From Flavobacteriales bacterium (lineage in GTDB: Bacteria > Bacteroidota > Bacteroidia > Flavobacteriales_F > PHOS-HE28), in NCBI GenBank assembly GCA_018057455.1, contig JAGPDT010000012.1, positions 1 to 64,000 of the forward strand: a stretch of 64,000 nucleotides of DNA, read 5' to 3'. The notes under the pieces were generated by a model. That model was not told where the DNA came from. It saw nothing but the letters and a program-made list of their open reading frames with translations, and did no database searches. Of this stretch, positions 1 through 64,000 are shown one piece after another (within the stretch, counting starts at the first letter, position 1; each line of letters starts with the position of its first letter). The translations under genes and the position numbers were made by a program.

Positions 1-400
<400 letters not shown>

Positions 401-483
401 CTGTAAAGGTCTTCACGGTGGCATCGATCGATCGTCTGTTTTGGTCCAGTCTAACAGTATTTCACTTAATCGTACCCACGATT

Positions 484-598
<115 letters not shown>

Positions 599-635
599 GA
601 ACCCCGCCCCTCAAAAGGCGGGGTTCTTTTTTTTT
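599..635 (+). terminator. Rho-independent terminator of the rRNA operon
   Basis: A perfect 10-bp stem (GAACCCCGCC at 599-608 with GGCGGGGTTC at 617-626) is followed by nine T residues. It is a textbook intrinsic terminator immediately after 5S rRNA. Confidence 0.95.
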
Positions 636-677
636 CACCCCCATCCCTGGCACAGTCCTTTCCTTTGTTCATCTCCA

Positions 678-2024
678 ATGGCATCGTTCCGTGGTGTTTG
701 CATTTTTTTTGTGGCGGGGGCCTTCACCCCAACGGCCCTGGTGGCCCAGGTCCTGCAAGGCCGGTTCGAGCCAAACCATGTCCAAGGCCTTGAGATCTTC
801 CTCTTCCAGGCCAGGGGTGGCGCATTCAAGTTGTTGGATTCCACATCGGTGGCGGCCGATGGATCCTTCCTGTTCAGCACCCGGTACGGCGGCACCGGCT
901 TTTATCAATTGGCCATCAACGATTCCGACCGGGTGGATCTGCTGCTTGACGGCCGGGAACCAGAGGTATTCCTTCATTTTTCAGCCCTGCCACTGGCAAC
1001 GCACTTGTCCATTGAGCGTTCCAACGAGAATCTTCAGTTGCAGAAGTTGGTGCAGATCAGGGCAGAAACCAACGCCATACGGGAGGCCGTGCAGCGGAGC
1101 AAAGAGGACCTGGCCCCCGGTGATACCCTGGCTTTGCATGCCTTGGACCAAGTATGGGCCCGGGCGGAATCAGCCCAGGAACAGTTCTTGGCCGGGTTGG
1201 ATGCGGATACCGCCAGCAGTTTCCTCGCCCGCACCGTAGTGGTGGACCGTGCACTTGATGCAGTGCAACGGAAGAGTCCCATGGCGGTGCCCGCGGTCTT
1301 CAACTTCAGCGACGCGAGCTTGTTACGCTCTTCCCTGTTTGATAAGGCCGTCATGGTTTTCCTGCAGAACATCAACGCGGTCAGTGAAGACCAGTTCCTC
1401 CTTGCCTCGGATACCTTGATGTCCCTGGCCGGCCGGGATCCCGATTGCAGGGGCTATATGCTGGAGCATCTGATCGACCTGTTTGCCACATACGGGCCCG
1501 AACGAGCTGTGCAACACTTGTTGGACCGATATGTGGTCATCGCCCAGGACAGTTTGCAGGTATCACCGGAACTCCGCACGGTGGTGGAGAAAATGATGCT
1601 TGTGTCCGTTGGCCGAACGGCACCGGGGGTGGACCTGAACGATCACGGGGCCGTTCAGCCGCTCGCCGCTTTGGTGGCCAGTAGGCGCTACACCGCATTG
1701 TTCTTTTATTCCAGCACCTGTGAGCATTGCCATGCGCAGATGCCGGAGTTGAAGAACGCATACGAAACCTTCAGGGCAAAAGGGTTTGATGTGCTCGGTG
1801 TGGCCTTGGATGTGGACAGCGCGGAGTTCTTGGCCGGCATCAAGGACAATGCAATCCCCTGGAGGTGCTATAGTGAATTCAACGGATGGGGGTCAACGGC
1901 CGCCCGGGCCTTCCAGGTGAAAGGCACTCCGATGATCTTCCTGTTGGACCAAAGAATGAGGATCGTGGCCAAGCCGGCCACCGCCAAGGAACTGGGTGGC
2001 GTTCTCCGGCAGTTGCTTCCTTGA
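678..2024 (+). CDS. Secreted thioredoxin-like (TlpA/AhpC-TSA) protein
   Basis: About 448 residues. The start at 678 gives MASFRGVCIFF, a good signal peptide ending near VAQ; the longer reading would run back into 5S rRNA. The N-terminal third is beta-rich and resembles the DUF4369-type domain often fused to Bacteroidota thioredoxins. The middle is helical. The C-terminal domain has the thioredoxin fold with the redox pair C348-E-H-C351 and the downstream cis-proline segment KGTPMIFLLD. It probably works in the periplasm as a disulfide reductase or oxidase; the substrate is unknown. It stands alone behind the rRNA operon terminator. Confidence 0.85.
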   Translation: MASFRGVCIFFVAGAFTPTALVAQVLQGRFEPNHVQGLEIFLFQARGGAFKLLDSTSVAADGSFLFSTRYGGTGFYQLAINDSDRVDLLLDGREPEVFLHFSALPLATHLSIERSNENLQLQKLVQIRAETNAIREAVQRSKEDLAPGDTLALHALDQVWARAESAQEQFLAGLDADTASSFLARTVVVDRALDAVQRKSPMAVPAVFNFSDASLLRSSLFDKAVMVFLQNINAVSEDQFLLASDTLMSLAGRDPDCRGYMLEHLIDLFATYGPERAVQHLLDRYVVIAQDSLQVSPELRTVVEKMMLVSVGRTAPGVDLNDHGAVQPLAALVASRRYTALFFYSSTCEHCHAQMPELKNAYETFRAKGFDVLGVALDVDSAEFLAGIKDNAIPWRCYSEFNGWGSTAARAFQVKGTPMIFLLDQRMRIVAKPATAKELGGVLRQLLP

Positions 2025-2155
2025 CAACAAATCCGGTCATTTCCTTTTTCGGCTTCATGTTCCAAGGGAGCCACCTGTTCAGGCATGGCCGGATTGTCCT
2101 TCCGGTGGCCACGGAGGTGAATGGATCCAGGTTGATCGAATGGCCTCATATGCAG

Positions 2156-2185
2156 CAAGGGCTGCCCCTTGGGGAGCAGCCCTTG
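2156..2185 (-). terminator. Hairpin downstream of dnaK
   Basis: CAAGGGCTGC (2156-2165) pairs perfectly with GCAGCCCTTG (2176-2185), 25 bases beyond the dnaK stop. There is no clear U-tract on the dnaK side, so it may be a weak terminator or an mRNA-stabilising hairpin. It could also serve the convergent thioredoxin gene. Confidence 0.6.
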
Positions 2186-2210
2186 AGCTTTCTCGGCCTC
2201 TCCGACCGTT

Positions 2211-4124
2211 TTATTTCTTGTCGTCCTTCACCTCCTCGAAATCCACATCAGTGACTTCCTGATCGGCGGTTTGGCCGTGGGTGCCGGCATCCCCATGGGG
2301 CGTGCCATTGGCCTGGCCTTGCTGGGCGGCTTTGTACATTTCTTCGCTGGCGCTGGCGAAAATGGTGTTCAGTTCGCCCATGGCCGTGTCGATGGCCGTG
2401 ATGTCCTGCGCCTCGTGGGCCTTTTTGAGCTTGGCCACGGCATCCTCAATGGGTTGCTTCTTGTCGGCGGGGAGCTTGTCCCCGAATTCGGCCAGCTGCT
2501 TCTCCGTTTGGAAGATGAGGCTGTCGGCCTGGTTCAGCTTGTCGGCCTGCTCACGGGCGGACTTATCGGCATCGGCATTGGCCTCGGCCTCTTTCTTCAT
2601 CTTTTCGATGTCGTCCTTGCTCAACCCGCTGCTGGCCTCGATGCGGATGCTTTGCTCCTTGCCGGTGGCTTTGTCTTTGGCGCCCACGTGCAAGATGCCG
2701 TTGGCATCGATGTCAAAGGTCACTTCGATCTGCGGGGTGCCGCGGCGCGCCGGCGGGATGCCATCCAAGTGGAAGCGGCCGATGGTGCGGTTGCCGGCGG
2801 CCATGGGACGTTCGCCCTGCAGCACGTGGATCTCCACGCTGGGCTGGTTGTCGCTGGCCGTGCTGAAGGTCTCGCTCTTCTTGGTGGGGATCGTGGTGTT
2901 GGCCTCGATCAGTTTGGTCATCACGCCGCCCATGGTCTCAATACCGAGGCTCAACGGTGTCACGTCCAGCAGTAGTACGTCCTTCACCTCGCCGGTGAGC
3001 ACACCGCCTTGGATGGCGGCCCCTACGGCTACCACCTCGTCGGGGTTCACGCCCTTGCTGGGCTCCTTCCCGAAGAATTTCTTCACCGCTTCCTGGATCG
3101 CCGGAATACGGGTGCTCCCGCCTACCAGGATGATCTCATCGATGTCGCTGGGCTTGAAGCCGGCATTCTTCAATGCACTTTCGCACGGGGCGATGGTGCG
3201 TTTCACCAAGGGGTCCACCAACTGCTCGAACTTGGCGCGGGTCAATGTGCGCACCAGGTGCTTGGGAATGCCGTCCACCGGCATGATGTACGGAAGGTTG
3301 ATCTCCGAGCTGGTGGTGCTGCTGAGCTCGATCTTGGCCTTCTCGGCGGCGTCCTTCAAGCGCTGCAGCGCCATGGGGTCCTTGCGCAGGTCGATGTTCT
3401 CGTCCTTTTTGAACTCCTCGGCCAGCCAGTCGATCAACACTTGGTCAAAGTCGTCGCCGCCCAGGTGGGTGTCCCCGTCGGTGCTCTTTACTTCAAATAC
3501 GCCATCACCCAATTCAAGCACGCTTACGTCGTGGGTGCCACCACCGCAATCGAACACCACCACCTTTTGGTCCTTGTGTTTCTTGTCCAGGCCGTATGCC
3601 AGTGCGGCAGCCGTTGGTTCGTTGATGATGCGGCGCACCTTCAAACCGGCGATCTCGCCAGCTTCCTTGGTGGCTTGGCGCTGTGCATCGTTGAAGTAGG
3701 CCGGCACGGTGATTACCGCTTCCGTTACGGTGGTGCCCAGGTAGTCTTCAGCCGTTTTCTTCATCTTCTGCAGGATCATGGCACTGATCTCCTGTGGGGT
3801 GTATTGGCGATCCCCCACCTTCACTCGGGGCAAGCCGTTATCCCCACGTACCACTTGGTAAGGTACACGGGCGATCTCCACGGCGTCTTCTTCATAGGTG
3901 TTCCCCATGAAGCGTTTGATGGAGTAGATGGTGTTCCGCGGGTTGGTGATGGCTTGGCGCTTGGCCGGATCGCCCACCTTGCGTTCGCCGTTGTCCACGA
4001 AGGCCACCACGCTCGGCGTGGTACGCTTTCCTTCGCTGTTGGTGATCACCACCGGTTCGCTGCCTTCCATTACGGCCACGCAACTGTTGGTGGTACCCAG
4101 GTCAATGCCAATGATCTTGCTCAT
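2211..4124 (-). CDS. dnaK: Chaperone protein DnaK (Hsp70)
   Basis: About 637 residues, the usual DnaK length. The ATPase domain opens with [18 protein letters not shown], which fixes the start at 4124 rather than the longer reading seven codons upstream. The phosphate-2 motif reads DCGGGTHD, the THD form common in Bacteroidota rather than DLGGGTFD. The linker [15 protein letters not shown] and the substrate-binding domain follow, and the acidic C-terminus ends [12 protein letters not shown]. It is a cytosolic ATP-dependent folding chaperone that works with DnaJ and GrpE; neither is in this window. It appears monocistronic. Confidence 0.98.
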
Positions 4125-4284
4125 CTGTGCTTCGTTTTGGAGCATGCCGATGCCGCTCCCAATAGGTTGTTCGGTTGTTCACGCGCGCCCCTTCAACCTC
4201 TGTGCCACGCGGTGCCGCAGGTTGCGAATGGCAGGAACCGGCGTAGTTATGGCCGAAAGTGCCCTGTCAAAAGGGCAGCACAGC

Positions 4285-5298
4285 TCAATTGCAGGCGAAG
4301 TCGCTGTTGGGAATGCAGAAATTGAGCCCGGCTGTGTACTGGCCCTGCACAAGTTCCGGTGCGGTGTTGGCGTCCAGTGGTTTTCCCTTGATCTCCTTGA
4401 AGCGGCGGGTGGAGAACAGCCCTAAGCCATTGGTCACATTGGTAAAGGTGGGTCGCTCCTCAACCAATCCGGAGATGGGGCTGTTCATCTGCAGGTAGTT
4501 GTACAGGTCCGGTCCCGCCACGGCCAAGAGGATGTCAACTCCCCGGAAGATGCGCCGCGTGGCTTGCGGGTTGTCTCCGGTACGCAGGCCCACGGTTTGA
4601 AAGAAGGCTTCCCCAGGAAAGGGAATCTCCAAGTTTTCGCCGCCCGCTATGGCGTTGGAGACCACAGTGCCCAGGTTTTGGGTGAAACTGCGTGGGATCG
4701 TGTCGGCACCCACCACATCATCCCAATTGAACCGGTAGCCGATGTCGTAGCGCTTGCCGTTCACCGAGGATGTCCACTTGATGGTCTGGCTGGTATATCC
4801 ACCCGTGACGCTGATCAGGCGGAGGGGCTGGCTGAGGATATTGCTGGAGGGCTGCACCCTGGCCACGATCGGTGTTTCAGCCCAGACTTGGTTGCCTTTG
4901 GCGGTGGCCTCCAAGCGGTAGGTGGCTGAAGAGTCCAGCAAAGCCTGGAAGTAGTACAGCTTGTGCATGGGGCCCGCAAAAATTCCTTGGTCATGCGGCC
5001 ATAGCGTATCCTGCAAGGTATAGGTGTTCACAACCACGCCATTCTTCACCACTTTCACCACGGCTTGCAATTGGTCGGGCCGGTACTCGAACGAGTCGGC
5101 CACTTGGGCATACACGAAACCATTGTCGGGCCCCAGGAATGCCTTGTTGATCTTTATATACTGGGTGGTGCTGTCCTTGTCCAGAAAGGAATAGACGATC
5201 GTGTTTTCCTGGTAGGGGGCGGTAATGTCCAGTTCGGGGTCACAGGAAGAAAGTGCAGCCACGCCTAGGGCGGCAAAGATGAACGGACGTACGGCCAT
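4285..5298 (-). CDS. DUF4249-like lipoprotein
   Basis: About 337 residues. Starting at 5298 gives MAVRPFIFAALGVAALSSC, a lipoprotein signal with lipobox ALSSC, so the protein should be lipid-anchored in the envelope. The rest is beta-rich: an early strand INKAFLGPDNG, a central RYDIGYRFNWDD and a late NVTNGLGLFSTRRFKEI. These match the Bacteroidota DUF4249 pattern, in which the NGLGLFSS-type motif near the end is typical. DUF4249 genes often sit beside TonB-dependent receptors, but none is present here. The molecular role is unknown. Confidence 0.75.
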   Translation of the reverse strand: MAVRPFIFAALGVAALSSCDPELDITAPYQENTIVYSFLDKDSTTQYIKINKAFLGPDNGFVYAQVADSFEYRPDQLQAVVKVVKNGVVVNTYTLQDTLWPHDQGIFAGPMHKLYYFQALLDSSATYRLEATAKGNQVWAETPIVARVQPSSNILSQPLRLISVTGGYTSQTIKWTSSVNGKRYDIGYRFNWDDVVGADTIPRSFTQNLGTVVSNAIAGGENLEIPFPGEAFFQTVGLRTGDNPQATRRIFRGVDILLAVAGPDLYNYLQMNSPISGLVEERPTFTNVTNGLGLFSTRRFKEIKGKPLDANTAPELVQGQYTAGLNFCIPNSDFACN

Positions 5299-5477
5299 GG
5301 GCGGAGGTGTAGGGGGCCAAAGATAGCCGCCGGTGCCAAGCCGAATGGCCCTGGGACCAATTGCAAGGCTTGCGTTTGAGGAAATCAACCGCTGCGGAAG
5401 GGACCGGTCCTGTGCAGGCTACCAATGGTTGCCACCGCCGATGATCTCCAGGACCGTCTCTCCTGGAGCCCTGCACC

Positions 5478-5485
5478 TAGCTTTG
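5478..5485 (+). promoter_or_regulatory. Candidate -7 box of the panB promoter
   Basis: TAGCTTTG matches the Bacteroidota -7 consensus TAnnTTTG and lies 20 bases before the panB start codon. No clear TTTG -33 box is seen at the expected distance, so the call rests on the single element and its position. Confidence 0.4.
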
Positions 5486-5505
5486 CATGCCTAAACCGCC
5501 GGAAC

Positions 5506-6324
5506 ATGAGCAGCGCCATCAAGGACATCAAGCGGGTGACCACCCACACCTTGCATGAGATGAAGCAGAAGGGTGTGCCCATCGCCATGATCACAGCGTA
5601 CGATTTCTCCATGGCGCGCCTTTTGGACGCCGCCGGAGTGGATGTGATCCTGGTGGGCGACAGCGCCAGCAACGTGATGGCCGGGCATGAGACCACCCTG
5701 CCGATCACCTTGGACCAAATGATCTATCATGCGGGAAGCGTGGTGCGCGGTTGTGCCCGCTCCCTGGTGGTGGTGGACATGCCGTTCGGCACTTACCAAG
5801 GCAATTCAAAAGGAGCGCTCAATTCAGCGATCCGCATCATGAAGGAAAGTGGCGGACATGCCGTGAAGCTGGAAGGGGGGGCGGAGATCTTGGACAGCAT
5901 CCAGCGCATTCTCACCGCGGGCATTCCCGTCATGGGGCACTTGGGCCTCACGCCACAGAGCATTTACAAGTTCGGCACCTATGTGGTACGGGCCAAGGAG
6001 GAGGCTGAGGCGGAGCGCTTGCGCCACGATGCCAAGTTGTTGGAGGAAGCGGGCTGCTTTGCCTTGGTACTGGAGAAAATCCCTGCCCGGCTGGCGGAGG
6101 AGGTGGCCAAGAGCATCTCCATTCCGGTCATTGGCATTGGTGCCGGAGCGGGAGTGGACGGGCAAGTGCTGGTGATGCATGACATGCTGGGCATCACCAA
6201 GGAGTTCAATCCCCGGTTCCTGCGCCGGTATGCCGACCTGCATACCGTGATCACCGGCGCAGTGGAGCACTATGTGAAGGACGTGCGGAACAAGGATTTC
6301 CCCAGTGCAGATGAGCAATATTGA
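5506..6324 (+). CDS. panB: 3-methyl-2-oxobutanoate hydroxymethyltransferase
   Basis: 272 residues, the usual PanB length. It transfers a hydroxymethyl group from methylene-tetrahydrofolate to alpha-ketoisovalerate, the first step of pantothenate synthesis, in the cytosol. Diagnostic segments are [14 protein letters not shown], the metal-binding [23 protein letters not shown], the AVKLEGG strand and the [18 protein letters not shown] loop. I start at 5506 (MSSAIKDI) because the upstream extension is not PanB-like and contains a -7 box. It overlaps the following pseudouridine synthase gene by 14 bases. No other pan genes are nearby. Confidence 0.97.
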
Positions 6325-6979
6325 TGAAGCGGTCTTGGATGTGGTTTTCCAGGATGCCCATCTATTGGTGGTGAACAAATCCCCCGGCTGGTCCGTGCAG
6401 CCGGACCGCAACGGAGATCGCAGCCTGCTGCAGCTTGTGCAAGCGGCACATCCACACTGCGCCATTGGCAGCCCCCATCGGCTGGACAGGCCGGTGAGCG
6501 GCCTGGTTGTGTTCGCCTTGGATAGTGAAGCCTTGCGCGGAATGGACCGGTTGTACCGCGAACAGCAAGTGGCCAAGAGCTATTTGGCCGTGGTGGAAGG
6601 CGCCACGGGCCAGGAAGGAATGCTGTGCCATAGGTTGTTGCACAAGGGTGGTTCCCGAAAAGCAGAGACCACAGGCCATGGCGATGGCAGGGCGGTGCAA
6701 CTCCACTACCGGACCCGAATGCAGGGTGAACGATATTCCTTGTTGGAAGTGGAGCCGCAAGGGGGAGCATTCCACCAGATCCGGGCCCAATTGGCCGCAG
6801 CCGGGCATCCGATCAAAGGCGATGTGAAGTACGGCGCTCGCCGGGGTGAGAAGGACCGGAGCATCGCTTTGCACGCTTGGCGCCTGCGGTTCCGGCATCC
6901 CATCTCAGCCAAGGAGGTGAGCTTGGAAGCCCCGGTACCCAATGCCGGGATCTGGCGTGCGCTAGGTGTGGGTGGATGA
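6311..6979 (+). CDS. RluA-family RNA pseudouridine synthase
   Basis: About 222 residues. The catalytic motif [14 protein letters not shown] (normally HRLDxxTSG) supplies the active-site Asp. The other family motifs follow: KSYLAVVEG, the [17 protein letters not shown] block and a final [13 protein letters not shown]. There is no S4 domain, so it belongs with the short RluA/TruC-like group that modifies rRNA or tRNA; the target base cannot be told from sequence. The ATG at 6311 is preferred over the GTG at 6305. It overlaps panB and is probably cotranscribed with it. Confidence 0.9.
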
Positions 6980-7028
6980 ATGCCCTTGGGTAGGGTGGTA
7001 CCCCTCCCTGTTTGGGGGCAGTGGGTGA

Positions 7029-9488
7029 TCAAAGGGGATCTACGTCCACATGGAGTTGCACGGAACGGTGAGGGGGGGCTGCAAAGACCCGGTCGATGGT
7101 TTCCCGCAGGAATTGTTTCTCCACGCGGTAGTTGTTGCGGGCCAACTTAAGCAGCAACACGCGCAAATACTTGTCACGCACGCGGGCAACCGTCGGTGGT
7201 TCGGGACCAAGAACACGGTCGCCCAGCGCGGACCTCAATGCATCGGCAAGGACCAGTGCGCTCTCGTGCACCCGGTCTTGGTCTCGGTGCTTGAGCACGA
7301 TGCGGACCATGCGACTGAACGGAGGATAGTGGTGGGCTTGGCGCAGGGGCAGTTCCCGGGCATACATGCCGTCCACATCGTGGCGGGCCACCAGATCAAT
7401 GATGGGATGGTGGATGTCGCGGGCTTGGATGTAGACGGTGCCGGGGTCACGCCTGCGACCACTGCGTCCGGCCACTTGGGCCATCAGTTGGAAGGCCCGC
7501 TCATGGGCACGCAGGTCGGGGAACCGCAGTAAACTATCGGCATTGAGGATGCCCACCAAGGTGACCTGATGGAAATCCAGGCCCTTGGTGACCATTTGGG
7601 TGCCTACGAGGATGTCGATGTCGCCTTGGCCGAAGCGGTCCAGCAGGCCTTGTAGGCCATGCTTGCCCCGTGTGGTGTCCTGGTCCATGCGGGCCACGCG
7701 CGCTTCGGGGAGCAGCAAGGCCAGTTCCTCTTCCACTTTTTCAGTGCCCAGGCCCACCATGCGTAATCGGTTGCTGCCACAGGAGGAGCAACAGACGGGC
7801 GGCGTGTAGCCACGGCCGCAGTAATGGCACCGAAGGCCATGTTCTCGTTTGTGGTACGTGAGGCTTACGTCGCAATGGGCGCATTCGGGGATCCAGCCAC
7901 AGGTATCGCACTGCCACGCGGGCGCGTAGCCGCGCCGGTTGCGGAAGATGATGGCCTGTTCCTTGCGGGCAAGGGTTTGTTGCAGGGCCGCCACAAGAGG
8001 CTCGGAGAAGCTTCCACGCATCTTCCGTTTCTTCTGCATTTCAGCCAAGTCCACCTTTACGATGGCCGGTAGCGCGGCATCTCCGTACCGCACGCGAAGC
8101 GAGGCATGGCCGAATTTGCCATTGCGTGCGTTGAACAGGCTTTCCATGCAAGGGGTGGCGCTGCCCAGCAAGGTGCGGGCACCGTGCAGGCCGGCCAGCA
8201 CCATGGCCATATCGCGGGCGTTGTAACGTGGGGCAGGGTCGTGTTGTTTGTAGCTGGGGTCATGCTCTTCGTCCACGATCACCAGCCCCAGGTCCTTGAA
8301 TGGCAGGAACAGGGCCGAGCGTGCTCCCACCACGATGGGATGCGCACCGGGGTCGCGCAGCATCTGCATCCAAAGATCGGTGCGTTCACGCGGGGAGAGG
8401 CGGGAATGGAAGATGGCCACGTGCTCGCCGAAACGGGCACGCAGGCGGCCGATGATCTGCGTGGTCAGCGCGATCTCCGGCAGTAGGTACAGTGCCTGCT
8501 GGCCACCGGCCCATACCTCCTGCACCAGCTCCATGTACAATTCCGTCTTTCCGGATGAGGTGACGCCATGGAGCAGGACAATGGGCTTGGTGGTGAACGC
8601 AGCGCGTACATCCGTGAGGGCTTGGCGCTGGGCGCTGGACAAGGCAGGCGCGGGCTTGGCGGCTGCCTCGCCCGCAACCGCACCGACCAGGCGTTCTTCC
8701 ATGGCGAAGACGCCTTTTTCACACAGCCGTTTGAGTTCGGCGGCCGTGGCATCGCTCCGCTTCAGCAGCTCCTCGCGCCTTACTTCCCGTGGATCGCTCG
8801 AAAAGCAGCGGCTCAGCTCGATGTAGCGCATGAGCAGGTGCAATTGTTTCGGGGCCCGCTCCAATGCATCGAACCAGCCTTGCAGCGCGGACTCGCCTTG
8901 CGCCGCAGGCGCCAGCACCACGTATTGTTGCATCCGCGGCTTCCATGCCGGTTCCAATGCTTCGGCCATGATAAGCGCCCCGTCGTTCAGCAGCTTCTTG
9001 ATCACCGGCATGGGGTTCTTCAGCCCGATCAGTTTCCCTGCTTCCTCCAAACTCAGCTCGTGCCGTTGTTCCAAGGCATCGAGCAGGAGGTCCTGTCGGC
9101 TATCGCCCGTCCAGGCCGGTGGGCCGTCAGTCGCAGCCACCAGCCGGGTGCTGCTGCTGAGCATCAGGGCTGCGGGCAATGCCGCCGTCATCACTTCGCC
9201 GAGTGTGCACAGGTAATGGTCGCTGATCGCTTGCCAGAGGGCCATTTGCTCCCTTGTGGCAACAGGGTGTTGGTCCAGTATTTCCTGAACCGGTTGCGGT
9301 ATGTGGCCCATTGGCGCTTGGCCATGGGTGAGCAACACCAATCCGCTGTACAGTTTGCGGCTTCTGCCGAAGGCGACCACCACCCGCATTCCGGGCCGCA
9401 CCCGGTCCGGGTCGTCCACGGCGAGTTCATAGGTGAACGTACCCGGTACGGCCAAGGGCAGGATGATGTCGGCGTAGGTAGGCAGCAC
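7029..9488 (-). CDS. priA: Primosomal protein N' (replication restart helicase PriA)
   Basis: About 819 residues. PriA recognises stalled forks and reloads the replisome. The N-terminal DNA-binding domain contains ADIILPLAVPGTFTYEL. The helicase core has Walker A GVTSSGKTELY, motif II VDEEHDPSYKQHD and GSATPCMES. A zinc-binding block of paired cysteines follows (CDTCGW, CAHCDV, CHYCGRG, CCSSCGS), then helicase motifs including QVAGRSGRR. The start is ambiguous: GTG at 9488 gives MLPTYADIILP, while a TTG at 9497 adds three residues. It is convergent with the pseudouridine synthase gene. Confidence 0.97.
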   Translation of the reverse strand: MLPTYADIILPLAVPGTFTYELAVDDPDRVRPGMRVVVAFGRSRKLYSGLVLLTHGQAPMGHIPQPVQEILDQHPVATREQMALWQAISDHYLCTLGEVMTAALPAALMLSSSTRLVAATDGPPAWTGDSRQDLLLDALEQRHELSLEEAGKLIGLKNPMPVIKKLLNDGALIMAEALEPAWKPRMQQYVVLAPAAQGESALQGWFDALERAPKQLHLLMRYIELSRCFSSDPREVRREELLKRSDATAAELKRLCEKGVFAMEERLVGAVAGEAAAKPAPALSSAQRQALTDVRAAFTTKPIVLLHGVTSSGKTELYMELVQEVWAGGQQALYLLPEIALTTQIIGRLRARFGEHVAIFHSRLSPRERTDLWMQMLRDPGAHPIVVGARSALFLPFKDLGLVIVDEEHDPSYKQHDPAPRYNARDMAMVLAGLHGARTLLGSATPCMESLFNARNGKFGHASLRVRYGDAALPAIVKVDLAEMQKKRKMRGSFSEPLVAALQQTLARKEQAIIFRNRRGYAPAWQCDTCGWIPECAHCDVSLTYHKREHGLRCHYCGRGYTPPVCCSSCGSNRLRMVGLGTEKVEEELALLLPEARVARMDQDTTRGKHGLQGLLDRFGQGDIDILVGTQMVTKGLDFHQVTLVGILNADSLLRFPDLRAHERAFQLMAQVAGRSGRRRDPGTVYIQARDIHHPIIDLVARHDVDGMYARELPLRQAHHYPPFSRMVRIVLKHRDQDRVHESALVLADALRSALGDRVLGPEPPTVARVRDKYLRVLLLKLARNNYRVEKQFLRETIDRVFAAPPHRSVQLHVDVDPL

Positions 9489-9740
9489 GAAGAGCAAAGC
9501 GCAAGTTTACGGGGCTGTAGCCGCGTTCCGGTGGGATAGGACCCTGTGGAGAAGCAAAAGCAGGGGCCACGGAGTTGAAGCGAAGGCCATGTCTTGCCGG
9601 ATCATTTGGTCTTCATTACGGGTGCCGACCGGAACGATCTGCATCGATCCTGTTGAAAACTCCGGGTTGCCCGCAGGGCGGCGCATGGCCATGAGGCTAC
9701 TTTCGTGCCCGGCGTGTTCAAAATACCCGAGATCATTCCC

Positions 9741-10631
9741 ATGGATTTACGCAGTACGTTCAATTGGACCGCCAGCATGGTCCTGGGCATCAGCTTGGCT
9801 GCCTGTGGCGGCGGTGACCAGCCGGAGCAAGTCCCGGTGGCCACCGACACACTCTCAACAGCGGCGGATCTGGATGCCGTGGTGAAAGTGGGCAATAGGA
9901 TCTTCAGCATCCCTTCCCCGGTACAGACCATCCTGTTGGCCAATGAACTGAAAGCGCCCTATGCAAGCAATTTGTTGCTTCCCGCGGAAGGGTTGGCCCA
10001 AGCGACCACCAAGGAGAAGCAGGCGCTGGTTTTGGGCATGTACGGCGCGGACCTGGCCTACACGGCAGCTTTTCAGGACGGCCAGCGGTCCCTGAAGATC
10101 CTGAAGGCGGTTGAAGGCCTGAGCAGCCAGTTGAACCTCTCCAACGCCTTGGGCCAGGACCTGGTCAGTGGATTCAAGCAGCACATCGGCAACCGGGATA
10201 GCCTCTTACGCTTCACCGGGAAGGCCTTCCGCACCGCCGACATGTACCTGAAAAATGACCAGCAGGAAGATGTATCCACTTGGGTGCTGGTCGGCGGGTG
10301 GGTGGAAAGCCTGCACCTGACCTTGGGGGCCGCAGGCGAACAGATGGACCCCCGGGTGGCCACGCGACTGGCCGAGCAACGGCACACCTTGGGCAACTTG
10401 ATCGCCTTGGTGGAGCTGCATGGCGGGGCACCGGAACTATTGGCCTCGTTAAAGGAGCTGGCCGTGCCGTATGCCGAAGTGGTGAGCACCTACACCTATG
10501 TGGAACCGACCGTGGATGAGGCGCGGAAGACCACCTACATCAACAGCAAGACAACGGCGCAGATCGCCCCGGCCGCGGTTCAAGCCATCATCCGGCAGGT
10601 ACGTGCCATCCGTTCCGCCATCATCGCATGA
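9741..10631 (+). CDS. Putative lipoprotein, helical, unknown function
   Basis: About 296 residues. The start at 9741 (MDLRSTFNW) gives a lipoprotein signal with lipobox SLAAC followed by GGG, so lipid anchoring is expected. The mature part is mostly alpha-helical, with conserved-looking segments LGMYGADLAYTAAF and TWVLVGGWVESLHLT. It resembles uncharacterised Bacteroidota lipoproteins, and I do not recognise a named family. It shares a four-base ATGA overlap with the next small secreted protein, so the two are translated as a pair. Confidence 0.75.
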   Translation: MDLRSTFNWTASMVLGISLAACGGGDQPEQVPVATDTLSTAADLDAVVKVGNRIFSIPSPVQTILLANELKAPYASNLLLPAEGLAQATTKEKQALVLGMYGADLAYTAAFQDGQRSLKILKAVEGLSSQLNLSNALGQDLVSGFKQHIGNRDSLLRFTGKAFRTADMYLKNDQQEDVSTWVLVGGWVESLHLTLGAAGEQMDPRVATRLAEQRHTLGNLIALVELHGGAPELLASLKELAVPYAEVVSTYTYVEPTVDEARKTTYINSKTTAQIAPAAVQAIIRQVRAIRSAIIA

Positions 10632-11053
10632 ACATGAGAAGGATCATTCTTGCCGGCGTGTTGGGCGCAGGGCTTTTTTACACCACAGGCGCCCGCGCGC
10701 AATGCGACACCATCGCCAACCTCTGTGAGAAGAACATCACCGCGGAATACATCCCGGACGGTCAATTCTACCGGGCACTGCTGCGTGAAGATGAAGTGGC
10801 CGAATTCGACCTGACCCTCTTCGGGGGGGTGACCTACCGGGTTGCGGCCTGCAGCGGGCTCGGCAATGGCAACCTCATCTTCAGCGTGTACGACAAGCAG
10901 CGCAACCTGCTGTTCTCCAACAAGGAGTTCAACAATGAGCCTTACTGGGATTTCGTGGTGGCCAACACCGTGGACGTGGTCATCAATGCCGAGCTGGACC
11001 CCGCCAAGGCCAACAGCGGCTGTGCCGTGCTGCTGATCGGTTTCAGGCAGTAG
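10628..11053 (+). CDS. Small secreted protein, unknown function
   Basis: 141 residues with a signal peptide ending at GARAQ. The mature part carries five cysteines (QCDTI, NLCEK, AACSG and NSGCAV are visible contexts) and a beta-strand pattern such as FDLTLFGGVTYRVAAC and LIFSVYDKQRNLLFS. That pattern resembles small periplasmic jelly-roll domains. The start overlaps the stop of the upstream lipoprotein gene (ATGA), and a terminator follows. Function is unknown; it probably acts with the upstream lipoprotein. Confidence 0.72.
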   Translation: MNMRRIILAGVLGAGLFYTTGARAQCDTIANLCEKNITAEYIPDGQFYRALLREDEVAEFDLTLFGGVTYRVAACSGLGNGNLIFSVYDKQRNLLFSNKEFNNEPYWDFVVANTVDVVINAELDPAKANSGCAVLLIGFRQ

Positions 11054-11074
11054 TCCGCCCCCCTAGGAACATTG

Positions 11075-11110
11075 CAACGGCCCGCACGTAGAAGCGGGCC
11101 GTTGGTGTTT
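11075..11110 (+). terminator. Rho-independent terminator
   Basis: An 11-bp perfect stem (CAACGGCCCGC at 11075-11085 with GCGGGCCGTTG at 11094-11104) is followed by GTGTTT. It ends the two-gene lipoprotein/secreted protein operon. Confidence 0.8.
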
Positions 11111-11142
11111 CCAATTCCGTCCAAGGCGGAGCGGGGAAAAAG

Positions 11143-14100
11143 ATGACCGAAAAAATCCTCAAGGCCCTGCTTCAGCTCTTCGCCATCATAGCGAAGACTG
11201 AGCGACCGGACGGTGACCTCAGCGGCCATGATGCGGTGAAACGCTTTCTGGCCAGGCAGTTCAGCGCCCCTGTGGTGCGCGAGCACATGGCCCTCTTCGA
11301 GGCGTTTGTTGGCGCATTCCACAGCAGCGGTGGCCGCAGCGAGCGCAGCCGGAAACGCACCAGCATGAACTCGGTGAAGGTCCTGAAGATCTGCAATGAG
11401 GTCAATGAGGAATTGAACCAACGGCAAAAGCTGGTGGTGCTGGTCCATTTGCTCGAGCTGGTCCATGGCAGGGGCGTGCTCACGGTACAGGAGGAGGAGT
11501 TCGTGGGCACCGTGGCCGATGCCTTCAACATACACCCTTCAGCCTTTCAGCGCTGCAATGCCTTTATGTGCGCCACGGCGGATGTCCGGGAAGACACCGC
11601 GGACATCCTGTACATTGACTCGGGCCATATGTTCCCGGGAGCCCAGGCCAAGCATTTGCATGCCCATGAGTTGAATGGACAAGCCCGGGTACTGAGCGTT
11701 ACCGGTGCCAATATCTTCCTCTTGCGCTATTTGGGGGCCGGTGAATTGAGGCTCAATGGAAAGCCCGTGGAGCCTGGCCAGGTATACGTGCTCGGCCATG
11801 GTGCATCCATGCGCACCTCCCAAGGCCAGCCCATCTATTACAGCGAGATCCTCGCCCGTTTCTTTCAGGATAGCACGGCTGAGCGGATCGTGTTCCGGGC
11901 CGATGGGATCGAATACCAGTTTGCCAACGGGCGCATCGGCCTGCACGAACTCCACCTGGCCGAGACCAGTGGCAAGCTGATCGGCATCATGGGGGGCAGC
12001 GGCAGCGGCAAAAGCACGCTGCTCAATGTGCTCAATGGCAACCTGAAACCCTCCAAGGGGAGAGTCACCATCAACGGTGTGGACGTTCATACCGAGAATG
12101 ACCGCATCCGGGGGGTGATCGGCTACATCAGCCAGGATGACCTGTTGATCGAGGAACTCACCGTATACCAGAACCTGCACATCAATGCCGAACTCTGCTT
12201 CGGCGACCGTTCCAAACCGGAGATCGTGCGGCGTGTATTGTCCGTGCTGCAATCCTTGGGCCTCTACGAGATCAAGGACCTTAAAGTGGGCAGTGTGCTG
12301 GACAAGACCATCAGCGGCGGTCAGCGCAAACGGTTGAACATTGCCTTGGAGCTGATCCGCGAACCCAGTGTGCTTTTCGTGGATGAACCCACCAGCGGGC
12401 TCAGCTCACGCGATTCGGAGAACATCATGGACCTGCTCAAGGAGCTGGCCTTGAAAGGGCGGATCATCTTCACGGTGATCCATCAACCCTCCTCGGACAT
12501 CTTCAAGCTCTTTGACAGGCTGCTGCTGATGGACCAGGAAGGCAACCCGGTCTATTACGGTGATCCCGTGGATGCCGTGGTCTATTTCCGCAAGGTCACC
12601 GGGTTGGCGGATAGCGAAACCGGGCAATGTGAGACCTGCGGCAACGTGAACCCGGAGCAGATCTTCAATATCCTCGAGGCGCGGATCGTGGATGAGTACG
12701 GCAAGGAAACGGACCAGCGGCGGATCAGCCCCGATGCTTGGAACGAGGTGTTCCGCGCACAAATGGAAGTGCGCGTGGCCCAAGTGCCCAAGGAAACGCG
12801 CATCCCCCGAAGCACCTTCAAGGCCCCGGGCAAGCTGCGCCAAATGGCCGTGTTCTTCAAACGGGACGTGCTGGCCAAAATGGCCAATCGGCAGTACGTG
12901 CTGGTCAATTTGCTGGAAGCCCCCGCGCTCGCCTTCTTCATGGCCTTCTTCCTGCGTTATCGCAGCATTGACCTGGGCGCGGATGCCCGTTATATCTACC
13001 GCCACAACGACAACATCCCCCAGTACCTTTTCATCGCCGTGATCGTTGCGCTTTTCCTTGGCTTGTCCTTGGCGGCCGAAGAGATCATCCGTGACCGCAG
13101 GATCCTCCAACGGGAGAAATTCCTGGCCTTGAGCCGCACCAGCTACCTGGCCGGGAAGACCTCCCTGCTGTTCCTGGTCTCAGCGCTTCAATCGGGGTTG
13201 TTCGTCCTGGTGGGCAATGCAGTGCTGGGCATTGCCGACATGGGCCTGCAGCACTGGCTGGTGCTGTTCTCCACCGCCTGCTTTGCCAATGTGCTGGGGT
13301 TGAATGTGAGCGCCAGTTTCAATAGCGCCAAGGTGATCTACATGATGATCCCGGTGCTCATCATCCCGCAATTGATGTTCAGTGGGATCATTGTGCGATT
13401 CGACAAGCTGCACCCCTGGTTCGCGTCGGAGAAGAGCGTGCCGTGGGTGGGCAATATCATGGCCAGCCGATGGGCTTATGAGGGCTTGGCCGTGGCCCAG
13501 TTCACCGGGAATGCCTATGAGCAGAAGTTCTACGACATGGACCGCCGGATGAAGACGGCCAGTTGGAAGAAGGACCTCTGGCTGCGCGACCTCATGGAGC
13601 GCAGCGCCAACTTGCGCCGGACCCTGGCCGATGGCCGGACGCTGGACGACCGGGCACGTTATGACCTGGACTTGATCCACGGTGAGCTCACCAAGGAAAT
13701 GCGGTCCTTGAAAGGGTTGGAGTTTCCCCTTGTCGATAGGCTCCAGCCCCGGCTGCTGGACCAGCAAGTGTTGGTCGAATTGGACCGTACGCTGGACGTG
13801 CTGGTCCAACATTACCGCAATGTGTACCGCGAAGCGGAACGGTCCAAGGAGTCACTCATCGCCCAAATGACGTCCGATCCGCAACGGAAACAGGCCTATT
13901 TCAGCCTGTTGGACACCTATCGGAACGAGAGCTTGGCGGACATCGTCACCAACCGCAATGATGTGGACCTGATCACTGAATCCAACGGGGAGTTGGTGCA
14001 GAAAGTGGACCCCGTGTACCTGCGCCCTGCCGAAGGCGGATTCTTCGACGCCCAATTCTACGCCCCGGTGAAACGGCTGTTCGGTCGGCTTGTGCCTACC

Positions 14101-14217
14101 GTCTGGGCCAATGTGCTGCTGCTTTGGGGGTTGACCGCCCTCTTAGGCCTGGCGCTGAAATGGAACTTCTTCCCTGGCCTGATCGGGCGGTTGGAGAAGC
14201 GGGACAGGATTCCTTGA
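11143..14217 (+). CDS. ABCG-type ABC transporter with N-terminal TerB-like domain
   Basis: 1024 residues, much longer than a standard half-transporter. Residues 1-135 are helical and TerB-like (LFAIIAKTERPDGDLSGHDAV, then a second DGxL-type repeat). Residues 140-250 are beta-rich and unassigned, perhaps FHA-like. The ATPase has Walker A GGSGSGKST (284-292), Q-loop ISQDD, signature ISGGQRKRL (390-398), Walker B with D414-E415 and H447. Membrane spans start near 585, with a long charged soluble region at roughly 790-960 and a final span at 990-1015. It probably exports or flips a lipid-like or hydrophobic substrate at the inner membrane. It is convergent with siaC. Confidence 0.88.
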   Translation: MTEKILKALLQLFAIIAKTERPDGDLSGHDAVKRFLARQFSAPVVREHMALFEAFVGAFHSSGGRSERSRKRTSMNSVKVLKICNEVNEELNQRQKLVVLVHLLELVHGRGVLTVQEEEFVGTVADAFNIHPSAFQRCNAFMCATADVREDTADILYIDSGHMFPGAQAKHLHAHELNGQARVLSVTGANIFLLRYLGAGELRLNGKPVEPGQVYVLGHGASMRTSQGQPIYYSEILARFFQDSTAERIVFRADGIEYQFANGRIGLHELHLAETSGKLIGIMGGSGSGKSTLLNVLNGNLKPSKGRVTINGVDVHTENDRIRGVIGYISQDDLLIEELTVYQNLHINAELCFGDRSKPEIVRRVLSVLQSLGLYEIKDLKVGSVLDKTISGGQRKRLNIALELIREPSVLFVDEPTSGLSSRDSENIMDLLKELALKGRIIFTVIHQPSSDIFKLFDRLLLMDQEGNPVYYGDPVDAVVYFRKVTGLADSETGQCETCGNVNPEQIFNILEARIVDEYGKETDQRRISPDAWNEVFRAQMEVRVAQVPKETRIPRSTFKAPGKLRQMAVFFKRDVLAKMANRQYVLVNLLEAPALAFFMAFFLRYRSIDLGADARYIYRHNDNIPQYLFIAVIVALFLGLSLAAEEIIRDRRILQREKFLALSRTSYLAGKTSLLFLVSALQSGLFVLVGNAVLGIADMGLQHWLVLFSTACFANVLGLNVSASFNSAKVIYMMIPVLIIPQLMFSGIIVRFDKLHPWFASEKSVPWVGNIMASRWAYEGLAVAQFTGNAYEQKFYDMDRRMKTASWKKDLWLRDLMERSANLRRTLADGRTLDDRARYDLDLIHGELTKEMRSLKGLEFPLVDRLQPRLLDQQVLVELDRTLDVLVQHYRNVYREAERSKESLIAQMTSDPQRKQAYFSLLDTYRNESLADIVTNRNDVDLITESNGELVQKVDPVYLRPAEGGFFDAQFYAPVKRLFGRLVPTVWANVLLLWGLTALLGLALKWNFFPGLIGRLEKRDRIP

Positions 14218-14219
14218 GC

Positions 14220-14254
14220 GGAACTGAGCGCCGTTCGGCAGGTCGCTCAGTTCC
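14220..14254. terminator. Bidirectional hairpin terminator between ABC transporter and siaC
   Basis: GGAACTGAGCG (14220-14230) pairs perfectly with CGCTCAGTTCC (14244-14254). It follows the transporter stop on the plus strand. On the minus strand one arm contains the siaC stop codon, so siaC translation ends inside the stem. There is no strong U-tract on either side. Confidence 0.6.
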
Positions 14255-14639
14255 CGTCCACTTCTTCCACCTCGATCATCTTGAACGGCAGGTTGATGAT
14301 CGCCTGGTAGTCCTCTCCGGCCTCCAGCATGTCCTCATCATCCACTTCATAGTGCCACAAGACCTGCACGTCGATGCCTGCCGTGCGCAACTGTTCCAGT
14401 TTCTTGAACAGGTCGAGTATGCACTTGCTGCTGCTGGTGTTGAAGTACTCCAGCTGTACCCGGAGCTGGGTGCTGGACTTGGGGGCACGGGCATACTGGT
14501 CGATCCATTCGATCAATGGCTTGTAGAATTCGATTGAATTCTCGGGGATCGATCGGCCCCGCAAGTGCAATTGGCCGGTGGCCGCGTCAAAATGCACTGT
14601 GGGCGTTTTGGAGGTTCCCTCCAGGAGGAGATCCGTCAT
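14247..14639 (-). CDS. siaC: SiaC-family regulatory phosphoprotein (DUF1987)
   Basis: 130 residues, the standard SiaC length. In Pseudomonas SiaC is phosphorylated by the SiaB kinase and, when dephosphorylated, activates the diguanylate cyclase SiaD. Here the signature YFNTSSSKCILDLFKKLEQL is intact, and its threonine is T68, the position phosphorylated in the Pseudomonas protein. The acidic C-terminus (YEVDDEDMLEAGEDY) is also typical. The start overlaps the siaB stop by four bases. No SiaD or SiaA-like gene is in the window, so the downstream partner here is unknown; the neighbouring TerB-ABC transporter is only a positional candidate. Confidence 0.9.
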   Translation of the reverse strand: MTDLLLEGTSKTPTVHFDAATGQLHLRGRSIPENSIEFYKPLIEWIDQYARAPKSSTQLRVQLEYFNTSSSKCILDLFKKLEQLRTAGIDVQVLWHYEVDDEDMLEAGEDYQAIINLPFKMIEVEEVDGN

Positions 14640-15202
14640 TTGGGTTCGTTTCTGGAAGCTACGTTGACGTTCAGACTGAAAAAAGTGTTCTTCTCGTCCA
14701 TGGGCACGAAGCCGTATTCGAGTTTTTGCCCGCTTTTCCGGGCGATGTCGATCAACCCAAGGCCGCCACCACCGGTGCGTGTGAAGCTGCCGTTGCCCAG
14801 GGTGTCCTTGTACAAGTCATGTAGTTCTTTGGGCCCGTAGCCATTCACCTGGTCCAACCGCTTTTTAAGTGCACTCACCTGGTCCTGGGCCATGGCGTTG
14901 CCGGTGAGCACCGAATAGCCCGCGCTGTCATGGGCGATCAGTACCACGCCTTGCTGGTCCTCCAAGGCCGGTCGGTCCTGGACCCGGGCACTGCGGTTGT
15001 GGTGGTACAAGTTCTGCAGGCATTCCATCACCACATTGAATACCCGCTTGCGAACGCGTAGGTCCGGTTCCGAGGCGAGCAATCGCTGTTCCACCAGATC
15101 GAGCAGGGCACCGATCAGGTCCGGGGACATCTCCCCCTTGAAGGCAACCATGAAACGCTGCTTCTCAAGGTCATCATACAGGTCGAAGATGCGGTCCATC
15201 AT
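14636..15202 (-). CDS. siaB: SiaB-family protein kinase (DUF6272)
   Basis: About 188 residues. It is a cytosolic kinase predicted to phosphorylate SiaC. The GHKL-like features are the NVVMECLQNLYHHN helix (N-box-like) and the glycine-rich RTGGGGLGLIDIARKSG. I start at 15202 (MMDRIFDLYDDLEKQRF) because the 43 residues upstream are not family-like. The stop overlaps the siaC start (ATGA). The gene is divergent from the methyltransferase gene at 15377, so the promoter should lie in 15203-15376. Confidence 0.88.
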   Translation of the reverse strand: MMDRIFDLYDDLEKQRFMVAFKGEMSPDLIGALLDLVEQRLLASEPDLRVRKRVFNVVMECLQNLYHHNRSARVQDRPALEDQQGVVLIAHDSAGYSVLTGNAMAQDQVSALKKRLDQVNGYGPKELHDLYKDTLGNGSFTRTGGGGLGLIDIARKSGQKLEYGFVPMDEKNTFFSLNVNVASRNEPK

Positions 15203-15376
15203 GGCATGCAAGGAAGAAGTGGTTGCGCTTGGGCAAAATAATCCTCGGGGCACGGGTCCAACGAAAGCCTCCACGGGCAAGTTATCCACGAAATTGTACA
15301 CCTGGGCCCGTGGAAAGGGTGCTGCACGCACGCCATCGAAGGCCGGCAGGTTAAATTCGCCCGCTTACCGGAGAAC

Positions 15377-16096
15377 ATGGGCTACTTTAACGGATGGTTC
15401 GGCACGCGGTGGTATGCCCTGCTGTACAGCCACCGGGATGAAGCCGACGCGGCCAGTTTGGTGCTGCCGCTGATCGCCAAGGGCCGGTTGAAGCCGGGGC
15501 AGGCCGTGCTGGACATGGCTTGTGGACGAGGCCGCCATGCCGCGGTGTTTGCCCGTGAAGGCTTGCGAGTGACCGGGGTGGACCTGTCCGTGGCGAGCAT
15601 CCAGGAAGCCAAGCGTGCGGTACCTGAAGGGTACTTCGAGGTGCATGACATCCGGGTCCCGTATGCCAACAACCGGTTTGATGCAGTGGTCTGTTTGTTC
15701 ACCAGCTTGGGTTATTCCGATGATCGCCGCGATGATCAACGGGCCGTGTCTGCGGCGGCACAGGCGTTGAAACCTGGCGGGCTCTTCGTGCTGGACCTGA
15801 TGAACGGAGGGGTGGTGGCCGGTTGCCTGACGCCCTCCGAAACCAGGGTGATCGAAGGCGTGCAGTTCCAAATTTCCAGAAGCCATGAGGGCGGTGACAT
15901 CGTTAAACGGATCAGGGTCGAACACGACGGCCTCAGCGAAGCGTATGAGGAACGGGTGCATGCCTGGAGCCTAACGGCCGTGGAGGCCATGATCAAGGCG
16001 GCGGGCCTCCAGGTGGAGGACGTGACCGACGGTTCTTGCCAGCAACCTTTTAATTCGGAACGGTCCGATCGGATCGTGGCCTGGGCCAGGAAGTGA
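15377..16096 (+). CDS. Class I SAM-dependent methyltransferase
   Basis: 239 residues with a complete Rossmann methyltransferase core. Motif I is VLDMACGRGRHAAVFA, motif II VTGVDLSVASI, and the post-I region reads DIRVPYANNRFDAVVCLFTSLGY. Motif III is LKPGGLFVLDLMN. The FTSLGY stretch is typical of the small-molecule methyltransferase group (Methyltransf_25/11 type). The substrate cannot be predicted. It overlaps the ZIP transporter gene region at GTGA (16093-16096) and heads a three-gene run with that transporter and the EEP-family gene. Confidence 0.88.
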   Translation: MGYFNGWFGTRWYALLYSHRDEADAASLVLPLIAKGRLKPGQAVLDMACGRGRHAAVFAREGLRVTGVDLSVASIQEAKRAVPEGYFEVHDIRVPYANNRFDAVVCLFTSLGYSDDRRDDQRAVSAAAQALKPGGLFVLDLMNGGVVAGCLTPSETRVIEGVQFQISRSHEGGDIVKRIRVEHDGLSEAYEERVHAWSLTAVEAMIKAAGLQVEDVTDGSCQQPFNSERSDRIVAWARK

Positions 16097-16098
16097 GC

Positions 16099-16821
16099 AT
16101 GGGACTACCACTATTAATCACCCTCTTTTTGGTATTGCCCCTGGCCGCGGGCGCCTGGGTGCGGTTCCGCACCACCGATCCCACACATATCAAGCTGCTG
16201 CTGGCGTTCAGTGGAGCTTTCCTATTGGGGGTTACCGTGCTGCACATGCTGCCGGAACTCTATGACCGGCACCACCACCACATCGGGCTGTGGGTATTGG
16301 CAGGCTTCATGTTGCAGGTGGTCCTTGAATTCTTCAGCCAGGGCATCGAACATGGCCATGTACACGTGCACAACCACTCGCACGGGCAGCAGCAGGGCCA
16401 TGCGCTACCATTACTGACCTTCGTGAGCCTGTTCATCCATTCCTTCACCGAAGGGATGCCGTTTGCGGATCCACGGGTAGGTGGCGACAGGGCATTCGTG
16501 GCCGGAGTGCTACTGCACAAATTGCCGATGGCCATTGCTCTGGCCACGGTGCTACAGCAATCGGCGGTAAGCGCTACAAGGTCCTGGGCCACACTTGCGG
16601 CGTTCGCCATGGCCGCACCCGCCGGTATCTTGTTCGGCAGCTTCTTCGGCATGGACATGGGCGAGGAATTCCTGACAGCGGCGCTCGCGGTGGCCATCGG
16701 CATGCTGTTGCACATCAGCACAACCATCATTTTCGAAACCACTCCGGACCACCGGTTCAATGCCAAGCGCTTTGCGGCGGTGCTGGTGGGCGCCCTCCTG
16801 GCCATCCTCACCGGCCATTGA
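16099..16821 (+). CDS. ZIP-family divalent metal transporter
   Basis: About 240 residues with roughly eight membrane spans. The variable loop is histidine-rich (YDRHHHHIG and HGHVHVHNHSHGQQQGH), as in zinc/iron ZIP carriers. The conserved span IV motif HSFTEGMPFA and span V HKLPMAIALATVL carry the metal-binding His and Glu residues. It likely imports Zn2+ or another divalent metal across the inner membrane. The start is the ATG at 16099 or the GTG at 16093 that overlaps the methyltransferase stop. Confidence 0.9.
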   Translation: MGLPLLITLFLVLPLAAGAWVRFRTTDPTHIKLLLAFSGAFLLGVTVLHMLPELYDRHHHHIGLWVLAGFMLQVVLEFFSQGIEHGHVHVHNHSHGQQQGHALPLLTFVSLFIHSFTEGMPFADPRVGGDRAFVAGVLLHKLPMAIALATVLQQSAVSATRSWATLAAFAMAAPAGILFGSFFGMDMGEEFLTAALAVAIGMLLHISTTIIFETTPDHRFNAKRFAAVLVGALLAILTGH

Positions 16822-16824
16822 GCC

Positions 16825-17814
16825 ATGGGCCTGAACGGCAACAGGCCATGGGGAACGCCTGTCGTGGATGTGGTTTCCTGGGGGCTGCTCGCAACATCAA
16901 CCCTGCTCACGGTCCTTCCGGACGGTTATCCCGTGGTCGCCCTACGGGCATGGTTATGTGCGCTGGCTGGCTTTTCGCTCCTGCTGACGGCCTGGCTGTT
17001 AGGGACCAAACGGGTACGGCAAGCCGTTGTGGCATGGGTTGCAACGCTCATGGCGCTCGGTGCGCCACTGCATGCCGGATGGAACCACAGGCCCGTTTCA
17101 TCAGGGATGCACCACAACGGCAGGGGAATAACCGTGGCGCAACTGAACGTGCACCAGGACAACGGGCAATTTGCCGCGGTTGTGCATGCAGTACGCCAAG
17201 CGGATGCCGACCTGGTGATCCTGCAGGAAGTGGATGCCCGGTGGTATGGGGAACTGGAGAGTGCGCTTGCCGATCAATACCCATGGCATGTGCACCGCGT
17301 TGGCGAAAAGAACTACGGAATGGCCTTGTTCAGCAGATTGCCCGTGGCCGGTGCGGAAGCGATCGATCTTGAAGGTCTGCCGGCCATCCGCGCCGACATC
17401 GGGGTTGGGCATGAACGGGTGCGATTGGTGGCCGTGCACTTGCGGGCGCCGGAAAGTGCCGCGAAGCTGCAACAACGCAACCGGCAATGGCGGAAGCTCG
17501 AGGCACTACTTTCGGATCGGACCATCGAGCAATGCCTGATAGGTGATCTTAACACGGTGCCTTGGGACAGGGCCTTCGGACATTTCTGCCAAGCAACAGG
17601 ACTGAAAGGTGCCGGAGGGGTGTTGGCGCCTACATGGCCAGCCTGGGGCGATTTCGCGCTCCTCCCATTGGACCACGTGCTGGTGAGCCCGGGAATGTTG
17701 GTGACTGACCAGCATACCTTCCCTATTCCAGGCTCGGACCATCTCGGGAAGTGGGCCGGGCTATGTCCTGCATCCATGCCCAGTGCAACGGGCATGGGGA
17801 GCGGAGGGCGCTGA
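16825..17814 (+). CDS. Membrane-anchored endonuclease/exonuclease/phosphatase family protein
   Basis: 329 residues. The first 80 residues form about three membrane spans (LLATSTLLTVL, ALAGFSLLLTAWLLG, AWVATLMALGAPL). The EEP domain follows with its metal and catalytic motifs in order: VAQLNVH, LVILQEVD, GMALFSRLP, VAVHLRAP, CLIGDLNTVPWDRAF, LDHVLVSPG and the final GSDHLG. It is a predicted Mg2+-dependent phosphodiesterase or phosphatase facing the periplasm; nucleic acid, lipid or phosphoester substrates are all possible. It starts three bases after the ZIP gene stop. Confidence 0.88.
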   Translation: MGLNGNRPWGTPVVDVVSWGLLATSTLLTVLPDGYPVVALRAWLCALAGFSLLLTAWLLGTKRVRQAVVAWVATLMALGAPLHAGWNHRPVSSGMHHNGRGITVAQLNVHQDNGQFAAVVHAVRQADADLVILQEVDARWYGELESALADQYPWHVHRVGEKNYGMALFSRLPVAGAEAIDLEGLPAIRADIGVGHERVRLVAVHLRAPESAAKLQQRNRQWRKLEALLSDRTIEQCLIGDLNTVPWDRAFGHFCQATGLKGAGGVLAPTWPAWGDFALLPLDHVLVSPGMLVTDQHTFPIPGSDHLGKWAGLCPASMPSATGMGSGGR

Positions 17815-18129
17815 TCGGCACTGCGGTACAAGGGTATGGCCAAGTGGGTTTTGATCAACGGGTCCATGTTGGTGAACTCCTTATGGCCGTGTTGACCGAG
17901 TGGATCCGGTCGCCATGTTTGTGACATGATGCATGGTCCGGTCATTCAATGCAATTCCCGCAGTGCAAAAGAGGGTGGTCCCGTGGTTGCCGCATTTTTG
18001 GTCCAGGGCCCATGCGCAGAGGCCCCTCTTTACCGCGCACTTTCAGGAATTCGATCGCGGTTCTCAGGCATGAACCACACCGGTGGATTGCCGTACAACT
18101 GGTCCTGCTCATTCAACATCCTTTAGACC
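17815..18129. other. Intergenic stretch, no gene seen
   Basis: 315 bases between the EEP gene and a small membrane-protein gene. No tRNA, strong hairpin or credible coding frame is visible. Readable frames here have no start or family signal. It probably holds the promoter of the gene at 18130. Confidence 0.5.
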
Positions 18130-18435
18130 ATGGTAGCCACCCCCCGTGTCTTTCTCCGGTTTGGAATGGTGTCAGTGGTGGGCTTGGGCTTCTACTACGC
18201 ACACCTCTTCCTGGGCATGGTTGGCGATGCCTGGATGTTCAAGGCCTTGGCCGTGTGCTTCCTGGTAGCTACGGTACCCCTGCCCATCATCGCCGTGAAC
18301 AACAAGAAGCTCTTTCCGGCATTGGAGAGGCCGTTTCAACACTTGTTGGTCATGGGTACGCTACTGATCTTCATGCACCATTTCCTGATGACCTTCATCT
18401 TCGTGATGTTCCTACCGGAAGGCCGGACCCTCTGA
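18130..18435 (+). CDS. Small membrane protein, unknown function
   Basis: 101 residues with about three hydrophobic spans: VSVVGLGFYYAHLFLGMVG, MFKALAVCFLVATVPLPIIAV and LLVMGTLLIFMHHFLMTFIFVMFL. A short basic loop VNNKKLF lies between the second and third. No family was recognised. It stands alone, convergent with the reductase gene at 18640. Confidence 0.65.
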   Translation: MVATPRVFLRFGMVSVVGLGFYYAHLFLGMVGDAWMFKALAVCFLVATVPLPIIAVNNKKLFPALERPFQHLLVMGTLLIFMHHFLMTFIFVMFLPEGRTL

Positions 18436-18594
18436 TATTCCATTCTCCTGTTGTGGCCGAGGATTTGGGTGTTTTCGGCCGATTGGAACCATTTCCGGGC
18501 CGCTCCGTTTCAGTACCTGGTCAAGTTGGCCAATACCCGGTCGTGGAAGGTCCGCCTTCCTTCGAAGCCCGTAAGCAACGAACCCGGGACCATC

Positions 18595-18620
18595 GGAACG
18601 CGCCCCGTAAGGCGCGTTCC
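18595..18620 (-). terminator. Hairpin downstream of the flavoprotein reductase gene
   Basis: GGAACGCGCC (18595-18604) pairs perfectly with GGCGCGTTCC (18611-18620), about 20 bases beyond the stop of the gene at 18640. The U-tract is weak. Confidence 0.6.
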
Positions 18621-18639
18621 GTGCATTTGGCCCCCTTGG

Positions 18640-19365
18640 TCAATGGTCGATGACAATGGAATCCGCGGTGGCCCCGAGGTCTTTCAAGAGCTGCCCGATG
18701 TTGTCCACGAAACTTCGTGGGCCGCAGATGTAGAAACGCTGGTCGAAGTTCTGTACCAGGGTGATCAGGATGTTGCGGTCGATTCGCCGCTCTAAAAATC
18801 CGATCACGTGCTGGCGGGTGAAGATGTTCAGGAAATTCTTGCCCAGCATCCGGCCGAGTTCAGCCCCCAGAATGATGTCGTCGGCGGTTTGGTTGGAGCA
18901 GACCAAGGTGTTGCCCCCGAGCTTCTTCTCTTTGTGGAGCTCCCGAAGAATGGCGATGAACGGTGTTACGCCCGCACCACCGGCGAAGAAGAAACCAGGG
19001 CCTTGGTAGCGGATGCCGCCGAACGGTTCTCCCACGAGGAGGTCATCGCCTTTGCGGGCCAAGCCCAGTTGGTGGGTTAAACCATGGCGTTCCGGATAAA
19101 TCTTGATCATCAGCTCCAGCGTCCTGGAAGCAGCCATGGAGGTGAAGGTGAAGGGGCCCTGGCGACTGCGCCATCCATCCCGGTCCAGTGCAACCATGGC
19201 GGCTTGGCCAGGGGTAAAGGTGTAGCCCTTCGGTTTCTCGATCTTGAACAGCTTCACATTGTGCGTGAGGAACGAGGTGTCCAGGATCTTCACCGGCATG
19301 GTCGCAGGCGGACGCGTCTCCTTGCCATCAGCGGCAGGAGCGTGGTTTGCGGAACCTTCGGCCAT
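18640..19365 (-). CDS. FAD-binding ferredoxin/flavohemoprotein-type reductase
   Basis: About 241 residues of the ferredoxin-NADP reductase fold. The FAD-binding segment is a variant RQGPFTFTSM in place of RxYS. The NAD(P) domain has FFFAGGAGVTPFIAIL and the late FYICGPRSFVDNI. There is no 2Fe-2S or globin domain, so it would pass electrons between NAD(P)H and a separate partner. A 22-residue Ala/Pro-rich N-terminal extension precedes MPVKILDTSF, and the start may instead be at 19299. The yajQ gene lies upstream, beginning in the opposite-facing gap 19 bases away; operon membership is uncertain. Confidence 0.85.
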   Translation of the reverse strand: MAEGSANHAPAADGKETRPPATMPVKILDTSFLTHNVKLFKIEKPKGYTFTPGQAAMVALDRDGWRSRQGPFTFTSMAASRTLELMIKIYPERHGLTHQLGLARKGDDLLVGEPFGGIRYQGPGFFFAGGAGVTPFIAILRELHKEKKLGGNTLVCSNQTADDIILGAELGRMLGKNFLNIFTRQHVIGFLERRIDRNILITLVQNFDQRFYICGPRSFVDNIGQLLKDLGATADSIVIDH

Positions 19366-19384
19366 TCGGCGGTGGTACTGGAGC

Positions 19385-19876
19385 TCAACTCTTCATGTTG
19401 TCGAACTGCAAGGGCAGGTCGAACTCAGCCCCTCGCAAGTGGCTCATCACGGCTTGTAGATCATCGATCTTTTTACCGGTCACCCGAATCATATCGTCCA
19501 TGATCTGGGGTTGCACCTTCAGGCCGGTGTCCTTGATCGATTTGACGATCTTTTTGGCGGTATCCCGGTCGATGCCCTGTTTGACCTTGATCGTGCGGTA
19601 GAGAAGTTTTCCGCTGGGCACGGGCTCGGCGGAGAGGTCGAAGCTCTTCACGTCCACTTTCTGCTTGGCACTGCGTTCCAGCAAGATGTTCAGGATGGAA
19701 TCGAGCTTGAGGTGGTCCTCCGTGGAGAGTTTCACGGTCAGTGCTTTCTTGTCGTATTCCACTTCGCTGTTGGAGCCGCGCAGGTCGTAGCGGGTCTCCA
19801 ACTCGCGCTTCACCGTGTTGATGGTGTTGTCCAGCATTTGTGGATCCACCTTGGAGAGCACATCGAAACTGGGCAT
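19385..19876 (-). CDS. yajQ: YajQ-family cyclic di-GMP/nucleotide-binding protein
   Basis: 163 residues, the family length. The start MPSFDVLSKVDPQMLDNTIN is diagnostic and fixes 19876. Other hallmarks are ELETRYDLRGSNSEVEYDKK, TVKQG-like KVKQGIDRDTAKKIVKSIKD and the C-terminal QIMDDMIRVTGKKIDDLQAV. YajQ proteins are small two-domain nucleotide-binding proteins; some bind c-di-GMP and act with transcription factors. It is transcribed toward the reductase gene at 18640, 19 bases away, so the two may be one unit. Confidence 0.95.
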   Translation of the reverse strand: MPSFDVLSKVDPQMLDNTINTVKRELETRYDLRGSNSEVEYDKKALTVKLSTEDHLKLDSILNILLERSAKQKVDVKSFDLSAEPVPSGKLLYRTIKVKQGIDRDTAKKIVKSIKDTGLKVQPQIMDDMIRVTGKKIDDLQAVMSHLRGAEFDLPLQFDNMKS

Positions 19877-20028
19877 CGTTCGTCGGGTATTGGGCAAGTT
19901 TAAGCAAGATGTGCTGCAAGGCCCGCAACAGGCACGTGAATACGCCCCACCTTGCGTTCTGCCATACCCCTCCAAGGCACACCGTGGAACCCTTGGGAAG
20001 GCCTCAGGCTGCCAAGACGCAGTTCCAC

Positions 20029-20190
20029 CTATCCGATCACTTCGGCTTGCGGGTAGCGTTGTTTCCAGAACGCCAATTTCTTCAAATCGGAAAGGGTGAT
20101 CACCGTACGGCTGTCCAAACGGACCTTGATGGCTTTCAGGCCTGTGCGAACAGGTTGGGCGAGGATAACGGCTTTTTTTCGGCGTGCCAT
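20029..20190 (-). CDS. Small basic protein of 53 residues, unknown function
   Basis: The frame opens MARRKKAVILAQPVR and continues with LDSRTVITLSDLKKLAFWKQRYPQAEVIG. It is basic and has a plausible small alpha/beta composition. Its start is the natural one here; the longer frame upstream to 20436 runs through an unrelated hairpin. I do not recognise the family. Real coding is supported by the regular amphipathic pattern, but the evidence is modest. Confidence 0.5.
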   Translation of the reverse strand: MARRKKAVILAQPVRTGLKAIKVRLDSRTVITLSDLKKLAFWKQRYPQAEVIG

Positions 20191-20400
20191 GGTAGATACT
20201 TTCCTAGTCGTTACACAATACCATGCCAAACGGGTACGCGGTAGCCCGCGTTCAGAAGTTCTAACAAAATGGCACGGTTGGCTATAGATGTGCGACACTT
20301 TGGCGTGCTGCCTATTTTCATGCTTCCATGGCGGTCCTTGGCACCTCTCTGGTAGGTGCAAGCTCCCGGACATGGGTTTTTGGCCGTAGGGGATGGAAAT

Positions 20401-20434
20401 GGAAAGCCCGCCGGCATGCACCGGCGGGCTTTCC
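20401..20434 (-). terminator. Strong hairpin terminator of the T9SS cargo gene
   Basis: A perfect 14-bp stem (20401-20414 with 20421-20434, GGAAAGCCCGCCGG and its complement) with a six-base loop lies 19 bases beyond the stop of the gene at 20454. A short AT-rich run follows on the minus strand. Confidence 0.82.
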
Positions 20435-20453
20435 AAAGGGTTTGTTCAGCGAA

Positions 20454-22136
20454 TTACTTGCTCACTGCCACGCGGAAGCTGGAGGTGGCTCCGCGCTCAA
20501 ATGCCACGTGGAAGGTGTACAGGCCGTTGTCCAAGCCGGTAAGGTCCATGCTAAGGATGTTGTTGCCACCCACCGCAATCTGGTGGTCGGACACTTTGGC
20601 TCCTTTGCTGTCGAACACCTGCACGCTGGCTTTGCCCGTTTGCCCCTTCATGGGGATGCTGATCCGGTTGGCCGTGGGGTTGGGGTAGGGGGTGAGTTCC
20701 ACCCGCTGGTTTTCATCAATGCCCACGGTGGCATTCACCATTTTCACGCCCATGGCAGGCACTTCACCGGTGTCCCAGCCGCCGCTCCACTGGTCATCAA
20801 TGTTGAGCAGGGTGGTGATGGCGTCGATCACAATACCGGTTTCTTCGTAGTTCACGGTGTTGCTGTGGCCCAGGAACACGTCCATGTCGCTGGTGGAAAC
20901 GCAGAACAGGTATTTCTGATCATCCACCAACACGGTAGGTTCGAAGAAGGGGATGTACACGACTTCCCCGCCTTGCAAGGAGTCGGTATACTGGAATTCA
21001 CCGCCCATGATCTCGGAGATATCCTCGAAGAAGGCATCGCTCAGCCCGGTGAAATCATCGTTCCATTCCAGGAGGCGGATGCTCAACTGCTGGCCGGTCA
21101 TGTTGCCGTTGCCGCTCAAGGTTCCGGCTGCATACATACCGTCCACCCGCAGGCGGCTGGCATTGGCATCTTTGAAGAAGCCGCAGATCTCGAACTTTTG
21201 GGAGGCTGTGCTGGGCTTGAAGAAGGCGACCTGCTCAGGGAGGCCGTTCACATCTTCGGGTGCAAAGGAGAGCAGGGTGTCAAAGACCACCGGTGTCATG
21301 TACGTGTTGTCGCCGGGGAAGTCATCTTCTGCACCCAGGGAGGTGGTGTAAGTGAGCTCGTAGCGGCCGGTGTAGCCGGGTTGGGAGAAGGTGGGCAGGT
21401 TGAAGAAGATACTGTCGCCGGAAGCAATGCTCGCTGCCGTGGAAGTTTCTTCATACACTACGCTGCCGTCCTTGGTAACGGTGGCCATGAGCGTGGCATT
21501 GGCTTGGGCGTCGCTGCCGTAGTTGTGTACCCAGCTGCCCAGTTCCACGCTGAACTCACTGTCGGTCATGGAAACCAGCGCAGGGCGCGCGGCCTGGACC
21601 GGGAGCAGCATGTTGCCGTTGGCGATCGACAGGTTGTTGGGGAACATGTTGAGCACGGAGCCGATGAGCATTTCCACGTTGCCGGCCACTACTTCATCGT
21701 GGATCAAGGCGCCATCGCTGGTGCTGATCATCACCACGGGGATGGTAACGGAACCGCCGCTGGCACCGCCGCCCATGCCCACAGGGGCTCCACCATTGTT
21801 GACTATCACACAAGCCACTGCGCCAGCATTCTGGGCATTGAGGGCTTTAAGGCCGAACTCGCAAGCACCACGGTACACGATGGCGATCTTGCCGGCCACT
21901 TCGGTCGGGTTGGTCAATGGGTCGCAGGCCAATGAGTCCTCACCGATCACCGTGAATTCCTGTACCCGGTTGGCGGGATCGGCGAGGTCAGGCATCTGGG
22001 TGCCCCAGCTGTCATCGGCAAAGGTGAACACCAGTGGACCGGCCAGGTCTACAGGTTGGAGCACGTACGTGGTGACCTGCCCTTGGGCAGCCCAGCCGAT
22101 CAATGCCATGGAGCACGCGAGTATCGTTTTCTTCAT
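20454..22136 (-). CDS. Secreted PA-domain protein with T9SS type A sorting domain
   Basis: About 560 residues. The start at 22136 gives MKKTILACSMALIGWAAQGQ, a signal peptide. Residues roughly 45-165 form a protease-associated domain (GKIAIVYRGACEFGLKAL, VACVIVNNGG, IPVVMIS). The middle is Ig-like beta sandwich (SVELGSWVHNYGSDAQANATL). The end is a type IX sorting domain (VELTPYPNPTANRISIPM and GLYTFHVAFERG). No peptidase catalytic motif follows the PA domain, so this is likely an adhesive or binding cell-surface protein rather than an enzyme. It is exported by Sec and then T9SS. Confidence 0.88.
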   Translation of the reverse strand: MKKTILACSMALIGWAAQGQVTTYVLQPVDLAGPLVFTFADDSWGTQMPDLADPANRVQEFTVIGEDSLACDPLTNPTEVAGKIAIVYRGACEFGLKALNAQNAGAVACVIVNNGGAPVGMGGGASGGSVTIPVVMISTSDGALIHDEVVAGNVEMLIGSVLNMFPNNLSIANGNMLLPVQAARPALVSMTDSEFSVELGSWVHNYGSDAQANATLMATVTKDGSVVYEETSTAASIASGDSIFFNLPTFSQPGYTGRYELTYTTSLGAEDDFPGDNTYMTPVVFDTLLSFAPEDVNGLPEQVAFFKPSTASQKFEICGFFKDANASRLRVDGMYAAGTLSGNGNMTGQQLSIRLLEWNDDFTGLSDAFFEDISEIMGGEFQYTDSLQGGEVVYIPFFEPTVLVDDQKYLFCVSTSDMDVFLGHSNTVNYEETGIVIDAITTLLNIDDQWSGGWDTGEVPAMGVKMVNATVGIDENQRVELTPYPNPTANRISIPMKGQTGKASVQVFDSKGAKVSDHQIAVGGNNILSMDLTGLDNGLYTFHVAFERGATSSFRVAVSK

Positions 22137-22241
22137 GATCTGAGGTTTTGGGTGTGTTTGCAGTTCAACGTTCGGGGAACAGGCCGAAGTTAGCAATTGG
22201 CCGTGGATCAACCAAACATCCTACCGTTGGTAAAAGTTCGA

Positions 22242-22985
22242 TCAGGCCCAACCGTTCCACTTGTAATAGGCCAAGGCGAAGCACTCGCGCAGGCAGGTGA
22301 CCTCCAGCTTGAGGTCGTTCCAGAAGTTGTACCGCAGATCGGTGCTGGAGGACAAGTTGGGCACGTTGGTCTTACCGCCGATCGCGGCATGGTCGTACGC
22401 CAAGCTGCTGAACAGGGCGTGGTCGAAGGCGGGAGCGCCGGCAATACGTGTGAATCCCAGCTTGCGGAAGGTGAGCAACGTGCGGTACATGTTTTCCGGG
22501 GCGGTGACCACGGCCATTTCGCGGGTACGCCAGTGCGGCAATGCGGTGGCCAAGTCCAGGGCCTGCTCCCGGGTGTTGCGCCCGTGCATCAGCAGGGTGA
22601 TGCGCCCGGGCCGTACACCACGCAAGTCCAGCTCCTCCACCATGGCGCGTGCAAGGGCGGTGTCATACGGCAATACCAGGCACACATCAGACTTGGGGGC
22701 ATGCAGGGCAATCCGTGCGGCCACGTGGCAGCGCATCAGTTCAGGGCCGCTGGGCATTCCGCTGCCCGAAAGCACGATGACGGCATCCGCGTCCGGTCCG
22801 GCCAGCCCACCTGCCGTGCCCAGCCAGTGGTGTGCATCAAAGGGGATGCGGGTAAAGGCCAGCACCAGCATGATCAAGAAGAGTGCGCCCAGTACAAGGC
22901 AAACCGTGCGGAGCATCCGCAAGGTGAAGCGCGCAACTTTTGCCGCCTTGGACAAGATGGGGGCCATTGGGCTCTTGACCTGCAT
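22242..22985 (-). CDS. YdcF/ElyC/SanA-family (DUF218) membrane protein
   Basis: 247 residues. One N-terminal span (TVCLVLGALFLIMLVLAF) anchors a DUF218 domain. Its strands are DADAVIVLSGSGMPSG, SDVCLVLPYD, GVRPGRITLLMHGRNTREQALDLA and REMAVVTAPENMYRTLLTFRKLGF; the last corresponds to the usual VTSxxHxxRA motif with ENMYR replacing the common histidine-arginine pair. Members act in envelope biogenesis. The exact role is unknown. Confidence 0.8.
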   Translation of the reverse strand: MQVKSPMAPILSKAAKVARFTLRMLRTVCLVLGALFLIMLVLAFTRIPFDAHHWLGTAGGLAGPDADAVIVLSGSGMPSGPELMRCHVAARIALHAPKSDVCLVLPYDTALARAMVEELDLRGVRPGRITLLMHGRNTREQALDLATALPHWRTREMAVVTAPENMYRTLLTFRKLGFTRIAGAPAFDHALFSSLAYDHAAIGGKTNVPNLSSSTDLRYNFWNDLKLEVTCLRECFALAYYKWNGWA

Positions 22986-23022
22986 GGACAGATGTCGTCC
23001 AGTCCGGCTTTAGCAGGGCGCC

Positions 23023-23457
23023 TTATCCGGGCAACGGGCTTCCCACGGGCACGGCGCAATCGTGGCCCGGTTCACCGTGCGGCGGATTGATCTTGCCGGT
23101 GCCTGCGGTGGCCGGTGCGGTTGGAGGCGCTGTCAATACAGGAGCCGCAGTTGTGCTTGCTGGCGGTATGGCCCCGGAGGTTGGCGCGGGAGCTGGAGAT
23201 CCATCCAACGGGGCGCCAACAGGAATTTCACAGCGGTGGCCGGGTTCGCCGTGGGGTGGATTCAGTTGAGCTGTAGCCGTTGCGGGGGCAGTTGCTGCAG
23301 GAACAACCGCAGGAGGAATCGTGGCTTCCGTTGAGGTAGCGGCGGGTTGTTTCGTTGCCGAAGAGGTGGAGGACGCCGGTTCTTCCGCATTGGAACAGGA
23401 GGCCAGGGCAAGGGAGAGGGCAAGGGCAGCGGAGGCCCAGGTGAAATATGTTTTCAT
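23023..23457 (-). CDS. Ala/Pro/Thr-rich lipoprotein with duplicated NPPHGEPGH motif
   Basis: About 144 residues. The start at 23457 (MKTYFTWASAALALSLALASC) gives a lipobox LASC. The mature chain is low-complexity Ala/Pro/Thr, interrupted by two near-identical 21-residue motifs: NPPHGEPGHRCEIPVGAPL and NPPHGEPGHDCAVPVGSPL. Each contains one Cys and two His, which suggests metal binding. This motif recurs in Bacteroidota lipoproteins of unknown role. The low-complexity parts may vary in repeat number. Confidence 0.7.
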   Translation of the reverse strand: MKTYFTWASAALALSLALASCSNAEEPASSTSSATKQPAATSTEATIPPAVVPAATAPATATAQLNPPHGEPGHRCEIPVGAPLDGSPAPAPTSGAIPPASTTAAPVLTAPPTAPATAGTGKINPPHGEPGHDCAVPVGSPLPG

Positions 23458-23525
23458 TTCAGGAGAGGGTCGGTAGAGCGTGAGGACCAATTCCGCGCCA
23501 AGATAGCTTGCATAGGCGGTGCCCT

Positions 23526-23688
23526 ATACCATCTCGCGATAGAAGGTCGTCCAGTCTACTTGCTCTTCTTCCGCATGCCTTCTCCGAGGGGATGGTCCCG
23601 TAGGCACCGCTACGCAACCATCCCCTCGAATCGCCCTGCGAAAAAATAGCCGCGCATCTTTGGACGACCTTCTATCGCGAAATGGTAT
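23526..23688. repeat. 163-bp inverted-repeat element with internal hairpin (MITE-like)
   Basis: The terminal arms at 23526-23553 and 23661-23688 match as inverted repeats at 27 of 28 positions (ATACCAT then TCGCGATAGAAGGTCGTCCA). The interior contains a second perfect 12-bp inverted repeat (CGAGGGGATGGT at 23585-23596 with 23617-23628) and a nested CGTAG/CTACG pair. It has no complete gene of its own. Its right arm ends at the stop codon of the decayed gene at 23688-24012. It resembles a non-autonomous mobile element, but no clear target-site duplication is seen. Confidence 0.75.
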
Positions 23689-24012
23689 TATCCGGGCCGC
23701 AGAAAGGCTTGGAGCTTGAAGCGGATGAACACCCCCCGAACCCCGGATGAAATTCCGTGGGGCTGTCCTTGTCGATCCGGTGGTGCAACCCATGCACGGC
23801 CAGTTGCTGCAAGTAGCGGTGCACCATATTCTTCAATGGTCTGCTGCCCTTGGCTGGAATGATCTCCAGGATGGGGATCCGCCGATCCACGCAATGGTTC
23901 ATCGCTTCATCGAGCGCCTGGCAGCGCTCTGCCGAAGCGGCTACGCAAAGGCGCCGTCGATCTCGGTGCCTTTGTTGAAGATGTTTTGCAGGTCGCGTTT
24001 GTGTTTGCTCAT
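23688..24012 (-). pseudogene. Degenerate Smr-like gene, interrupted by a stop and frameshifts
   Basis: An ATG at 24012 overlaps the DUF523 stop (ATGA) and reads MSKHKRDLQNIFNKGTEIDGAFA before a TAG at 23941. In another minus frame the homology seems to continue: CQALDEAMNHCVDRRIPILE, then IIPAKGSRPLKNMVHRYL, which resembles the Smr nuclease-fold motif GKGxxxLRxxVxxxL. A further frame change leads to GVFIRFKLQAFLRPG and TAA at 23688. Two frame changes plus one stop suggest a dead gene. The inverted-repeat element starts right at its 3' end. The Smr assignment is tentative. Confidence 0.5.
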
Positions 24013-24650
24013 GGGCGCCTGCCGAAATAGCCTTGATACCACTCCTTTTCCCAGTGGTCGCGCTCATCCGTAAGCATGCGCGTGCCATCCAGCCAGTCGC
24101 GCAGGATCCGCAGTGAGCGGTCGTCGCGTTGGGAGGTCACCGGTATGCCCGCGCGGATCAGCGCGGCGGCGGCTACTCCGGGCCCTTGCTGGTAGACTTT
24201 ATTCTCTGCGAGGCGCGAACCCAAGTAGGTCACCGTGCTGCCACAGGCACCGCTGATGTCCATCAGGATTGCCAGTTCCACCTGTTCTTTCAGTGCTAGG
24301 TCGCGCATGGCGTAGGCTGCCTTCACCATTCCAGCGGTCCAATCGGTGCCGTCCTCTGCCAGCGAGCTCGCTTTGCCGTCCAGTACATCGAAGCCGTTGC
24401 CGCCATGGCTGTCGGGCGTCATGCGCGGCGTGCCGAAGGAAAAGTCCTCCGGACAGAATTTCACGATGCGCACCGCTGGCCGGAAGAGCCAGGAGCGCAG
24501 ATCGCGGTGATCTCCGTTCGTGCTGCCGTCCACGCCGCAGCCTACTCCGCCCAAGCATGCGCTCATCATCACCACGAAGGGCTTTTCCGCCGTTGGCCGC
24601 GGGCGTCCGTGGAAAAAGCCGGGCTGTGGCAAGTGGGCAGGGCGTTCCAT
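24009..24650 (-). CDS. DUF523 (TudS-like) protein
   Basis: About 213 residues. DUF523 includes the 2-thiouracil desulfurase TudS, an Fe-S enzyme that removes sulfur from thiouracil. The three cysteines expected to hold the cluster are present: SACLGG, KFCPEDF and the SGACGS loop (usually SPSCG). The TPR-like FGTPRMTPDSHGG and DWTAGMVKAAYAMRDLAL segments also fit. A 28-residue extension precedes MMSACLGG; the start could be internal. It begins 17 bases after hipA and overlaps the decayed gene downstream, so it is the third gene of a hipB-hipA operon. Confidence 0.82.
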   Translation of the reverse strand: MERPAHLPQPGFFHGRPRPTAEKPFVVMMSACLGGVGCGVDGSTNGDHRDLRSWLFRPAVRIVKFCPEDFSFGTPRMTPDSHGGNGFDVLDGKASSLAEDGTDWTAGMVKAAYAMRDLALKEQVELAILMDISGACGSTVTYLGSRLAENKVYQQGPGVAAAALIRAGIPVTSQRDDRSLRILRDWLDGTRMLTDERDHWEKEWYQGYFGRRP

Positions 24651-24667
24651 GCCAACAAGATAGGGAC

Positions 24668-26002
24668 TCACATCTTCACCAACAGCAGTGCCTTGATCGC
24701 TTCCACCTGTTTCACGTCCACTCCCGCTTTTTTCGCAAATGTTTTCCACTTCTTCACGCCCGCCACCACCTCGTTGATGATCGCATCGGCCTTCCTGATG
24801 TTCATCTCCTTCGCCACCGCCAGCAGGTCTGCTCGGGTGATGTCCAACCGTTTCCCGTTGATGCTCATTTGGTGCTGCTTCAGCCACGGGTTTCCGGGAT
24901 CATACGCGAAGGTGATGTCGTAGGCCGGGCTGAGTTGCCATTTGCCCATCGGGTCCATCAGGAACGACGTGTTCTTCGTGTGGTCGTCCAGGTTGCGCGC
25001 GATCACATTGAAGCACATGCGACGGAACAGCTCCGCCGCATCGGGGTAGGGAAGGCCCAAGAGGCGCATCATGCCGAATGCGTCTTCATACCGGTAGCGG
25101 AGCGGGTCGTTGAAATCCAGGTGGCCCAAGCCGCACAGCGTGGCCATGTGCAAACGGTGCGTCTTCCCGGTCGGTACGTCCACCAAGCGATCGAAACGCT
25201 GCGTCAGGAAATGCGCGCGGCCGTGTTCCTCCAGCAGCGTACACGGCATCATGCTGATCCCGCACGCCACCGCCATCAGGTGGTACGCATACTCGATGCG
25301 GCCATAGCCTTTCGGGTCGCCCAGCGCCGCGTTCGTCACGCCATCGAATTTGATCAAGCAGTACGAAAAGCCGTCCTGCTTCGCTCCGCTCGCAGTGACA
25401 GGTTCTATCTGCCCGCTGCGCACCTCGCCCGTTTTTGCATTGTATGCCACGATCGCCTTCGCCCGCGCGCCCCCGGCCGACGTGCCCACTTGGATAATGT
25501 TCCTCAGCGCCTCCTGCTCGCCCTTCTTGCGACTGGTCTTGAACGCCTCCTTCTGGGTCATCACGGTGCGCGCAACACGCACCAATTCATCCACGCGCAA
25601 GGCCTCGCTGCTCGCCTCCAACTCCGCGTGGCTCGGCTCGAACTCCAGCGCCCCCATGCCGCGATGCCCCAGGAAACACAGCTTCTCCACGGGGTTCGCC
25701 GAGCCGTCAACGCGCTGCTGGTCCCGCAGCCACGCGTTCAGCAGCGTATCGCCAAAACGGTCCGGCAGGCAATCCGCCAACAGCCCCGGCAGTCCCTTGA
25801 ACGTCTCGTCGCGCAGGTTGCCGAAGGTGAACACTTCCTCCCCGCCACGCGCCTTCGCAAGCGGCATCAGCACGGGTGCCACATCCAGCCCGCTGTGCGT
25901 GAACGCTTGGTCGAACTGGAACTCACCCCGATGGAGCTGCTCATTCCAGACAATGGCGCCTACGGTCTTGCCCCAAAGGCTCACTCTTGCTCGCGTTACC
26001 AT
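24668..26002 (-). CDS. hipA: HipA-type serine/threonine kinase toxin
   Basis: 444 residues, the normal HipA length. The N-subdomain begins RVSLWGKTVGAIVW. The P-loop-like segment is VGTSAGGARAKAIVAY (172-187). The kinase active site has ARNLDDHTKN (335-344, D339/D340 and H341) and LSPAYDITFAYD (D362 metal-binding). HipA kinases phosphorylate translation factors such as glutamyl-tRNA synthetase and induce dormancy. Its start overlaps hipB by seven bases, the usual antitoxin-first order. All catalytic residues appear intact, so it should be active. Confidence 0.93.
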   Translation of the reverse strand: MVTRARVSLWGKTVGAIVWNEQLHRGEFQFDQAFTHSGLDVAPVLMPLAKARGGEEVFTFGNLRDETFKGLPGLLADCLPDRFGDTLLNAWLRDQQRVDGSANPVEKLCFLGHRGMGALEFEPSHAELEASSEALRVDELVRVARTVMTQKEAFKTSRKKGEQEALRNIIQVGTSAGGARAKAIVAYNAKTGEVRSGQIEPVTASGAKQDGFSYCLIKFDGVTNAALGDPKGYGRIEYAYHLMAVACGISMMPCTLLEEHGRAHFLTQRFDRLVDVPTGKTHRLHMATLCGLGHLDFNDPLRYRYEDAFGMMRLLGLPYPDAAELFRRMCFNVIARNLDDHTKNTSFLMDPMGKWQLSPAYDITFAYDPGNPWLKQHQMSINGKRLDITRADLLAVAKEMNIRKADAIINEVVAGVKKWKTFAKKAGVDVKQVEAIKALLLVKM

Positions 26003-26361
26003 GTGCTCTTTGGTTTTGGTTTTACAATTTGCGGACGATTCCGCCCCGCACGCTTGCGCCTATTCCGCTCGTAGGCCTCCTCCTGTTCCAGCAGCATCAT
26101 GGGCGTGGCCCGGCGCTCCTGCACCCACGGATTCAGCAGGTCCAAGCGGTCCAGCGCGCGCAGCACCTGCACCACGGTGAGCAGTGTAGCTGCGCGCCCC
26201 CCCTCCAGCCGTTGCACCGTACTGCGGTCCAAGCCGGTGTGCTGCGCGATGTCCGCCTGGCTCAGGTTCCGCTCCAGGCGCATGCGCTTGATCTCCTTGC
26301 CCAGCCGTGCCACGGCATTGGCATCGGTCAAGACGCTCCAGTTAATGCTGCTCATGGGCAT
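25996..26361 (-). CDS. hipB: HipB-like XRE-family antitoxin
   Basis: About 121 residues. An HTH of the XRE type lies near residues 20-75: LGKEIKRMRLERNLSQADIA followed by HTGLDRSTVQRLEGGRAAT. The C-terminal tail is basic (RNRRKRAGRNRPQIVKPKPK), as is common in HipB, where the tail contacts HipA or is degraded. It should bind HipA and repress the operon. Two in-frame ATGs exist (26361 and 26355). The upstream 490-bp region contains REP-type repeats. Confidence 0.9.
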   Translation of the reverse strand: MPMSSINWSVLTDANAVARLGKEIKRMRLERNLSQADIAQHTGLDRSTVQRLEGGRAATLLTVVQVLRALDRLDLLNPWVQERRATPMMLLEQEEAYERNRRKRAGRNRPQIVKPKPKSTW

Positions 26362-26520
26362 CGTAAAGGTCCAGTTTGTTTATCAACGCTGCTTTCACAC
26401 CACAAGTATACGCATTTTTTGTTTCTTTTGTTTCACATAACGATGGGTATTGGCGGCATAAACTTGTATTATTGGCATTAGTGGTGCATGTGTGCAGCTA
26501 TAATGGGCCTTGGCATGTGT

Positions 26521-26583
26521 CACCCTGAGCATAAGCGAAGCGGCACTGCGCAAGGCGCGAAGCGACTGAGTAGTCGAAGGGTG
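26521..26583. repeat. REP-type palindrome (CACCCTGAG ... GTCGAAGGGTG)
   Basis: The ends CACCCT and AGGGTG are complementary, and the interior has repeated GAAGCG units. The motif CACCCTGAGC...AGTCGAAGGGTG is a common intergenic repeat in many environmental bacterial genomes, from general knowledge. Confidence 0.6.
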
Positions 26584-26763
26584 GGCGTGCCCCCTCTCCC
26601 GGCCCACGAGCCGGGGCACGGGGTCCGGCTTTCCCCTCCAAGTCCTCGGCCGGATTACCGGCCTCCGGGCTTTCCGGTCCAATCCGTCACGCGAAATGCG
26701 AAAGCCTACCAAGCCACATATTCACTGCCGGGATCATGAGCCTGCGCGCACTATGCCTGATGC

Positions 26764-26847
26764 CTGCGACCCCTTCAGGGTCGAACCACGCGTGGGAACC
26801 ATTAGAACTACGCCAGGAATCTGGATTCGACCCTGAAGGGGTCGCAG
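26764..26847. repeat. Inverted pair of REP units (REPIN-like)
   Basis: Arms of 22 bases at 26764-26785 and 26826-26847 are perfect inverted repeats. Each arm is itself palindromic (CGACCC...GGGTCG). Weaker similarity extends outward (CTGAT at both ends). Two REP units in opposite orientation spaced by about 40 bases form a REPIN-like unit. It lies at the 3' end of the HNH gene and could also terminate its transcript. Confidence 0.72.
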
Positions 26848-26851
26848 CCTA

Positions 26852-27618
26852 TCAGACGAGGGCCTTCAATTCATCGATGCCCAGTACATCCTTCTTGCGA
26901 TGAAGCATCGCATGGCAATTCGGGCAGACCGGCCTCATGTCGTTGACCGGATCGAGGCGATGCGCGCCTTTCATTGTGCCAAGCGGATTGAGGTGATGAA
27001 CATGGATGAAGCCTTCGCCGAGCTTGCCGTATCGCTCCTTGAAGTCGAACTCACAAACGACGCATCTCATCCCATGGTGTGCGAGGCATGCAGCACGATT
27101 CCTTGGATCACGTTCAAACCGTGTCATCCGAACGGTAAAGGCCGTTCCCTCCCCGAATTCTGCCGAGGGTTCAGCAAACGATGATGATGTGCTGAGCGAG
27201 TTCCACGCATCTTCCAACAGGGCAACGTACTCGTCCTTCACGAAAGTCCCAGAGGCCTGAGGTGACCAATGTTGTCTTGGGGCCAGTTGTTGTAGCTCTG
27301 CAAGTGAGAGAACACGGGTCTCTGGCCTGAACAGTCTGTCGTATTCAATATCCACGTAGAGAGTGGAGCGTTCGGAACCATCCCAATGGGGCTGTGATTC
27401 CGGGTCACTCATGATCCATCCGGATGCCATGATGCCCCGAGGCTCGGAGCCGAGGTGGATCAGGTAGAACCGATCGCCTGGCGCAATATCTCGAGAACGT
27501 CCAATGCTCCACTGATCAAGACACGAGCCTAGACGTGCTGTCTCTTCGACCATCTCATCAAGGCGCACCCACTCCCATTTGTTTGGGTTCCAAGTCAACA
27601 GAACTGTTCTTGGTTCTC

Positions 27619-27622
<4 letters not shown>
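26852..27622 (-). CDS. PUA/EVE-like domain-HNH endonuclease
   Basis: 256 residues. Residues 1-140 look like a PUA/EVE-type reader: [17 protein letters not shown], the [20 protein letters not shown] core and DIEYDRLF. The C-terminal domain is an HNH nuclease with zinc cysteines CVVCEF and [10 protein letters not shown] around [10 protein letters not shown]. Proteins joining a base-reading PUA-superfamily domain to HNH include modification-dependent restriction enzymes such as the EVE-HNH group, so defence against phage with modified DNA is a reasonable inference. Its ATG overlaps the mutase stop (ATGA), an odd pairing. REP repeats follow. Confidence 0.82.
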
Positions 27623-30897
<3,275 letters not shown>

Positions 30898-31061
30898 CGC
30901 GGCGAAGTTCGGCAATGTGCACAAGCCATGCTCCCCGTGCGTGACTTGGATTGATGGACAGGAGCCTTCCAGGCAGCTGCATCTTTGTGCCGGTTCAGGG
31001 AGCAAAGGTCGGGATTGCGGATAAAATCGGATATACATGTCCGAATAATGGACGATCCGAT

Positions 31062-31069
31062 TAGTTTTG
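31062..31069 (+). promoter_or_regulatory. Candidate -7 box of the rrf2-oxidase operon, with nearby dyads
   Basis: TAGTTTTG matches TAnnTTTG and lies 19 bases before the Rrf2 start. Just upstream are ATCGGAT (31026-31032) with ATCCGAT (31055-31061), and GTCC (31039-31042) with GGAC (31050-31053), which could form operator sites. The two pairs do not share a centre, so the operator is uncertain. Confidence 0.35.
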
Positions 31070-31088
31070 GCCGCCACAAGGGATCCGC

Positions 31089-31523
31089 ATGTTTTCCAAG
31101 ACCGGTGAGTATGCCCTTCGGGCCACCATGGTGATCGCCACCGCATCACGCAATGGGGAGCGCCTGACCTTGGAGCGCATTGCTGAACGAACGGGCATGC
31201 CCAAGGCATTCACGGCCAAAGTGTTGCAGGACCTGGTTCGTGGAGGGGTGATGGCGTCCAGTCGAGGGCCCAATGGAGGCTTTGACCTTACACCCCTCCA
31301 TGCGCGAAAGGTGAATCTCAGAAAGGTGTTGGACGCGGTAGGTGAAGCGGACATCACCAACAGTTGTGTCATGGGGCTGGGTGGTTGCAACAAGGACCTG
31401 CCATGCCCCATGCATAAGGACTTCATTGGGATAAAGCAGGCCATTGCCAGCCTCCTCGATAGGACCCAGGTGCATGACCTGGTGGATGACTTGAACAAAG
31501 GTGAGACTTACTTGAAGCGATGA
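31089..31523 (+). CDS. Rrf2-family regulator with Fe-S-type cysteines
   Basis: 144 residues. The winged helix begins [16 protein letters not shown], and the wing reads GPNGGFDLT. Three cysteines ([14 protein letters not shown], spacing C-x6-C-x5-C) resemble the cluster-binding triad of NsrR and IscR, so it may sense NO, oxygen or iron-sulfur status. It overlaps the oxidase subunit I gene by four bases (ATGA). This suggests the regulator is made with the oxidase and probably autoregulates the operon. It is divergent from the mutase gene. Confidence 0.9.
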
Positions 31524-33322
31524 TGAGAATGATCATAAAAGGACATGAAGGTCCACAACTCTTGCCATGGCGCAGCGGAGCCCTGGGGCTGGGGCTATTG
31601 GTGGTCCATTGCGCCAATGCGCAAGGCCCCAAGACGGACGGTTGGCTTTCCAGTCCCGGTGTGGTAGGCACGATCGTGTTGCTTGCGGTGGTGCTGTTCG
31701 TGGCCGCGTTGATCATCACGGCGCAAGTGGGCCGGCTGCTGAAGGAGGCCAAGACAACACGGGATGCCGATGCATTGCACCAGGAGCGCCCCTCCGAGGA
31801 ACGGGAACGGATGGAAGCAGCCCGGCAATTCAGGCTGCGTGGGGATGAACTGGGCGGAACCGCCCGTGCCTTTGACGGCAAGGCACTTGTGGCCAAGGCC
31901 ACCAGCGAACCGGACAATCCCCTGGTGGACGAGAAGATATACTCGCGCACCCGCCTCCAAGTGGCTCCCGAATTGCAGCAATTGGTGCTCTGGTATCTGG
32001 GGGCCTCGGTATTCTGGCTGGTTTTCGGGACCATGGTGGGCCAATACCTGGGGCTGAAGTTCGTGTGGCCCGACCTGGATGAAGTGGCCTGGTTGTCGTT
32101 CGGGCGCTTGCGTCCGGTACATACGAACACGGTTTTCTGGGGCTGGGCTTCCTTGGCCATGATCGGCCTTGGCTACTTTGTGATCGCGCGCACCTCCGCG
32201 ACCAAGGTCCACAGCTACAAAATGGCCTGGTGGGGCTTCGGCCTGATCAACCTCTCGCTGATCATCGGCAACCTGTGCCTGATGGCGGGCATCAACAACG
32301 GCGGTGGGGAATACCGCGAGTACATCTGGCCCGTGGCCCTGCTCTTCGCGCTGGGGTTGATCATCACCTTCCGCAACTACTACGCCACCGTGAAACGCCG
32401 GAAGATCGCCGAGATCTACGTGAGCAATTGGTACATCATGGCGGCCCTGCTATGGACCATCGTGCTCTCCACCATCGGCTACTTGCCGTGGTACCAGGAA
32501 GGCTTGGGTGAAACGGTGATCCAAGGCTACTACATGCACATGGGCGTGGGCATGTGGTTCATGACATTCACCCTCGGGCTGGTGTACTACTACCTGCCTT
32601 CTTCGCTCAACAAGCCCATCTACTCCTATTCCTTGGGCGTGTTGGCCTTCTGGACCCAGATGCTGTTCTATACCATGATCGGCACGCATCATTTCATATT
32701 CGCACCGTTGCCGTGGTGGTTGCAGACAGTTGCCATCGTCTTCAGCGTGGGCATGTTCATACCGGTGTTTGCCGGCACCACCAATTTCCTGATGACCATG
32801 CGGGGCAGCTGGAGCGCCATCGGCAAGAGCTACGTGCTGCCTTTTTTCCTCGTAGGGGTGGTCTACTACTGCGTGGGGAGCTCCCAGGGCAGCTTCCAAG
32901 CATTCCGGTTCACCAACCACATCTGGCATTTCACCGATTTCAACGTGGCGCACTCCCATATGACCATGTATGGCATCATCACGTTCATCATGTGGGCGTG
33001 CATGTATGCATTGGTGCCCAAGATGACCGGGCGTGAGCCGTCGCAAGTGCTCGTAGGGGCCCACTTTTGGCTCGCATTCATCGGGCTCTTCGCCTACACG
33101 GTTTCATTGATGGCCGGCGGTACGGTGAAAGGCATGGCCTGGATCGAAGGCATGCCCTTCATCGACACGGTGATCGCCACACGTGGGTACTGGGCCTGGC
33201 GCGCCATCGGTGGCTCTTTGATGTTCCTCTCCCACTTGCTCTTCGCCTGGAATTTCTACTCCATGGTGCGCAAACCCCACCTGTTGGAGAGTGTATCCGC
33301 TGTTGAACCCCATTTGGCCTGA
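31520..33322 (+). CDS. ccoN: cbb3-type cytochrome oxidase subunit I (CcoN-like)
   Basis: 600 residues. An N-terminal span (50-70) and charged linker precede the 12-span core. Haem and copper ligands are visible: RPVHTN (H201), YYMHMGVG (H340), GTHHF (H390/H391) and NVAHSH (H478/H480). FYTMIGTHH keeps the tyrosine (Y384) at the place of the cross-linked Tyr of cbb3 oxidases, which argues for oxygen reduction rather than NO reductase. It reduces O2 to water at the inner membrane. Part of the rrf2-ccoN-ccoO operon. Confidence 0.9.
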   Translation: MMRMIIKGHEGPQLLPWRSGALGLGLLVVHCANAQGPKTDGWLSSPGVVGTIVLLAVVLFVAALIITAQVGRLLKEAKTTRDADALHQERPSEERERMEAARQFRLRGDELGGTARAFDGKALVAKATSEPDNPLVDEKIYSRTRLQVAPELQQLVLWYLGASVFWLVFGTMVGQYLGLKFVWPDLDEVAWLSFGRLRPVHTNTVFWGWASLAMIGLGYFVIARTSATKVHSYKMAWWGFGLINLSLIIGNLCLMAGINNGGGEYREYIWPVALLFALGLIITFRNYYATVKRRKIAEIYVSNWYIMAALLWTIVLSTIGYLPWYQEGLGETVIQGYYMHMGVGMWFMTFTLGLVYYYLPSSLNKPIYSYSLGVLAFWTQMLFYTMIGTHHFIFAPLPWWLQTVAIVFSVGMFIPVFAGTTNFLMTMRGSWSAIGKSYVLPFFLVGVVYYCVGSSQGSFQAFRFTNHIWHFTDFNVAHSHMTMYGIITFIMWACMYALVPKMTGREPSQVLVGAHFWLAFIGLFAYTVSLMAGGTVKGMAWIEGMPFIDTVIATRGYWAWRAIGGSLMFLSHLLFAWNFYSMVRKPHLLESVSAVEPHLA

Positions 33323-33327
33323 CCACC

Positions 33328-34347
33328 ATGCTCAATTTGCACAAGGACCACGCGAACCTGGTCAATATTTCTTTGGTCGTGTTCGCCTTGCTGAGCACCG
33401 GCATCGCCGTTGCACCGGCGTTGGACCTGCAGGACAACAACGCCCCGCTGCCTTCCATGCGTGCTATGACCGCCCAGGAACGGCGCGGCCTGGAGGTGTA
33501 CGTGGCCGAAGGATGCATGGGGTGCCATACCCAGCAGGTGCGCAACATTGAGATGGACAAGACCTGGGGCTCGCGGCCGAGCATTCCCAGCGACTACTAC
33601 TATAGCAAGAAGCGCATGAACATTTGGCAGCAATCCCCTTCGCTGCTGGGCAGTGAACGCACCGGACCGGACCTCACCAACGTGGGCATGCGGCAGGCCA
33701 GTGAGGCGTGGCAAATGCTGCACCTGTTCGATCCGCGCATGGTGGTGAAGGGTTCGGTGATGCCGCGTTATGGTTGGTTGTTCCGGGTGGTGGATTCGGC
33801 GCAAGTGAAGATGGATGACGTGGTGCTGCCGGTTCCGGAGGACAAACTGGATGGGCGCGGGCGGAAAGTGGTGGCCACGCAGAAGGCCAAAGACCTGGTG
33901 GCCTACCTGTTGTCGCTCAAGCAGGCTCCCCTGCCCACGGGCGTTGTGCCGGAAGGCTTCCTGCCGTCGCCGGGAGCCGATGGAAAACCGGTTGCCGCCA
34001 CGGCCGAAGCAGGCCTGCCCGATGGGGGGGCGATTTTCTCACAGGTCTGCTCCGCCTGCCACCAGGCCGATGCCAAGGGTCTGCCGGGCGCATTTCCGGC
34101 CCTGGCCGGAAGCCCCATTGTCAATGATGGGAATGCCACCAAAATGATCGATATTGTCCTGGGTGGCTATGATGCCCGGCCCGAGTTCGGCCCCATGCCC
34201 CCGCAAGCGGCCAACCTCACCGATGAACAGATCGCAGCGGTGATCAACCATGTGCGTTCCAGCTTCGGCAATGATGCGCCGCCTACCACGGCCGAGGCCG
34301 TGAAGTCCGAACGGGCCGTGATAGCCCCTGAAACCGCCGGGAAATGA
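33328..34347 (+). CDS. CcoO-like cytochrome c fused to a second cytochrome c domain
   Basis: 339 residues. One N-terminal span anchors it (ISLVVFALLSTGIAVAPAL). The CcoO domain has GCMGCHTQQVRN, then ERTGPDLTNVG and the Met ligand region VMPRYGWLF. After a Pro-rich linker, a second class I cytochrome c has CSACHQADAKGLPG and GPMPPQAANLTDEQIA. The fusion would combine the electron-transfer roles of CcoO and CcoP, feeding electrons to subunit I. No separate CcoP is present. It overlaps the next gene by ATGA. Confidence 0.88.
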   Translation: MLNLHKDHANLVNISLVVFALLSTGIAVAPALDLQDNNAPLPSMRAMTAQERRGLEVYVAEGCMGCHTQQVRNIEMDKTWGSRPSIPSDYYYSKKRMNIWQQSPSLLGSERTGPDLTNVGMRQASEAWQMLHLFDPRMVVKGSVMPRYGWLFRVVDSAQVKMDDVVLPVPEDKLDGRGRKVVATQKAKDLVAYLLSLKQAPLPTGVVPEGFLPSPGADGKPVAATAEAGLPDGGAIFSQVCSACHQADAKGLPGAFPALAGSPIVNDGNATKMIDIVLGGYDARPEFGPMPPQAANLTDEQIAAVINHVRSSFGNDAPPTTAEAVKSERAVIAPETAGK

Positions 34348-34625
34348 GGAAAAGAACATTTGCCATCCTGGTGCCCCTGTTGGCCCACGTTCCGGTTTGG
34401 GCTTGCGAGGTCTGCGAGAAACAACAACCCAAGGTGCTGCGGGGGATCACGCACGGCACAGGGCCCCAGAGCGCATGGGACATGCCCATTATCGTCATCT
34501 CGGCGGTCATCGTGCTGTTCACCTTGGTATTTGCCGTGAAATTCCTGGTGTGGCCGAAAGAAAAGGCCCATGACCACATCAAGCGGATCATCCTTCAAAC
34601 GCCCCTCCACGACCATGGCCGTTGA
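34344..34625 (+). CDS. Small membrane protein of the oxidase operon
   Basis: 93 residues. An N-terminal hydrophobic segment is followed by WACEVCEKQQPKVLRG, with a CxxC pair just outside it, and then one strong span (IIVISAVIVLFTLVFAVKFLV). The tail is basic. It is coupled by overlap to both neighbours. The CxxC could bind a metal or act in redox or assembly of the oxidase. It is not a recognised CcoQ, CcoS or CcoH. Confidence 0.7.
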   Translation: MRKRTFAILVPLLAHVPVWACEVCEKQQPKVLRGITHGTGPQSAWDMPIIVISAVIVLFTLVFAVKFLVWPKEKAHDHIKRIILQTPLHDHGR

Positions 34626-35025
34626 ACGCACCGTTAAACTATTCCTCGACGGGGAAACCGCACCCTTCGCGGAGTTTGCCCCGCCCGTGAAGTTACTCTT
34701 CGACACCACCAAGCTGCCCGACGGCCCGCACACCCTGCGCATTGTGGCCCGCAGCACCAGCGGGGTGGAAGGCGTCCGCACCATCCCCTTCGAGGTGCGC
34801 AACGGACCCGCGATCACCGTATTGGGCCTCAAGCCCGGTGAAGTGGTGGACAGCCGGATCCCGATCACGGTGAATGCCTACGGCAGCGAACGCAATGACC
34901 TGTTCATGATCACGGGCTCCGAAACGCCCAAGGCCATACCTTCCTGGGTCTGGGCCATGCTGATCGCTTTCGTGGGGTTTGCCGCCTTCTACTTCACGCT
35001 GTATTGGGCCCCCACCGGGCTTTGA
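34615..35025 (+). CDS. Ig-like membrane-anchored protein of the oxidase operon
   Basis: About 136 residues. I start at 34615 (MAVERTVKLFLDG), overlapping the previous stop. Residues 1-105 are a beta-sandwich (PVKLLFDTTKLPDGPHTLRI, PITVNAYGSERNDLF). A single C-terminal span (VWAMLIAFVGFAAFYFTLYW) follows. The Ig-like part resembles cadherin/Big-type modules that pack against oxidase subunits, but no assignment is certain. It is the last gene of the operon. Confidence 0.7.
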   Translation: MAVERTVKLFLDGETAPFAEFAPPVKLLFDTTKLPDGPHTLRIVARSTSGVEGVRTIPFEVRNGPAITVLGLKPGEVVDSRIPITVNAYGSERNDLFMITGSETPKAIPSWVWAMLIAFVGFAAFYFTLYWAPTGL

Positions 35026-35030
35026 GCGCT

Positions 35031-35064
35031 TGCAGGCGGAATGCTGCACCGGGACGTAGCTTTG
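35031..35064 (+). promoter_or_regulatory. Candidate promoter of slyD
   Basis: TAGCTTTG at 35057-35064 is an exact TAnnTTTG -7 box. A TTG at 35031-35033 lies 23 bases upstream as a possible -33 element. The slyD start is 31 bases downstream. Confidence 0.5.
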
Positions 35065-35095
35065 CCGCCCAAAGCACGCCAAACCAGTTCCGTCC

Positions 35096-35566
35096 ATGAA
35101 GATCGCCAACCACTCCGTGGTGTCATTCCACTACAAGCTCACCAACGAGAATGGTGAGCTGCTCGATAGTTCCGAAGGCCAGGATGCGTTCACCTACCTG
35201 CAAGGCAGCCAGATGATCGTGCCGGGCCTGGAGGCCCAGATGGAAGGCAAGGAGAAGGGGGCCAAATTCAAGGCTGTGGTGCCTCCGGAGCTCGGTTATG
35301 GCGACTTGAACAATGAACTTCTTCAACGCGTGCCGTTGGACCGGTTTGGCGGCCAGAAGGTGGAAGTGGGCATGCAGTTCCAGGCTGGCGACCACGGCGT
35401 GGTAACGGTGGAGGAGGTGACCGGCCAGGATGTGCTGGTCAATGCCAACCACCCGCTGGCCGGTGTGGCCCTGCACTTTGAAGTGGAGGTCATGGATGTG
35501 CGCCAAGCCACGCCCGAGGAAGTTTCCCACGGCCACGTGCACGGTGAAGGCGGCCATCACCACTGA
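35096..35566 (+). CDS. slyD: SlyD-type FKBP peptidyl-prolyl cis-trans isomerase
   Basis: 156 residues. The FKBP fold is split by an IF chaperone insert: the start VVSFHYKLTNENGELLDSS, then GSQMIVPGLEAQMEGKEKG and VPPELGYGDLN. The insert contains VTVEEVTGQDVLVNANHPLAG and returns to LHFEVEVMDV. The C-terminus is His-rich (HGHVHGEGGHHH), which in SlyD binds Ni2+ and other metals. It acts as folding catalyst and possibly as metallochaperone. A terminator follows. Confidence 0.95.
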   Translation: MKIANHSVVSFHYKLTNENGELLDSSEGQDAFTYLQGSQMIVPGLEAQMEGKEKGAKFKAVVPPELGYGDLNNELLQRVPLDRFGGQKVEVGMQFQAGDHGVVTVEEVTGQDVLVNANHPLAGVALHFEVEVMDVRQATPEEVSHGHVHGEGGHHH

Positions 35567-35582
35567 TCCTAACGCACCAAGG

Positions 35583-35618
35583 ACAAGGCCGGGCCGCGCC
35601 ATGCTGGCCCGGCCTTGT
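35583..35618 (+). terminator. Hairpin terminator of slyD
   Basis: ACAAGGCCGGGCC (35583-35595) pairs perfectly with GGCCCGGCCTTGT (35606-35618). No T-run follows, but the 13-bp GC-rich stem directly follows the stop and may serve the convergent gene as well. Confidence 0.7.
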
Positions 35619-35659
35619 GCTCCCGGCCATTCACCGGAAAACCGGTGGCGGGTGCCTGC

Positions 35660-35968
35660 TTACGGTTGCTTGGGCACCACCACGAAGATGTCCTCGTTGT
35701 CGCGCTTCATCAGGTATTTCTCCCGGGCGAATTTCTCCAGCAGGGCCTGGTCGCTGCTGATCTCGTGGAGTTGTTCACGCGTTTCGGCGATCTGCTCGGA
35801 ATAGCGGTCGCGTTGTTCCTTCAGCTCGCCCAGCTGGTGGCGCAGCTTGAGCATGGTGTACAGGTCATAATCCGCGAACAGGCATATCCACAACACCATG
35901 GCAAGCAGCCCGGCACCGTACCGGTTGCGCAGCGCATGGGGAACGTATCGGAGCAGTTTCGCTTTCAC
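35660..35968 (-). CDS. FtsB/DivIC-type septum formation initiator
   Basis: About 102 residues. One short cytoplasmic N-terminus, one membrane span (GAGLLAMVLWICLFADYDL) and a coiled coil (LKLRHQLGELKEQRDRYSEQ) lead to the conserved end LLEKFAREKYLMKRDNEDIFVVV. FtsB/DivIC proteins are bitopic divisome components. The likely start is the GTG at 35968 (MKAKLLRYVPHALRN); a GTG at 35983 is an alternative. Confidence 0.88.
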   Translation of the reverse strand: MKAKLLRYVPHALRNRYGAGLLAMVLWICLFADYDLYTMLKLRHQLGELKEQRDRYSEQIAETREQLHEISSDQALLEKFAREKYLMKRDNEDIFVVVPKQP

Positions 35969-36066
35969 GGGGTGAAGATGCACCGGGAACGATGGACAAC
36001 GGCCGTGGGGTGGTATCGGTGATGAACGATCGATCGTGGAAAGGCCGGGGTGGAGGGGCTTGTGAA

Positions 36067-36100
36067 CATGGAAGCAGGCCTGCAAGGGCCTGCTTCCATG
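36067..36100 (-). terminator. Strong hairpin terminator of pruA
   Basis: A 14-bp stem (CATGGAAGCAGGCC at 36067-36080 with 36087-36100, one G-C end pair uncertain) with a six-base loop lies 16 bases beyond the pruA stop. Confidence 0.8.
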
Positions 36101-36116
36101 GGATGTACGATCGGCC

Positions 36117-37745
36117 TTAGCCGAGGAACGGATAGCGGTGGTCCACCGGCGGCACGAAGGTCTCCTTGATGGTACGCGCGCTGACCCAACGCACCAGGTT
36201 GAGGTAGCTGCCTGCCTTGTCGTTGGTGCCGCTGCCACGGGCGCCACCGAAAGGTTGCTGCCCCACCACGGCGCCGGTGGGCTTGTCGTTGATGTAGAAG
36301 TTGCCGGCGGAATGGCGCAGCGCCTCGGTGGCCTGCACGATGGCCGCACGGTCCTGGGCGAAGATGGCCCCGGTAAGCGCGTATTCCCCGGTGGCGTCCA
36401 CCAGTTTCAGGGTGTCCATCCAGCGGTTGGCGCTGTACACGTACACGGTGAGCACGGGGCCGAAGATCTCCTCGCACATGGTGGTGCTGGCGGGGTCCTT
36501 GGTCTCCAGCACCGTGGGTTCGATGAACCAGCCCTTGCTCTTGTCTCCCTTGCCACCGGCCAATACCTTGATGTTGTTCTTGTCCTTTCTGGCCTGGTCG
36601 ATGTAGCCGGTGATCTTGTTGAAGCTCTTCTCATCGATCACGGCATTGATGAAGTTGCCGAAGTCGCGTGGAGAGCCCATCTTCATCGCCGCGAGGTCTT
36701 CCAGGAGGGCTTTCTTCACCTGCGGCCACAGGTTGTCCGGGACATAGGCCCGGCTGGCCGCGCTGCATTTCTGACCTTGGAATTCAAAGGCCCCGCGTGA
36801 AAGGGCTGTGGCAACGGCCAGCGGATCGGCGCTGGGGTGGGCCACCACGAAGTCCTTGCCGCCGGTCTCGCCCACAATGCGGGGATAGCTGCGGTAGCCT
36901 CCGATGTTGCGGCCGATCTCCGTCCAAATGTTGCGGAACACGCCCGTGCTGCCGGTGAAGTGGATGCCGGCGAAATCCTTGTGACGGAAGATGGTGTCGC
37001 CCACAACCTGGCCGTCCACGTGGATCAGGTTGATCACCCCATCGGGCAGGCCGGCCATGCGGAAGATGTCCATGATCACCTGGGCCGAGTAGATCTGCGT
37101 GTTGGCACACTTCCATACCACGGTGTTGCCCATCAGGGCCGGGGCGCTGGGCAGGTTGCCGGCGATGCTGGTGAAGTTGAACGGGGTGAGGGCGAAGACA
37201 AAGCCTTCCAGGGCACGGTACTCCAACCGGTTCCAAATGCCGGCGGCGCTTCGCGGCTGGTCGCGGTAGATCTGCGTCATGTACGCCACGTTGAACCGCA
37301 GGAAGTCGGCGAATTCGCAAGCGGCATCGATCTCCGCTTGGAAGGCGTTCTTGCTCTGGGCCATCATGCTGGCGGCATTGATGGCGTCGCGGTAGGGTCC
37401 GCTCACCAGGTCGGCGGCCTTCAGGTAAATGGCCGCACGTTCTTCCCAGGGCATGCGTTCCCAATCGCGCTTGGCCTTCAGTGCGGCGTTGATCGCGGCC
37501 TTCACGTGCTTTCCATCGCCATGGTGGCTCAGGCCCAGCAGGTGCTTGTGGTCATGCGGCATGGTCATCCGCCGGCGGTCCTTGCTTTCCACGGCTTCAC
37601 CACCGATCCACATCGGTGCGTCGATGGTGGTCTTCAGGCGTCGGTCGTATTCAGCCTGCAGGCTTTTGCGCTCGGGCGTGCCCGGGGCATAGCTCTTGAC
37701 CGGTTCATTGAACGGGGAGGGCGGATCGAAGATGGCGTTGCTCAT
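36117..37745 (-). CDS. pruA: 1-pyrroline-5-carboxylate dehydrogenase
   Basis: 542 residues of the aldehyde dehydrogenase superfamily. It oxidises glutamate semialdehyde to glutamate with NAD+, the second step of proline breakdown. It has the monofunctional P5CDH features: the long N-terminal arm, FNFTSIAGNLPSAPALMGNT, the NAD motif FTGSTGVF, the catalytic Glu in VGETGGKD (E293) and the catalytic Cys in EFQGQKCSAA (C327). The C-terminal GARGSGTNDKAGSYLNLVRW is typical. No proline dehydrogenase is in the window. It ends in a strong terminator. Confidence 0.95.
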   Translation of the reverse strand: MSNAIFDPPSPFNEPVKSYAPGTPERKSLQAEYDRRLKTTIDAPMWIGGEAVESKDRRRMTMPHDHKHLLGLSHHGDGKHVKAAINAALKAKRDWERMPWEERAAIYLKAADLVSGPYRDAINAASMMAQSKNAFQAEIDAACEFADFLRFNVAYMTQIYRDQPRSAAGIWNRLEYRALEGFVFALTPFNFTSIAGNLPSAPALMGNTVVWKCANTQIYSAQVIMDIFRMAGLPDGVINLIHVDGQVVGDTIFRHKDFAGIHFTGSTGVFRNIWTEIGRNIGGYRSYPRIVGETGGKDFVVAHPSADPLAVATALSRGAFEFQGQKCSAASRAYVPDNLWPQVKKALLEDLAAMKMGSPRDFGNFINAVIDEKSFNKITGYIDQARKDKNNIKVLAGGKGDKSKGWFIEPTVLETKDPASTTMCEEIFGPVLTVYVYSANRWMDTLKLVDATGEYALTGAIFAQDRAAIVQATEALRHSAGNFYINDKPTGAVVGQQPFGGARGSGTNDKAGSYLNLVRWVSARTIKETFVPPVDHRYPFLG

Positions 37746-37803
37746 GGATGAATGAATAGGTTGTCCGTTTTGGCGGCGCTAAGATACCGCCGTTGCGGAC
37801 CGG

Positions 37804-38190
37804 TCAATTGGCCACGTAGGGCAGGTGCAGGGTGAACGCCGGTATGGCCACCCGGAACGCCTGGTTGTTCGCCAAGTCGAGCATTTGGTAGCTGCCTTCC
37901 ATGCGCCCCATGGTGCTGTGCAACTCGCAATAGCTGGTGTAGGTGTACTTTTCTCCGGGGGCCAGTACCGGTTGCACGCCCACCACGCCGGCTCCGTCCA
38001 CTTCGGTACGGGGCGCCATGCTGTCGGTGATCACCCAATGGCGGGCAAGTAGTTGCACCGTTTGCCGGCCGTGGTTCGTGATGGTGATCCTGTAACTGAA
38101 GAGATACCGGCCTTCCTCCAGTGCGCCTTGCCCCGGCTCGAAGCGCGCATGGACGCTTACGTGTATATCGTTGGTGACGGCGGTGGGCAT
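37804..38190 (-). CDS. apaG: ApaG-family protein
   Basis: 128 residues, the family length. It is a single fibronectin-like sandwich with the ApaG hallmarks: VSVHARFEPGQ, YLFSYRITITNHG, LLARHWVITDS, the glycine-rich VDGAGVVGVQPVLAPGE and YTSYCELHSTMGRMEGSYQM. ApaG proteins were linked to Co2+/Mg2+ resistance; the biochemical role is unclear. The start at 38190 (MPTAVTNDI) is preferred. Confidence 0.94.
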   Translation of the reverse strand: MPTAVTNDIHVSVHARFEPGQGALEEGRYLFSYRITITNHGRQTVQLLARHWVITDSMAPRTEVDGAGVVGVQPVLAPGEKYTYTSYCELHSTMGRMEGSYQMLDLANNQAFRVAIPAFTLHLPYVAN

Positions 38191-38248
38191 GGCGTGCCAC
38201 AAGTGTAACCATTGTCCGAAGCATTGGTGCGAGGCCTTTCAGGAGCGG

Positions 38249-39550
38249 TCATCCCTTGCGGCTGTTCAGGAAGCGCAGGCCCAGCAACCGGTCGCAGCGT
38301 AGCTGATAGTCCTTCACATACACCAGCACAACGTATTCGTTTTCCGTTTGGTAATGCGATCCTTCCAGCAGGGTGAGGTCCGGTACCGTGCCACCGTTGG
38401 GCAGAAAGGCGTACACATGGTCGAAGTAGCCTTGCTTAATGGGGATCCTTGCGGTGTATGCCTTCCGGGCTTCGTTCCATGCACAGCGGAATTCCTTCTT
38501 GCACTGGAAGTCGCTGATGGCACCGTACACATACACCTCGCCGCCCACCTGCTCCTGGGAGCGCGGCAGGGTGAAATCCACGTACACGTAGTCGGCGCTC
38601 AAGGGATCGTCCGGCACAAGGTCGTTCTTCACCAGGTATTTGCCGTTGATGTCGGGCAGGTCCAGGTATACTTTGAATTCGCGCTTCTCGTCCGGCAGCA
38701 GCACGGCTTCGGTCAGTCCTTCCGGGGAAGTGAGGTAGTGGCTCACCCGCAGGGTGGTGTACCGCAGGTTCTTCAGGTCCACGCCCCGCCATTCATTGCC
38801 CCCGTGGAACAATCCTTCTTTGGGGTGGTCATAGACCAGTTCGGCATCGCGGATGAACTTGGGGCGGAGACCGGTGCGCGCGTCGTCCCATCGGTTGTTC
38901 TGCAGGACCACCACTTGGAGGTCGCTGAATGGATCGGGCACAGGGATGCCCGGATAGCGCAACGTAAGGTCCAATTGCTGGTCCATGTCCCGCCGTTCCA
39001 CGTTGCGCGTGGGCACCATGGCTGCACTGACCTGTACCCGGTCCTCAAAGACCAGAAAGCGGCGGGTGAGGACCAGGTCGTCCTGGTCGGTGCCCCGGAA
39101 CACCTTCAGCAGGTAGTTGCCGGCCACGGAGGGCCGCATCATCTCGTTGGGGAACTCCAGTTCGTAGGCCAGGAACGGCTGGGTCGTGTTGAAGCTCTGG
39201 CGGGGGGAGGGCACAAAATCCGTGGGCACCCCGTGGATGTATTGGCTGGGCGAAAGATCGCTGGGCTGCCAAAGGGCAGTGCAATGCACCACGGTGAAGC
39301 TGAGGTTCTCCGCATCTACGTTGAAGTCGTCGAAGCGCAGCACCAAGGACTCCTCGCCGCCCAACCTGAGGATGGCCGGCGAAAGCTCAAAGCCCCGCTT
39401 GAAGAACTGCACGGTATGGACAGTCGGGCTGTACACGTGGTCCTCGTAGCGCAGCTCCTGCGCGGAGTAGTAGTCATGGGTATTGCTGGCCACTGGTTGT
39501 ACGGCACTGCACGAGGCGAGCAATGCAAGGATCAATGTTCCTGTCTTCAT
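38249..39550 (-). CDS. DUF5103 protein, type IX secretion system plug-like
   Basis: About 433 residues. The start at 39550 gives MKTGTLILALLASC, a lipobox LASC. Several beta-sandwich domains follow, with LRFDDFNVDAENLSFTVVHC, QQLDLTLRYPGIPVPDP and a late VYVYGAISDFQCKKEFRCAW. The last stretch YFDHVYAFLPNGGTVPD and YVVLVYVKDYQLRCDRLLG are typical of the Bacteroidota DUF5103 family, whose member in Flavobacterium plugs the periplasmic side of the T9SS translocon SprA. A T9SS role is therefore likely. The antisense strand has a long open frame, a shadow. Confidence 0.85.
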   Translation of the reverse strand: MKTGTLILALLASCSAVQPVASNTHDYYSAQELRYEDHVYSPTVHTVQFFKRGFELSPAILRLGGEESLVLRFDDFNVDAENLSFTVVHCTALWQPSDLSPSQYIHGVPTDFVPSPRQSFNTTQPFLAYELEFPNEMMRPSVAGNYLLKVFRGTDQDDLVLTRRFLVFEDRVQVSAAMVPTRNVERRDMDQQLDLTLRYPGIPVPDPFSDLQVVVLQNNRWDDARTGLRPKFIRDAELVYDHPKEGLFHGGNEWRGVDLKNLRYTTLRVSHYLTSPEGLTEAVLLPDEKREFKVYLDLPDINGKYLVKNDLVPDDPLSADYVYVDFTLPRSQEQVGGEVYVYGAISDFQCKKEFRCAWNEARKAYTARIPIKQGYFDHVYAFLPNGGTVPDLTLLEGSHYQTENEYVVLVYVKDYQLRCDRLLGLRFLNSRKG

Positions 39551-39697
39551 CGGGTCAATCGCCGGGGTCATTCCCCCGCAAAGGAAACCATCGCCACGCC
39601 GACCGCGGAACGATTCGGTGCGTCACAGTCCATCCCGTGTCATTCCGGCCGTAACTTCGATCAGCGTTCGCACCACACCAAACCGATCAACACGCCG

Positions 39698-40714
39698 ATG
39701 AAAACACGCTTTACCCCAGCAGCATGGATCATGGCCGTTGGCCTCCTGTATGCAGCCCGGCCGGCCCATGCACAGATCGCCGTTACCGATAGCCTGTCCA
39801 CCGCCGACATCGCCCAGTTGTTGGAGGGCCTGAACCTGTCCATATCGAATGTGGTGGTGAACTGCCCGGGAGCCGCCATGGGCCAGTTCTCGGGCAGCTC
39901 CGAGCTGGACATGACCGATGGACTGGTGCTCACCACCGGATCTGCTGATGCCTTGGCCGGGCCGGCGTCCAACTTTGCCAATGCCATGCTTGGCACGGCC
40001 GGTGACGTGGACTTGACCGCGGCCGCCGGTTCGTTCACCAATGATGCCTGCGTGCTGGAGTTTGACTGCGTACCCTACGGAGATACGCTGCTTTTCAACT
40101 TCTCCTTCGGAAGTGAGGAATACCCTGAATTCGTGGGTTCCGTCTTCAACGACATCTTCGCCATCTACCTCAGCGGGCCAGGATTCCCCTTCCCGGTGAA
40201 CGCCGCGCAACTGCCCGATGGGACACCGGTGGCGATCAACAACGTGAACGACTTGAGCAACAGTGCGTACTATTTCGACAATGAAGCGGCCATGGGGCAG
40301 TATGTGGCCTATGACGGATTCACCGTGAACCTCACCGCCTTTGCCGAAGTGCAGCCGAATGAGACCTACCACTTCAAGGTGGCCATCGCCGATGCAGGCG
40401 ACATGGTCTATGACAGCGGGGTGTTTCTGGAGGCCTTCAGCTTCCGTAGCGTGGTGCTGACCACGGCCGTGGCCGAGCAGGGCACAACCGGCATGACCGT
40501 GTACCAACAGGGCGGGTTGATCCGGGTCGCGTTGCCTGTGGTGGAACCCGGCGCGGACCTGTTCCTGTACGATGCTTTGGGCAGGCAGTTGAAGCATGTT
40601 GCCGTATCGGACCAATTGGTGGAATTCAATGGTGCCGATCTGCCTGCTGGTGCATACACAGTGGTGCTGCACAATGAGCAAGGCATTGCTCCGGTGCGGT
40701 TCGTCAGAGAGTGA
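39698..40714 (+). CDS. Secreted choice-of-anchor-L protein with T9SS tail
   Basis: About 338 residues. The start at 39698 gives MKTRFTPAAWIMAVGLLYAARPAHA, a signal peptide. The choice-of-anchor-L domain covers about 25-270: SISNVVVNCPGAAMGQFSG, GLVLTTGSADALAGP, FSFGSEEYPEFVGSVFNDIF. The C-terminal 75 residues (FLYDALGRQLKHV, LPAGAYTVVLHNE) form a type IX sorting domain. It is likely a cell-surface or secreted adhesin. A TAACTTCG box lies 39-46 bases upstream. Palindromes and tRNA-Ser follow. Confidence 0.88.
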   Translation: MKTRFTPAAWIMAVGLLYAARPAHAQIAVTDSLSTADIAQLLEGLNLSISNVVVNCPGAAMGQFSGSSELDMTDGLVLTTGSADALAGPASNFANAMLGTAGDVDLTAAAGSFTNDACVLEFDCVPYGDTLLFNFSFGSEEYPEFVGSVFNDIFAIYLSGPGFPFPVNAAQLPDGTPVAINNVNDLSNSAYYFDNEAAMGQYVAYDGFTVNLTAFAEVQPNETYHFKVAIADAGDMVYDSGVFLEAFSFRSVVLTTAVAEQGTTGMTVYQQGGLIRVALPVVEPGADLFLYDALGRQLKHVAVSDQLVEFNGADLPAGAYTVVLHNEQGIAPVRFVRE

Positions 40715-40776
40715 TTGCCCGAGGCGGGCTTTCCCCAGGGGGGAGGCTTCAACGCCGCGGCCGCTTCGCGGCCTTT

Positions 40777-40836
40777 GATACCACGGACCGATGAACGTCT
40801 TCGAGCAAGCTCGGCCGTTCACCGGCCCGTGGTATC
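40777..40836. repeat. Extended imperfect palindrome between the cargo gene and tRNA-Ser
   Basis: GATACCACGG (40777-40786) pairs with CCGTGGTATC (40827-40836), with nested GAACG/CGTTC and GAGC/GCTC pairs inside. A GC-rich CCGCGGCCGCTTCGCGGCC motif lies just upstream. On the minus strand it is 24 bases downstream of tRNA-Ser, so it may act as its terminator. Confidence 0.6.
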
Positions 40837-40859
40837 GCCCGCTGCGCGGGCAACGTTGG

Positions 40860-40946
40860 CGGAGAGGGAGGGATTCGAACCCCCGGTACCCTTGCGGGCA
40901 CTTCTGTTTTCGAGACAGACCCGATCGACCACTCCGGCACCTCTCC
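40860..40946 (-). tRNA. tRNA-Ser (anticodon CGA)
   Basis: The acceptor stem pairs GGAGAGG (40946-40940) with CCTCTCC (40867-40861), and the discriminator at 40860 is G. The anticodon loop is CTCGAAA (anticodon CGA). A long variable arm (GTGCCCGCAAGGGTAC) and the T-loop GGTTCGAATCC are present. 3' CCA is not encoded. It reads UCG serine codons. Confidence 0.96.
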
Positions 40947-41114
40947 TTGGTGTGCTGTCCAGCGGCGGCCGTGCCGTGGCCTTTGCTGAAGGGCGGCAAA
41001 TATAGCCGGGCGGCATGGCGTTCCATGCAACCGCCTATTTTCGGGCCACGCAAGCACCGTTCGGCCCCAGGACCAAGCTGCCAGGGGAATGGCGCCACAT
41101 CCAGTCCGCATCAG

Positions 41115-41687
41115 ATGAGACCCGCGCTGCTCAATTGGACCTTGGCCTGCATGGCCTTGCCTTGGTGCAGCTTCGGGTTTTCCCAAGAACGAACCCTGCT
41201 GCGGGTGGTGCGCTCCGAGGTGACCTTCGTGAGCGACGCGCCATTGGAACGGATCACCGCTTCCAACATGAAGTGCAGCGGATTGCTCGATCCGGCAGCG
41301 CGCACCTTTGCCGTGCAAGTGCCCGTCGCCGAGTTCCAAGGGTTCAATTCACCCCTGCAGCGCGAGCATTTCAATGAGAACTATATGGAGTCGCGCACAT
41401 GGCCCAAGGCCAACTTTGCCGGGCGCATCATCGATGAAATGGACTTCAGTACCCCCGGCACCCGGTCGGTGAGGGCCAAAGGCACCCTCATGATCCATGG
41501 CTTGGAGAAGGAACGCATCATCCCTTGTACCGTGGTGGTCTCTGCTGAAGGAGCGCGCGTTACGGCACGGTTCGAAGTGGCCTTGGATGATCATGCCATC
41601 CGGATCCCACGGATCGTGCACCAGAAGATCGCTCCTTTGATCCAGGTGGAACTGGACCTTTTATTCAGGCCGGCACCGGGCACATGA
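41115..41687 (+). CDS. YceI-family periplasmic protein (first copy)
   Basis: About 190 residues. The start at 41115 (MRPALLNWTLACMALPW) gives a signal peptide. The YceI lipocalin-like fold is shown by SEVTFVSDAPLERITASNM, EFQGFNSPLQREHFNENYME, WPKANFAGRI and GTLMIHGLEKERIIPCTVVV. YceI proteins bind isoprenoids or related lipids in the periplasm. The HFNENYMES motif is shared with the second copy at 47215. Its stop overlaps the sensor kinase start (ATGA). Confidence 0.9.
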   Translation: MRPALLNWTLACMALPWCSFGFSQERTLLRVVRSEVTFVSDAPLERITASNMKCSGLLDPAARTFAVQVPVAEFQGFNSPLQREHFNENYMESRTWPKANFAGRIIDEMDFSTPGTRSVRAKGTLMIHGLEKERIIPCTVVVSAEGARVTARFEVALDDHAIRIPRIVHQKIAPLIQVELDLLFRPAPGT

Positions 41688-44500
41688 GGCGCTTATGGCC
41701 CGCCCTGCTGCTGGTGCTGTTGGTCCCGCCTTGTGCTGCCCAGTATCCCCATACACAGGTTCAGGAGATCCGTGTGGGGCAACGCCGAACGGCCATCACC
41801 CTGTTGGCCCAGGACAAGTACGGGCTGATCTGGGCCGCCAGCGATCTCGGTGTACTGCGGTTGGACGGGGACCGGGTGGATGTGATGGCCTCCTCCGGCG
41901 GCGCCACCATCATGGCCATGGCGCAACGGGACAACGGCATGGCCGTGGCCCTGTCCTCCGGTGTGGTACTGCACTGTGCCGGAACCCGGGTGGACACGAT
42001 CTATTCCGATCGCGTTTTGGTGCGGTGCCCCGTAAGAGCCATGGTGGTGGCCACCAACGGTACGGTGCACCTGGGCACTTATGGTGCGGGGATCCTGTCC
42101 ATCGAACGCCAACGCAGCCACGTGCTTTCAACACCGCAAGGCCTGCCGGACAGCCACGTCAACGACCTGTGCCTGCTGCAGAACGGCAGTCTGGTGGCCG
42201 CAACGGACCAAGGTCTGGCTTTGGTGAGGGATCGCCAAGTACGGGAGGTGTTCGGGCAGCGGCAAGCAGCGCCGGACAACTTGGTCTTGTCCGTGGCGGA
42301 GGCCCCTGGTGGTGGTGTGTGGGCGGGCACGGACAATGGCGGTGCCTTCCTTTGGACACCCGGCCGCAAAGACATCACCGATGCATGGTCCGCTGAAGCC
42401 TGCGGGGGAGCGGTGCGCAGCATCGCCTGCCAAGGTGCGTTGCTGTGGACCGCCGGGTCCAGGCCTGGCGCCACCTACTTTGACCGCAGCCTGAGCCGAA
42501 ATGGATTCGCCCCTTCCGAAAAGCTGCTGCCCGGTGCCCTGCCTGCAATGGACCTGTTGTGCGACCCGGAAGGCGCTTTATGGTGGTGTGATGGAACCGG
42601 GCGGCTCTACCGCGCCGATCCGGCCGTCTTCTTCATTCCGGAATTGGCCGGAATGGACATCAGTGGGATCAATGCGCTACGGGTAACCAACGACCGTAGC
42701 TGGTTTGCCACGGTGGAGGGGTTGTTCTCCTGCGCATTGGGGGAATTGGCCAGCCCGCTGTTGGAGCATGCAACGGTACCGGTGGACCCTCAAACGCCCA
42801 TTGTTTCATTGGACCTCGCACCGGACGGAACGATCTGGGCCGCCACTTTCGGCAATGGCCTCTTCGCCGTGCGGCCCAACGGGCACGTCGATCATTTCAG
42901 CAGCGGGAATGGCGGCATCGACCCCAACGTGCTTTGCGTTCGCACCCGCGGCGAGGAGGTGTGGCTGGCCACCTTGTCAGGCATGTGCAGGCTGGTGGAC
43001 GGTGAGGCCACGTGTTTCACACCCTCGGGATCCGGTTTCATGTACATGCTGTTGCCCTTGGAAGACGGAACCGTGCTGGGGGCAACTGACGGGAACGGGG
43101 TGGTCCGGTTCGATCGGGACCGCTTGGAACCCGTGGACCGTTTCGGGCCGCGTACCTACTATGCCTTGTCGCGCGATGCGGCGGGCAGCACCTGGGCGGT
43201 GGGTCCCGAAAGTGGCTTGTGCCGCTTGAAGCAGGACACCTTGATCTGCACGGATGGCACCATGCCGCAATTCCAAGGAGACCTTTTCGCCGTGGCCTGC
43301 ACGGGCCGCCACGTGCTGGTGTTCCGCGATGGTGCCGCCATGGCTTACGATACTTCCACCGGCCTATGGAGCGATATCACCGCCCAAGCTGGTTTATCCG
43401 GGCTGCAGGCAGAGTTGAACGCTGCGGGCACCGGCCCGGATGGATCAATCTGGTTGGCCTGCGACAAGGGGTTGGTCCGCCTGCGCGCACCGGCCACATG
43501 GTTCTCCCCGCACCTGAACACAGTGATCACCGAGGTGGTGGTGGACCATGTGCACCTGGCGGCCGAACAAAACTGGGAAACCCCCCATGACCGCAACGCC
43601 GTCACCTTCAGATTTGCCGCGCCCCACTATGCGGACCCCGGGGCGGTGCGCTTTGAGTTGCGCTTGTTGGGCCTTAGCGACAAGATCATACGCACCCGCG
43701 AACGCGAAGCCAGTTACCCCGCGCTGCCCCCCGGAACATACACCTTTGAAGTGCGGGCGTTCGTTGGCGAGGAGCCGCGCGGGGCTGAATGGGCGCGGCA
43801 ACACTTCGTGATCGTACCACCGTGGTGGCGGCTCTGGTGGGTGGCACCCGCCGCCGTATTGGCCTTGGTATTGGTCATCGCGCTCTGGTTCCGTGCGCGT
43901 GAACGGCGCCTGCGCTACCGGCAAAAGCTCGAACAGGACCAGGTCCGCTTTCAACTGGAAGCATTGCGCAGCCAAGTGGATCCCCATTTCCTCTTCAACA
44001 GCTTCAATACACTGGTGGAACTGATCGAATCCCAACCGTCCAAAGCCGTGGAGCAAGTGGAAGAGCTGAGCACCTTCTTCCGCAACATCCTTCATGTGCG
44101 GGACAAGCCCACCATTTCCCTGGGTGAGGAACTCAGCCTGGTTTCCACCTATTTCCGCTTGGAACAGCGCCGCTTTGGCCAGGCCATTGCCATGGAGACC
44201 GCCATCGGTGCTGAGGACCGCCGCTTGCACGTGGTGCCGTTGACCCTTCAATTGCTGGTGGAGAACGCCATCAAACACAATGTGGCCGATATGGAGTCGC
44301 CCTTACTGGTCAATGTGCGGGTGGAGGATGGGCTGCTGGTGGTGTGCAACCGCATGCGACCAAGGTCTTCCCCCGTGCGCTCCACCGGCTTCGGGCTGGA
44401 CAGCATCCGCAAACGTTATGCGGCCCTGAGTCCGATCCCGGTATCAGCGCGAGCGGTGGATGGCCGTTTCATCGTTCAGATACCTTTGATCCAGCCATGA
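41684..44500 (+). CDS. Sensor histidine kinase of the LytS type with beta-propeller sensor
   Basis: 938 residues. A signal peptide leads into a two-component propeller (repeats such as LIWAASDLGVLRLDGDRV, GTIWAATFGNGLFAV). A Y_Y_Y-type sandwich (APHYADPGAVRFELRLLGL) and one span (LWWVAPAAVLALVLVIALWF) follow. The kinase is of the LytS/His_kinase class: QLEALRSQVDPHFLFNSFNT with H768, and VPLTLQLLVENAIKHNV as N-box. It should sense periplasmic ligands and phosphorylate the downstream LytTR regulator. Overlaps by ATGA on both sides. Confidence 0.93.
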   Translation: MRRLWPALLLVLLVPPCAAQYPHTQVQEIRVGQRRTAITLLAQDKYGLIWAASDLGVLRLDGDRVDVMASSGGATIMAMAQRDNGMAVALSSGVVLHCAGTRVDTIYSDRVLVRCPVRAMVVATNGTVHLGTYGAGILSIERQRSHVLSTPQGLPDSHVNDLCLLQNGSLVAATDQGLALVRDRQVREVFGQRQAAPDNLVLSVAEAPGGGVWAGTDNGGAFLWTPGRKDITDAWSAEACGGAVRSIACQGALLWTAGSRPGATYFDRSLSRNGFAPSEKLLPGALPAMDLLCDPEGALWWCDGTGRLYRADPAVFFIPELAGMDISGINALRVTNDRSWFATVEGLFSCALGELASPLLEHATVPVDPQTPIVSLDLAPDGTIWAATFGNGLFAVRPNGHVDHFSSGNGGIDPNVLCVRTRGEEVWLATLSGMCRLVDGEATCFTPSGSGFMYMLLPLEDGTVLGATDGNGVVRFDRDRLEPVDRFGPRTYYALSRDAAGSTWAVGPESGLCRLKQDTLICTDGTMPQFQGDLFAVACTGRHVLVFRDGAAMAYDTSTGLWSDITAQAGLSGLQAELNAAGTGPDGSIWLACDKGLVRLRAPATWFSPHLNTVITEVVVDHVHLAAEQNWETPHDRNAVTFRFAAPHYADPGAVRFELRLLGLSDKIIRTREREASYPALPPGTYTFEVRAFVGEEPRGAEWARQHFVIVPPWWRLWWVAPAAVLALVLVIALWFRARERRLRYRQKLEQDQVRFQLEALRSQVDPHFLFNSFNTLVELIESQPSKAVEQVEELSTFFRNILHVRDKPTISLGEELSLVSTYFRLEQRRFGQAIAMETAIGAEDRRLHVVPLTLQLLVENAIKHNVADMESPLLVNVRVEDGLLVVCNRMRPRSSPVRSTGFGLDSIRKRYAALSPIPVSARAVDGRFIVQIPLIQP

Positions 44501-45258
44501 ACCTGCGCGTTGCGATCATTGAGGACGAACCCGCCGCCGTGAGGCGCATGCACAAATTGCTCGTGGAGATCGACCCCGGCATGGAGGTGGTGGCAGACCT
44601 GCCCTCGGTGGAACAGGCCGTGGCCTGGTTCAGGCAGCATGCACCACCCGACCTGGCCTTTTTCGATGTGCGCCTCGCCGACGGCAGCAGCTTCGAGGTG
44701 TTCAACGCCGTGGAAGTGGCTTGCCCGGTGATCTTTGTGACCGCCTTCGACGAGTTTGCGCTGAAGGCTTTCCGTGTGAATGCCTTGGACTACTTGTTGA
44801 AGCCCGTGAAGCGCGAGGAACTGGCCGTGGCCTTGCAGCGGGTGCGGGAACTGCGCATCGTTCGTGGGCTTGGTGGATTGGCGAGGCATGAGGACATTGC
44901 CGCCGAACGCCCTTCGGTTCCGGTCAAACGCTTCCTGATCCGCATTGGCGACCGGATCCGTGTGGTGGAACCCAAGGACATCGCCTACTTCCATTCACGC
45001 CAGAAGGACACCTACCTGCGCACATTGGAAGGCAAGGACCTGCCGCTTGACGAAAGCCTGGACCGCCTGGAGCATCAATTGCCTGCGGACCGGTTCTTTC
45101 GCCTGAACCGGCAGTTGATCGTGAATTTCAGGAGCATCCTGGAGCTGTTGGCGTACAGCAAGAGCAGGGTGAAGGTGGTACTGCAGCCACCGTTTGATGA
45201 GGATGCCCTTGTCAGTAGTGAGCGATCCGCGGAGTTCAAACGCTGGCTGGCAGGGTAG
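44497..45258 (+). CDS. LytTR-family response regulator
   Basis: 253 residues. The receiver has D10/E11 and phospho-acceptor D57 (AFFDVRLADG), then VTAFDEFALKAFRVNALDYLLKPV. The DNA-binding LytTR domain begins RFLIRIGDRIRVVEPKDIAY and has the typical FFRLNRQLIVNF core. The start at 44497 overlaps the kinase stop (ATGA), so the pair is coupled. Likely targets are nearby cytochrome, YceI and barrel genes, an inference. Confidence 0.95.
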   Translation: MNLRVAIIEDEPAAVRRMHKLLVEIDPGMEVVADLPSVEQAVAWFRQHAPPDLAFFDVRLADGSSFEVFNAVEVACPVIFVTAFDEFALKAFRVNALDYLLKPVKREELAVALQRVRELRIVRGLGGLARHEDIAAERPSVPVKRFLIRIGDRIRVVEPKDIAYFHSRQKDTYLRTLEGKDLPLDESLDRLEHQLPADRFFRLNRQLIVNFRSILELLAYSKSRVKVVLQPPFDEDALVSSERSAEFKRWLAG

Positions 45259-45384
45259 TTGCCGGTTCGTCGGCCATTCTTCCCACTTCGTCGGGTCTGG
45301 TTCCCAGCCGTGGGCCGTACACCATTGCTTTGGGTGCTGAAGCAGGCAATTGAAGCAGGCATCGGATCACACTCCCCGCAGCAG

Positions 45385-45579
45385 ATGGACACAACGATCG
45401 TGCTCGACCCGAAGGACCTCGACCTGTTGCTGCGTGCAGAACCCGGCCTGCTCTTGGGGCAGATCATGCGCCTGAACAACGAACCCCGCTACCGCAACCG
45501 GTTGGATGCCATCCAGCTGGCGGCCTGGATCAAAGAGGTCAAACAGGGCAAGCGCAATGCCGCGGGCCGCAAACGCTGA
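45385..45579 (+). CDS. Small helical protein, unknown function
   Basis: 64 residues from MDTTIVLDPKDLDLLLRAEP. It is helical and basic at the end (KEVKQGKRNAAGRKR). A longer frame from 45259 exists, but its N-terminal part is not protein-like. No family is recognised. It lies between the LytTR regulator and the first cytochrome-like gene. Confidence 0.5.
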   Translation: MDTTIVLDPKDLDLLLRAEPGLLLGQIMRLNNEPRYRNRLDAIQLAAWIKEVKQGKRNAAGRKR

Positions 45580-45639
45580 TCGGTGCAAGCAACTACAGCC
45601 CGCGGAACCGGGTCTTTCTCCACTACAGCCGGACTGAAC

Positions 45640-46386
45640 ATGTCGATACCTCCTGCCTCTTCCTTGATCCACCTGCTCCTGGGGGGCCTGCGAGGTGCCA
45701 CCGCCATGGGCATGGTCATCTTCTGCCTTGCTTCCTGCAAGCATGAACCGGTGGTTGCCCCGGATGGCGGTTTGGAAGGCCAAGGCCCAGGCCCAGGGCC
45801 GTTGCCGATCATGGAATGCGATCCGGACAGCGTGTACTTTGAACAACAGATCCTGCCCTTGCTGATCTCCAACTGTGCCGTTTCCGGATGCCATGACCAG
45901 GCCACCAATGACAACGACGGCATCCAGCTGACCAGCTACAGCACGCTCATGGCCAGTGGAACCATACAGGACGGTGACCTGTGGGAGGCGATCAACGAAG
46001 ACGACCCGGACAAGCTCATGCCCCGGCCTCCGCAGGCCCCGCTTTCGGCCGACCAGATCACGCTCATCGGCCAATGGATCCAGCAGGGTTTTCAGGACAA
46101 TGCCTGCGAAAACTCGTGCGACACCCTGAACGTCACCTATTCCGGCGTGATCCAGCCCTTGGTGGACGGCTACTGCACGGGGTGCCATGGCGGCAGTTCA
46201 CCCGAGGGCGGTTTGGATTACACCACCTGGGATGACCTGCACGCAGTGGCGGTTGATGGCCGGTTGGCCGGTTCCATCCAGCACCAGAACCCGTTCACGC
46301 CCATGCCCCCCACGGGACCCATGCTGCCCGATTGCCAGATCGACCAGATCATGGCCTGGATCGCCCAGGGCGCCCCCAACAACTGA
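45640..46386 (+). CDS. Lipoprotein with CX4CH and CXXCH haem motifs
   Basis: About 248 residues. The start at 45640 gives a lipoprotein signal with lipobox LASC. Domain one has NCAVSGCHD (CX4CH), GIQLTSYSTLMASG and KLMPRPPQ, then ITLIGQWIQQG. Domain two has YCTGCHGGSSPEGGLDYT (CXXCH), then MPPTGPMLP and IDQIMAWIAQGAPNN. Each has the Met/Pro-Pro and C-terminal helix of the PSCyt1-like cytochrome fold, so two covalently bound haems are expected. The stop overlaps the next start (TGATG). Confidence 0.85.
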   Translation: MSIPPASSLIHLLLGGLRGATAMGMVIFCLASCKHEPVVAPDGGLEGQGPGPGPLPIMECDPDSVYFEQQILPLLISNCAVSGCHDQATNDNDGIQLTSYSTLMASGTIQDGDLWEAINEDDPDKLMPRPPQAPLSADQITLIGQWIQQGFQDNACENSCDTLNVTYSGVIQPLVDGYCTGCHGGSSPEGGLDYTTWDDLHAVAVDGRLAGSIQHQNPFTPMPPTGPMLPDCQIDQIMAWIAQGAPNN

Positions 46387-46769
46387 TGCCGGCCATGCGC
46401 AGCAAGAACCTTTTGATCGCAGCGGCGCTCGGGGCAGGCCTGGTGGCATCCAATGGCTGCTACTATGATGTGGAGAGCGACCTCTACCCCAACAATTTCT
46501 GCGATACCGTTTCGGTCACCTTTTCCGGTACGGTACAGCCTCTCCTGCAAAGCAATTGCGCCATACTGGGCTGCCATGTGCCGGGTGGGACCGGCACGGG
46601 GGATTTCACCACCTATGCCGGATTCAATGCCCAAGTGGTGAACGGCGCCGTGCTGAACGCCATCCGGCATGAAGGAACCGTGCAACCCATGCCACCAAGT
46701 GGGAAGTTGCCGGATTGCCAGATCCGCCAAATTGAGCTCTGGGTGAACGCCGGGGCGTTGAACAATTGA
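46386..46769 (+). CDS. Single-domain CX4CH cytochrome-like lipoprotein
   Basis: 127 residues from 46386, or 124 from the ATG at 46395. The signal is LIAAALGAGLVASNGC with a lipobox-like SNGC. The domain has NCAILGCHVPGGTGTGD (CX4CH), VQPMPPSGKLP and QIRQIELWVNAGALNN, homologous to the second domain of the gene before it. It would carry one haem. Coupled by overlap to the preceding gene. Confidence 0.8.
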   Translation: MPAMRSKNLLIAAALGAGLVASNGCYYDVESDLYPNNFCDTVSVTFSGTVQPLLQSNCAILGCHVPGGTGTGDFTTYAGFNAQVVNGAVLNAIRHEGTVQPMPPSGKLPDCQIRQIELWVNAGALNN

Positions 46770-46772
46770 ACC

Positions 46773-47198
46773 ATGAAACGCAACCACCTCCTTCTGCTCC
46801 TGGGCTTGGCCTTTGCCGCTGTGGCCTATTACGGTTACCGCCAGTACAATGCCGTGCCGGCCACCGCTGCAGGCCGTACCGCCGATTTCAACGTACAGGC
46901 ACCGGCGCTCTTCACTGAATTCCAACAGGATGAAATGGCCGCCGGCACGCGCTACAATGACAAGCTGGTGGCCGTGGAGGGCACCGTGCGCAGCATGTCC
47001 ACCGCGGAGGAGGGCCTGGTCAATGTGGTCCTGGAAACAGGCGATCCCCTGGGGGGCGTGGTATGTGAACTTGCACCCGGCACAGTGCCGGGCCTTGTCG
47101 CCGGCGATCACACCCGTATCCAAGGCTATTGCGCCGGGTTCAATTTGGATGTTCTGCTCCAGCGCTGCACGGTAATTGAACTGAAACCACAACACTGA
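46773..47198 (+). CDS. Membrane-anchored OB-fold (tRNA_anti-like) protein
   Basis: 141 residues. One N-terminal anchor (HLLLLLGLAFAAVAYYGY) precedes an OB fold: LFTEFQQDEMAAGTRYNDKL, VAVEGTVRSMSTAEEG, NVVLETGDPLGGVVCEL and TRIQGYCAGFNLDVLLQRC. This resembles the tRNA_anti-like (PF12869) periplasmic OB domain, despite its name not tRNA-binding. It lies three bases after the cytochrome-like gene. Role unknown. Confidence 0.75.
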   Translation: MKRNHLLLLLGLAFAAVAYYGYRQYNAVPATAAGRTADFNVQAPALFTEFQQDEMAAGTRYNDKLVAVEGTVRSMSTAEEGLVNVVLETGDPLGGVVCELAPGTVPGLVAGDHTRIQGYCAGFNLDVLLQRCTVIELKPQH

Positions 47199-47214
47199 AA
47201 CACCACCGGTCCAA

Positions 47215-47766
47215 ATGCCCCGTTCCATCCTCCTCGCCGGCCTCGGCCTGTTGCCCGCCTTGCTGGCGGCCCAAACGCATTTCGCCACCCGCAGTGGTGA
47301 GGTCTCCTTCTTCTCCAGTACGCCCATGGAAGACATCACCGCAGTGAACCGCAAGGTCACCAGTGTCTTTGATCCTTCCACCGGTGCCGTGGAGTTCGCG
47401 GCCTTGATCAAGGCGTTCGAGTTCGAGAAGGCACTGATGCAGGAACACTTCAATGAGAACTACATGGAGAGCGCCACCTTCCCCAAGGCCACCTTCAAGG
47501 GCATGCTGAAGGCCGCTGCCGGCGATGACCTCGCCACCGTGGGCACCCATATCGTTACCGTGGCCGGTGACCTCACCATCCATGGCGTCACGCGGCCTGT
47601 TTCCGTGCAGGGCACGATTGTCACCTCGGCGGCGGGCACCATGAAGGCCACCAGTGCATTCGAGGTGAAACCCGAAGACCATGGGATCAAGGTCCCCGGC
47701 GTTGTGCGGGACAAGATCGCCAAGTCCGTGCAAGTGAAGGTCCGGCTGGAGTATGCCAAACTGTAA
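47215..47766 (+). CDS. YceI-family periplasmic protein (second copy)
   Basis: 183 residues with a signal peptide ending LAAQ. YceI hallmarks are GEVSFFSSTPMEDITAVN, QEHFNENYMESATFPKATFK and GDLTIHGVTRPVSVQG. It is a paralogue of the protein at 41115 (shared HFNENYMES). Presumed isoprenoid/lipid binding in the periplasm. It follows the OB-fold gene by 16 bases. Confidence 0.93.
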   Translation: MPRSILLAGLGLLPALLAAQTHFATRSGEVSFFSSTPMEDITAVNRKVTSVFDPSTGAVEFAALIKAFEFEKALMQEHFNENYMESATFPKATFKGMLKAAAGDDLATVGTHIVTVAGDLTIHGVTRPVSVQGTIVTSAAGTMKATSAFEVKPEDHGIKVPGVVRDKIAKSVQVKVRLEYAKL

Positions 47767-47791
47767 GCCCCCAAACACCAGTCCAGCACCC

Positions 47792-48727
47792 ATGCTCCGG
47801 TCCAGGTCCCTCTTCCTTTCCTTGGTGTTCGCGTGTGCCATGCCGGCGGTGCATGCGCAGGAGGACCTGTTGCAATTGTTGGGCGGCGACAGCACGGAGG
47901 TGGTTCTCACTTCGGCCAGTTTTAAATCCACCCGGGTGATCAATGGGCACAGTATGGAAAACACGGCCCATGGGGTGTTGGATTTCCGCATCGGACACCG
48001 TTTCGGGTTCCTCAGCACCGGTGTGCAGGAGCTCTTCGGCTTGGACCAGGCCACGATCCGCTTGGGCTTCGACTACGGCCTCACCGACCGCTTGATGATC
48101 GGGCTGGGCCGGAGCTCATACGAGAAGACCCTGGACGGCTTCGCCAAGTACAAGGTGCTGCGGCAATGCGATGAAGGATGCACCATGCCCGTCTCGCTGG
48201 CTTTTGTGGCGGCCACCTCGGCCACCACGCTCCCTGCCGAACAGGTGCCTTGGTACTTCAACGGTATCGATGACTTCTACACACATCGCCTCTCCTACAG
48301 CTTCCAAGCGGTCATCGGCCGCAAGTTCACCGAAGGGCTCACCCTGCAATTGACGCCCGGCGTGGTGCACCGCAACCTGGTGGAAACCCCTGAAGACCGC
48401 AATGACCTGATGAACCTGGGGATCGCCGGTCGGGCAAAGCTCAGTAAACGCGTGGCCATCAATGCCGAGTATTTTTATGTGCTGCCCGACCAAGGCCCAC
48501 GCGGCGGGTTCCACAATTCACTGGCCATTGGCTTCGACATTGAGACCGGCGGCCACGTGTTCCAGCTGCACTTCACCAACAGCACGGGCATGTATGAACG
48601 TGGCTACATCACGGAAACCGTGGGGGACTTCGCCCAAGGGGACATCCACTTCGGCTTCAATATTTCACGTGTGTTCACCCTGCACGACCCGAAGGCCAAG
48701 GCGTGGCGCAAACAGCAAGGCAGCTAA
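47792..48727 (+). CDS. DUF5777-family outer membrane beta-barrel protein
   Basis: About 311 residues. The start at 47792 gives a signal peptide ending VHAQ. Alternating strands follow: ATIRLGFDYGLTDRLMIGLG, RLSYSFQAVIGRKFTEGLTL, VAINAEYFYVLPD and a final FGFNISRVFTL. This pattern and the length fit the Bacteroidota DUF5777 barrel family. It may be the outer membrane partner of the cytochrome/YceI proteins upstream. Last gene of the cluster. Confidence 0.85.
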   Translation: MLRSRSLFLSLVFACAMPAVHAQEDLLQLLGGDSTEVVLTSASFKSTRVINGHSMENTAHGVLDFRIGHRFGFLSTGVQELFGLDQATIRLGFDYGLTDRLMIGLGRSSYEKTLDGFAKYKVLRQCDEGCTMPVSLAFVAATSATTLPAEQVPWYFNGIDDFYTHRLSYSFQAVIGRKFTEGLTLQLTPGVVHRNLVETPEDRNDLMNLGIAGRAKLSKRVAINAEYFYVLPDQGPRGGFHNSLAIGFDIETGGHVFQLHFTNSTGMYERGYITETVGDFAQGDIHFGFNISRVFTLHDPKAKAWRKQQGS

Positions 48728-48776
48728 CGCGTTGCAACCGGGGCATCCGGCATGTTGATCCCGTGCAGGTGCCGGA

Positions 48777-48974
48777 TCAGTGGCCGTGATCGGCCTTGGG
48801 TTCGTCGGCGCCGTCCACCAGGAAATAACCCAGGAACACCAGCACCACCAACGCCACGAAGCTTATCACGCCCATGGTGTTGCTAACGCCATGGGTATCC
48901 AAGATCGAGGGCTGCAGGGGGATCAGGAAGGCAACCAGCCAAATGGCGTATCCGAGGAGCTTGCGTTTGTTCAT
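48777..48974 (-). CDS. Small membrane protein, two spans
   Basis: 65 residues. Two spans (LLGYAIWLVAFLIPLQPSIL and MGVISFVALVVLVFLGYFLV) and an acidic-His tail DEPKADHGH. No family is recognised; similar small proteins occur beside citrate synthase or respiratory genes in Bacteroidota, but that is only an impression. It lies downstream of gltA on the same strand, 65 bases away. Confidence 0.6.
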   Translation of the reverse strand: MNKRKLLGYAIWLVAFLIPLQPSILDTHGVSNTMGVISFVALVVLVFLGYFLVDGADEPKADHGH

Positions 48975-49039
48975 GGTGCGATGCTATGCGGGGTCAATGT
49001 AGGCAGGTTGGATGGGTCGGATGCCAGGGGCGGCGGCGT

Positions 49040-50329
49040 TCACTTGCGTTGGGCCATGGGCACGAAGTCGCGCGTGGTGGCACCGGTGTAGATCTGGCGC
49101 GGGCGGCTGATGGGCTCCTTGTTCTCCACCATCTCTTTCCACTGGGCGATCCAACCGGGCAGGCGGCCCAAGGCGAACATCACCGTGAACATGCGGGTGG
49201 GGATGCCGATGGCCCGGTAAATGATGCCGCTGTAGAAGTCCACATTGGGGTAGAGCTTGCGTTCGATGAAGAACGCGTCCTTGAGGGCCACTTCCTCGAG
49301 TTGCTTGGCGATGTCCAATACCGGGTCGTTGATGCCCATTTTCTTCAGGATGGCATCGCTGCTGCGTTTGATGATGGTGGCCCGGGGGTCGAAGTTCTTG
49401 TACACGCGGTGCCCGAAACCGAAGAGGCGGAAGGGGTCGTTCTTGTCCTTGGCCTTGTTCACCCATTTGTGGATGTTGCCACCGTCGTTGCGGATGGTCT
49501 CCAGCATTTCGATCACCTCCTGGTTGGCTCCGCCATGCAACGGGCCCCACAAGGCGGCGATGCCGGCGGAGATGGCGCTGTACAGGTTTGCCTGTGAGCT
49601 GCCTACCATGCGCACGGTGCTGGCGCTGCAGTTCTGCTCGTGGTCGGCATGCAGGATCAGCAGCTTGTTCAAGGCGTCCACCACCACGGGGTCAGCTACG
49701 TATTCCTCCGTGGGCAGCCCGTACATCATGTGCAGGAAGTTCTCCACGTAGCCCAACCTGTTGTCCGGGTACATGTAGGGGTGGCCCAGGTTGTTCTTGT
49801 AGCTGATGGCCGCCAACGTGGGCATTTTCGCGATCAGCCGGTAAATGGTGCGCTCCACGTCCTTGCTGGGCCGGTTCGGCGTTTGGCTCTTGGGGTAGAA
49901 GGTGCTCAGGGAGTTGACCATCGCCGAGAGGATGCCCATGGGGTGGGCGTTGCTCGGGAAGTATTGGAAAAACCGCTTCATGTCCTCGTGCACCAACGAG
50001 TGGTAGCGGATGTTGCCTTCAAATTCCTGCAATTGCTTGGCGTTGGGCAGTTCACCGTTGAGGATCAGATAGGCCACCTCGGTGAAGGTGGCTTTTTCGG
50101 CGAGCTGCTCAATGGGGTAGCCCCGGTAGCGAAGAATGCCCAGTTCACCGTCCAGGAAGGTGATGGCGCTGGTGGTGGCCCCGGTGTTCTTGTACCCGAA
50201 GTCCAAGGTGATATGGCCCGTTTCCGACCGCAACTTGCTGATGTCGATCGCTTTTTCCCCCTCACTTCCCGTGATCACGGGGAATTCGTAGGTCTTGCCC
50301 TCCAAAATGATCTTCGCGGTCTCGCTCAT
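49040..50329 (-). CDS. gltA: Citrate synthase
   Basis: 429 residues, the type II (hexameric, NADH-sensitive in some bacteria) length. It condenses acetyl-CoA and oxaloacetate to citrate. Diagnostic parts are LRYRGYPIEQLAEKATFTEV, NCSASTVRMVGSSQANLYS, the active-site ALWGPLHGGANQEVIEML and GFGHRVYKNFDPRA, and the end ISRPRQIYTGATTRDFVPM. The N-terminal small domain is present. A TAATTTCG box lies about 50 bases upstream of the start. Confidence 0.97.
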   Translation of the reverse strand: MSETAKIILEGKTYEFPVITGSEGEKAIDISKLRSETGHITLDFGYKNTGATTSAITFLDGELGILRYRGYPIEQLAEKATFTEVAYLILNGELPNAKQLQEFEGNIRYHSLVHEDMKRFFQYFPSNAHPMGILSAMVNSLSTFYPKSQTPNRPSKDVERTIYRLIAKMPTLAAISYKNNLGHPYMYPDNRLGYVENFLHMMYGLPTEEYVADPVVVDALNKLLILHADHEQNCSASTVRMVGSSQANLYSAISAGIAALWGPLHGGANQEVIEMLETIRNDGGNIHKWVNKAKDKNDPFRLFGFGHRVYKNFDPRATIIKRSSDAILKKMGINDPVLDIAKQLEEVALKDAFFIERKLYPNVDFYSGIIYRAIGIPTRMFTVMFALGRLPGWIAQWKEMVENKEPISRPRQIYTGATTRDFVPMAQRK

Positions 50330-50530
50330 GTGGTGCGTTCGGTAATAAAAGATGTCCGGGTACTGGTCGCCGCGAAATTAAGACCATCGGCCGATCGGGC
50401 CGTGTTGTTCCCTGAATTTAGCGATTGCGCAACGGATCGGCGACCTGCAAGGCCTTCCATTCGGGGCTGGCCGCCGCTGGTGGCCTTTTTGCCGGTGCTT
50501 GAAGGACAGAGATCCAGCGGGGGCCTTAAT

Positions 50531-50567
50531 GCCGAAGGGCCGCCACCCACGGTGACGGCCCTTCGGC
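50531..50567 (-). terminator. Hairpin terminator of the DUF1573 gene
   Basis: GCCGAAGGGCCG (50531-50542) pairs perfectly with CGGCCCTTCGGC (50556-50567), 18 bases beyond the stop of the gene at 50586. A short AT run (TTAA) follows on the minus strand. Confidence 0.75.
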
Positions 50568-50585
50568 AGGGATCTGGAAATTGGT

Positions 50586-51047
50586 TCAGTTGGAAACGGG
50601 CGCCATGGTGCTGCCCGCTTTCACAGGAGAGGTGGGGGTGGCGCTGGCCGAGGCTTTCACCTCGCCTTTGATGCGGATGATCTTGGTCGGGGCGTTCACC
50701 GCGTTGCTGGTAATGGTCACCGATTTGTTGATGGGGCCCACGCGGTTGCTGTCGTACTTCACCGTGACCACGGTGGAGGCGCCGGGAGCGATCGGCGCGG
50801 TATCGCACTTGGGCACGGTGCAGCCGCAGGAACCCTTGCAGTTGCTGATGATCAGCGGCTGGTCGCCGGTGTTGGTCACCTTGAACTCGCAGGTGCCGTT
50901 GGCGCCTTGGTCAATGGTTCCATAGTCATGCACTTCTTTGTCCAGGCTGATCATGGGACCACTGCCACCCACGGTGCGGGTGTTCTCCTGGGCGAAGGCA
51001 CCCAGGGCGAGGGCGCTGAGGCTGAGGGTAGCGAGGAGCTTCTTCAT
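50586..51047 (-). CDS. DUF1573-domain secreted protein
   Basis: About 153 residues. The start at 51047 (MKKLLATLSLSALALGAFAQ) gives a signal peptide. The DUF1573 (ASH-like) sandwich is shown by EVHDYGTIDQGANGTCEFKV, TGDQPLIISNCKGSCGCTVP and the late VTITSNAVNAPTKIIRIKGE. The Cys-rich CKGSCGC is typical of the family in Bacteroidota. Function is unknown. A Thr/Pro-rich tail follows the domain. Confidence 0.9.
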   Translation of the reverse strand: MKKLLATLSLSALALGAFAQENTRTVGGSGPMISLDKEVHDYGTIDQGANGTCEFKVTNTGDQPLIISNCKGSCGCTVPKCDTAPIAPGASTVVTVKYDSNRVGPINKSVTITSNAVNAPTKIIRIKGEVKASASATPTSPVKAGSTMAPVSN

Positions 51048-51185
51048 CTGCTGTTGGTATGGTTTTCGTCTGTTCGTGGCCAAAGGTCGGGTGGGGCTGT
51101 GGGCGCTGTCCGGAGATTAACCAAAGTTTAACACGCACACGGCTTCCTTCCATTTTCAAGGCCATGGCCATGCAACCTTTGTGCC

Positions 51186-52577
51186 ATGGCGATCGTGGCC
51201 CGGGCGTGGAGGTTGGTGCAGGAGGCGTTGGCAGGCGAGGACCGCGATTACACGTCCATTGGCATGCGCAGGGCCGTGGTGTTGCTGAGCATCCCCATGG
51301 TGCTGGAGATGGCCATGGAATCGCTGTTCGCGCTGGTGGACGTGTTCTTTGTGAGCCGCTTGGGCACGGAGGCCGTGGCCGTGGTGGGGCTTACCGAAGG
51401 GGTGATGACCATTGTGTACAGCCTGGCCTGGGGCTTGGGCGCGGGGATCACCGCGGTGGTGGCCCGCCGCATCGGAGAGAGGAACCGCGAAGGCGCCGAC
51501 GGCGCGGCGGTGCAAGGCATCCTGGTGGCGGTCTTCCTCGGGGTGCTCCTGGCCGTGCCGGGTATCCTCTGGCCGGGTGAGCTGCTTGCATGGATGGGGG
51601 CTTCCGCTGAAGTGGCCCGGCTCGGCACGCCCTTCATGCAGTTGATGTTGGGCAGCAACGTGGTGATCCTGCTCCTCTTCGGGATCAACGCCGTCTTCCG
51701 CGGTGCGGGCAATGCGGCACTGGCCATGCGCGCGCTGTGGGTGGCCAATGCCATCAACATTGTGCTGGACCCGCTGCTGATCTTTGGCCTTGGGCCCATC
51801 CCCGCCATGGGCGTCACCGGGGCGGCCGTGGCCACTGTGATCGGCAGGTCCTGCGGGGTGGCCTACCAATGTTGGCACCTGTACAATGGCCGGGGCAAGG
51901 TGGCCTTGGCCGCGCGGCATTTACGGGTGGCATGGAACGTGTTGTGGAACATCCTGCGGCTGTCCGGCGCGGCATCGGCCCAGTTCCTCATCGCCTCGGC
52001 CAGCTGGTTGTTCCTGGTGCGCATTGTGGCCGGCTTCGGCGATGATGCCGTAGCAGGCTATACCGTGGCCGTGCGCATCATCATCTTCGCCCTGCTCCCC
52101 GCTTGGGGCGTGGCCAATGCGGCTTCCACCTTGGTGGGGCAGAACCTGGGTGCGGGCCGGTCGGACCGTGCCGAACAAAGCGCCTGGCTCTGCGGGCACC
52201 TGAACATGGTCTACATGGCCACCATGGCCATCCTGTTCATTGCATCGGCTCCATGGGGATTGGGCTTGTTCACCGATGTGCCCGATGTGGCCCGGGTGGG
52301 GGCGCTGGCCCTGCGCATCGTTAGTGCCGGCTACTTGTTCTACGCCTACGGCATGGTGCTGGCCCAGGCATTCAATGGCGCCGGCGATGCCCTGACGCCG
52401 GTGTGGCTGAACTTGGTGTGCTTTTGGCTGGTGGAGATCCCCTTGGCCTGGTACTTGGCCCAGTGGTTGCATGGGCCGGAAGGCGTGTTCCTGGCCATCG
52501 CCCTGAGCGAGAGCCTGCTGGCGGTGTTGTGCATGATCCTCTTTCGCCGGGGGAGTTGGAAGCTGGTGAAAGTATGA
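51186..52577 (+). CDS. MATE-family efflux transporter
   Basis: 463 residues with 12 predicted spans. The first MATE half begins SIPMVLEMAMESLFALVDVF and has GTEAVAVVGLTEGVMTIVYS; the second begins SGAASAQFLIASASWLFLVR and has GDDAVAGYTVAVRIIIFALL. The conserved VGQNLGAGRSDRAE is present. It exports cationic drugs or metabolites driven by Na+ or H+. It converges with the deiodinase-like gene, with only three bases between the two stop codons. Confidence 0.93.
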   Translation: MAIVARAWRLVQEALAGEDRDYTSIGMRRAVVLLSIPMVLEMAMESLFALVDVFFVSRLGTEAVAVVGLTEGVMTIVYSLAWGLGAGITAVVARRIGERNREGADGAAVQGILVAVFLGVLLAVPGILWPGELLAWMGASAEVARLGTPFMQLMLGSNVVILLLFGINAVFRGAGNAALAMRALWVANAINIVLDPLLIFGLGPIPAMGVTGAAVATVIGRSCGVAYQCWHLYNGRGKVALAARHLRVAWNVLWNILRLSGAASAQFLIASASWLFLVRIVAGFGDDAVAGYTVAVRIIIFALLPAWGVANAASTLVGQNLGAGRSDRAEQSAWLCGHLNMVYMATMAILFIASAPWGLGLFTDVPDVARVGALALRIVSAGYLFYAYGMVLAQAFNGAGDALTPVWLNLVCFWLVEIPLAWYLAQWLHGPEGVFLAIALSESLLAVLCMILFRRGSWKLVKV

Positions 52578-52580
52578 CCC

Positions 52581-53339
52581 CTAAGGCTGTGGTTTCAGCT
52601 GGGGTTTGCCCTCGGCTTCCCATTTCAGCACACTGTCCACGATGTGCTCGATCTTCCGGCTATCGGCCCAAGTGCCCCTGAAGATCAGGCGGCCTGCCCG
52701 GTCGATCACATACGCGCCGTTGGGCACCCGGCCGTAATCCGTGAAGGTCTTGTCATCCAGGCCGTCCACCAACACGGGCAACTCGGTGAGCTGTGCCAAG
52801 GCCTGTGCATAGCCCAGTTTCTCCGCCATGGTCGCCGGTAGAGGATATTTGCCGTACTGTTTCTTGTCGCCGGGGTGAAGCTCCCTGCCGTAGATCACAA
52901 AGAACTCCACCTGGGAGGTGTCATACTTCGCCAACAGCTTGCCCCAAAAGGGCAGTTGTGCCCGCGCCGGCGGATTGCTGATGCTGGCGAACATGAACAC
53001 GCGCAACTTGCCCTTGTGCGCGGCCAACTCATAGGGCCGGTGGGTGCGCACTTCCGGCAAGGTGAAGTCGTGCGTCCGGGGCACCATGTTGCCGCCTTCA
53101 CTGTACAGTTGGATGTCCTTGATGGTGGCGCGCATCATTTGGTCGAAGTTCATGCGCCACACCTGCACCTCACGGCGCATGGTCCTGAGCTCATCCTTGG
53201 TGTAGCCGTTGAGGAAAAAGTCCAGGTCGTCATGGAACCGGATGCTTCCATCGGCCATGTACGGTTCGGCGTTCCAGTTCTGTACTTGCGCCGTTACCGG
53301 GCGGGCGAGCAGGGCCAAGAGGATCAACCACGTACGCAT
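52581..53339 (-). CDS. Secreted deiodinase-fold redoxin lacking the active-site residue
   Basis: About 252 residues. The start at 53339 (MRTWLILLALLARPVTAQ) gives a signal peptide. A helical N-terminal part is followed by a thioredoxin fold like iodothyronine deiodinases: LRVFMFASISNPPARAQLPF, FFVIYGRELHPGD and the ELPVLVDGLDDKTFTDYGRV and YVIDRAGRLIFRG region. In deiodinases the first motif holds catalytic Sec or Cys; here the position is N122, and I120 replaces the second Cys. Redox activity of the usual kind is unlikely. Confidence 0.72.
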   Translation of the reverse strand: MRTWLILLALLARPVTAQVQNWNAEPYMADGSIRFHDDLDFFLNGYTKDELRTMRREVQVWRMNFDQMMRATIKDIQLYSEGGNMVPRTHDFTLPEVRTHRPYELAAHKGKLRVFMFASISNPPARAQLPFWGKLLAKYDTSQVEFFVIYGRELHPGDKKQYGKYPLPATMAEKLGYAQALAQLTELPVLVDGLDDKTFTDYGRVPNGAYVIDRAGRLIFRGTWADSRKIEHIVDSVLKWEAEGKPQLKPQP

Positions 53340-53370
53340 CGGGTAAATGTAACGTGGCCATCTTTGTTGC

Positions 53371-54651
53371 ATGGCACGCTTCATTTCCCTGGTGGCCCTG
53401 GCCGCTTCCCTCTGCGCACAGGCCCAGGACTACACCAGCTGGTTCACCGGCAATGCCGATGATGCGGCTCCACCGCCGCTGGGCGGAACCTGCATGATGG
53501 GCGGTGCCAGTGAGTTTGATCCCGCCATGCAGTGGTTCCTGGGGCGCGCCAATGGCGGCGACGTGCTGGTGTTGCGCGCTTCGGGCGCCGACGGCTACAA
53601 CGACTATATGTACTACGACCTCGGCGGAGTGAATTCCGTGGAAACGATTCGCTTCAACAATGCCGCGGCCTCCAACGACCCCTATGTGGCGCAACGGATC
53701 CAAAAGGCAGAGGCCATTTGGTTCGCCGGTGGCGACCAATGGAACTACGTGGATTTCTGGCGCAACACCCCGGTAATGGGCCTGATCAACGCGGCCATCA
53801 GCGAGCGGCACATTGCCATCGGCGGCACCAGTGCGGGCATGGCCATCCTGGGTGGCTGCTATTTCAGTGCGCAGTATGGCAGCATCACCTCGGCGGAAGC
53901 ACTGGCCGATCCCTTTGGTCCGTTGATGGCGGTGGACTGCACGCCTTTTCTGGACGTGCCTTTCATGGCACGGACCATCACCGACACCCACTACGACAAT
54001 CCGGACCGGCGGGGGCGCCACTTCACCTTCCTGGCGCGCATGGTACAACAAGGCGATAGCACCGCTTTCGGCATCGCATGCAATGAGTATGTGGCGGTCT
54101 GCGTCACCCCGGAGGGCATGGCCAAGGTATACGGCGAGTGGCCGGACTACGAGGAATACGCCTGGTTCATGCGGGTGAATTGCGCCTCACCTGTGGGGCC
54201 TGAAGTGTGCGGGCCGGGCCTGCCGTTGACCTGGGACCGACAGGCCATGGCCGTGAACGTGTACAAGGTGCCGGCCACACCCAACGGGGCCAATTGGTTG
54301 GACCTGGACGATCACCTCAGCGGGCAGGGCGGCACATGGGAGGATTGGAGCGCGGTGGCCGGCGATTTTGCCACGGTGGCGGGCGAACAGCCCCCCTGTG
54401 GGCCCACCACATTGATCGATGAATGGCACCTGGAGCCCCTGTTGCAATGGGATGCGGGCACGAGGCGCGCCCTGGTGCGGGCGCTGGTACCGGGCAGCGT
54501 GGTACAATTGGTCGCCGCGGACGGCCGTGTGTTGGAACGGGGGCGCGGCGATGCCGCCGGGCAATGCCAGCTTACCGTCCCTATGAACGGGATGGTTGTG
54601 TTGCGGGCCTTGGGCACCAAGGGCTACCGGACTTGGAAGCTGGTGCGTTGA
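53371..54651 (+). CDS. Secreted S51/cyanophycinase-like peptidase with T9SS-type tail
   Basis: 426 residues with a signal peptide ending QAQ. The S51 core includes GGASEFDPAMQWFL, VLVLRASGADGYN, the AIWFAGGDQWNYVDFW motif and the nucleophile loop AIGGTSAGMAILGG. The following FMARTITDTHYDNPDRRGRH contains the His/Asp-Arg segment of cyanophycinase. The last 70 residues (VVQLVAADGRVLERGR, GMVVLRALGTKGYRTWKL) look like a type IX sorting domain. A secreted exopeptidase on Asp-rich or beta-linked peptides is likely; cyanophycin itself is not proven. Confidence 0.85.
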   Translation: MARFISLVALAASLCAQAQDYTSWFTGNADDAAPPPLGGTCMMGGASEFDPAMQWFLGRANGGDVLVLRASGADGYNDYMYYDLGGVNSVETIRFNNAAASNDPYVAQRIQKAEAIWFAGGDQWNYVDFWRNTPVMGLINAAISERHIAIGGTSAGMAILGGCYFSAQYGSITSAEALADPFGPLMAVDCTPFLDVPFMARTITDTHYDNPDRRGRHFTFLARMVQQGDSTAFGIACNEYVAVCVTPEGMAKVYGEWPDYEEYAWFMRVNCASPVGPEVCGPGLPLTWDRQAMAVNVYKVPATPNGANWLDLDDHLSGQGGTWEDWSAVAGDFATVAGEQPPCGPTTLIDEWHLEPLLQWDAGTRRALVRALVPGSVVQLVAADGRVLERGRGDAAGQCQLTVPMNGMVVLRALGTKGYRTWKLVR

Positions 54652-54670
54652 TCCCGCCGGCCAAGAGTGG

Positions 54671-55231
54671 TTATTTCCGCTGGCTCACAAAGCCTTTCTG
54701 AAAATCCGGGAACTCCTGTTTCTTGTACACGCCGGAGCCGAAGTAGTTCAGGATGGGCTCGATCTGCACCGGGGTCATGTAGCCTTGTACCGGGGTGAGC
54801 ACCTGCCCTTGGCTGTCCATGTACACCAAGGTGGGGTAGGCCACGCGGCCATTCACCGGGGCAATGGCCATGGTGAGTTCGTGCGTGCCGTTCCGGCTGT
54901 TCTTCATGGCCGGGTTGTACGAGGGATTGGAGTAGCTTTTGCCATTGTATACCACCGGATCCCCGCCTTCGGCATTGAACTTCACCGGGTGGAAGTTGGC
55001 GTTGATGTAGGCCGCGGTTTGCGCGTCGCCGAATGTGTTGGCGTCCAGCATGCGGCAGGGGCCGCACCAGCTGGTGTACACGTCGATCAGCAGGGGTTTG
55101 CCGTCTTTCTTGGCAGCGGCTTGGGCAGTGGCCAGGTCGGTCCATTTCACCAAGGGCGTGGCGGCGGGTTGCTGGGCGGCGAGGACCAACGGGAAGGCGA
55201 GGAGAGTGAGGGCGGAGATGCGGAGGTTCAT
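54671..55231 (-). CDS. Secreted thioredoxin-fold protein
   Basis: 186 residues with a signal peptide ending LAAQ. The domain has KPLLIDVYTSWCGPCRMLDA (C56-G-P-C59), a thioredoxin active site, then AYPTLVYMDSQGQVLTPVQG with cis-Pro. The YINANFHPVKFNAEGG stretch is typical of the Thioredoxin_7/DsbD-gamma-like group. It is a periplasmic disulfide reductase candidate. It is convergent with the S51 gene. Confidence 0.9.
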   Translation of the reverse strand: MNLRISALTLLAFPLVLAAQQPAATPLVKWTDLATAQAAAKKDGKPLLIDVYTSWCGPCRMLDANTFGDAQTAAYINANFHPVKFNAEGGDPVVYNGKSYSNPSYNPAMKNSRNGTHELTMAIAPVNGRVAYPTLVYMDSQGQVLTPVQGYMTPVQIEPILNYFGSGVYKKQEFPDFQKGFVSQRK

Positions 55232-55286
55232 GGATCGTGATGTAGCGAATTACGTGCCGAAAGGCGGGACCGGGAAGCGCTGCCGG

Positions 55287-56765
55287 TCAGTGCACGCCTT
55301 TCATCAGCTTGCGTACCAAGGGTGAAATGGCAATGAGCACCACCCCGGCGAGGAGGGCATAGACGGCCAACTGCTGGTAGCCGCCGGTGTAGGCGATCAG
55401 CTTGTCCAAGTTGGACGCTTCGGGATCGGCCGTGCTCATGCCCGCGCCCAGCAGCCCTGCCACGTATTGGCCATAAGCGCTGGCCAGGAACCACATGCCC
55501 ATCATCAGGCCTTGGACGGGCTGGGGCGAGAGCTTGGTCATCAGCGAGAGGCCGATGGGGGAGAGGCTCAGCTCGCCGAAGGTGATGATGAAGTAGCCCA
55601 AGGTGAAGATGTCCAGCGAGGTGATGCCGTCGGCATCGGCGAAGAAGACGGTGGCGTAGAAGGCGAAGAAAGCGCCCGCGAGCAGCAAGAAGCCGAGGCC
55701 GAATTTCACCACGGAATTGGGCTCCATCTTCCGCTTGGCCAGCCAGAGCCAGAGCAGGCCCACCAGCGGGGCGAAGATGATCACGAACACCGAGTTGGAA
55801 CTGTTGTTCACGATGTTGGGGTCCATGGGGATGAACCCGAAAAGCGTGTGTTTGAGGTTGTTCAAGGCGAAGATGCTCAAGGAGCCTCCGGCTTGCTCGA
55901 AGAAGGCCCAGAAGACGATGGAGAAGAGGATGAACACCATGGCTGCCAGCAGGCGCTTGTTCTCCTTGGTGTTGAACTTGCGCATCTCCCAACCCAAGTA
56001 CACCAGCGTGGCCGGGCCGATGATGTACATGAACAGGTCCGTGTACTCCGTGTTGGTCACCAGTTTGAGGATGAACGGTACGGCGATGAGCGAACCGATG
56101 TACACGGCCACCTCGTACAGGCGGCGCTGCTTGTTGGGGATGTCCGGGTGCAAGGGGGAGAGGCCGATGGGCCCCAGGGTCTTCCGCGTAAAAGCGAAGT
56201 TGATGAGGCTGATGGTCATCACTACGCTCACCAGGCCGAAGGCCAACGGCCAGCTGTGGTACTTGCCCACCCAGATCATGAGCACGCCGCCCAGCAGCGC
56301 CCCCAGGTTGATCGCCGAGTAGAACAGGCTGAAACCGGCATCCCGGCGGGCATCGTCATCGCCATAGAGCTGGCCCACCATGGTGCTGATGTTGGGCTTG
56401 AAGAAGCCGGTGCCGATGATGAAGAAGCAGGTGCCGATGTAGAACATCTCAGCCGGGGAGAAGGCGATCACCAGGCCGCCGGCGATCATGAGGAGGGCTC
56501 CCCAGAACAAGGATTTCTGGAAGCCCAGGATCTTGTCCGCGAACACCCCGCCGATGAAGGTGAAGGCATAGACGAAGGCTTGGATGGCCCCGTATTGCAG
56601 GTTCGCCGTCTTGTCGTCCAGGCCCATCTGCGTTACCATGAACACGGTGAGCATGCCCCGCATGCCATAGAAGCAGAAGCGTTCCCACATTTCGCTGCCG
56701 GCCAGGTGCCACAGCTGCTTGGGGTACTTCCCCTCGAAGGTCCTGATCTGTTCCAGTGTTTGCAT
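55287..56765 (-). CDS. POT-family peptide/proton symporter (first of three)
   Basis: 492 residues with 12-14 spans. The POT hallmark ExxER is in span 1 (SEMWERFCFYGMRGMLT). The conserved FYSAINLGALLGGVLMIWVG (PTR2-type FYxxINxG) and late SPIGLSLMTKLSPQPVQGLMMGMWFL are present. It imports di- and tripeptides with protons. The 14-span variants are common in Bacteroidota. It is downstream of the two other POT genes, with about 260 bases between it and the next. Confidence 0.93.
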   Translation of the reverse strand: MQTLEQIRTFEGKYPKQLWHLAGSEMWERFCFYGMRGMLTVFMVTQMGLDDKTANLQYGAIQAFVYAFTFIGGVFADKILGFQKSLFWGALLMIAGGLVIAFSPAEMFYIGTCFFIIGTGFFKPNISTMVGQLYGDDDARRDAGFSLFYSAINLGALLGGVLMIWVGKYHSWPLAFGLVSVVMTISLINFAFTRKTLGPIGLSPLHPDIPNKQRRLYEVAVYIGSLIAVPFILKLVTNTEYTDLFMYIIGPATLVYLGWEMRKFNTKENKRLLAAMVFILFSIVFWAFFEQAGGSLSIFALNNLKHTLFGFIPMDPNIVNNSSNSVFVIIFAPLVGLLWLWLAKRKMEPNSVVKFGLGFLLLAGAFFAFYATVFFADADGITSLDIFTLGYFIITFGELSLSPIGLSLMTKLSPQPVQGLMMGMWFLASAYGQYVAGLLGAGMSTADPEASNLDKLIAYTGGYQQLAVYALLAGVVLIAISPLVRKLMKGVH

Positions 56766-57023
56766 GGGTGGTGTGCTTGTTCAATGCCGAAGGGTCAGTC
56801 CGTTCGGCGGACCGTGCCCGGTAATTCGCCGGACAAGTCTACATACGGGCGGCCAACATTGGTTGTTGGTGGCCGGTGACAGATGGTTGGGGGAACGGGA
56901 CCAAGCTGGCCGAGCTATCGGTTACCGCCGGAGTTGGACCGACGTTGTGTGCACCCGTATAAATGATCCAGGTCCTTCGGCCTGCCGCTCGCAGCAAAGC
57001 CCGGCAACCGGCAAAAGCCCCCC

Positions 57024-58619
57024 TCAATGGATGTTCTTCTCCCGCATCACCGCCTTCAGCCACCGCAGCAGGAAGAAGAGCATCAGCGCGGCGGCCAAGG
57101 CCAAGGCGAAGTTCATCACGAAGAAGTACGATTTGTCCTCAAAACCTTCCCACAATCCGCTGAGCATGCCGCTGAGCTTGTTGCCCACCGAGGTGCTGAG
57201 GAAGAAACCGCCCATCATCAACGCGGTGATCCGCGGTGGGCTGAGCTTGCTTACCAGCGAGAGGCCCATGGGCGACAGGCACAGTTCGCCCACGGTGATC
57301 ACGCCATAACTGGCGATCAGCCACCAGCTGCTGGCCTTGGTCTCAAGGTTGTTGGTGGCCATCACCGCGCCCACCATCACCAGCGCCGATAGCGCGGTGA
57401 TCACCAGGCCGATGGCGATCTTGGTGGGCGTGCTCGGCTCCTTTTTCCGGCTGCGCATCCAGCCCCAGAACCCCACGATCACCGGGGTGAGCAGCACCAC
57501 CCAAAAGGGGTTGATGCTTTGGTAGAGCTGCGTGGAGTACAATTTCAGGCTCTGGCCATCCGCGGGCATTTCCGCCGCCGGCACCGTGGCGAAGTACTGC
57601 GCGCTCTTTTCATCGGTGGCAGCGCCGTTGTTGGTCACGGTTTGGGCCATGCCCAGATCGTCCGCCACGTTGCTTACCGCCAGCGGCATCTCGCGGTCGG
57701 TATAGTCCTTGGCCCACACGGTGAGGGCGTCGCCGTTCTGGTGGAACACCGCCCAGAAGATCACCAAGCAGCCGAACACGGCCAGCAGCGCGCCGATGGG
57801 CCGTTTGTCCTCCGCGTTCGCCTTCATGTACAGGTAGATGAAGAAGGCCACCACCGGGATGCAGCCGAAGATGAACGCGTCGTTGGTGTCGGTGCCCAGG
57901 AGGTTGCCGGGGATCAAGTAGCCCAGCACGCCAAAGATGAACATGGGCACCAGGGTGCTCAGGAGGATCCTGCCCGTGCTCATGTCGCCCGGCTGCATGG
58001 GCTTCAACACGTCGGCATGTTTCACCCAACGGCCACCGCTGATGAAGATCGCCACGCCGATGAGCATGCCCACGCCCGCCGCGGCGAAGGCATGACCCCA
58101 GCCGTAGTTGATCTGCATGTAGGCCGCCACGAAGTTGCAGACGAAGGCACCGATGTTGATGCCCATGTAGAAGATGTTGAAGCCCGCATCCTTGTTGTCG
58201 CGGTACTTGTCATCGTTGTACAAGTTGCCCACCAGGGTGCTGATGTTGGGCTTGAACATGCCGTTGCCCAGGATGATCAGTAGCAGGCCTACGTAGAACG
58301 CGGTGGCGCTGTGTACGGCCAGGGTGAGGTAGCCCGAGGCCATGAGCAAGCCGCCGATGAGGATGCTCTTGCGGAAGCCCAGGATGCGGTCCGCCAACAA
58401 GCCGCCCAGGAAAGGCGTGAGGTATACCAGGCCGAGGTAGGTGCCGTAAATGTCGCTCTTCTTCAATGCGTCGAAGCCCATGCCGCCGTTGTCCCAGCTG
58501 TCCAGCATGTATAGGCTGAAGATGCCCAGCATGAGGTAGTAGCCGAAGCGTTCCCACATCTCGGTGAAGAAGAGGACGTAGAGGCCTTTTGGGTGCTTGC
58601 CGGTGGTGGTGGTGGGCAT
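57024..58619 (-). CDS. POT-family peptide/proton symporter (second of three)
   Basis: 531 residues. The ExxER motif is in TEMWERFGYYLMLGIFS. The family motif FNIFYMGINIGAFVCNFVAA is present, and SPMGLSLVSKLSPPRITALMM near the end. It is longer than its neighbours because of a roughly 60-residue periplasmic loop (DREMPLAVSNVADDLG and on) between spans. Its different loop suggests a different peptide specificity or an interaction partner. Confidence 0.93.
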   Translation of the reverse strand: MPTTTTGKHPKGLYVLFFTEMWERFGYYLMLGIFSLYMLDSWDNGGMGFDALKKSDIYGTYLGLVYLTPFLGGLLADRILGFRKSILIGGLLMASGYLTLAVHSATAFYVGLLLIILGNGMFKPNISTLVGNLYNDDKYRDNKDAGFNIFYMGINIGAFVCNFVAAYMQINYGWGHAFAAAGVGMLIGVAIFISGGRWVKHADVLKPMQPGDMSTGRILLSTLVPMFIFGVLGYLIPGNLLGTDTNDAFIFGCIPVVAFFIYLYMKANAEDKRPIGALLAVFGCLVIFWAVFHQNGDALTVWAKDYTDREMPLAVSNVADDLGMAQTVTNNGAATDEKSAQYFATVPAAEMPADGQSLKLYSTQLYQSINPFWVVLLTPVIVGFWGWMRSRKKEPSTPTKIAIGLVITALSALVMVGAVMATNNLETKASSWWLIASYGVITVGELCLSPMGLSLVSKLSPPRITALMMGGFFLSTSVGNKLSGMLSGLWEGFEDKSYFFVMNFALALAAALMLFFLLRWLKAVMREKNIH

Positions 58620-58647
58620 CGTCTGGGAATATGGATCGTGGCAGGGA

Positions 58648-60129
58648 TCACCGGATGCCGTGGAACAATTTGTTCACCAACGGGCTGATGAGGACCAGGA
58701 ACAGGCCGAGCCCAACGGTCACGTAGCCGATGTTGCTGTAAACGTCCACATAGGTGGCCAGGCTGGCGGCTTTGTCCAGCACTTCGCCTTGCGCCGCCTC
58801 ATGGCTGGCCCCCGTAAGGGTTGCGAGCAGGCCCGCGGCATAGTTCGCCCCGGCGATGCTGAGGAACCACGCGCCCATGGCCGTGGCGGTCATGTCCTTG
58901 GGGACCAGTTTGGTCACCATGCTCAAGCCGATCGGGCTCAGGAAGAGTTCGCCGGTGGTGTGCAGCATGTACAGCAACGCCAAGGTCCACAACGGCACTT
59001 GGTATTCAATGGCCATGGGAGCGGCGATCAACACCACCAGATAGCCCAGGCCCAATTGAAGGATGCCCAGCCCGAATTTCATCGGGATGCTCGGGTCTTT
59101 GTGGGCTTTTTTCAAGCGGAGCCACATCACCGAGAAGATGGATCCGAAGAGCAGGATGTATGCCGGATTGAAGAACTGCGTGGTGGCAGCTCCCATTTCC
59201 CAACCGAAGACATGGCGGTCCACGTTGCGTTCGGCGAAGAGCGTGAGGCTGCTGCCCGCCTGTTCGAAGCAGGCCCAGAACACCACGTTGAAGACCATCA
59301 GGATGATGAACCCGAACATTTTATCCAGTTGCACCTTGCCATCCTTGATGCCGCGTGCGATGAGGCTGCCGATGACGTAAACCGCCACGGCCACCAGCAC
59401 ATAGCCTGCAATGGTGGTGTTGCGCAGCAGGAAGTAGAGCACCGGGACCAAGGCCAGGCAGCCCAACACCACGGCGGTGAAGGGGCTCAATGGACCGAAC
59501 TTCGGCTTGAACAGGGTTTCCGGTGAAGGAGGTGCGCTCACCTGGGCATAGTGCTTGCTGCCCAGTTGGAATATGACGATGCCCAACAACATGCCGAAGC
59601 CCGCCAATGCGAAGCCGTACTGCGCGCCATAGATGTTGCCCACTTCGGCACAGACGGTAGTGGCCAGCAAGGCCCCGAGATTGATGCCGATGTAGAAGAT
59701 GGTGAATCCACTGTCCTTCCGCGAATCGCCATCCGGGTACAGTTTACCCACCATGGTGCTGATGTTCGGCTTGAACAGGCCGTTGCCCACGATGATGATC
59801 GCCATGCCCCAGAAGAGCATCAGTTCCGTGCCGCCAACGATCACGAACTCCCCGACCGCCATCAACAATCCTCCAAAGAGCACAGCCAAGCGCGAGCCGA
59901 GGATATTGTCCGCAATGCGGCCACCGATCACGGGCATCACGTAGACCAGCGCCGTGTAGGCCCCATACACCGCGAAGCCCCGGTTGTCGCCCATCGCCAA
60001 GGACTTCACCAAGTACAGCAGCAACAAGGCCCGCATGCCGTAATAGCAGAAGCGTTCCCACATCTCGGCCGCGAACAGCCAATAGAGCCCTTGCGGGTGT
60101 CCTTTCTCAACGAGCGTCGTGTTCGTCAT
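58648..60129 (-). CDS. POT-family peptide/proton symporter (third of three)
   Basis: 493 residues. The ExxER motif is in AAEMWERFCYYGMRALL. FTIFYIGINLGALLATTVCA and SPIGLSMVTKLVPKDMTATAM are present. It lies 28 bases upstream of the second POT gene, so the two are likely one transcript. It starts 193 bases downstream of the DPP IV gene's stop on the same strand, so all four may be transcribed together. Confidence 0.93.
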   Translation of the reverse strand: MTNTTLVEKGHPQGLYWLFAAEMWERFCYYGMRALLLLYLVKSLAMGDNRGFAVYGAYTALVYVMPVIGGRIADNILGSRLAVLFGGLLMAVGEFVIVGGTELMLFWGMAIIIVGNGLFKPNISTMVGKLYPDGDSRKDSGFTIFYIGINLGALLATTVCAEVGNIYGAQYGFALAGFGMLLGIVIFQLGSKHYAQVSAPPSPETLFKPKFGPLSPFTAVVLGCLALVPVLYFLLRNTTIAGYVLVAVAVYVIGSLIARGIKDGKVQLDKMFGFIILMVFNVVFWACFEQAGSSLTLFAERNVDRHVFGWEMGAATTQFFNPAYILLFGSIFSVMWLRLKKAHKDPSIPMKFGLGILQLGLGYLVVLIAAPMAIEYQVPLWTLALLYMLHTTGELFLSPIGLSMVTKLVPKDMTATAMGAWFLSIAGANYAAGLLATLTGASHEAAQGEVLDKAASLATYVDVYSNIGYVTVGLGLFLVLISPLVNKLFHGIR

Positions 60130-60322
60130 GGGGTGGTTTTATCGGTAGGTGCCTCACCGAAGGCGCGGCAAGGTAGAGGAAAGAGGGTTTGCCCGGGATG
60201 GGTGTTTTCCGATGCTGGATGTCCCAGGTCTTGTCCCATGCTGGCGGTCCGATGTCCTCTGCAACTCAGGCATCGGCCATCAAGCTGAGGACCTCGGACA
60301 AGCCGCATGGGCTCTTCCCCCC

Positions 60323-62521
60323 TCAAAGCTTCTCCAGCACGAAGTCCGTCATCAAGGTGAACAGGTGCAGGCGCGTGGTGCCGCCGTAGATGCCGTGGTT
60401 CTTGTCCGGGTACATCATTTCGGTGAACTGCTTGTTGGCCTTCACCAGTGCGGTGGTCATTTCGGCGCTGTTCTGGAAGTGTACGTTGTCATCGGCCAGG
60501 CCGTGTACCAGCAGGTAGTTGCCTTTCAGCTCCGCCACGTGGTTGATGGGGCTGTTGTCGTCGTAGCCCGTGGCGTTGTCCTTGGGCAGGCCCATGTAGC
60601 GCTCGGTGTAGATGCTGTCGTAATAGCGCCAGTTGGTCACCGGGGCCACGGCAATGGCGGCTTTGAAGGTGTCCGCGCCCTTGGTGATGCACAGCGAGCT
60701 CATGTAGCCGCCGTAGCTCCAGCCCTGGATGCCGATGCGCGCCGCGTCCACGTACGGCAATTGGCCCAGCCACTTGGCCACGGCGATCTGGTCTTCGGTC
60801 TCGTACTTGCCCAGTTGCCCGTAGGTGACATGCCGGAAGTCCCGCCCCCGGTGGCCCGTTCCGCGCCCGTCCGCGCACACCACGATGTAGCCCTTTTGCG
60901 CCAGCATTTGATGCCACAGGAAGTCCCGCCCGCCCCAACGGTCCAGCACGCTGTTGCTGTTGGGGCCGCTGTACTGGGTCATGAACACCGGGTACTTCTT
61001 CGAGGCGTCGAAGCCTGGCGGCTTGACCATCCAGGCATTCAGTACCTGCCCGCCGGAAGTGGCCACCGTGATGAGTTCCTTGGGCTGTAGGCCGTATTCC
61101 TTCAGCGTTTCCCGCAGGCGCGCGTTGTCCTTGAGGATTTTCACCAGCTTGCCGCTGCCTTCATGCAGGGCAATGGTGCCGGGATCATTGGCGGTGCTGC
61201 GCGTGTTGATGAAGTACTTGAAGCCGGTGCTGAATTCCGCTTCGTTCACTCCGCCTGCCAGGCTCAGTTGTTTCAGGCCCTTGCCGTTCAGGCCCACCGA
61301 CCACACTTCCTGTTGCGTGGGGGCCAGCTTGCTGGCGGTGAAGAACACGCGTTTGGCCTTTTCATCCACACCCTGCACCTCCAGCACGTCGTAGCTGCCG
61401 GGGGTGAGCACCCGTTGCATTTGACCGTCCGCGCTGTTCCATACGATGTGGTTCCAACCGTCTTGTTCATTGGTGAGGATGAAACTTCCGTCATTCAGGA
61501 AGCTCAGGTCGTCCGTTACTTCGATGTACGTGGGACTGATTTCCTTGTAGATCAGGTTCAGGCTGGCCGCACTGGCTGTCGTGGCATCACAGGTGTAGAT
61601 GAGCTTTTCGTTCTGTAGCCGGTTCATGCGCATGAACCACACGGTGTTGGCGTTGGTGAAGCCGAAGCGCGGCAGGTAGATGTCCGTTTCCGATGTGCCC
61701 AGCGGAACAGTGGCGGCAGCCTTGGAGGACAGGTCGTACACATGCAGGCTTACCGTGCTGTTGGCCTCGCCGGCCTTGGGGTATTTGAAGCGGTATTCGC
61801 GCGGGTACAGCTGGTCTTCATAAGTGGTGAGGTCGAATTCGGGCACGGCGCTTTCATCGCTGCGCAGGTAGAGCAGCCTCTTGCCGTCGGGGCTCCATGC
61901 ATAGCCTTGCACCAAAGTGAATTCCTCCTCGTACACCCAATCGGTAGCGCCGTTGATCACCTTGTTCCATTCGCCATCGGTGGTCACGGCGGTCTCCTGC
62001 ATGGTGGCCAGTTCCACGGTGTAGAGGTTGTTGTTGCGCACGAAGGCCGCGTGCAAGCCGTCCGGGCTGAAGGTGGCCAGGCGCTGCTTGCCCTTGGTGG
62101 TGTCGGCCAAGGCTTTTACCGCCTTGCTGGCAAGGTCGTAAACGAAGTTGTACGCATAGGAGCTGTAGCGGTACAGCGGTTCGGTGGCGGTGCGCACCAT
62201 CACCTTGCGCTCATCCCCGCTCAGTGCATAATCATCCATGGCCAGGGGTTGGCCCTGCCCGCCAGGAACCAGGTCCTTGCCGTGCAGCACCGTGCCGGTG
62301 CGCTTGCCCGTTTTGTATTCGTAGATGTTCACCTCCAAGCCGCCCTCGCCCTCGTCCAAGGCCGTGTAGTGCAGGCCGTCGGCCATGCTCACCCCGCCGG
62401 AGAACCAGTCGCCGCTGAAGGTGCGGCTGTACCAGATGGCCTCGTTGGTGAGGGGCTTTTGGGCCAACGCGCTGCATGCCGTGGATAGCACCAGGGCCGC
62501 CGTGGGAATGAATTTGAGCAT
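60323..62521 (-). CDS. Dipeptidyl peptidase IV-type S9 peptidase
   Basis: 732 residues with a signal peptide ending LAQ. The N-terminal eight-bladed propeller contains TDWVYEEEFTLVQGYAWSPDG, whose Glu-Glu pair anchors the substrate N-terminus in DPP IV. The alpha/beta-hydrolase part has the nucleophile in GWSYGGYMS (S602), the acid in HGLADDNVHFQ (D677/D678) and H709 in DKNHGIYGG. It releases dipeptides, preferring Xaa-Pro, in the periplasm; those dipeptides suit the POT transporters encoded next to it. Confidence 0.95.
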   Translation of the reverse strand: MLKFIPTAALVLSTACSALAQKPLTNEAIWYSRTFSGDWFSGGVSMADGLHYTALDEGEGGLEVNIYEYKTGKRTGTVLHGKDLVPGGQGQPLAMDDYALSGDERKVMVRTATEPLYRYSSYAYNFVYDLASKAVKALADTTKGKQRLATFSPDGLHAAFVRNNNLYTVELATMQETAVTTDGEWNKVINGATDWVYEEEFTLVQGYAWSPDGKRLLYLRSDESAVPEFDLTTYEDQLYPREYRFKYPKAGEANSTVSLHVYDLSSKAAATVPLGTSETDIYLPRFGFTNANTVWFMRMNRLQNEKLIYTCDATTASAASLNLIYKEISPTYIEVTDDLSFLNDGSFILTNEQDGWNHIVWNSADGQMQRVLTPGSYDVLEVQGVDEKAKRVFFTASKLAPTQQEVWSVGLNGKGLKQLSLAGGVNEAEFSTGFKYFINTRSTANDPGTIALHEGSGKLVKILKDNARLRETLKEYGLQPKELITVATSGGQVLNAWMVKPPGFDASKKYPVFMTQYSGPNSNSVLDRWGGRDFLWHQMLAQKGYIVVCADGRGTGHRGRDFRHVTYGQLGKYETEDQIAVAKWLGQLPYVDAARIGIQGWSYGGYMSSLCITKGADTFKAAIAVAPVTNWRYYDSIYTERYMGLPKDNATGYDDNSPINHVAELKGNYLLVHGLADDNVHFQNSAEMTTALVKANKQFTEMMYPDKNHGIYGGTTRLHLFTLMTDFVLEKL

Positions 62522-62675
62522 GGGAAAGGTTGTGCGGCCAAGGTAGCAATGCCTACCGGCATTGGATCACCAACGGCTTGGCCCGTTCGCAATAGAACGA
62601 CTTTTTTGACCGCCCATGCCGGGGCCCCTTGCTTATGCCTTGGGTGGACGTTCAGCAGCAAAGGGCAGGCTCCTA

Positions 62676-62691
62676 CAGCATCCGGATGCTG
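62676..62691. repeat. 16-bp perfect palindrome
   Basis: CAGCATCCGGATGCTG is a perfect palindrome 25 bases beyond the stop of the gene at 62717. It could be a short terminator stem of that minus-strand gene or a protein-binding site. Confidence 0.5.
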
Positions 62692-62716
62692 AAAGAACTA
62701 CACTGGCGCTCACAGG

Positions 62717-64000
62717 CTATTTGCCGGCCCGCCCCAACTTTCCTTGCGGCAGGCGTGCTGTATCCGGCCTGGTATTCTTCACCTCCTGACGGAGTGTTGC
62801 AACCGGGCCGGGGGCTGGCGGGAAGCGCTCCAAGGAGTACCTCGCAACCGTGCCGTCGGGGAGCACCTCGTCCGCGCGGTTGGCCACCAAGGTGTACGTA
62901 AACGCTGCATTGGATTTGCCGCCTGCAAGCTCCACCACATCGAATCCCACGCCCGTTTTATTGGTTACATACACACCATTGCAGTCCCCTTCGAGTTGGA
63001 TGAAAACCCGCAAGGGGTGCATGGGGTCTACCACGATGTTCTTTGCCAAGATCGGGTCGATCGCCACATGGGTACGTCCATTCTCCAAGCGGCCCGCGCC
63101 ATAGTCCTGGAACAAGTTTTCCGGTGTTTCAGGGCATGAAAGCGCCACCAGCTCGTTGTTCAGGTCCTTGACGATGGTGTTCACCGTACCCGGACCAATG
63201 ATCTTGCGCAAACCACCTGCCCCAGCCACTTCTCGGACACCGACATACGACCAAGTCTGCGCGGTGCCACCTGCGTTTTGAACTTCAAAATAGCCACCTG
63301 CGGAGGCATTGGCGCCATTGGTGGCATTGTTGTTCGTTTCATCGGTGTTGAGGTTCGACCTGGCAAAGCCGATCACTCCATATTGTTGCCCTGTGCCCAC
63401 CACTCCTGCACCCCGGGCCGGGGTGTACACGGTGCTGCCGTTATTGCCCACCCCCACCAAGCCGATACCACCGGTGACTGCCGTACCATAACCGAATCCG
63501 CCTACGTTGGTCCCGATGATGGCGGCACCACTTCCACCGGTAAGAAAAACTCCTCCTGTATTGTTCCCGACCAGGATGGCGCCGGTGCCGGATCCATCCA
63601 AGTTCTCGCCCCTAAGTCCAAATCCCGTTGCGTTATCAGCTAATCCATAAGCCCCAATGGGCTGCATGGTTGCGGTGGTGCTGGATGCGATGCCCAGAAC
63701 GCCATACCCAAGGTCACCCGTAACCTGCCCCACTACACCGGTGCCAAGATCGGAGACGGCTTCACCCAAAACTCCTGTAAGCAGGCCCGTGGTGTTGGTG
63801 GAGGTGGACCCGCCATATACACCAACGCCCGTGCTTGCATAGCCGTTCACAGCAAAATCTCCTAAGCTTCCAATTGCTCCGGTGGTGCCCGTGCCATACA
63901 CGGAGAACACATCTCCGGCGGTGCCGGTGGTATGGTTTACCACGGTGATCCCCGTGGCCAGCACCCGCAACCGCTCATTTGCCGCCGCCGTTCCCCCGGT
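62717..64000 (-). CDS. Glycine-rich repeat surface protein, N-terminus beyond window
   Basis: At least 427 residues; the reading frame stays open to the right edge (…ANERLRVLATG), so the start lies beyond it. The visible N-terminal 200 residues consist of Gly/Thr-rich repeats with GVYGGS, GVLGEA, GVVGQ, GVLGIA and IGAYGLAD-type units, like Bacteroidota tail-fibre/collagen-like proteins. A conserved C-terminal part (GAGRLENGRTHVAIDPILAK, VFIQLEGDCNGVYVTNKTGVG) follows. No sorting domain is visible. Function is unknown; surface localisation is likely. Confidence 0.8.
   Translation of the reverse strand, partial: TGGTAAANERLRVLATGITVVNHTTGTAGDVFSVYGTGTTGAIGSLGDFAVNGYASTGVGVYGGSTSTNTTGLLTGVLGEAVSDLGTGVVGQVTGDLGYGVLGIASSTTATMQPIGAYGLADNATGFGLRGENLDGSGTGAILVGNNTGGVFLTGGSGAAIIGTNVGGFGYGTAVTGGIGLVGVGNNGSTVYTPARGAGVVGTGQQYGVIGFARSNLNTDETNNNATNGANASAGGYFEVQNAGGTAQTWSYVGVREVAGAGGLRKIIGPGTVNTIVKDLNNELVALSCPETPENLFQDYGAGRLENGRTHVAIDPILAKNIVVDPMHPLRVFIQLEGDCNGVYVTNKTGVGFDVVELAGGKSNAAFTYTLVANRADEVLPDGTVARYSLERFPPAPGPVATLRQEVKNTRPDTARLPQGKLGRAGK

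Follow-up and report, generated by a model that had tools for sequence, protein, structure and literature searches.

Solved proteins of the YceI lipocalin family often contain isoprenoids, for example ubiquinone-8, and members of the family are tied to redox partners in the BcnA-LcoA and Cbp2D systems (PMC9113575; PMC8981238). Regulators of the LytTR type bind pairs of repeats of 9-11 nt with a spacing of 11-13 nt, mostly 12 (PMC4847170; PMC6193735). Proteins of both kinds are encoded side by side in a gene cluster within the stretch of DNA analysed here (64,000 nucleotides from a Flavobacteriales genome, referred to as the window). The nine co-oriented genes described in a previous reading of the DNA, hereafter the sequence-only reading, were all recovered on the + strand, provided that a small ORF of 64 aa (45385-45579) is included; we count it as the ninth gene because it is kept in all 16 loci of the genus with full context. 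Dozens of independent contigs show the same order of genes, which is more than chance would give.

The first gene, yceI_A (41115-41687), encodes a periplasmic YceI lipocalin (Pfam PF04264, E 8.8e-8), and its 3' end overlaps by 4 bp the start of the gene for a LytS-type sensor histidine kinase (41684-44500; His_kinase PF06580, E 2.5e-20, with Reg_prop PF07494 and Y_Y_Y PF07495). The latter is followed by a gene for a response regulator with a receiver and a LytTR domain (44497-45258; Response_reg PF00072 and LytTR PF04397). Beyond the small ORF lie cytA (45640-46386; PSCyt1 PF07635, E 1.4e-10) and cytB (46395-46769), both encoding c-type cytochrome lipoproteins, a gene for a membrane-anchored OB-fold protein (46773-47198; PF12869, E 1e-14), yceI_B (47215-47766; PF04264, E 5.8e-17), the YceI lipocalin of the structural operon, and a gene for a DUF5777 outer-membrane beta barrel of 311 aa (47792-48727; PF19089, E 4.2e-91). 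Several pairs among the nine genes overlap or almost touch. All domain calls in the cluster passed the Pfam cut-offs except those for cytB and the small ORF, and the propeller-type kinase, the LytTR regulator, the OB-fold protein and the DUF5777 barrel that had been recognised by eye are thereby borne out. Just upstream of the cluster is a gene for a secreted protein (38348-40714) whose C-terminal part, as read by eye, contains a choice-of-anchor-like domain and what looks like a T9SS tail; a tRNA-Ser gene (CGA; 40857-40946, - strand) lies between it and yceI_A.

To determine which of these genes belong together, we compared the loci in which DUF5777 is encoded. A set of 80 related loci, with flanks of up to 10 kb, was gathered via the DUF5777 alignment. 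Among these and the window (81 loci), a set that is biased because the 80 were chosen as best matches to the window's own barrel, YceI was found in 74, cytochromes in 72 and the OB-fold protein gene in 65. In a second sample of 40 DUF5777 loci, spread across the Bacteroidota, 36 have YceI as a neighbour, with the strand shared in 34, and 32 have a c-type cytochrome, with the strand shared in 30. Conservation of the neighbourhood had been proposed as a check in the sequence-only reading. A Rieske protein is encoded in two of the phylum-wide loci devoid of a cytochrome (L136 and L137), and in Emticicia and Dyadobacter the gene immediately upstream of the barrel encodes a Rieske protein instead of the cytochrome. 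Owing to these adjacency counts and to the Rieske replacement, we regard a redox carrier, YceI and DUF5777 as the core of a conserved module. The whole gene order is kept in 16/16 loci with full context in the window's genus, where DUF5777 is present in 39 of 45 genomes; across the sampled Bacteroidota it is present in 154 of 395. DUF5777 was found in 0/17 genomes lacking a haem-copper oxidase, and all DUF5777 genomes of the phylum sample have the oxidase, but this link to aerobic respiration via COX1 is too confounded by phylogeny to be given weight.

Some loci contain additional genes. A choice_anch_V type protein with a CXXCH-type motif and a T9SS sorting tail is encoded between the OB gene and yceI_B in three loci (L094:7066-7908, L097:8422-9276 and L105:8445-9287), and a T9SS-sorted plastocyanin/pseudoazurin-like (cupredoxin-like) protein is encoded 52 bp upstream of yceI_A in another (L102:2882-3529). 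Upstream of the operon in L042 (1-4845) is a gene for a long protein with a cupredoxin-like stretch, recognised by eye only. Five loci from congeners (L178-L182) carry a second, divergent DUF5777 gene with a short cytochrome gene directly after it and no YceI nearby.

The two cytochromes had been described as CX4CH cytochrome-like lipoproteins. Both indeed have a CX4CH motif, but cytA is dihaem, with CAVSGCH (CX4CH) and CTGCH (CXXCH), while cytB is monohaem (CAILGCH). The Met ligands of cytA lie within MP motifs; among 44 sequences, conservation is 95-100% for these two Met-Pro motifs, for the two haem motifs and for the lipid Cys. For cytB, which was recognised through homology to cytA since it scores below the Pfam cut-off, the Cys/Cys/His of the haem motif is 100% and the Met 97% conserved (78 sequences); the axial Met-Pro is conserved at 97-100% across the two sets. 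Most cytB orthologues have CXXCH and others CX4CH at the same position, and the CX4CH of cytB is therefore a true haem-c site and an ordinary variant. The CXnCH motifs and the axial Met, together with the above-cut-off PF07635 match of cytA, mark both proteins as c-type cytochromes, and the genome also encodes cytochrome c assembly genes. When the cytA sequence profile was compared with the PDB, the best match was FoxE (E 5e-6), and cytochrome c6 was also matched (E 1.5e-4). Foldseek gave no significant match for the predicted structure of cytA (mean pLDDT 86; best E 0.8), the top matches nonetheless being cytochromes.

The remaining structural proteins are less familiar. The small protein between the regulator and cytA has a conserved core of about 50 residues (LxxxDLxxLLxxxPxxLLGxIxxLNxxPxYxNxLNAIxL) and gave a profile match in each of the 16 full-context genus loci (L158-L168, L172, L173 and L175-L177; E down to 1e-30), with no match in Pfam or NCBIfam; it is an undescribed family and, going by the predicted promoter (see below), would be the first gene of the structural operon. 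The AlphaFold2 model of the barrel (pLDDT 90.8, pTM 0.83) has about 12 strands. Its nearest solved folds are NanC, FapF and OmpG, with likeness only in general shape, and a sequence search with DUF5777 against the PDB found nothing; nor did we find any mention of DUF5777 in the literature searched. The invariant residues in the DUF5777 alignment are mostly polar or charged, and this pattern does not suggest a hydrophobic channel.

With regard to the YceI proteins, both score above the PF04264 cut-off of 23.7 bits (33.1 bits for yceI_A and 62.9 bits for yceI_B) and are thus members of the family. Both also carry the HFNENYMES motif, just as the sequence-only reading had noticed, where the three other YceI proteins of the genome have HL(K/R/M)SxxFF. 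That the motif is common to the two groups suggests that sensor and effector may have the same ligand. In the YceI tree, YceI_A forms its own clade with support 99, made up of 22 kinase-linked rows plus one, and the topology with YceI_A as a single clade is not rejected (p-AU 0.58). YceI_A also accompanies the kinase in genomes where the kinase gene is separate from the structural operon. We therefore assign YceI_A to the sensor and YceI_B to the effector module.

Of the 80 nearest loci, 19 have the complete triad of yceI_A, kinase and regulator next to the structural genes, and two further triads are interrupted by contig ends (L043 and L075). Cultured species with the triad include Taibaiella koreensis (L102) and Segetibacter koreensis (L083). 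The sequence-only reading had staked its proposal on the kinase pair and the cytochrome genes occurring together in other genomes; they do so in these 19 loci and in 16/16 full-context genus loci. On the other hand, the kinase pair is absent from all 40 phylum-wide DUF5777 loci, so that the module cannot depend on regulation by the kinase. That the pair is optional, an addition to the core module, had been overlooked, along with the fact that one of the YceI proteins goes with the sensor. In L061 and L090, the genes upstream of the structural ones encode a response regulator together with a putative membrane kinase that is of a different type, so regulation may be in other hands in other lineages.

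Next we examined the promoter regions. The regions after the regulator stop codon share a direct repeat, approximately CCGNTTCRTC followed by CCSNTTCATC, with a 21-bp period. The Gibbs motif had an information of 16.9 compared to 12.2 ± 0.18 in shuffled sequences, and the self-match at period 21 was 7.17 compared to 5.98 ± 0.22; it should be underlined that the motif p values are approximate, because the shuffles preserved single-base content but not dinucleotides. Both the length of the repeats (9-11 nt) and the distance between them (11-13 nt) are those of LytTR target sites. In the window, the predicted LytTR binding site is located at 45262-45294 on the + strand (CCGGTTCGTC..CCACTTCGTC) and has a leave-one-out score of 21.5, the best in the window. 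A search upstream of the structural genes had been suggested previously and yielded this site, whereas the suggested counterpart upstream of 41115 has none in the window (p 0.73). The -7 element of Bacteroidota has the consensus TAnnTTTG. A predicted -7 promoter box, TTGCTTTG, lies at 45325-45332 on the + strand, 63 nt from the start of the LytTR site, and 20 of 28 sites have a -7-like box, by a criterion of 5 of 6 positions, at an offset of 63 or 64 nt from their start. In the 16 genus loci, at least two of which (L162 and L173) are on the same contigs as motif-training loci, the repeat occurs 3-11 nt after the regulator stop codon in every case (p<0.01 in 15), and a -7 box, here by a criterion of 4 of 6, is present at 63/64 nt in 14, compared to 3.3% by chance.

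The motif follows the kinase. In a leave-one-out scan upstream of the structural genes (p<0.01), it was detected in 17 of 23 kinase-linked loci versus 5 of 48 others; after reclassification of the loci, the figures were 21/27 with kinase and 1/44 without. In L065 and L075 the kinase is encoded downstream of the barrel, yet the site is still found upstream of the structural genes. Among the five motif-positive loci devoid of a linked kinase, L037 ends just after a regulator gene. For the other four (L042, L048, L054 and L070) we searched for YceI_A in the rest of the genome, and likewise in eight motif-negative genomes. The triad was present elsewhere in three of the four motif-positive genomes (L048, L054 and L070; none was found for L042) versus 0/8 motif-negative ones (Fisher p 0.018), these genomes being mostly MAGs that may be incomplete. 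The same motif also appears upstream of the separate triads. Because the triad in trans follows the motif, the regulator belongs to the structural promoter and YceI_A to the sensor. The claim that the cluster is controlled by its own sensor is thus strongly supported, as the LytTR-type promoter tracks the kinase even when the latter is elsewhere in the genome, and regulation of the operon by the kinase pair is well supported as a prediction from sequence. With a strict motif pattern, the window's genome gave the operon site and one likely chance match; with a looser pattern, matches in 20 other genomes were at about the level of reversed controls, and no wider regulon was seen.

The reading we favour is an envelope redox module built around a lipophilic, quinone-like ligand and induced by a signal through a lipocalin-coupled sensor. 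We favour it because of the isoprenoid ligands of YceI proteins, their redox partners elsewhere and the unusual motif common to both YceI groups, and we assign it a probability of about 50%. YceI_B would carry a lipophilic, probably isoprenoid molecule. Electrons would be exchanged with this cargo, or with whatever YceI_B serves, by two lipid-anchored His/Met cytochromes, the dihaem cytA and the monohaem cytB. The 12-strand barrel would be the outer-membrane partner of the cytochromes, either as a narrow channel or as a catalyst. In the periplasm, YceI_A may bind this ligand or one like it and hand it over to the kinase at its propeller domain; the kinase would then phosphorylate the LytTR regulator. 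Bound to the direct repeat at 45262-45294, the regulator would activate transcription from the promoter whose -7 box lies at 45325, and thereby the operon from the small protein through cytA, cytB, the OB gene and yceI_B to the barrel; here we infer activation rather than repression. The earlier suggestion that the set moves electrons or lipophilic molecules appears plausible in view of the haem sites with conserved Met, the Rieske replacement and the known YceI ligands; the identity of the ligand, the flow of electrons with its direction and the role of the barrel are inferred. A more specific version, in which YceI_A, the propeller kinase and the LytTR regulator form a three-component sensor for a redox lipid, for example quinone, and switch on an outer-membrane redox module that comprises two cytochromes, the DUF5777 barrel and a second lipocalin sharing the distinctive motif, is put forward tentatively, the odds being somewhat against it.

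Two other readings are the main rivals: that the module detoxifies lipid radicals, or that it exchanges electrons with proteins at the cell surface. In the former, resembling BcnA-LcoA, YceI would collect lipid peroxyl radicals or oxidised quinone at the outer membrane, the cytochromes would re-reduce it and the sensor would report oxidised lipids. The YceI lipocalin BcnA has a cytochrome b561 as its partner, and peroxidation of membrane lipids is increased in mutants (PMC9113575). A comparable link between YceI and electron carriers is seen in both our 81-locus and 40-locus sets, and the absence of DUF5777 from the oxidase-less genomes points the same way, although confounded by phylogeny. 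High-potential His/Met cytochromes, however, are usually electron donors to oxidases rather than lipid-radical reductants. The cytochrome type would thus be unusual for this purpose, no cytochrome b561 was found by Pfam among the nine cluster proteins, and the barrel is left unexplained; we consider this explanation rather unlikely.

We judge it improbable that the cytochromes and the barrel instead pass electrons to or from T9SS-secreted redox proteins on the cell surface. The T9SS-sorted CXXCH proteins inside the operon of L094, L097 and L105, the cupredoxin-like neighbour in L102 and the match of the cytA profile to FoxE speak for such an exchange, but surface redox proteins occur in few loci and are absent from the window, neither cytochrome has more than two haems (cytA two, cytB one), and a barrel of about 12 strands, as modelled, would be too narrow to hold a cytochrome in the manner of Mtr. 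Still less probable is that a small redox-active molecule is taken up or exported through the barrel, with the cytochromes and YceI modifying or trapping it once inside. The nearest folds include the small diffusion channels NanC and OmpG, and a selective lumen is suggested by the large number of charged residues that are invariant; the fold matches are nevertheless weak (for NanC, a TM-score of 0.46 by query and 9% identity), and the set conserved across related loci includes no enzyme or inner-membrane transporter.

In the envelope redox module that we prefer, the parts are ordinary, and their arrangement is conserved and undescribed; a search of the literature on YceI with cytochromes in Bacteroidota found nothing on this cluster. 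DUF5777 thereby gains a conserved set of redox partners, to which a defined promoter and its regulator are added in one part of the Bacteroidota. The results also suggest that bacterial YceI lipocalins may act as sensor subunits of kinases, a role that would make the question of YceI ligand and function directly testable.

Compared with known systems, the cluster resembles BcnA-LcoA of Burkholderia cenocepacia in that a YceI lipocalin is genetically tied to an envelope haem electron carrier. That carrier is a b561 membrane protein, whereas c-type lipoproteins are found in the cluster, and descriptions of that system include neither a DUF5777 barrel nor an OB protein, nor a kinase of its own coupled to a lipocalin; as none of the nine proteins is a b561 encoded beside a YceI gene, we do not assign the cluster to this system. 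Cbp2D and Cbp2E of Cellvibrio japonicus also combine a YceI-like domain with c-type cytochrome domains, but they are secreted, fused to cellulose-binding modules and linked to cellulose degradation. YceI and the cytochromes of the cluster are separate envelope proteins with no CBM detected by Pfam, and membership in this group was likewise rejected. Porin-cytochrome conduits of the MtrCAB type share with the cluster an outer-membrane barrel encoded together with cytochromes. There, a large barrel surrounds a multihaem cytochrome, and we rejected a conduit of this type on the basis of barrel size (about 12 strands, 311 aa) and the one or two haem motifs of the lipoproteins. Finally, LytS/LytTR systems such as YpdA/YpdB have in common with the cluster a His_kinase protein, a LytTR regulator and two direct repeats about 12 bp apart; the cluster differs from them in having a periplasmic propeller sensor, an overlapping lipocalin gene and a cytochrome-barrel operon as its target.
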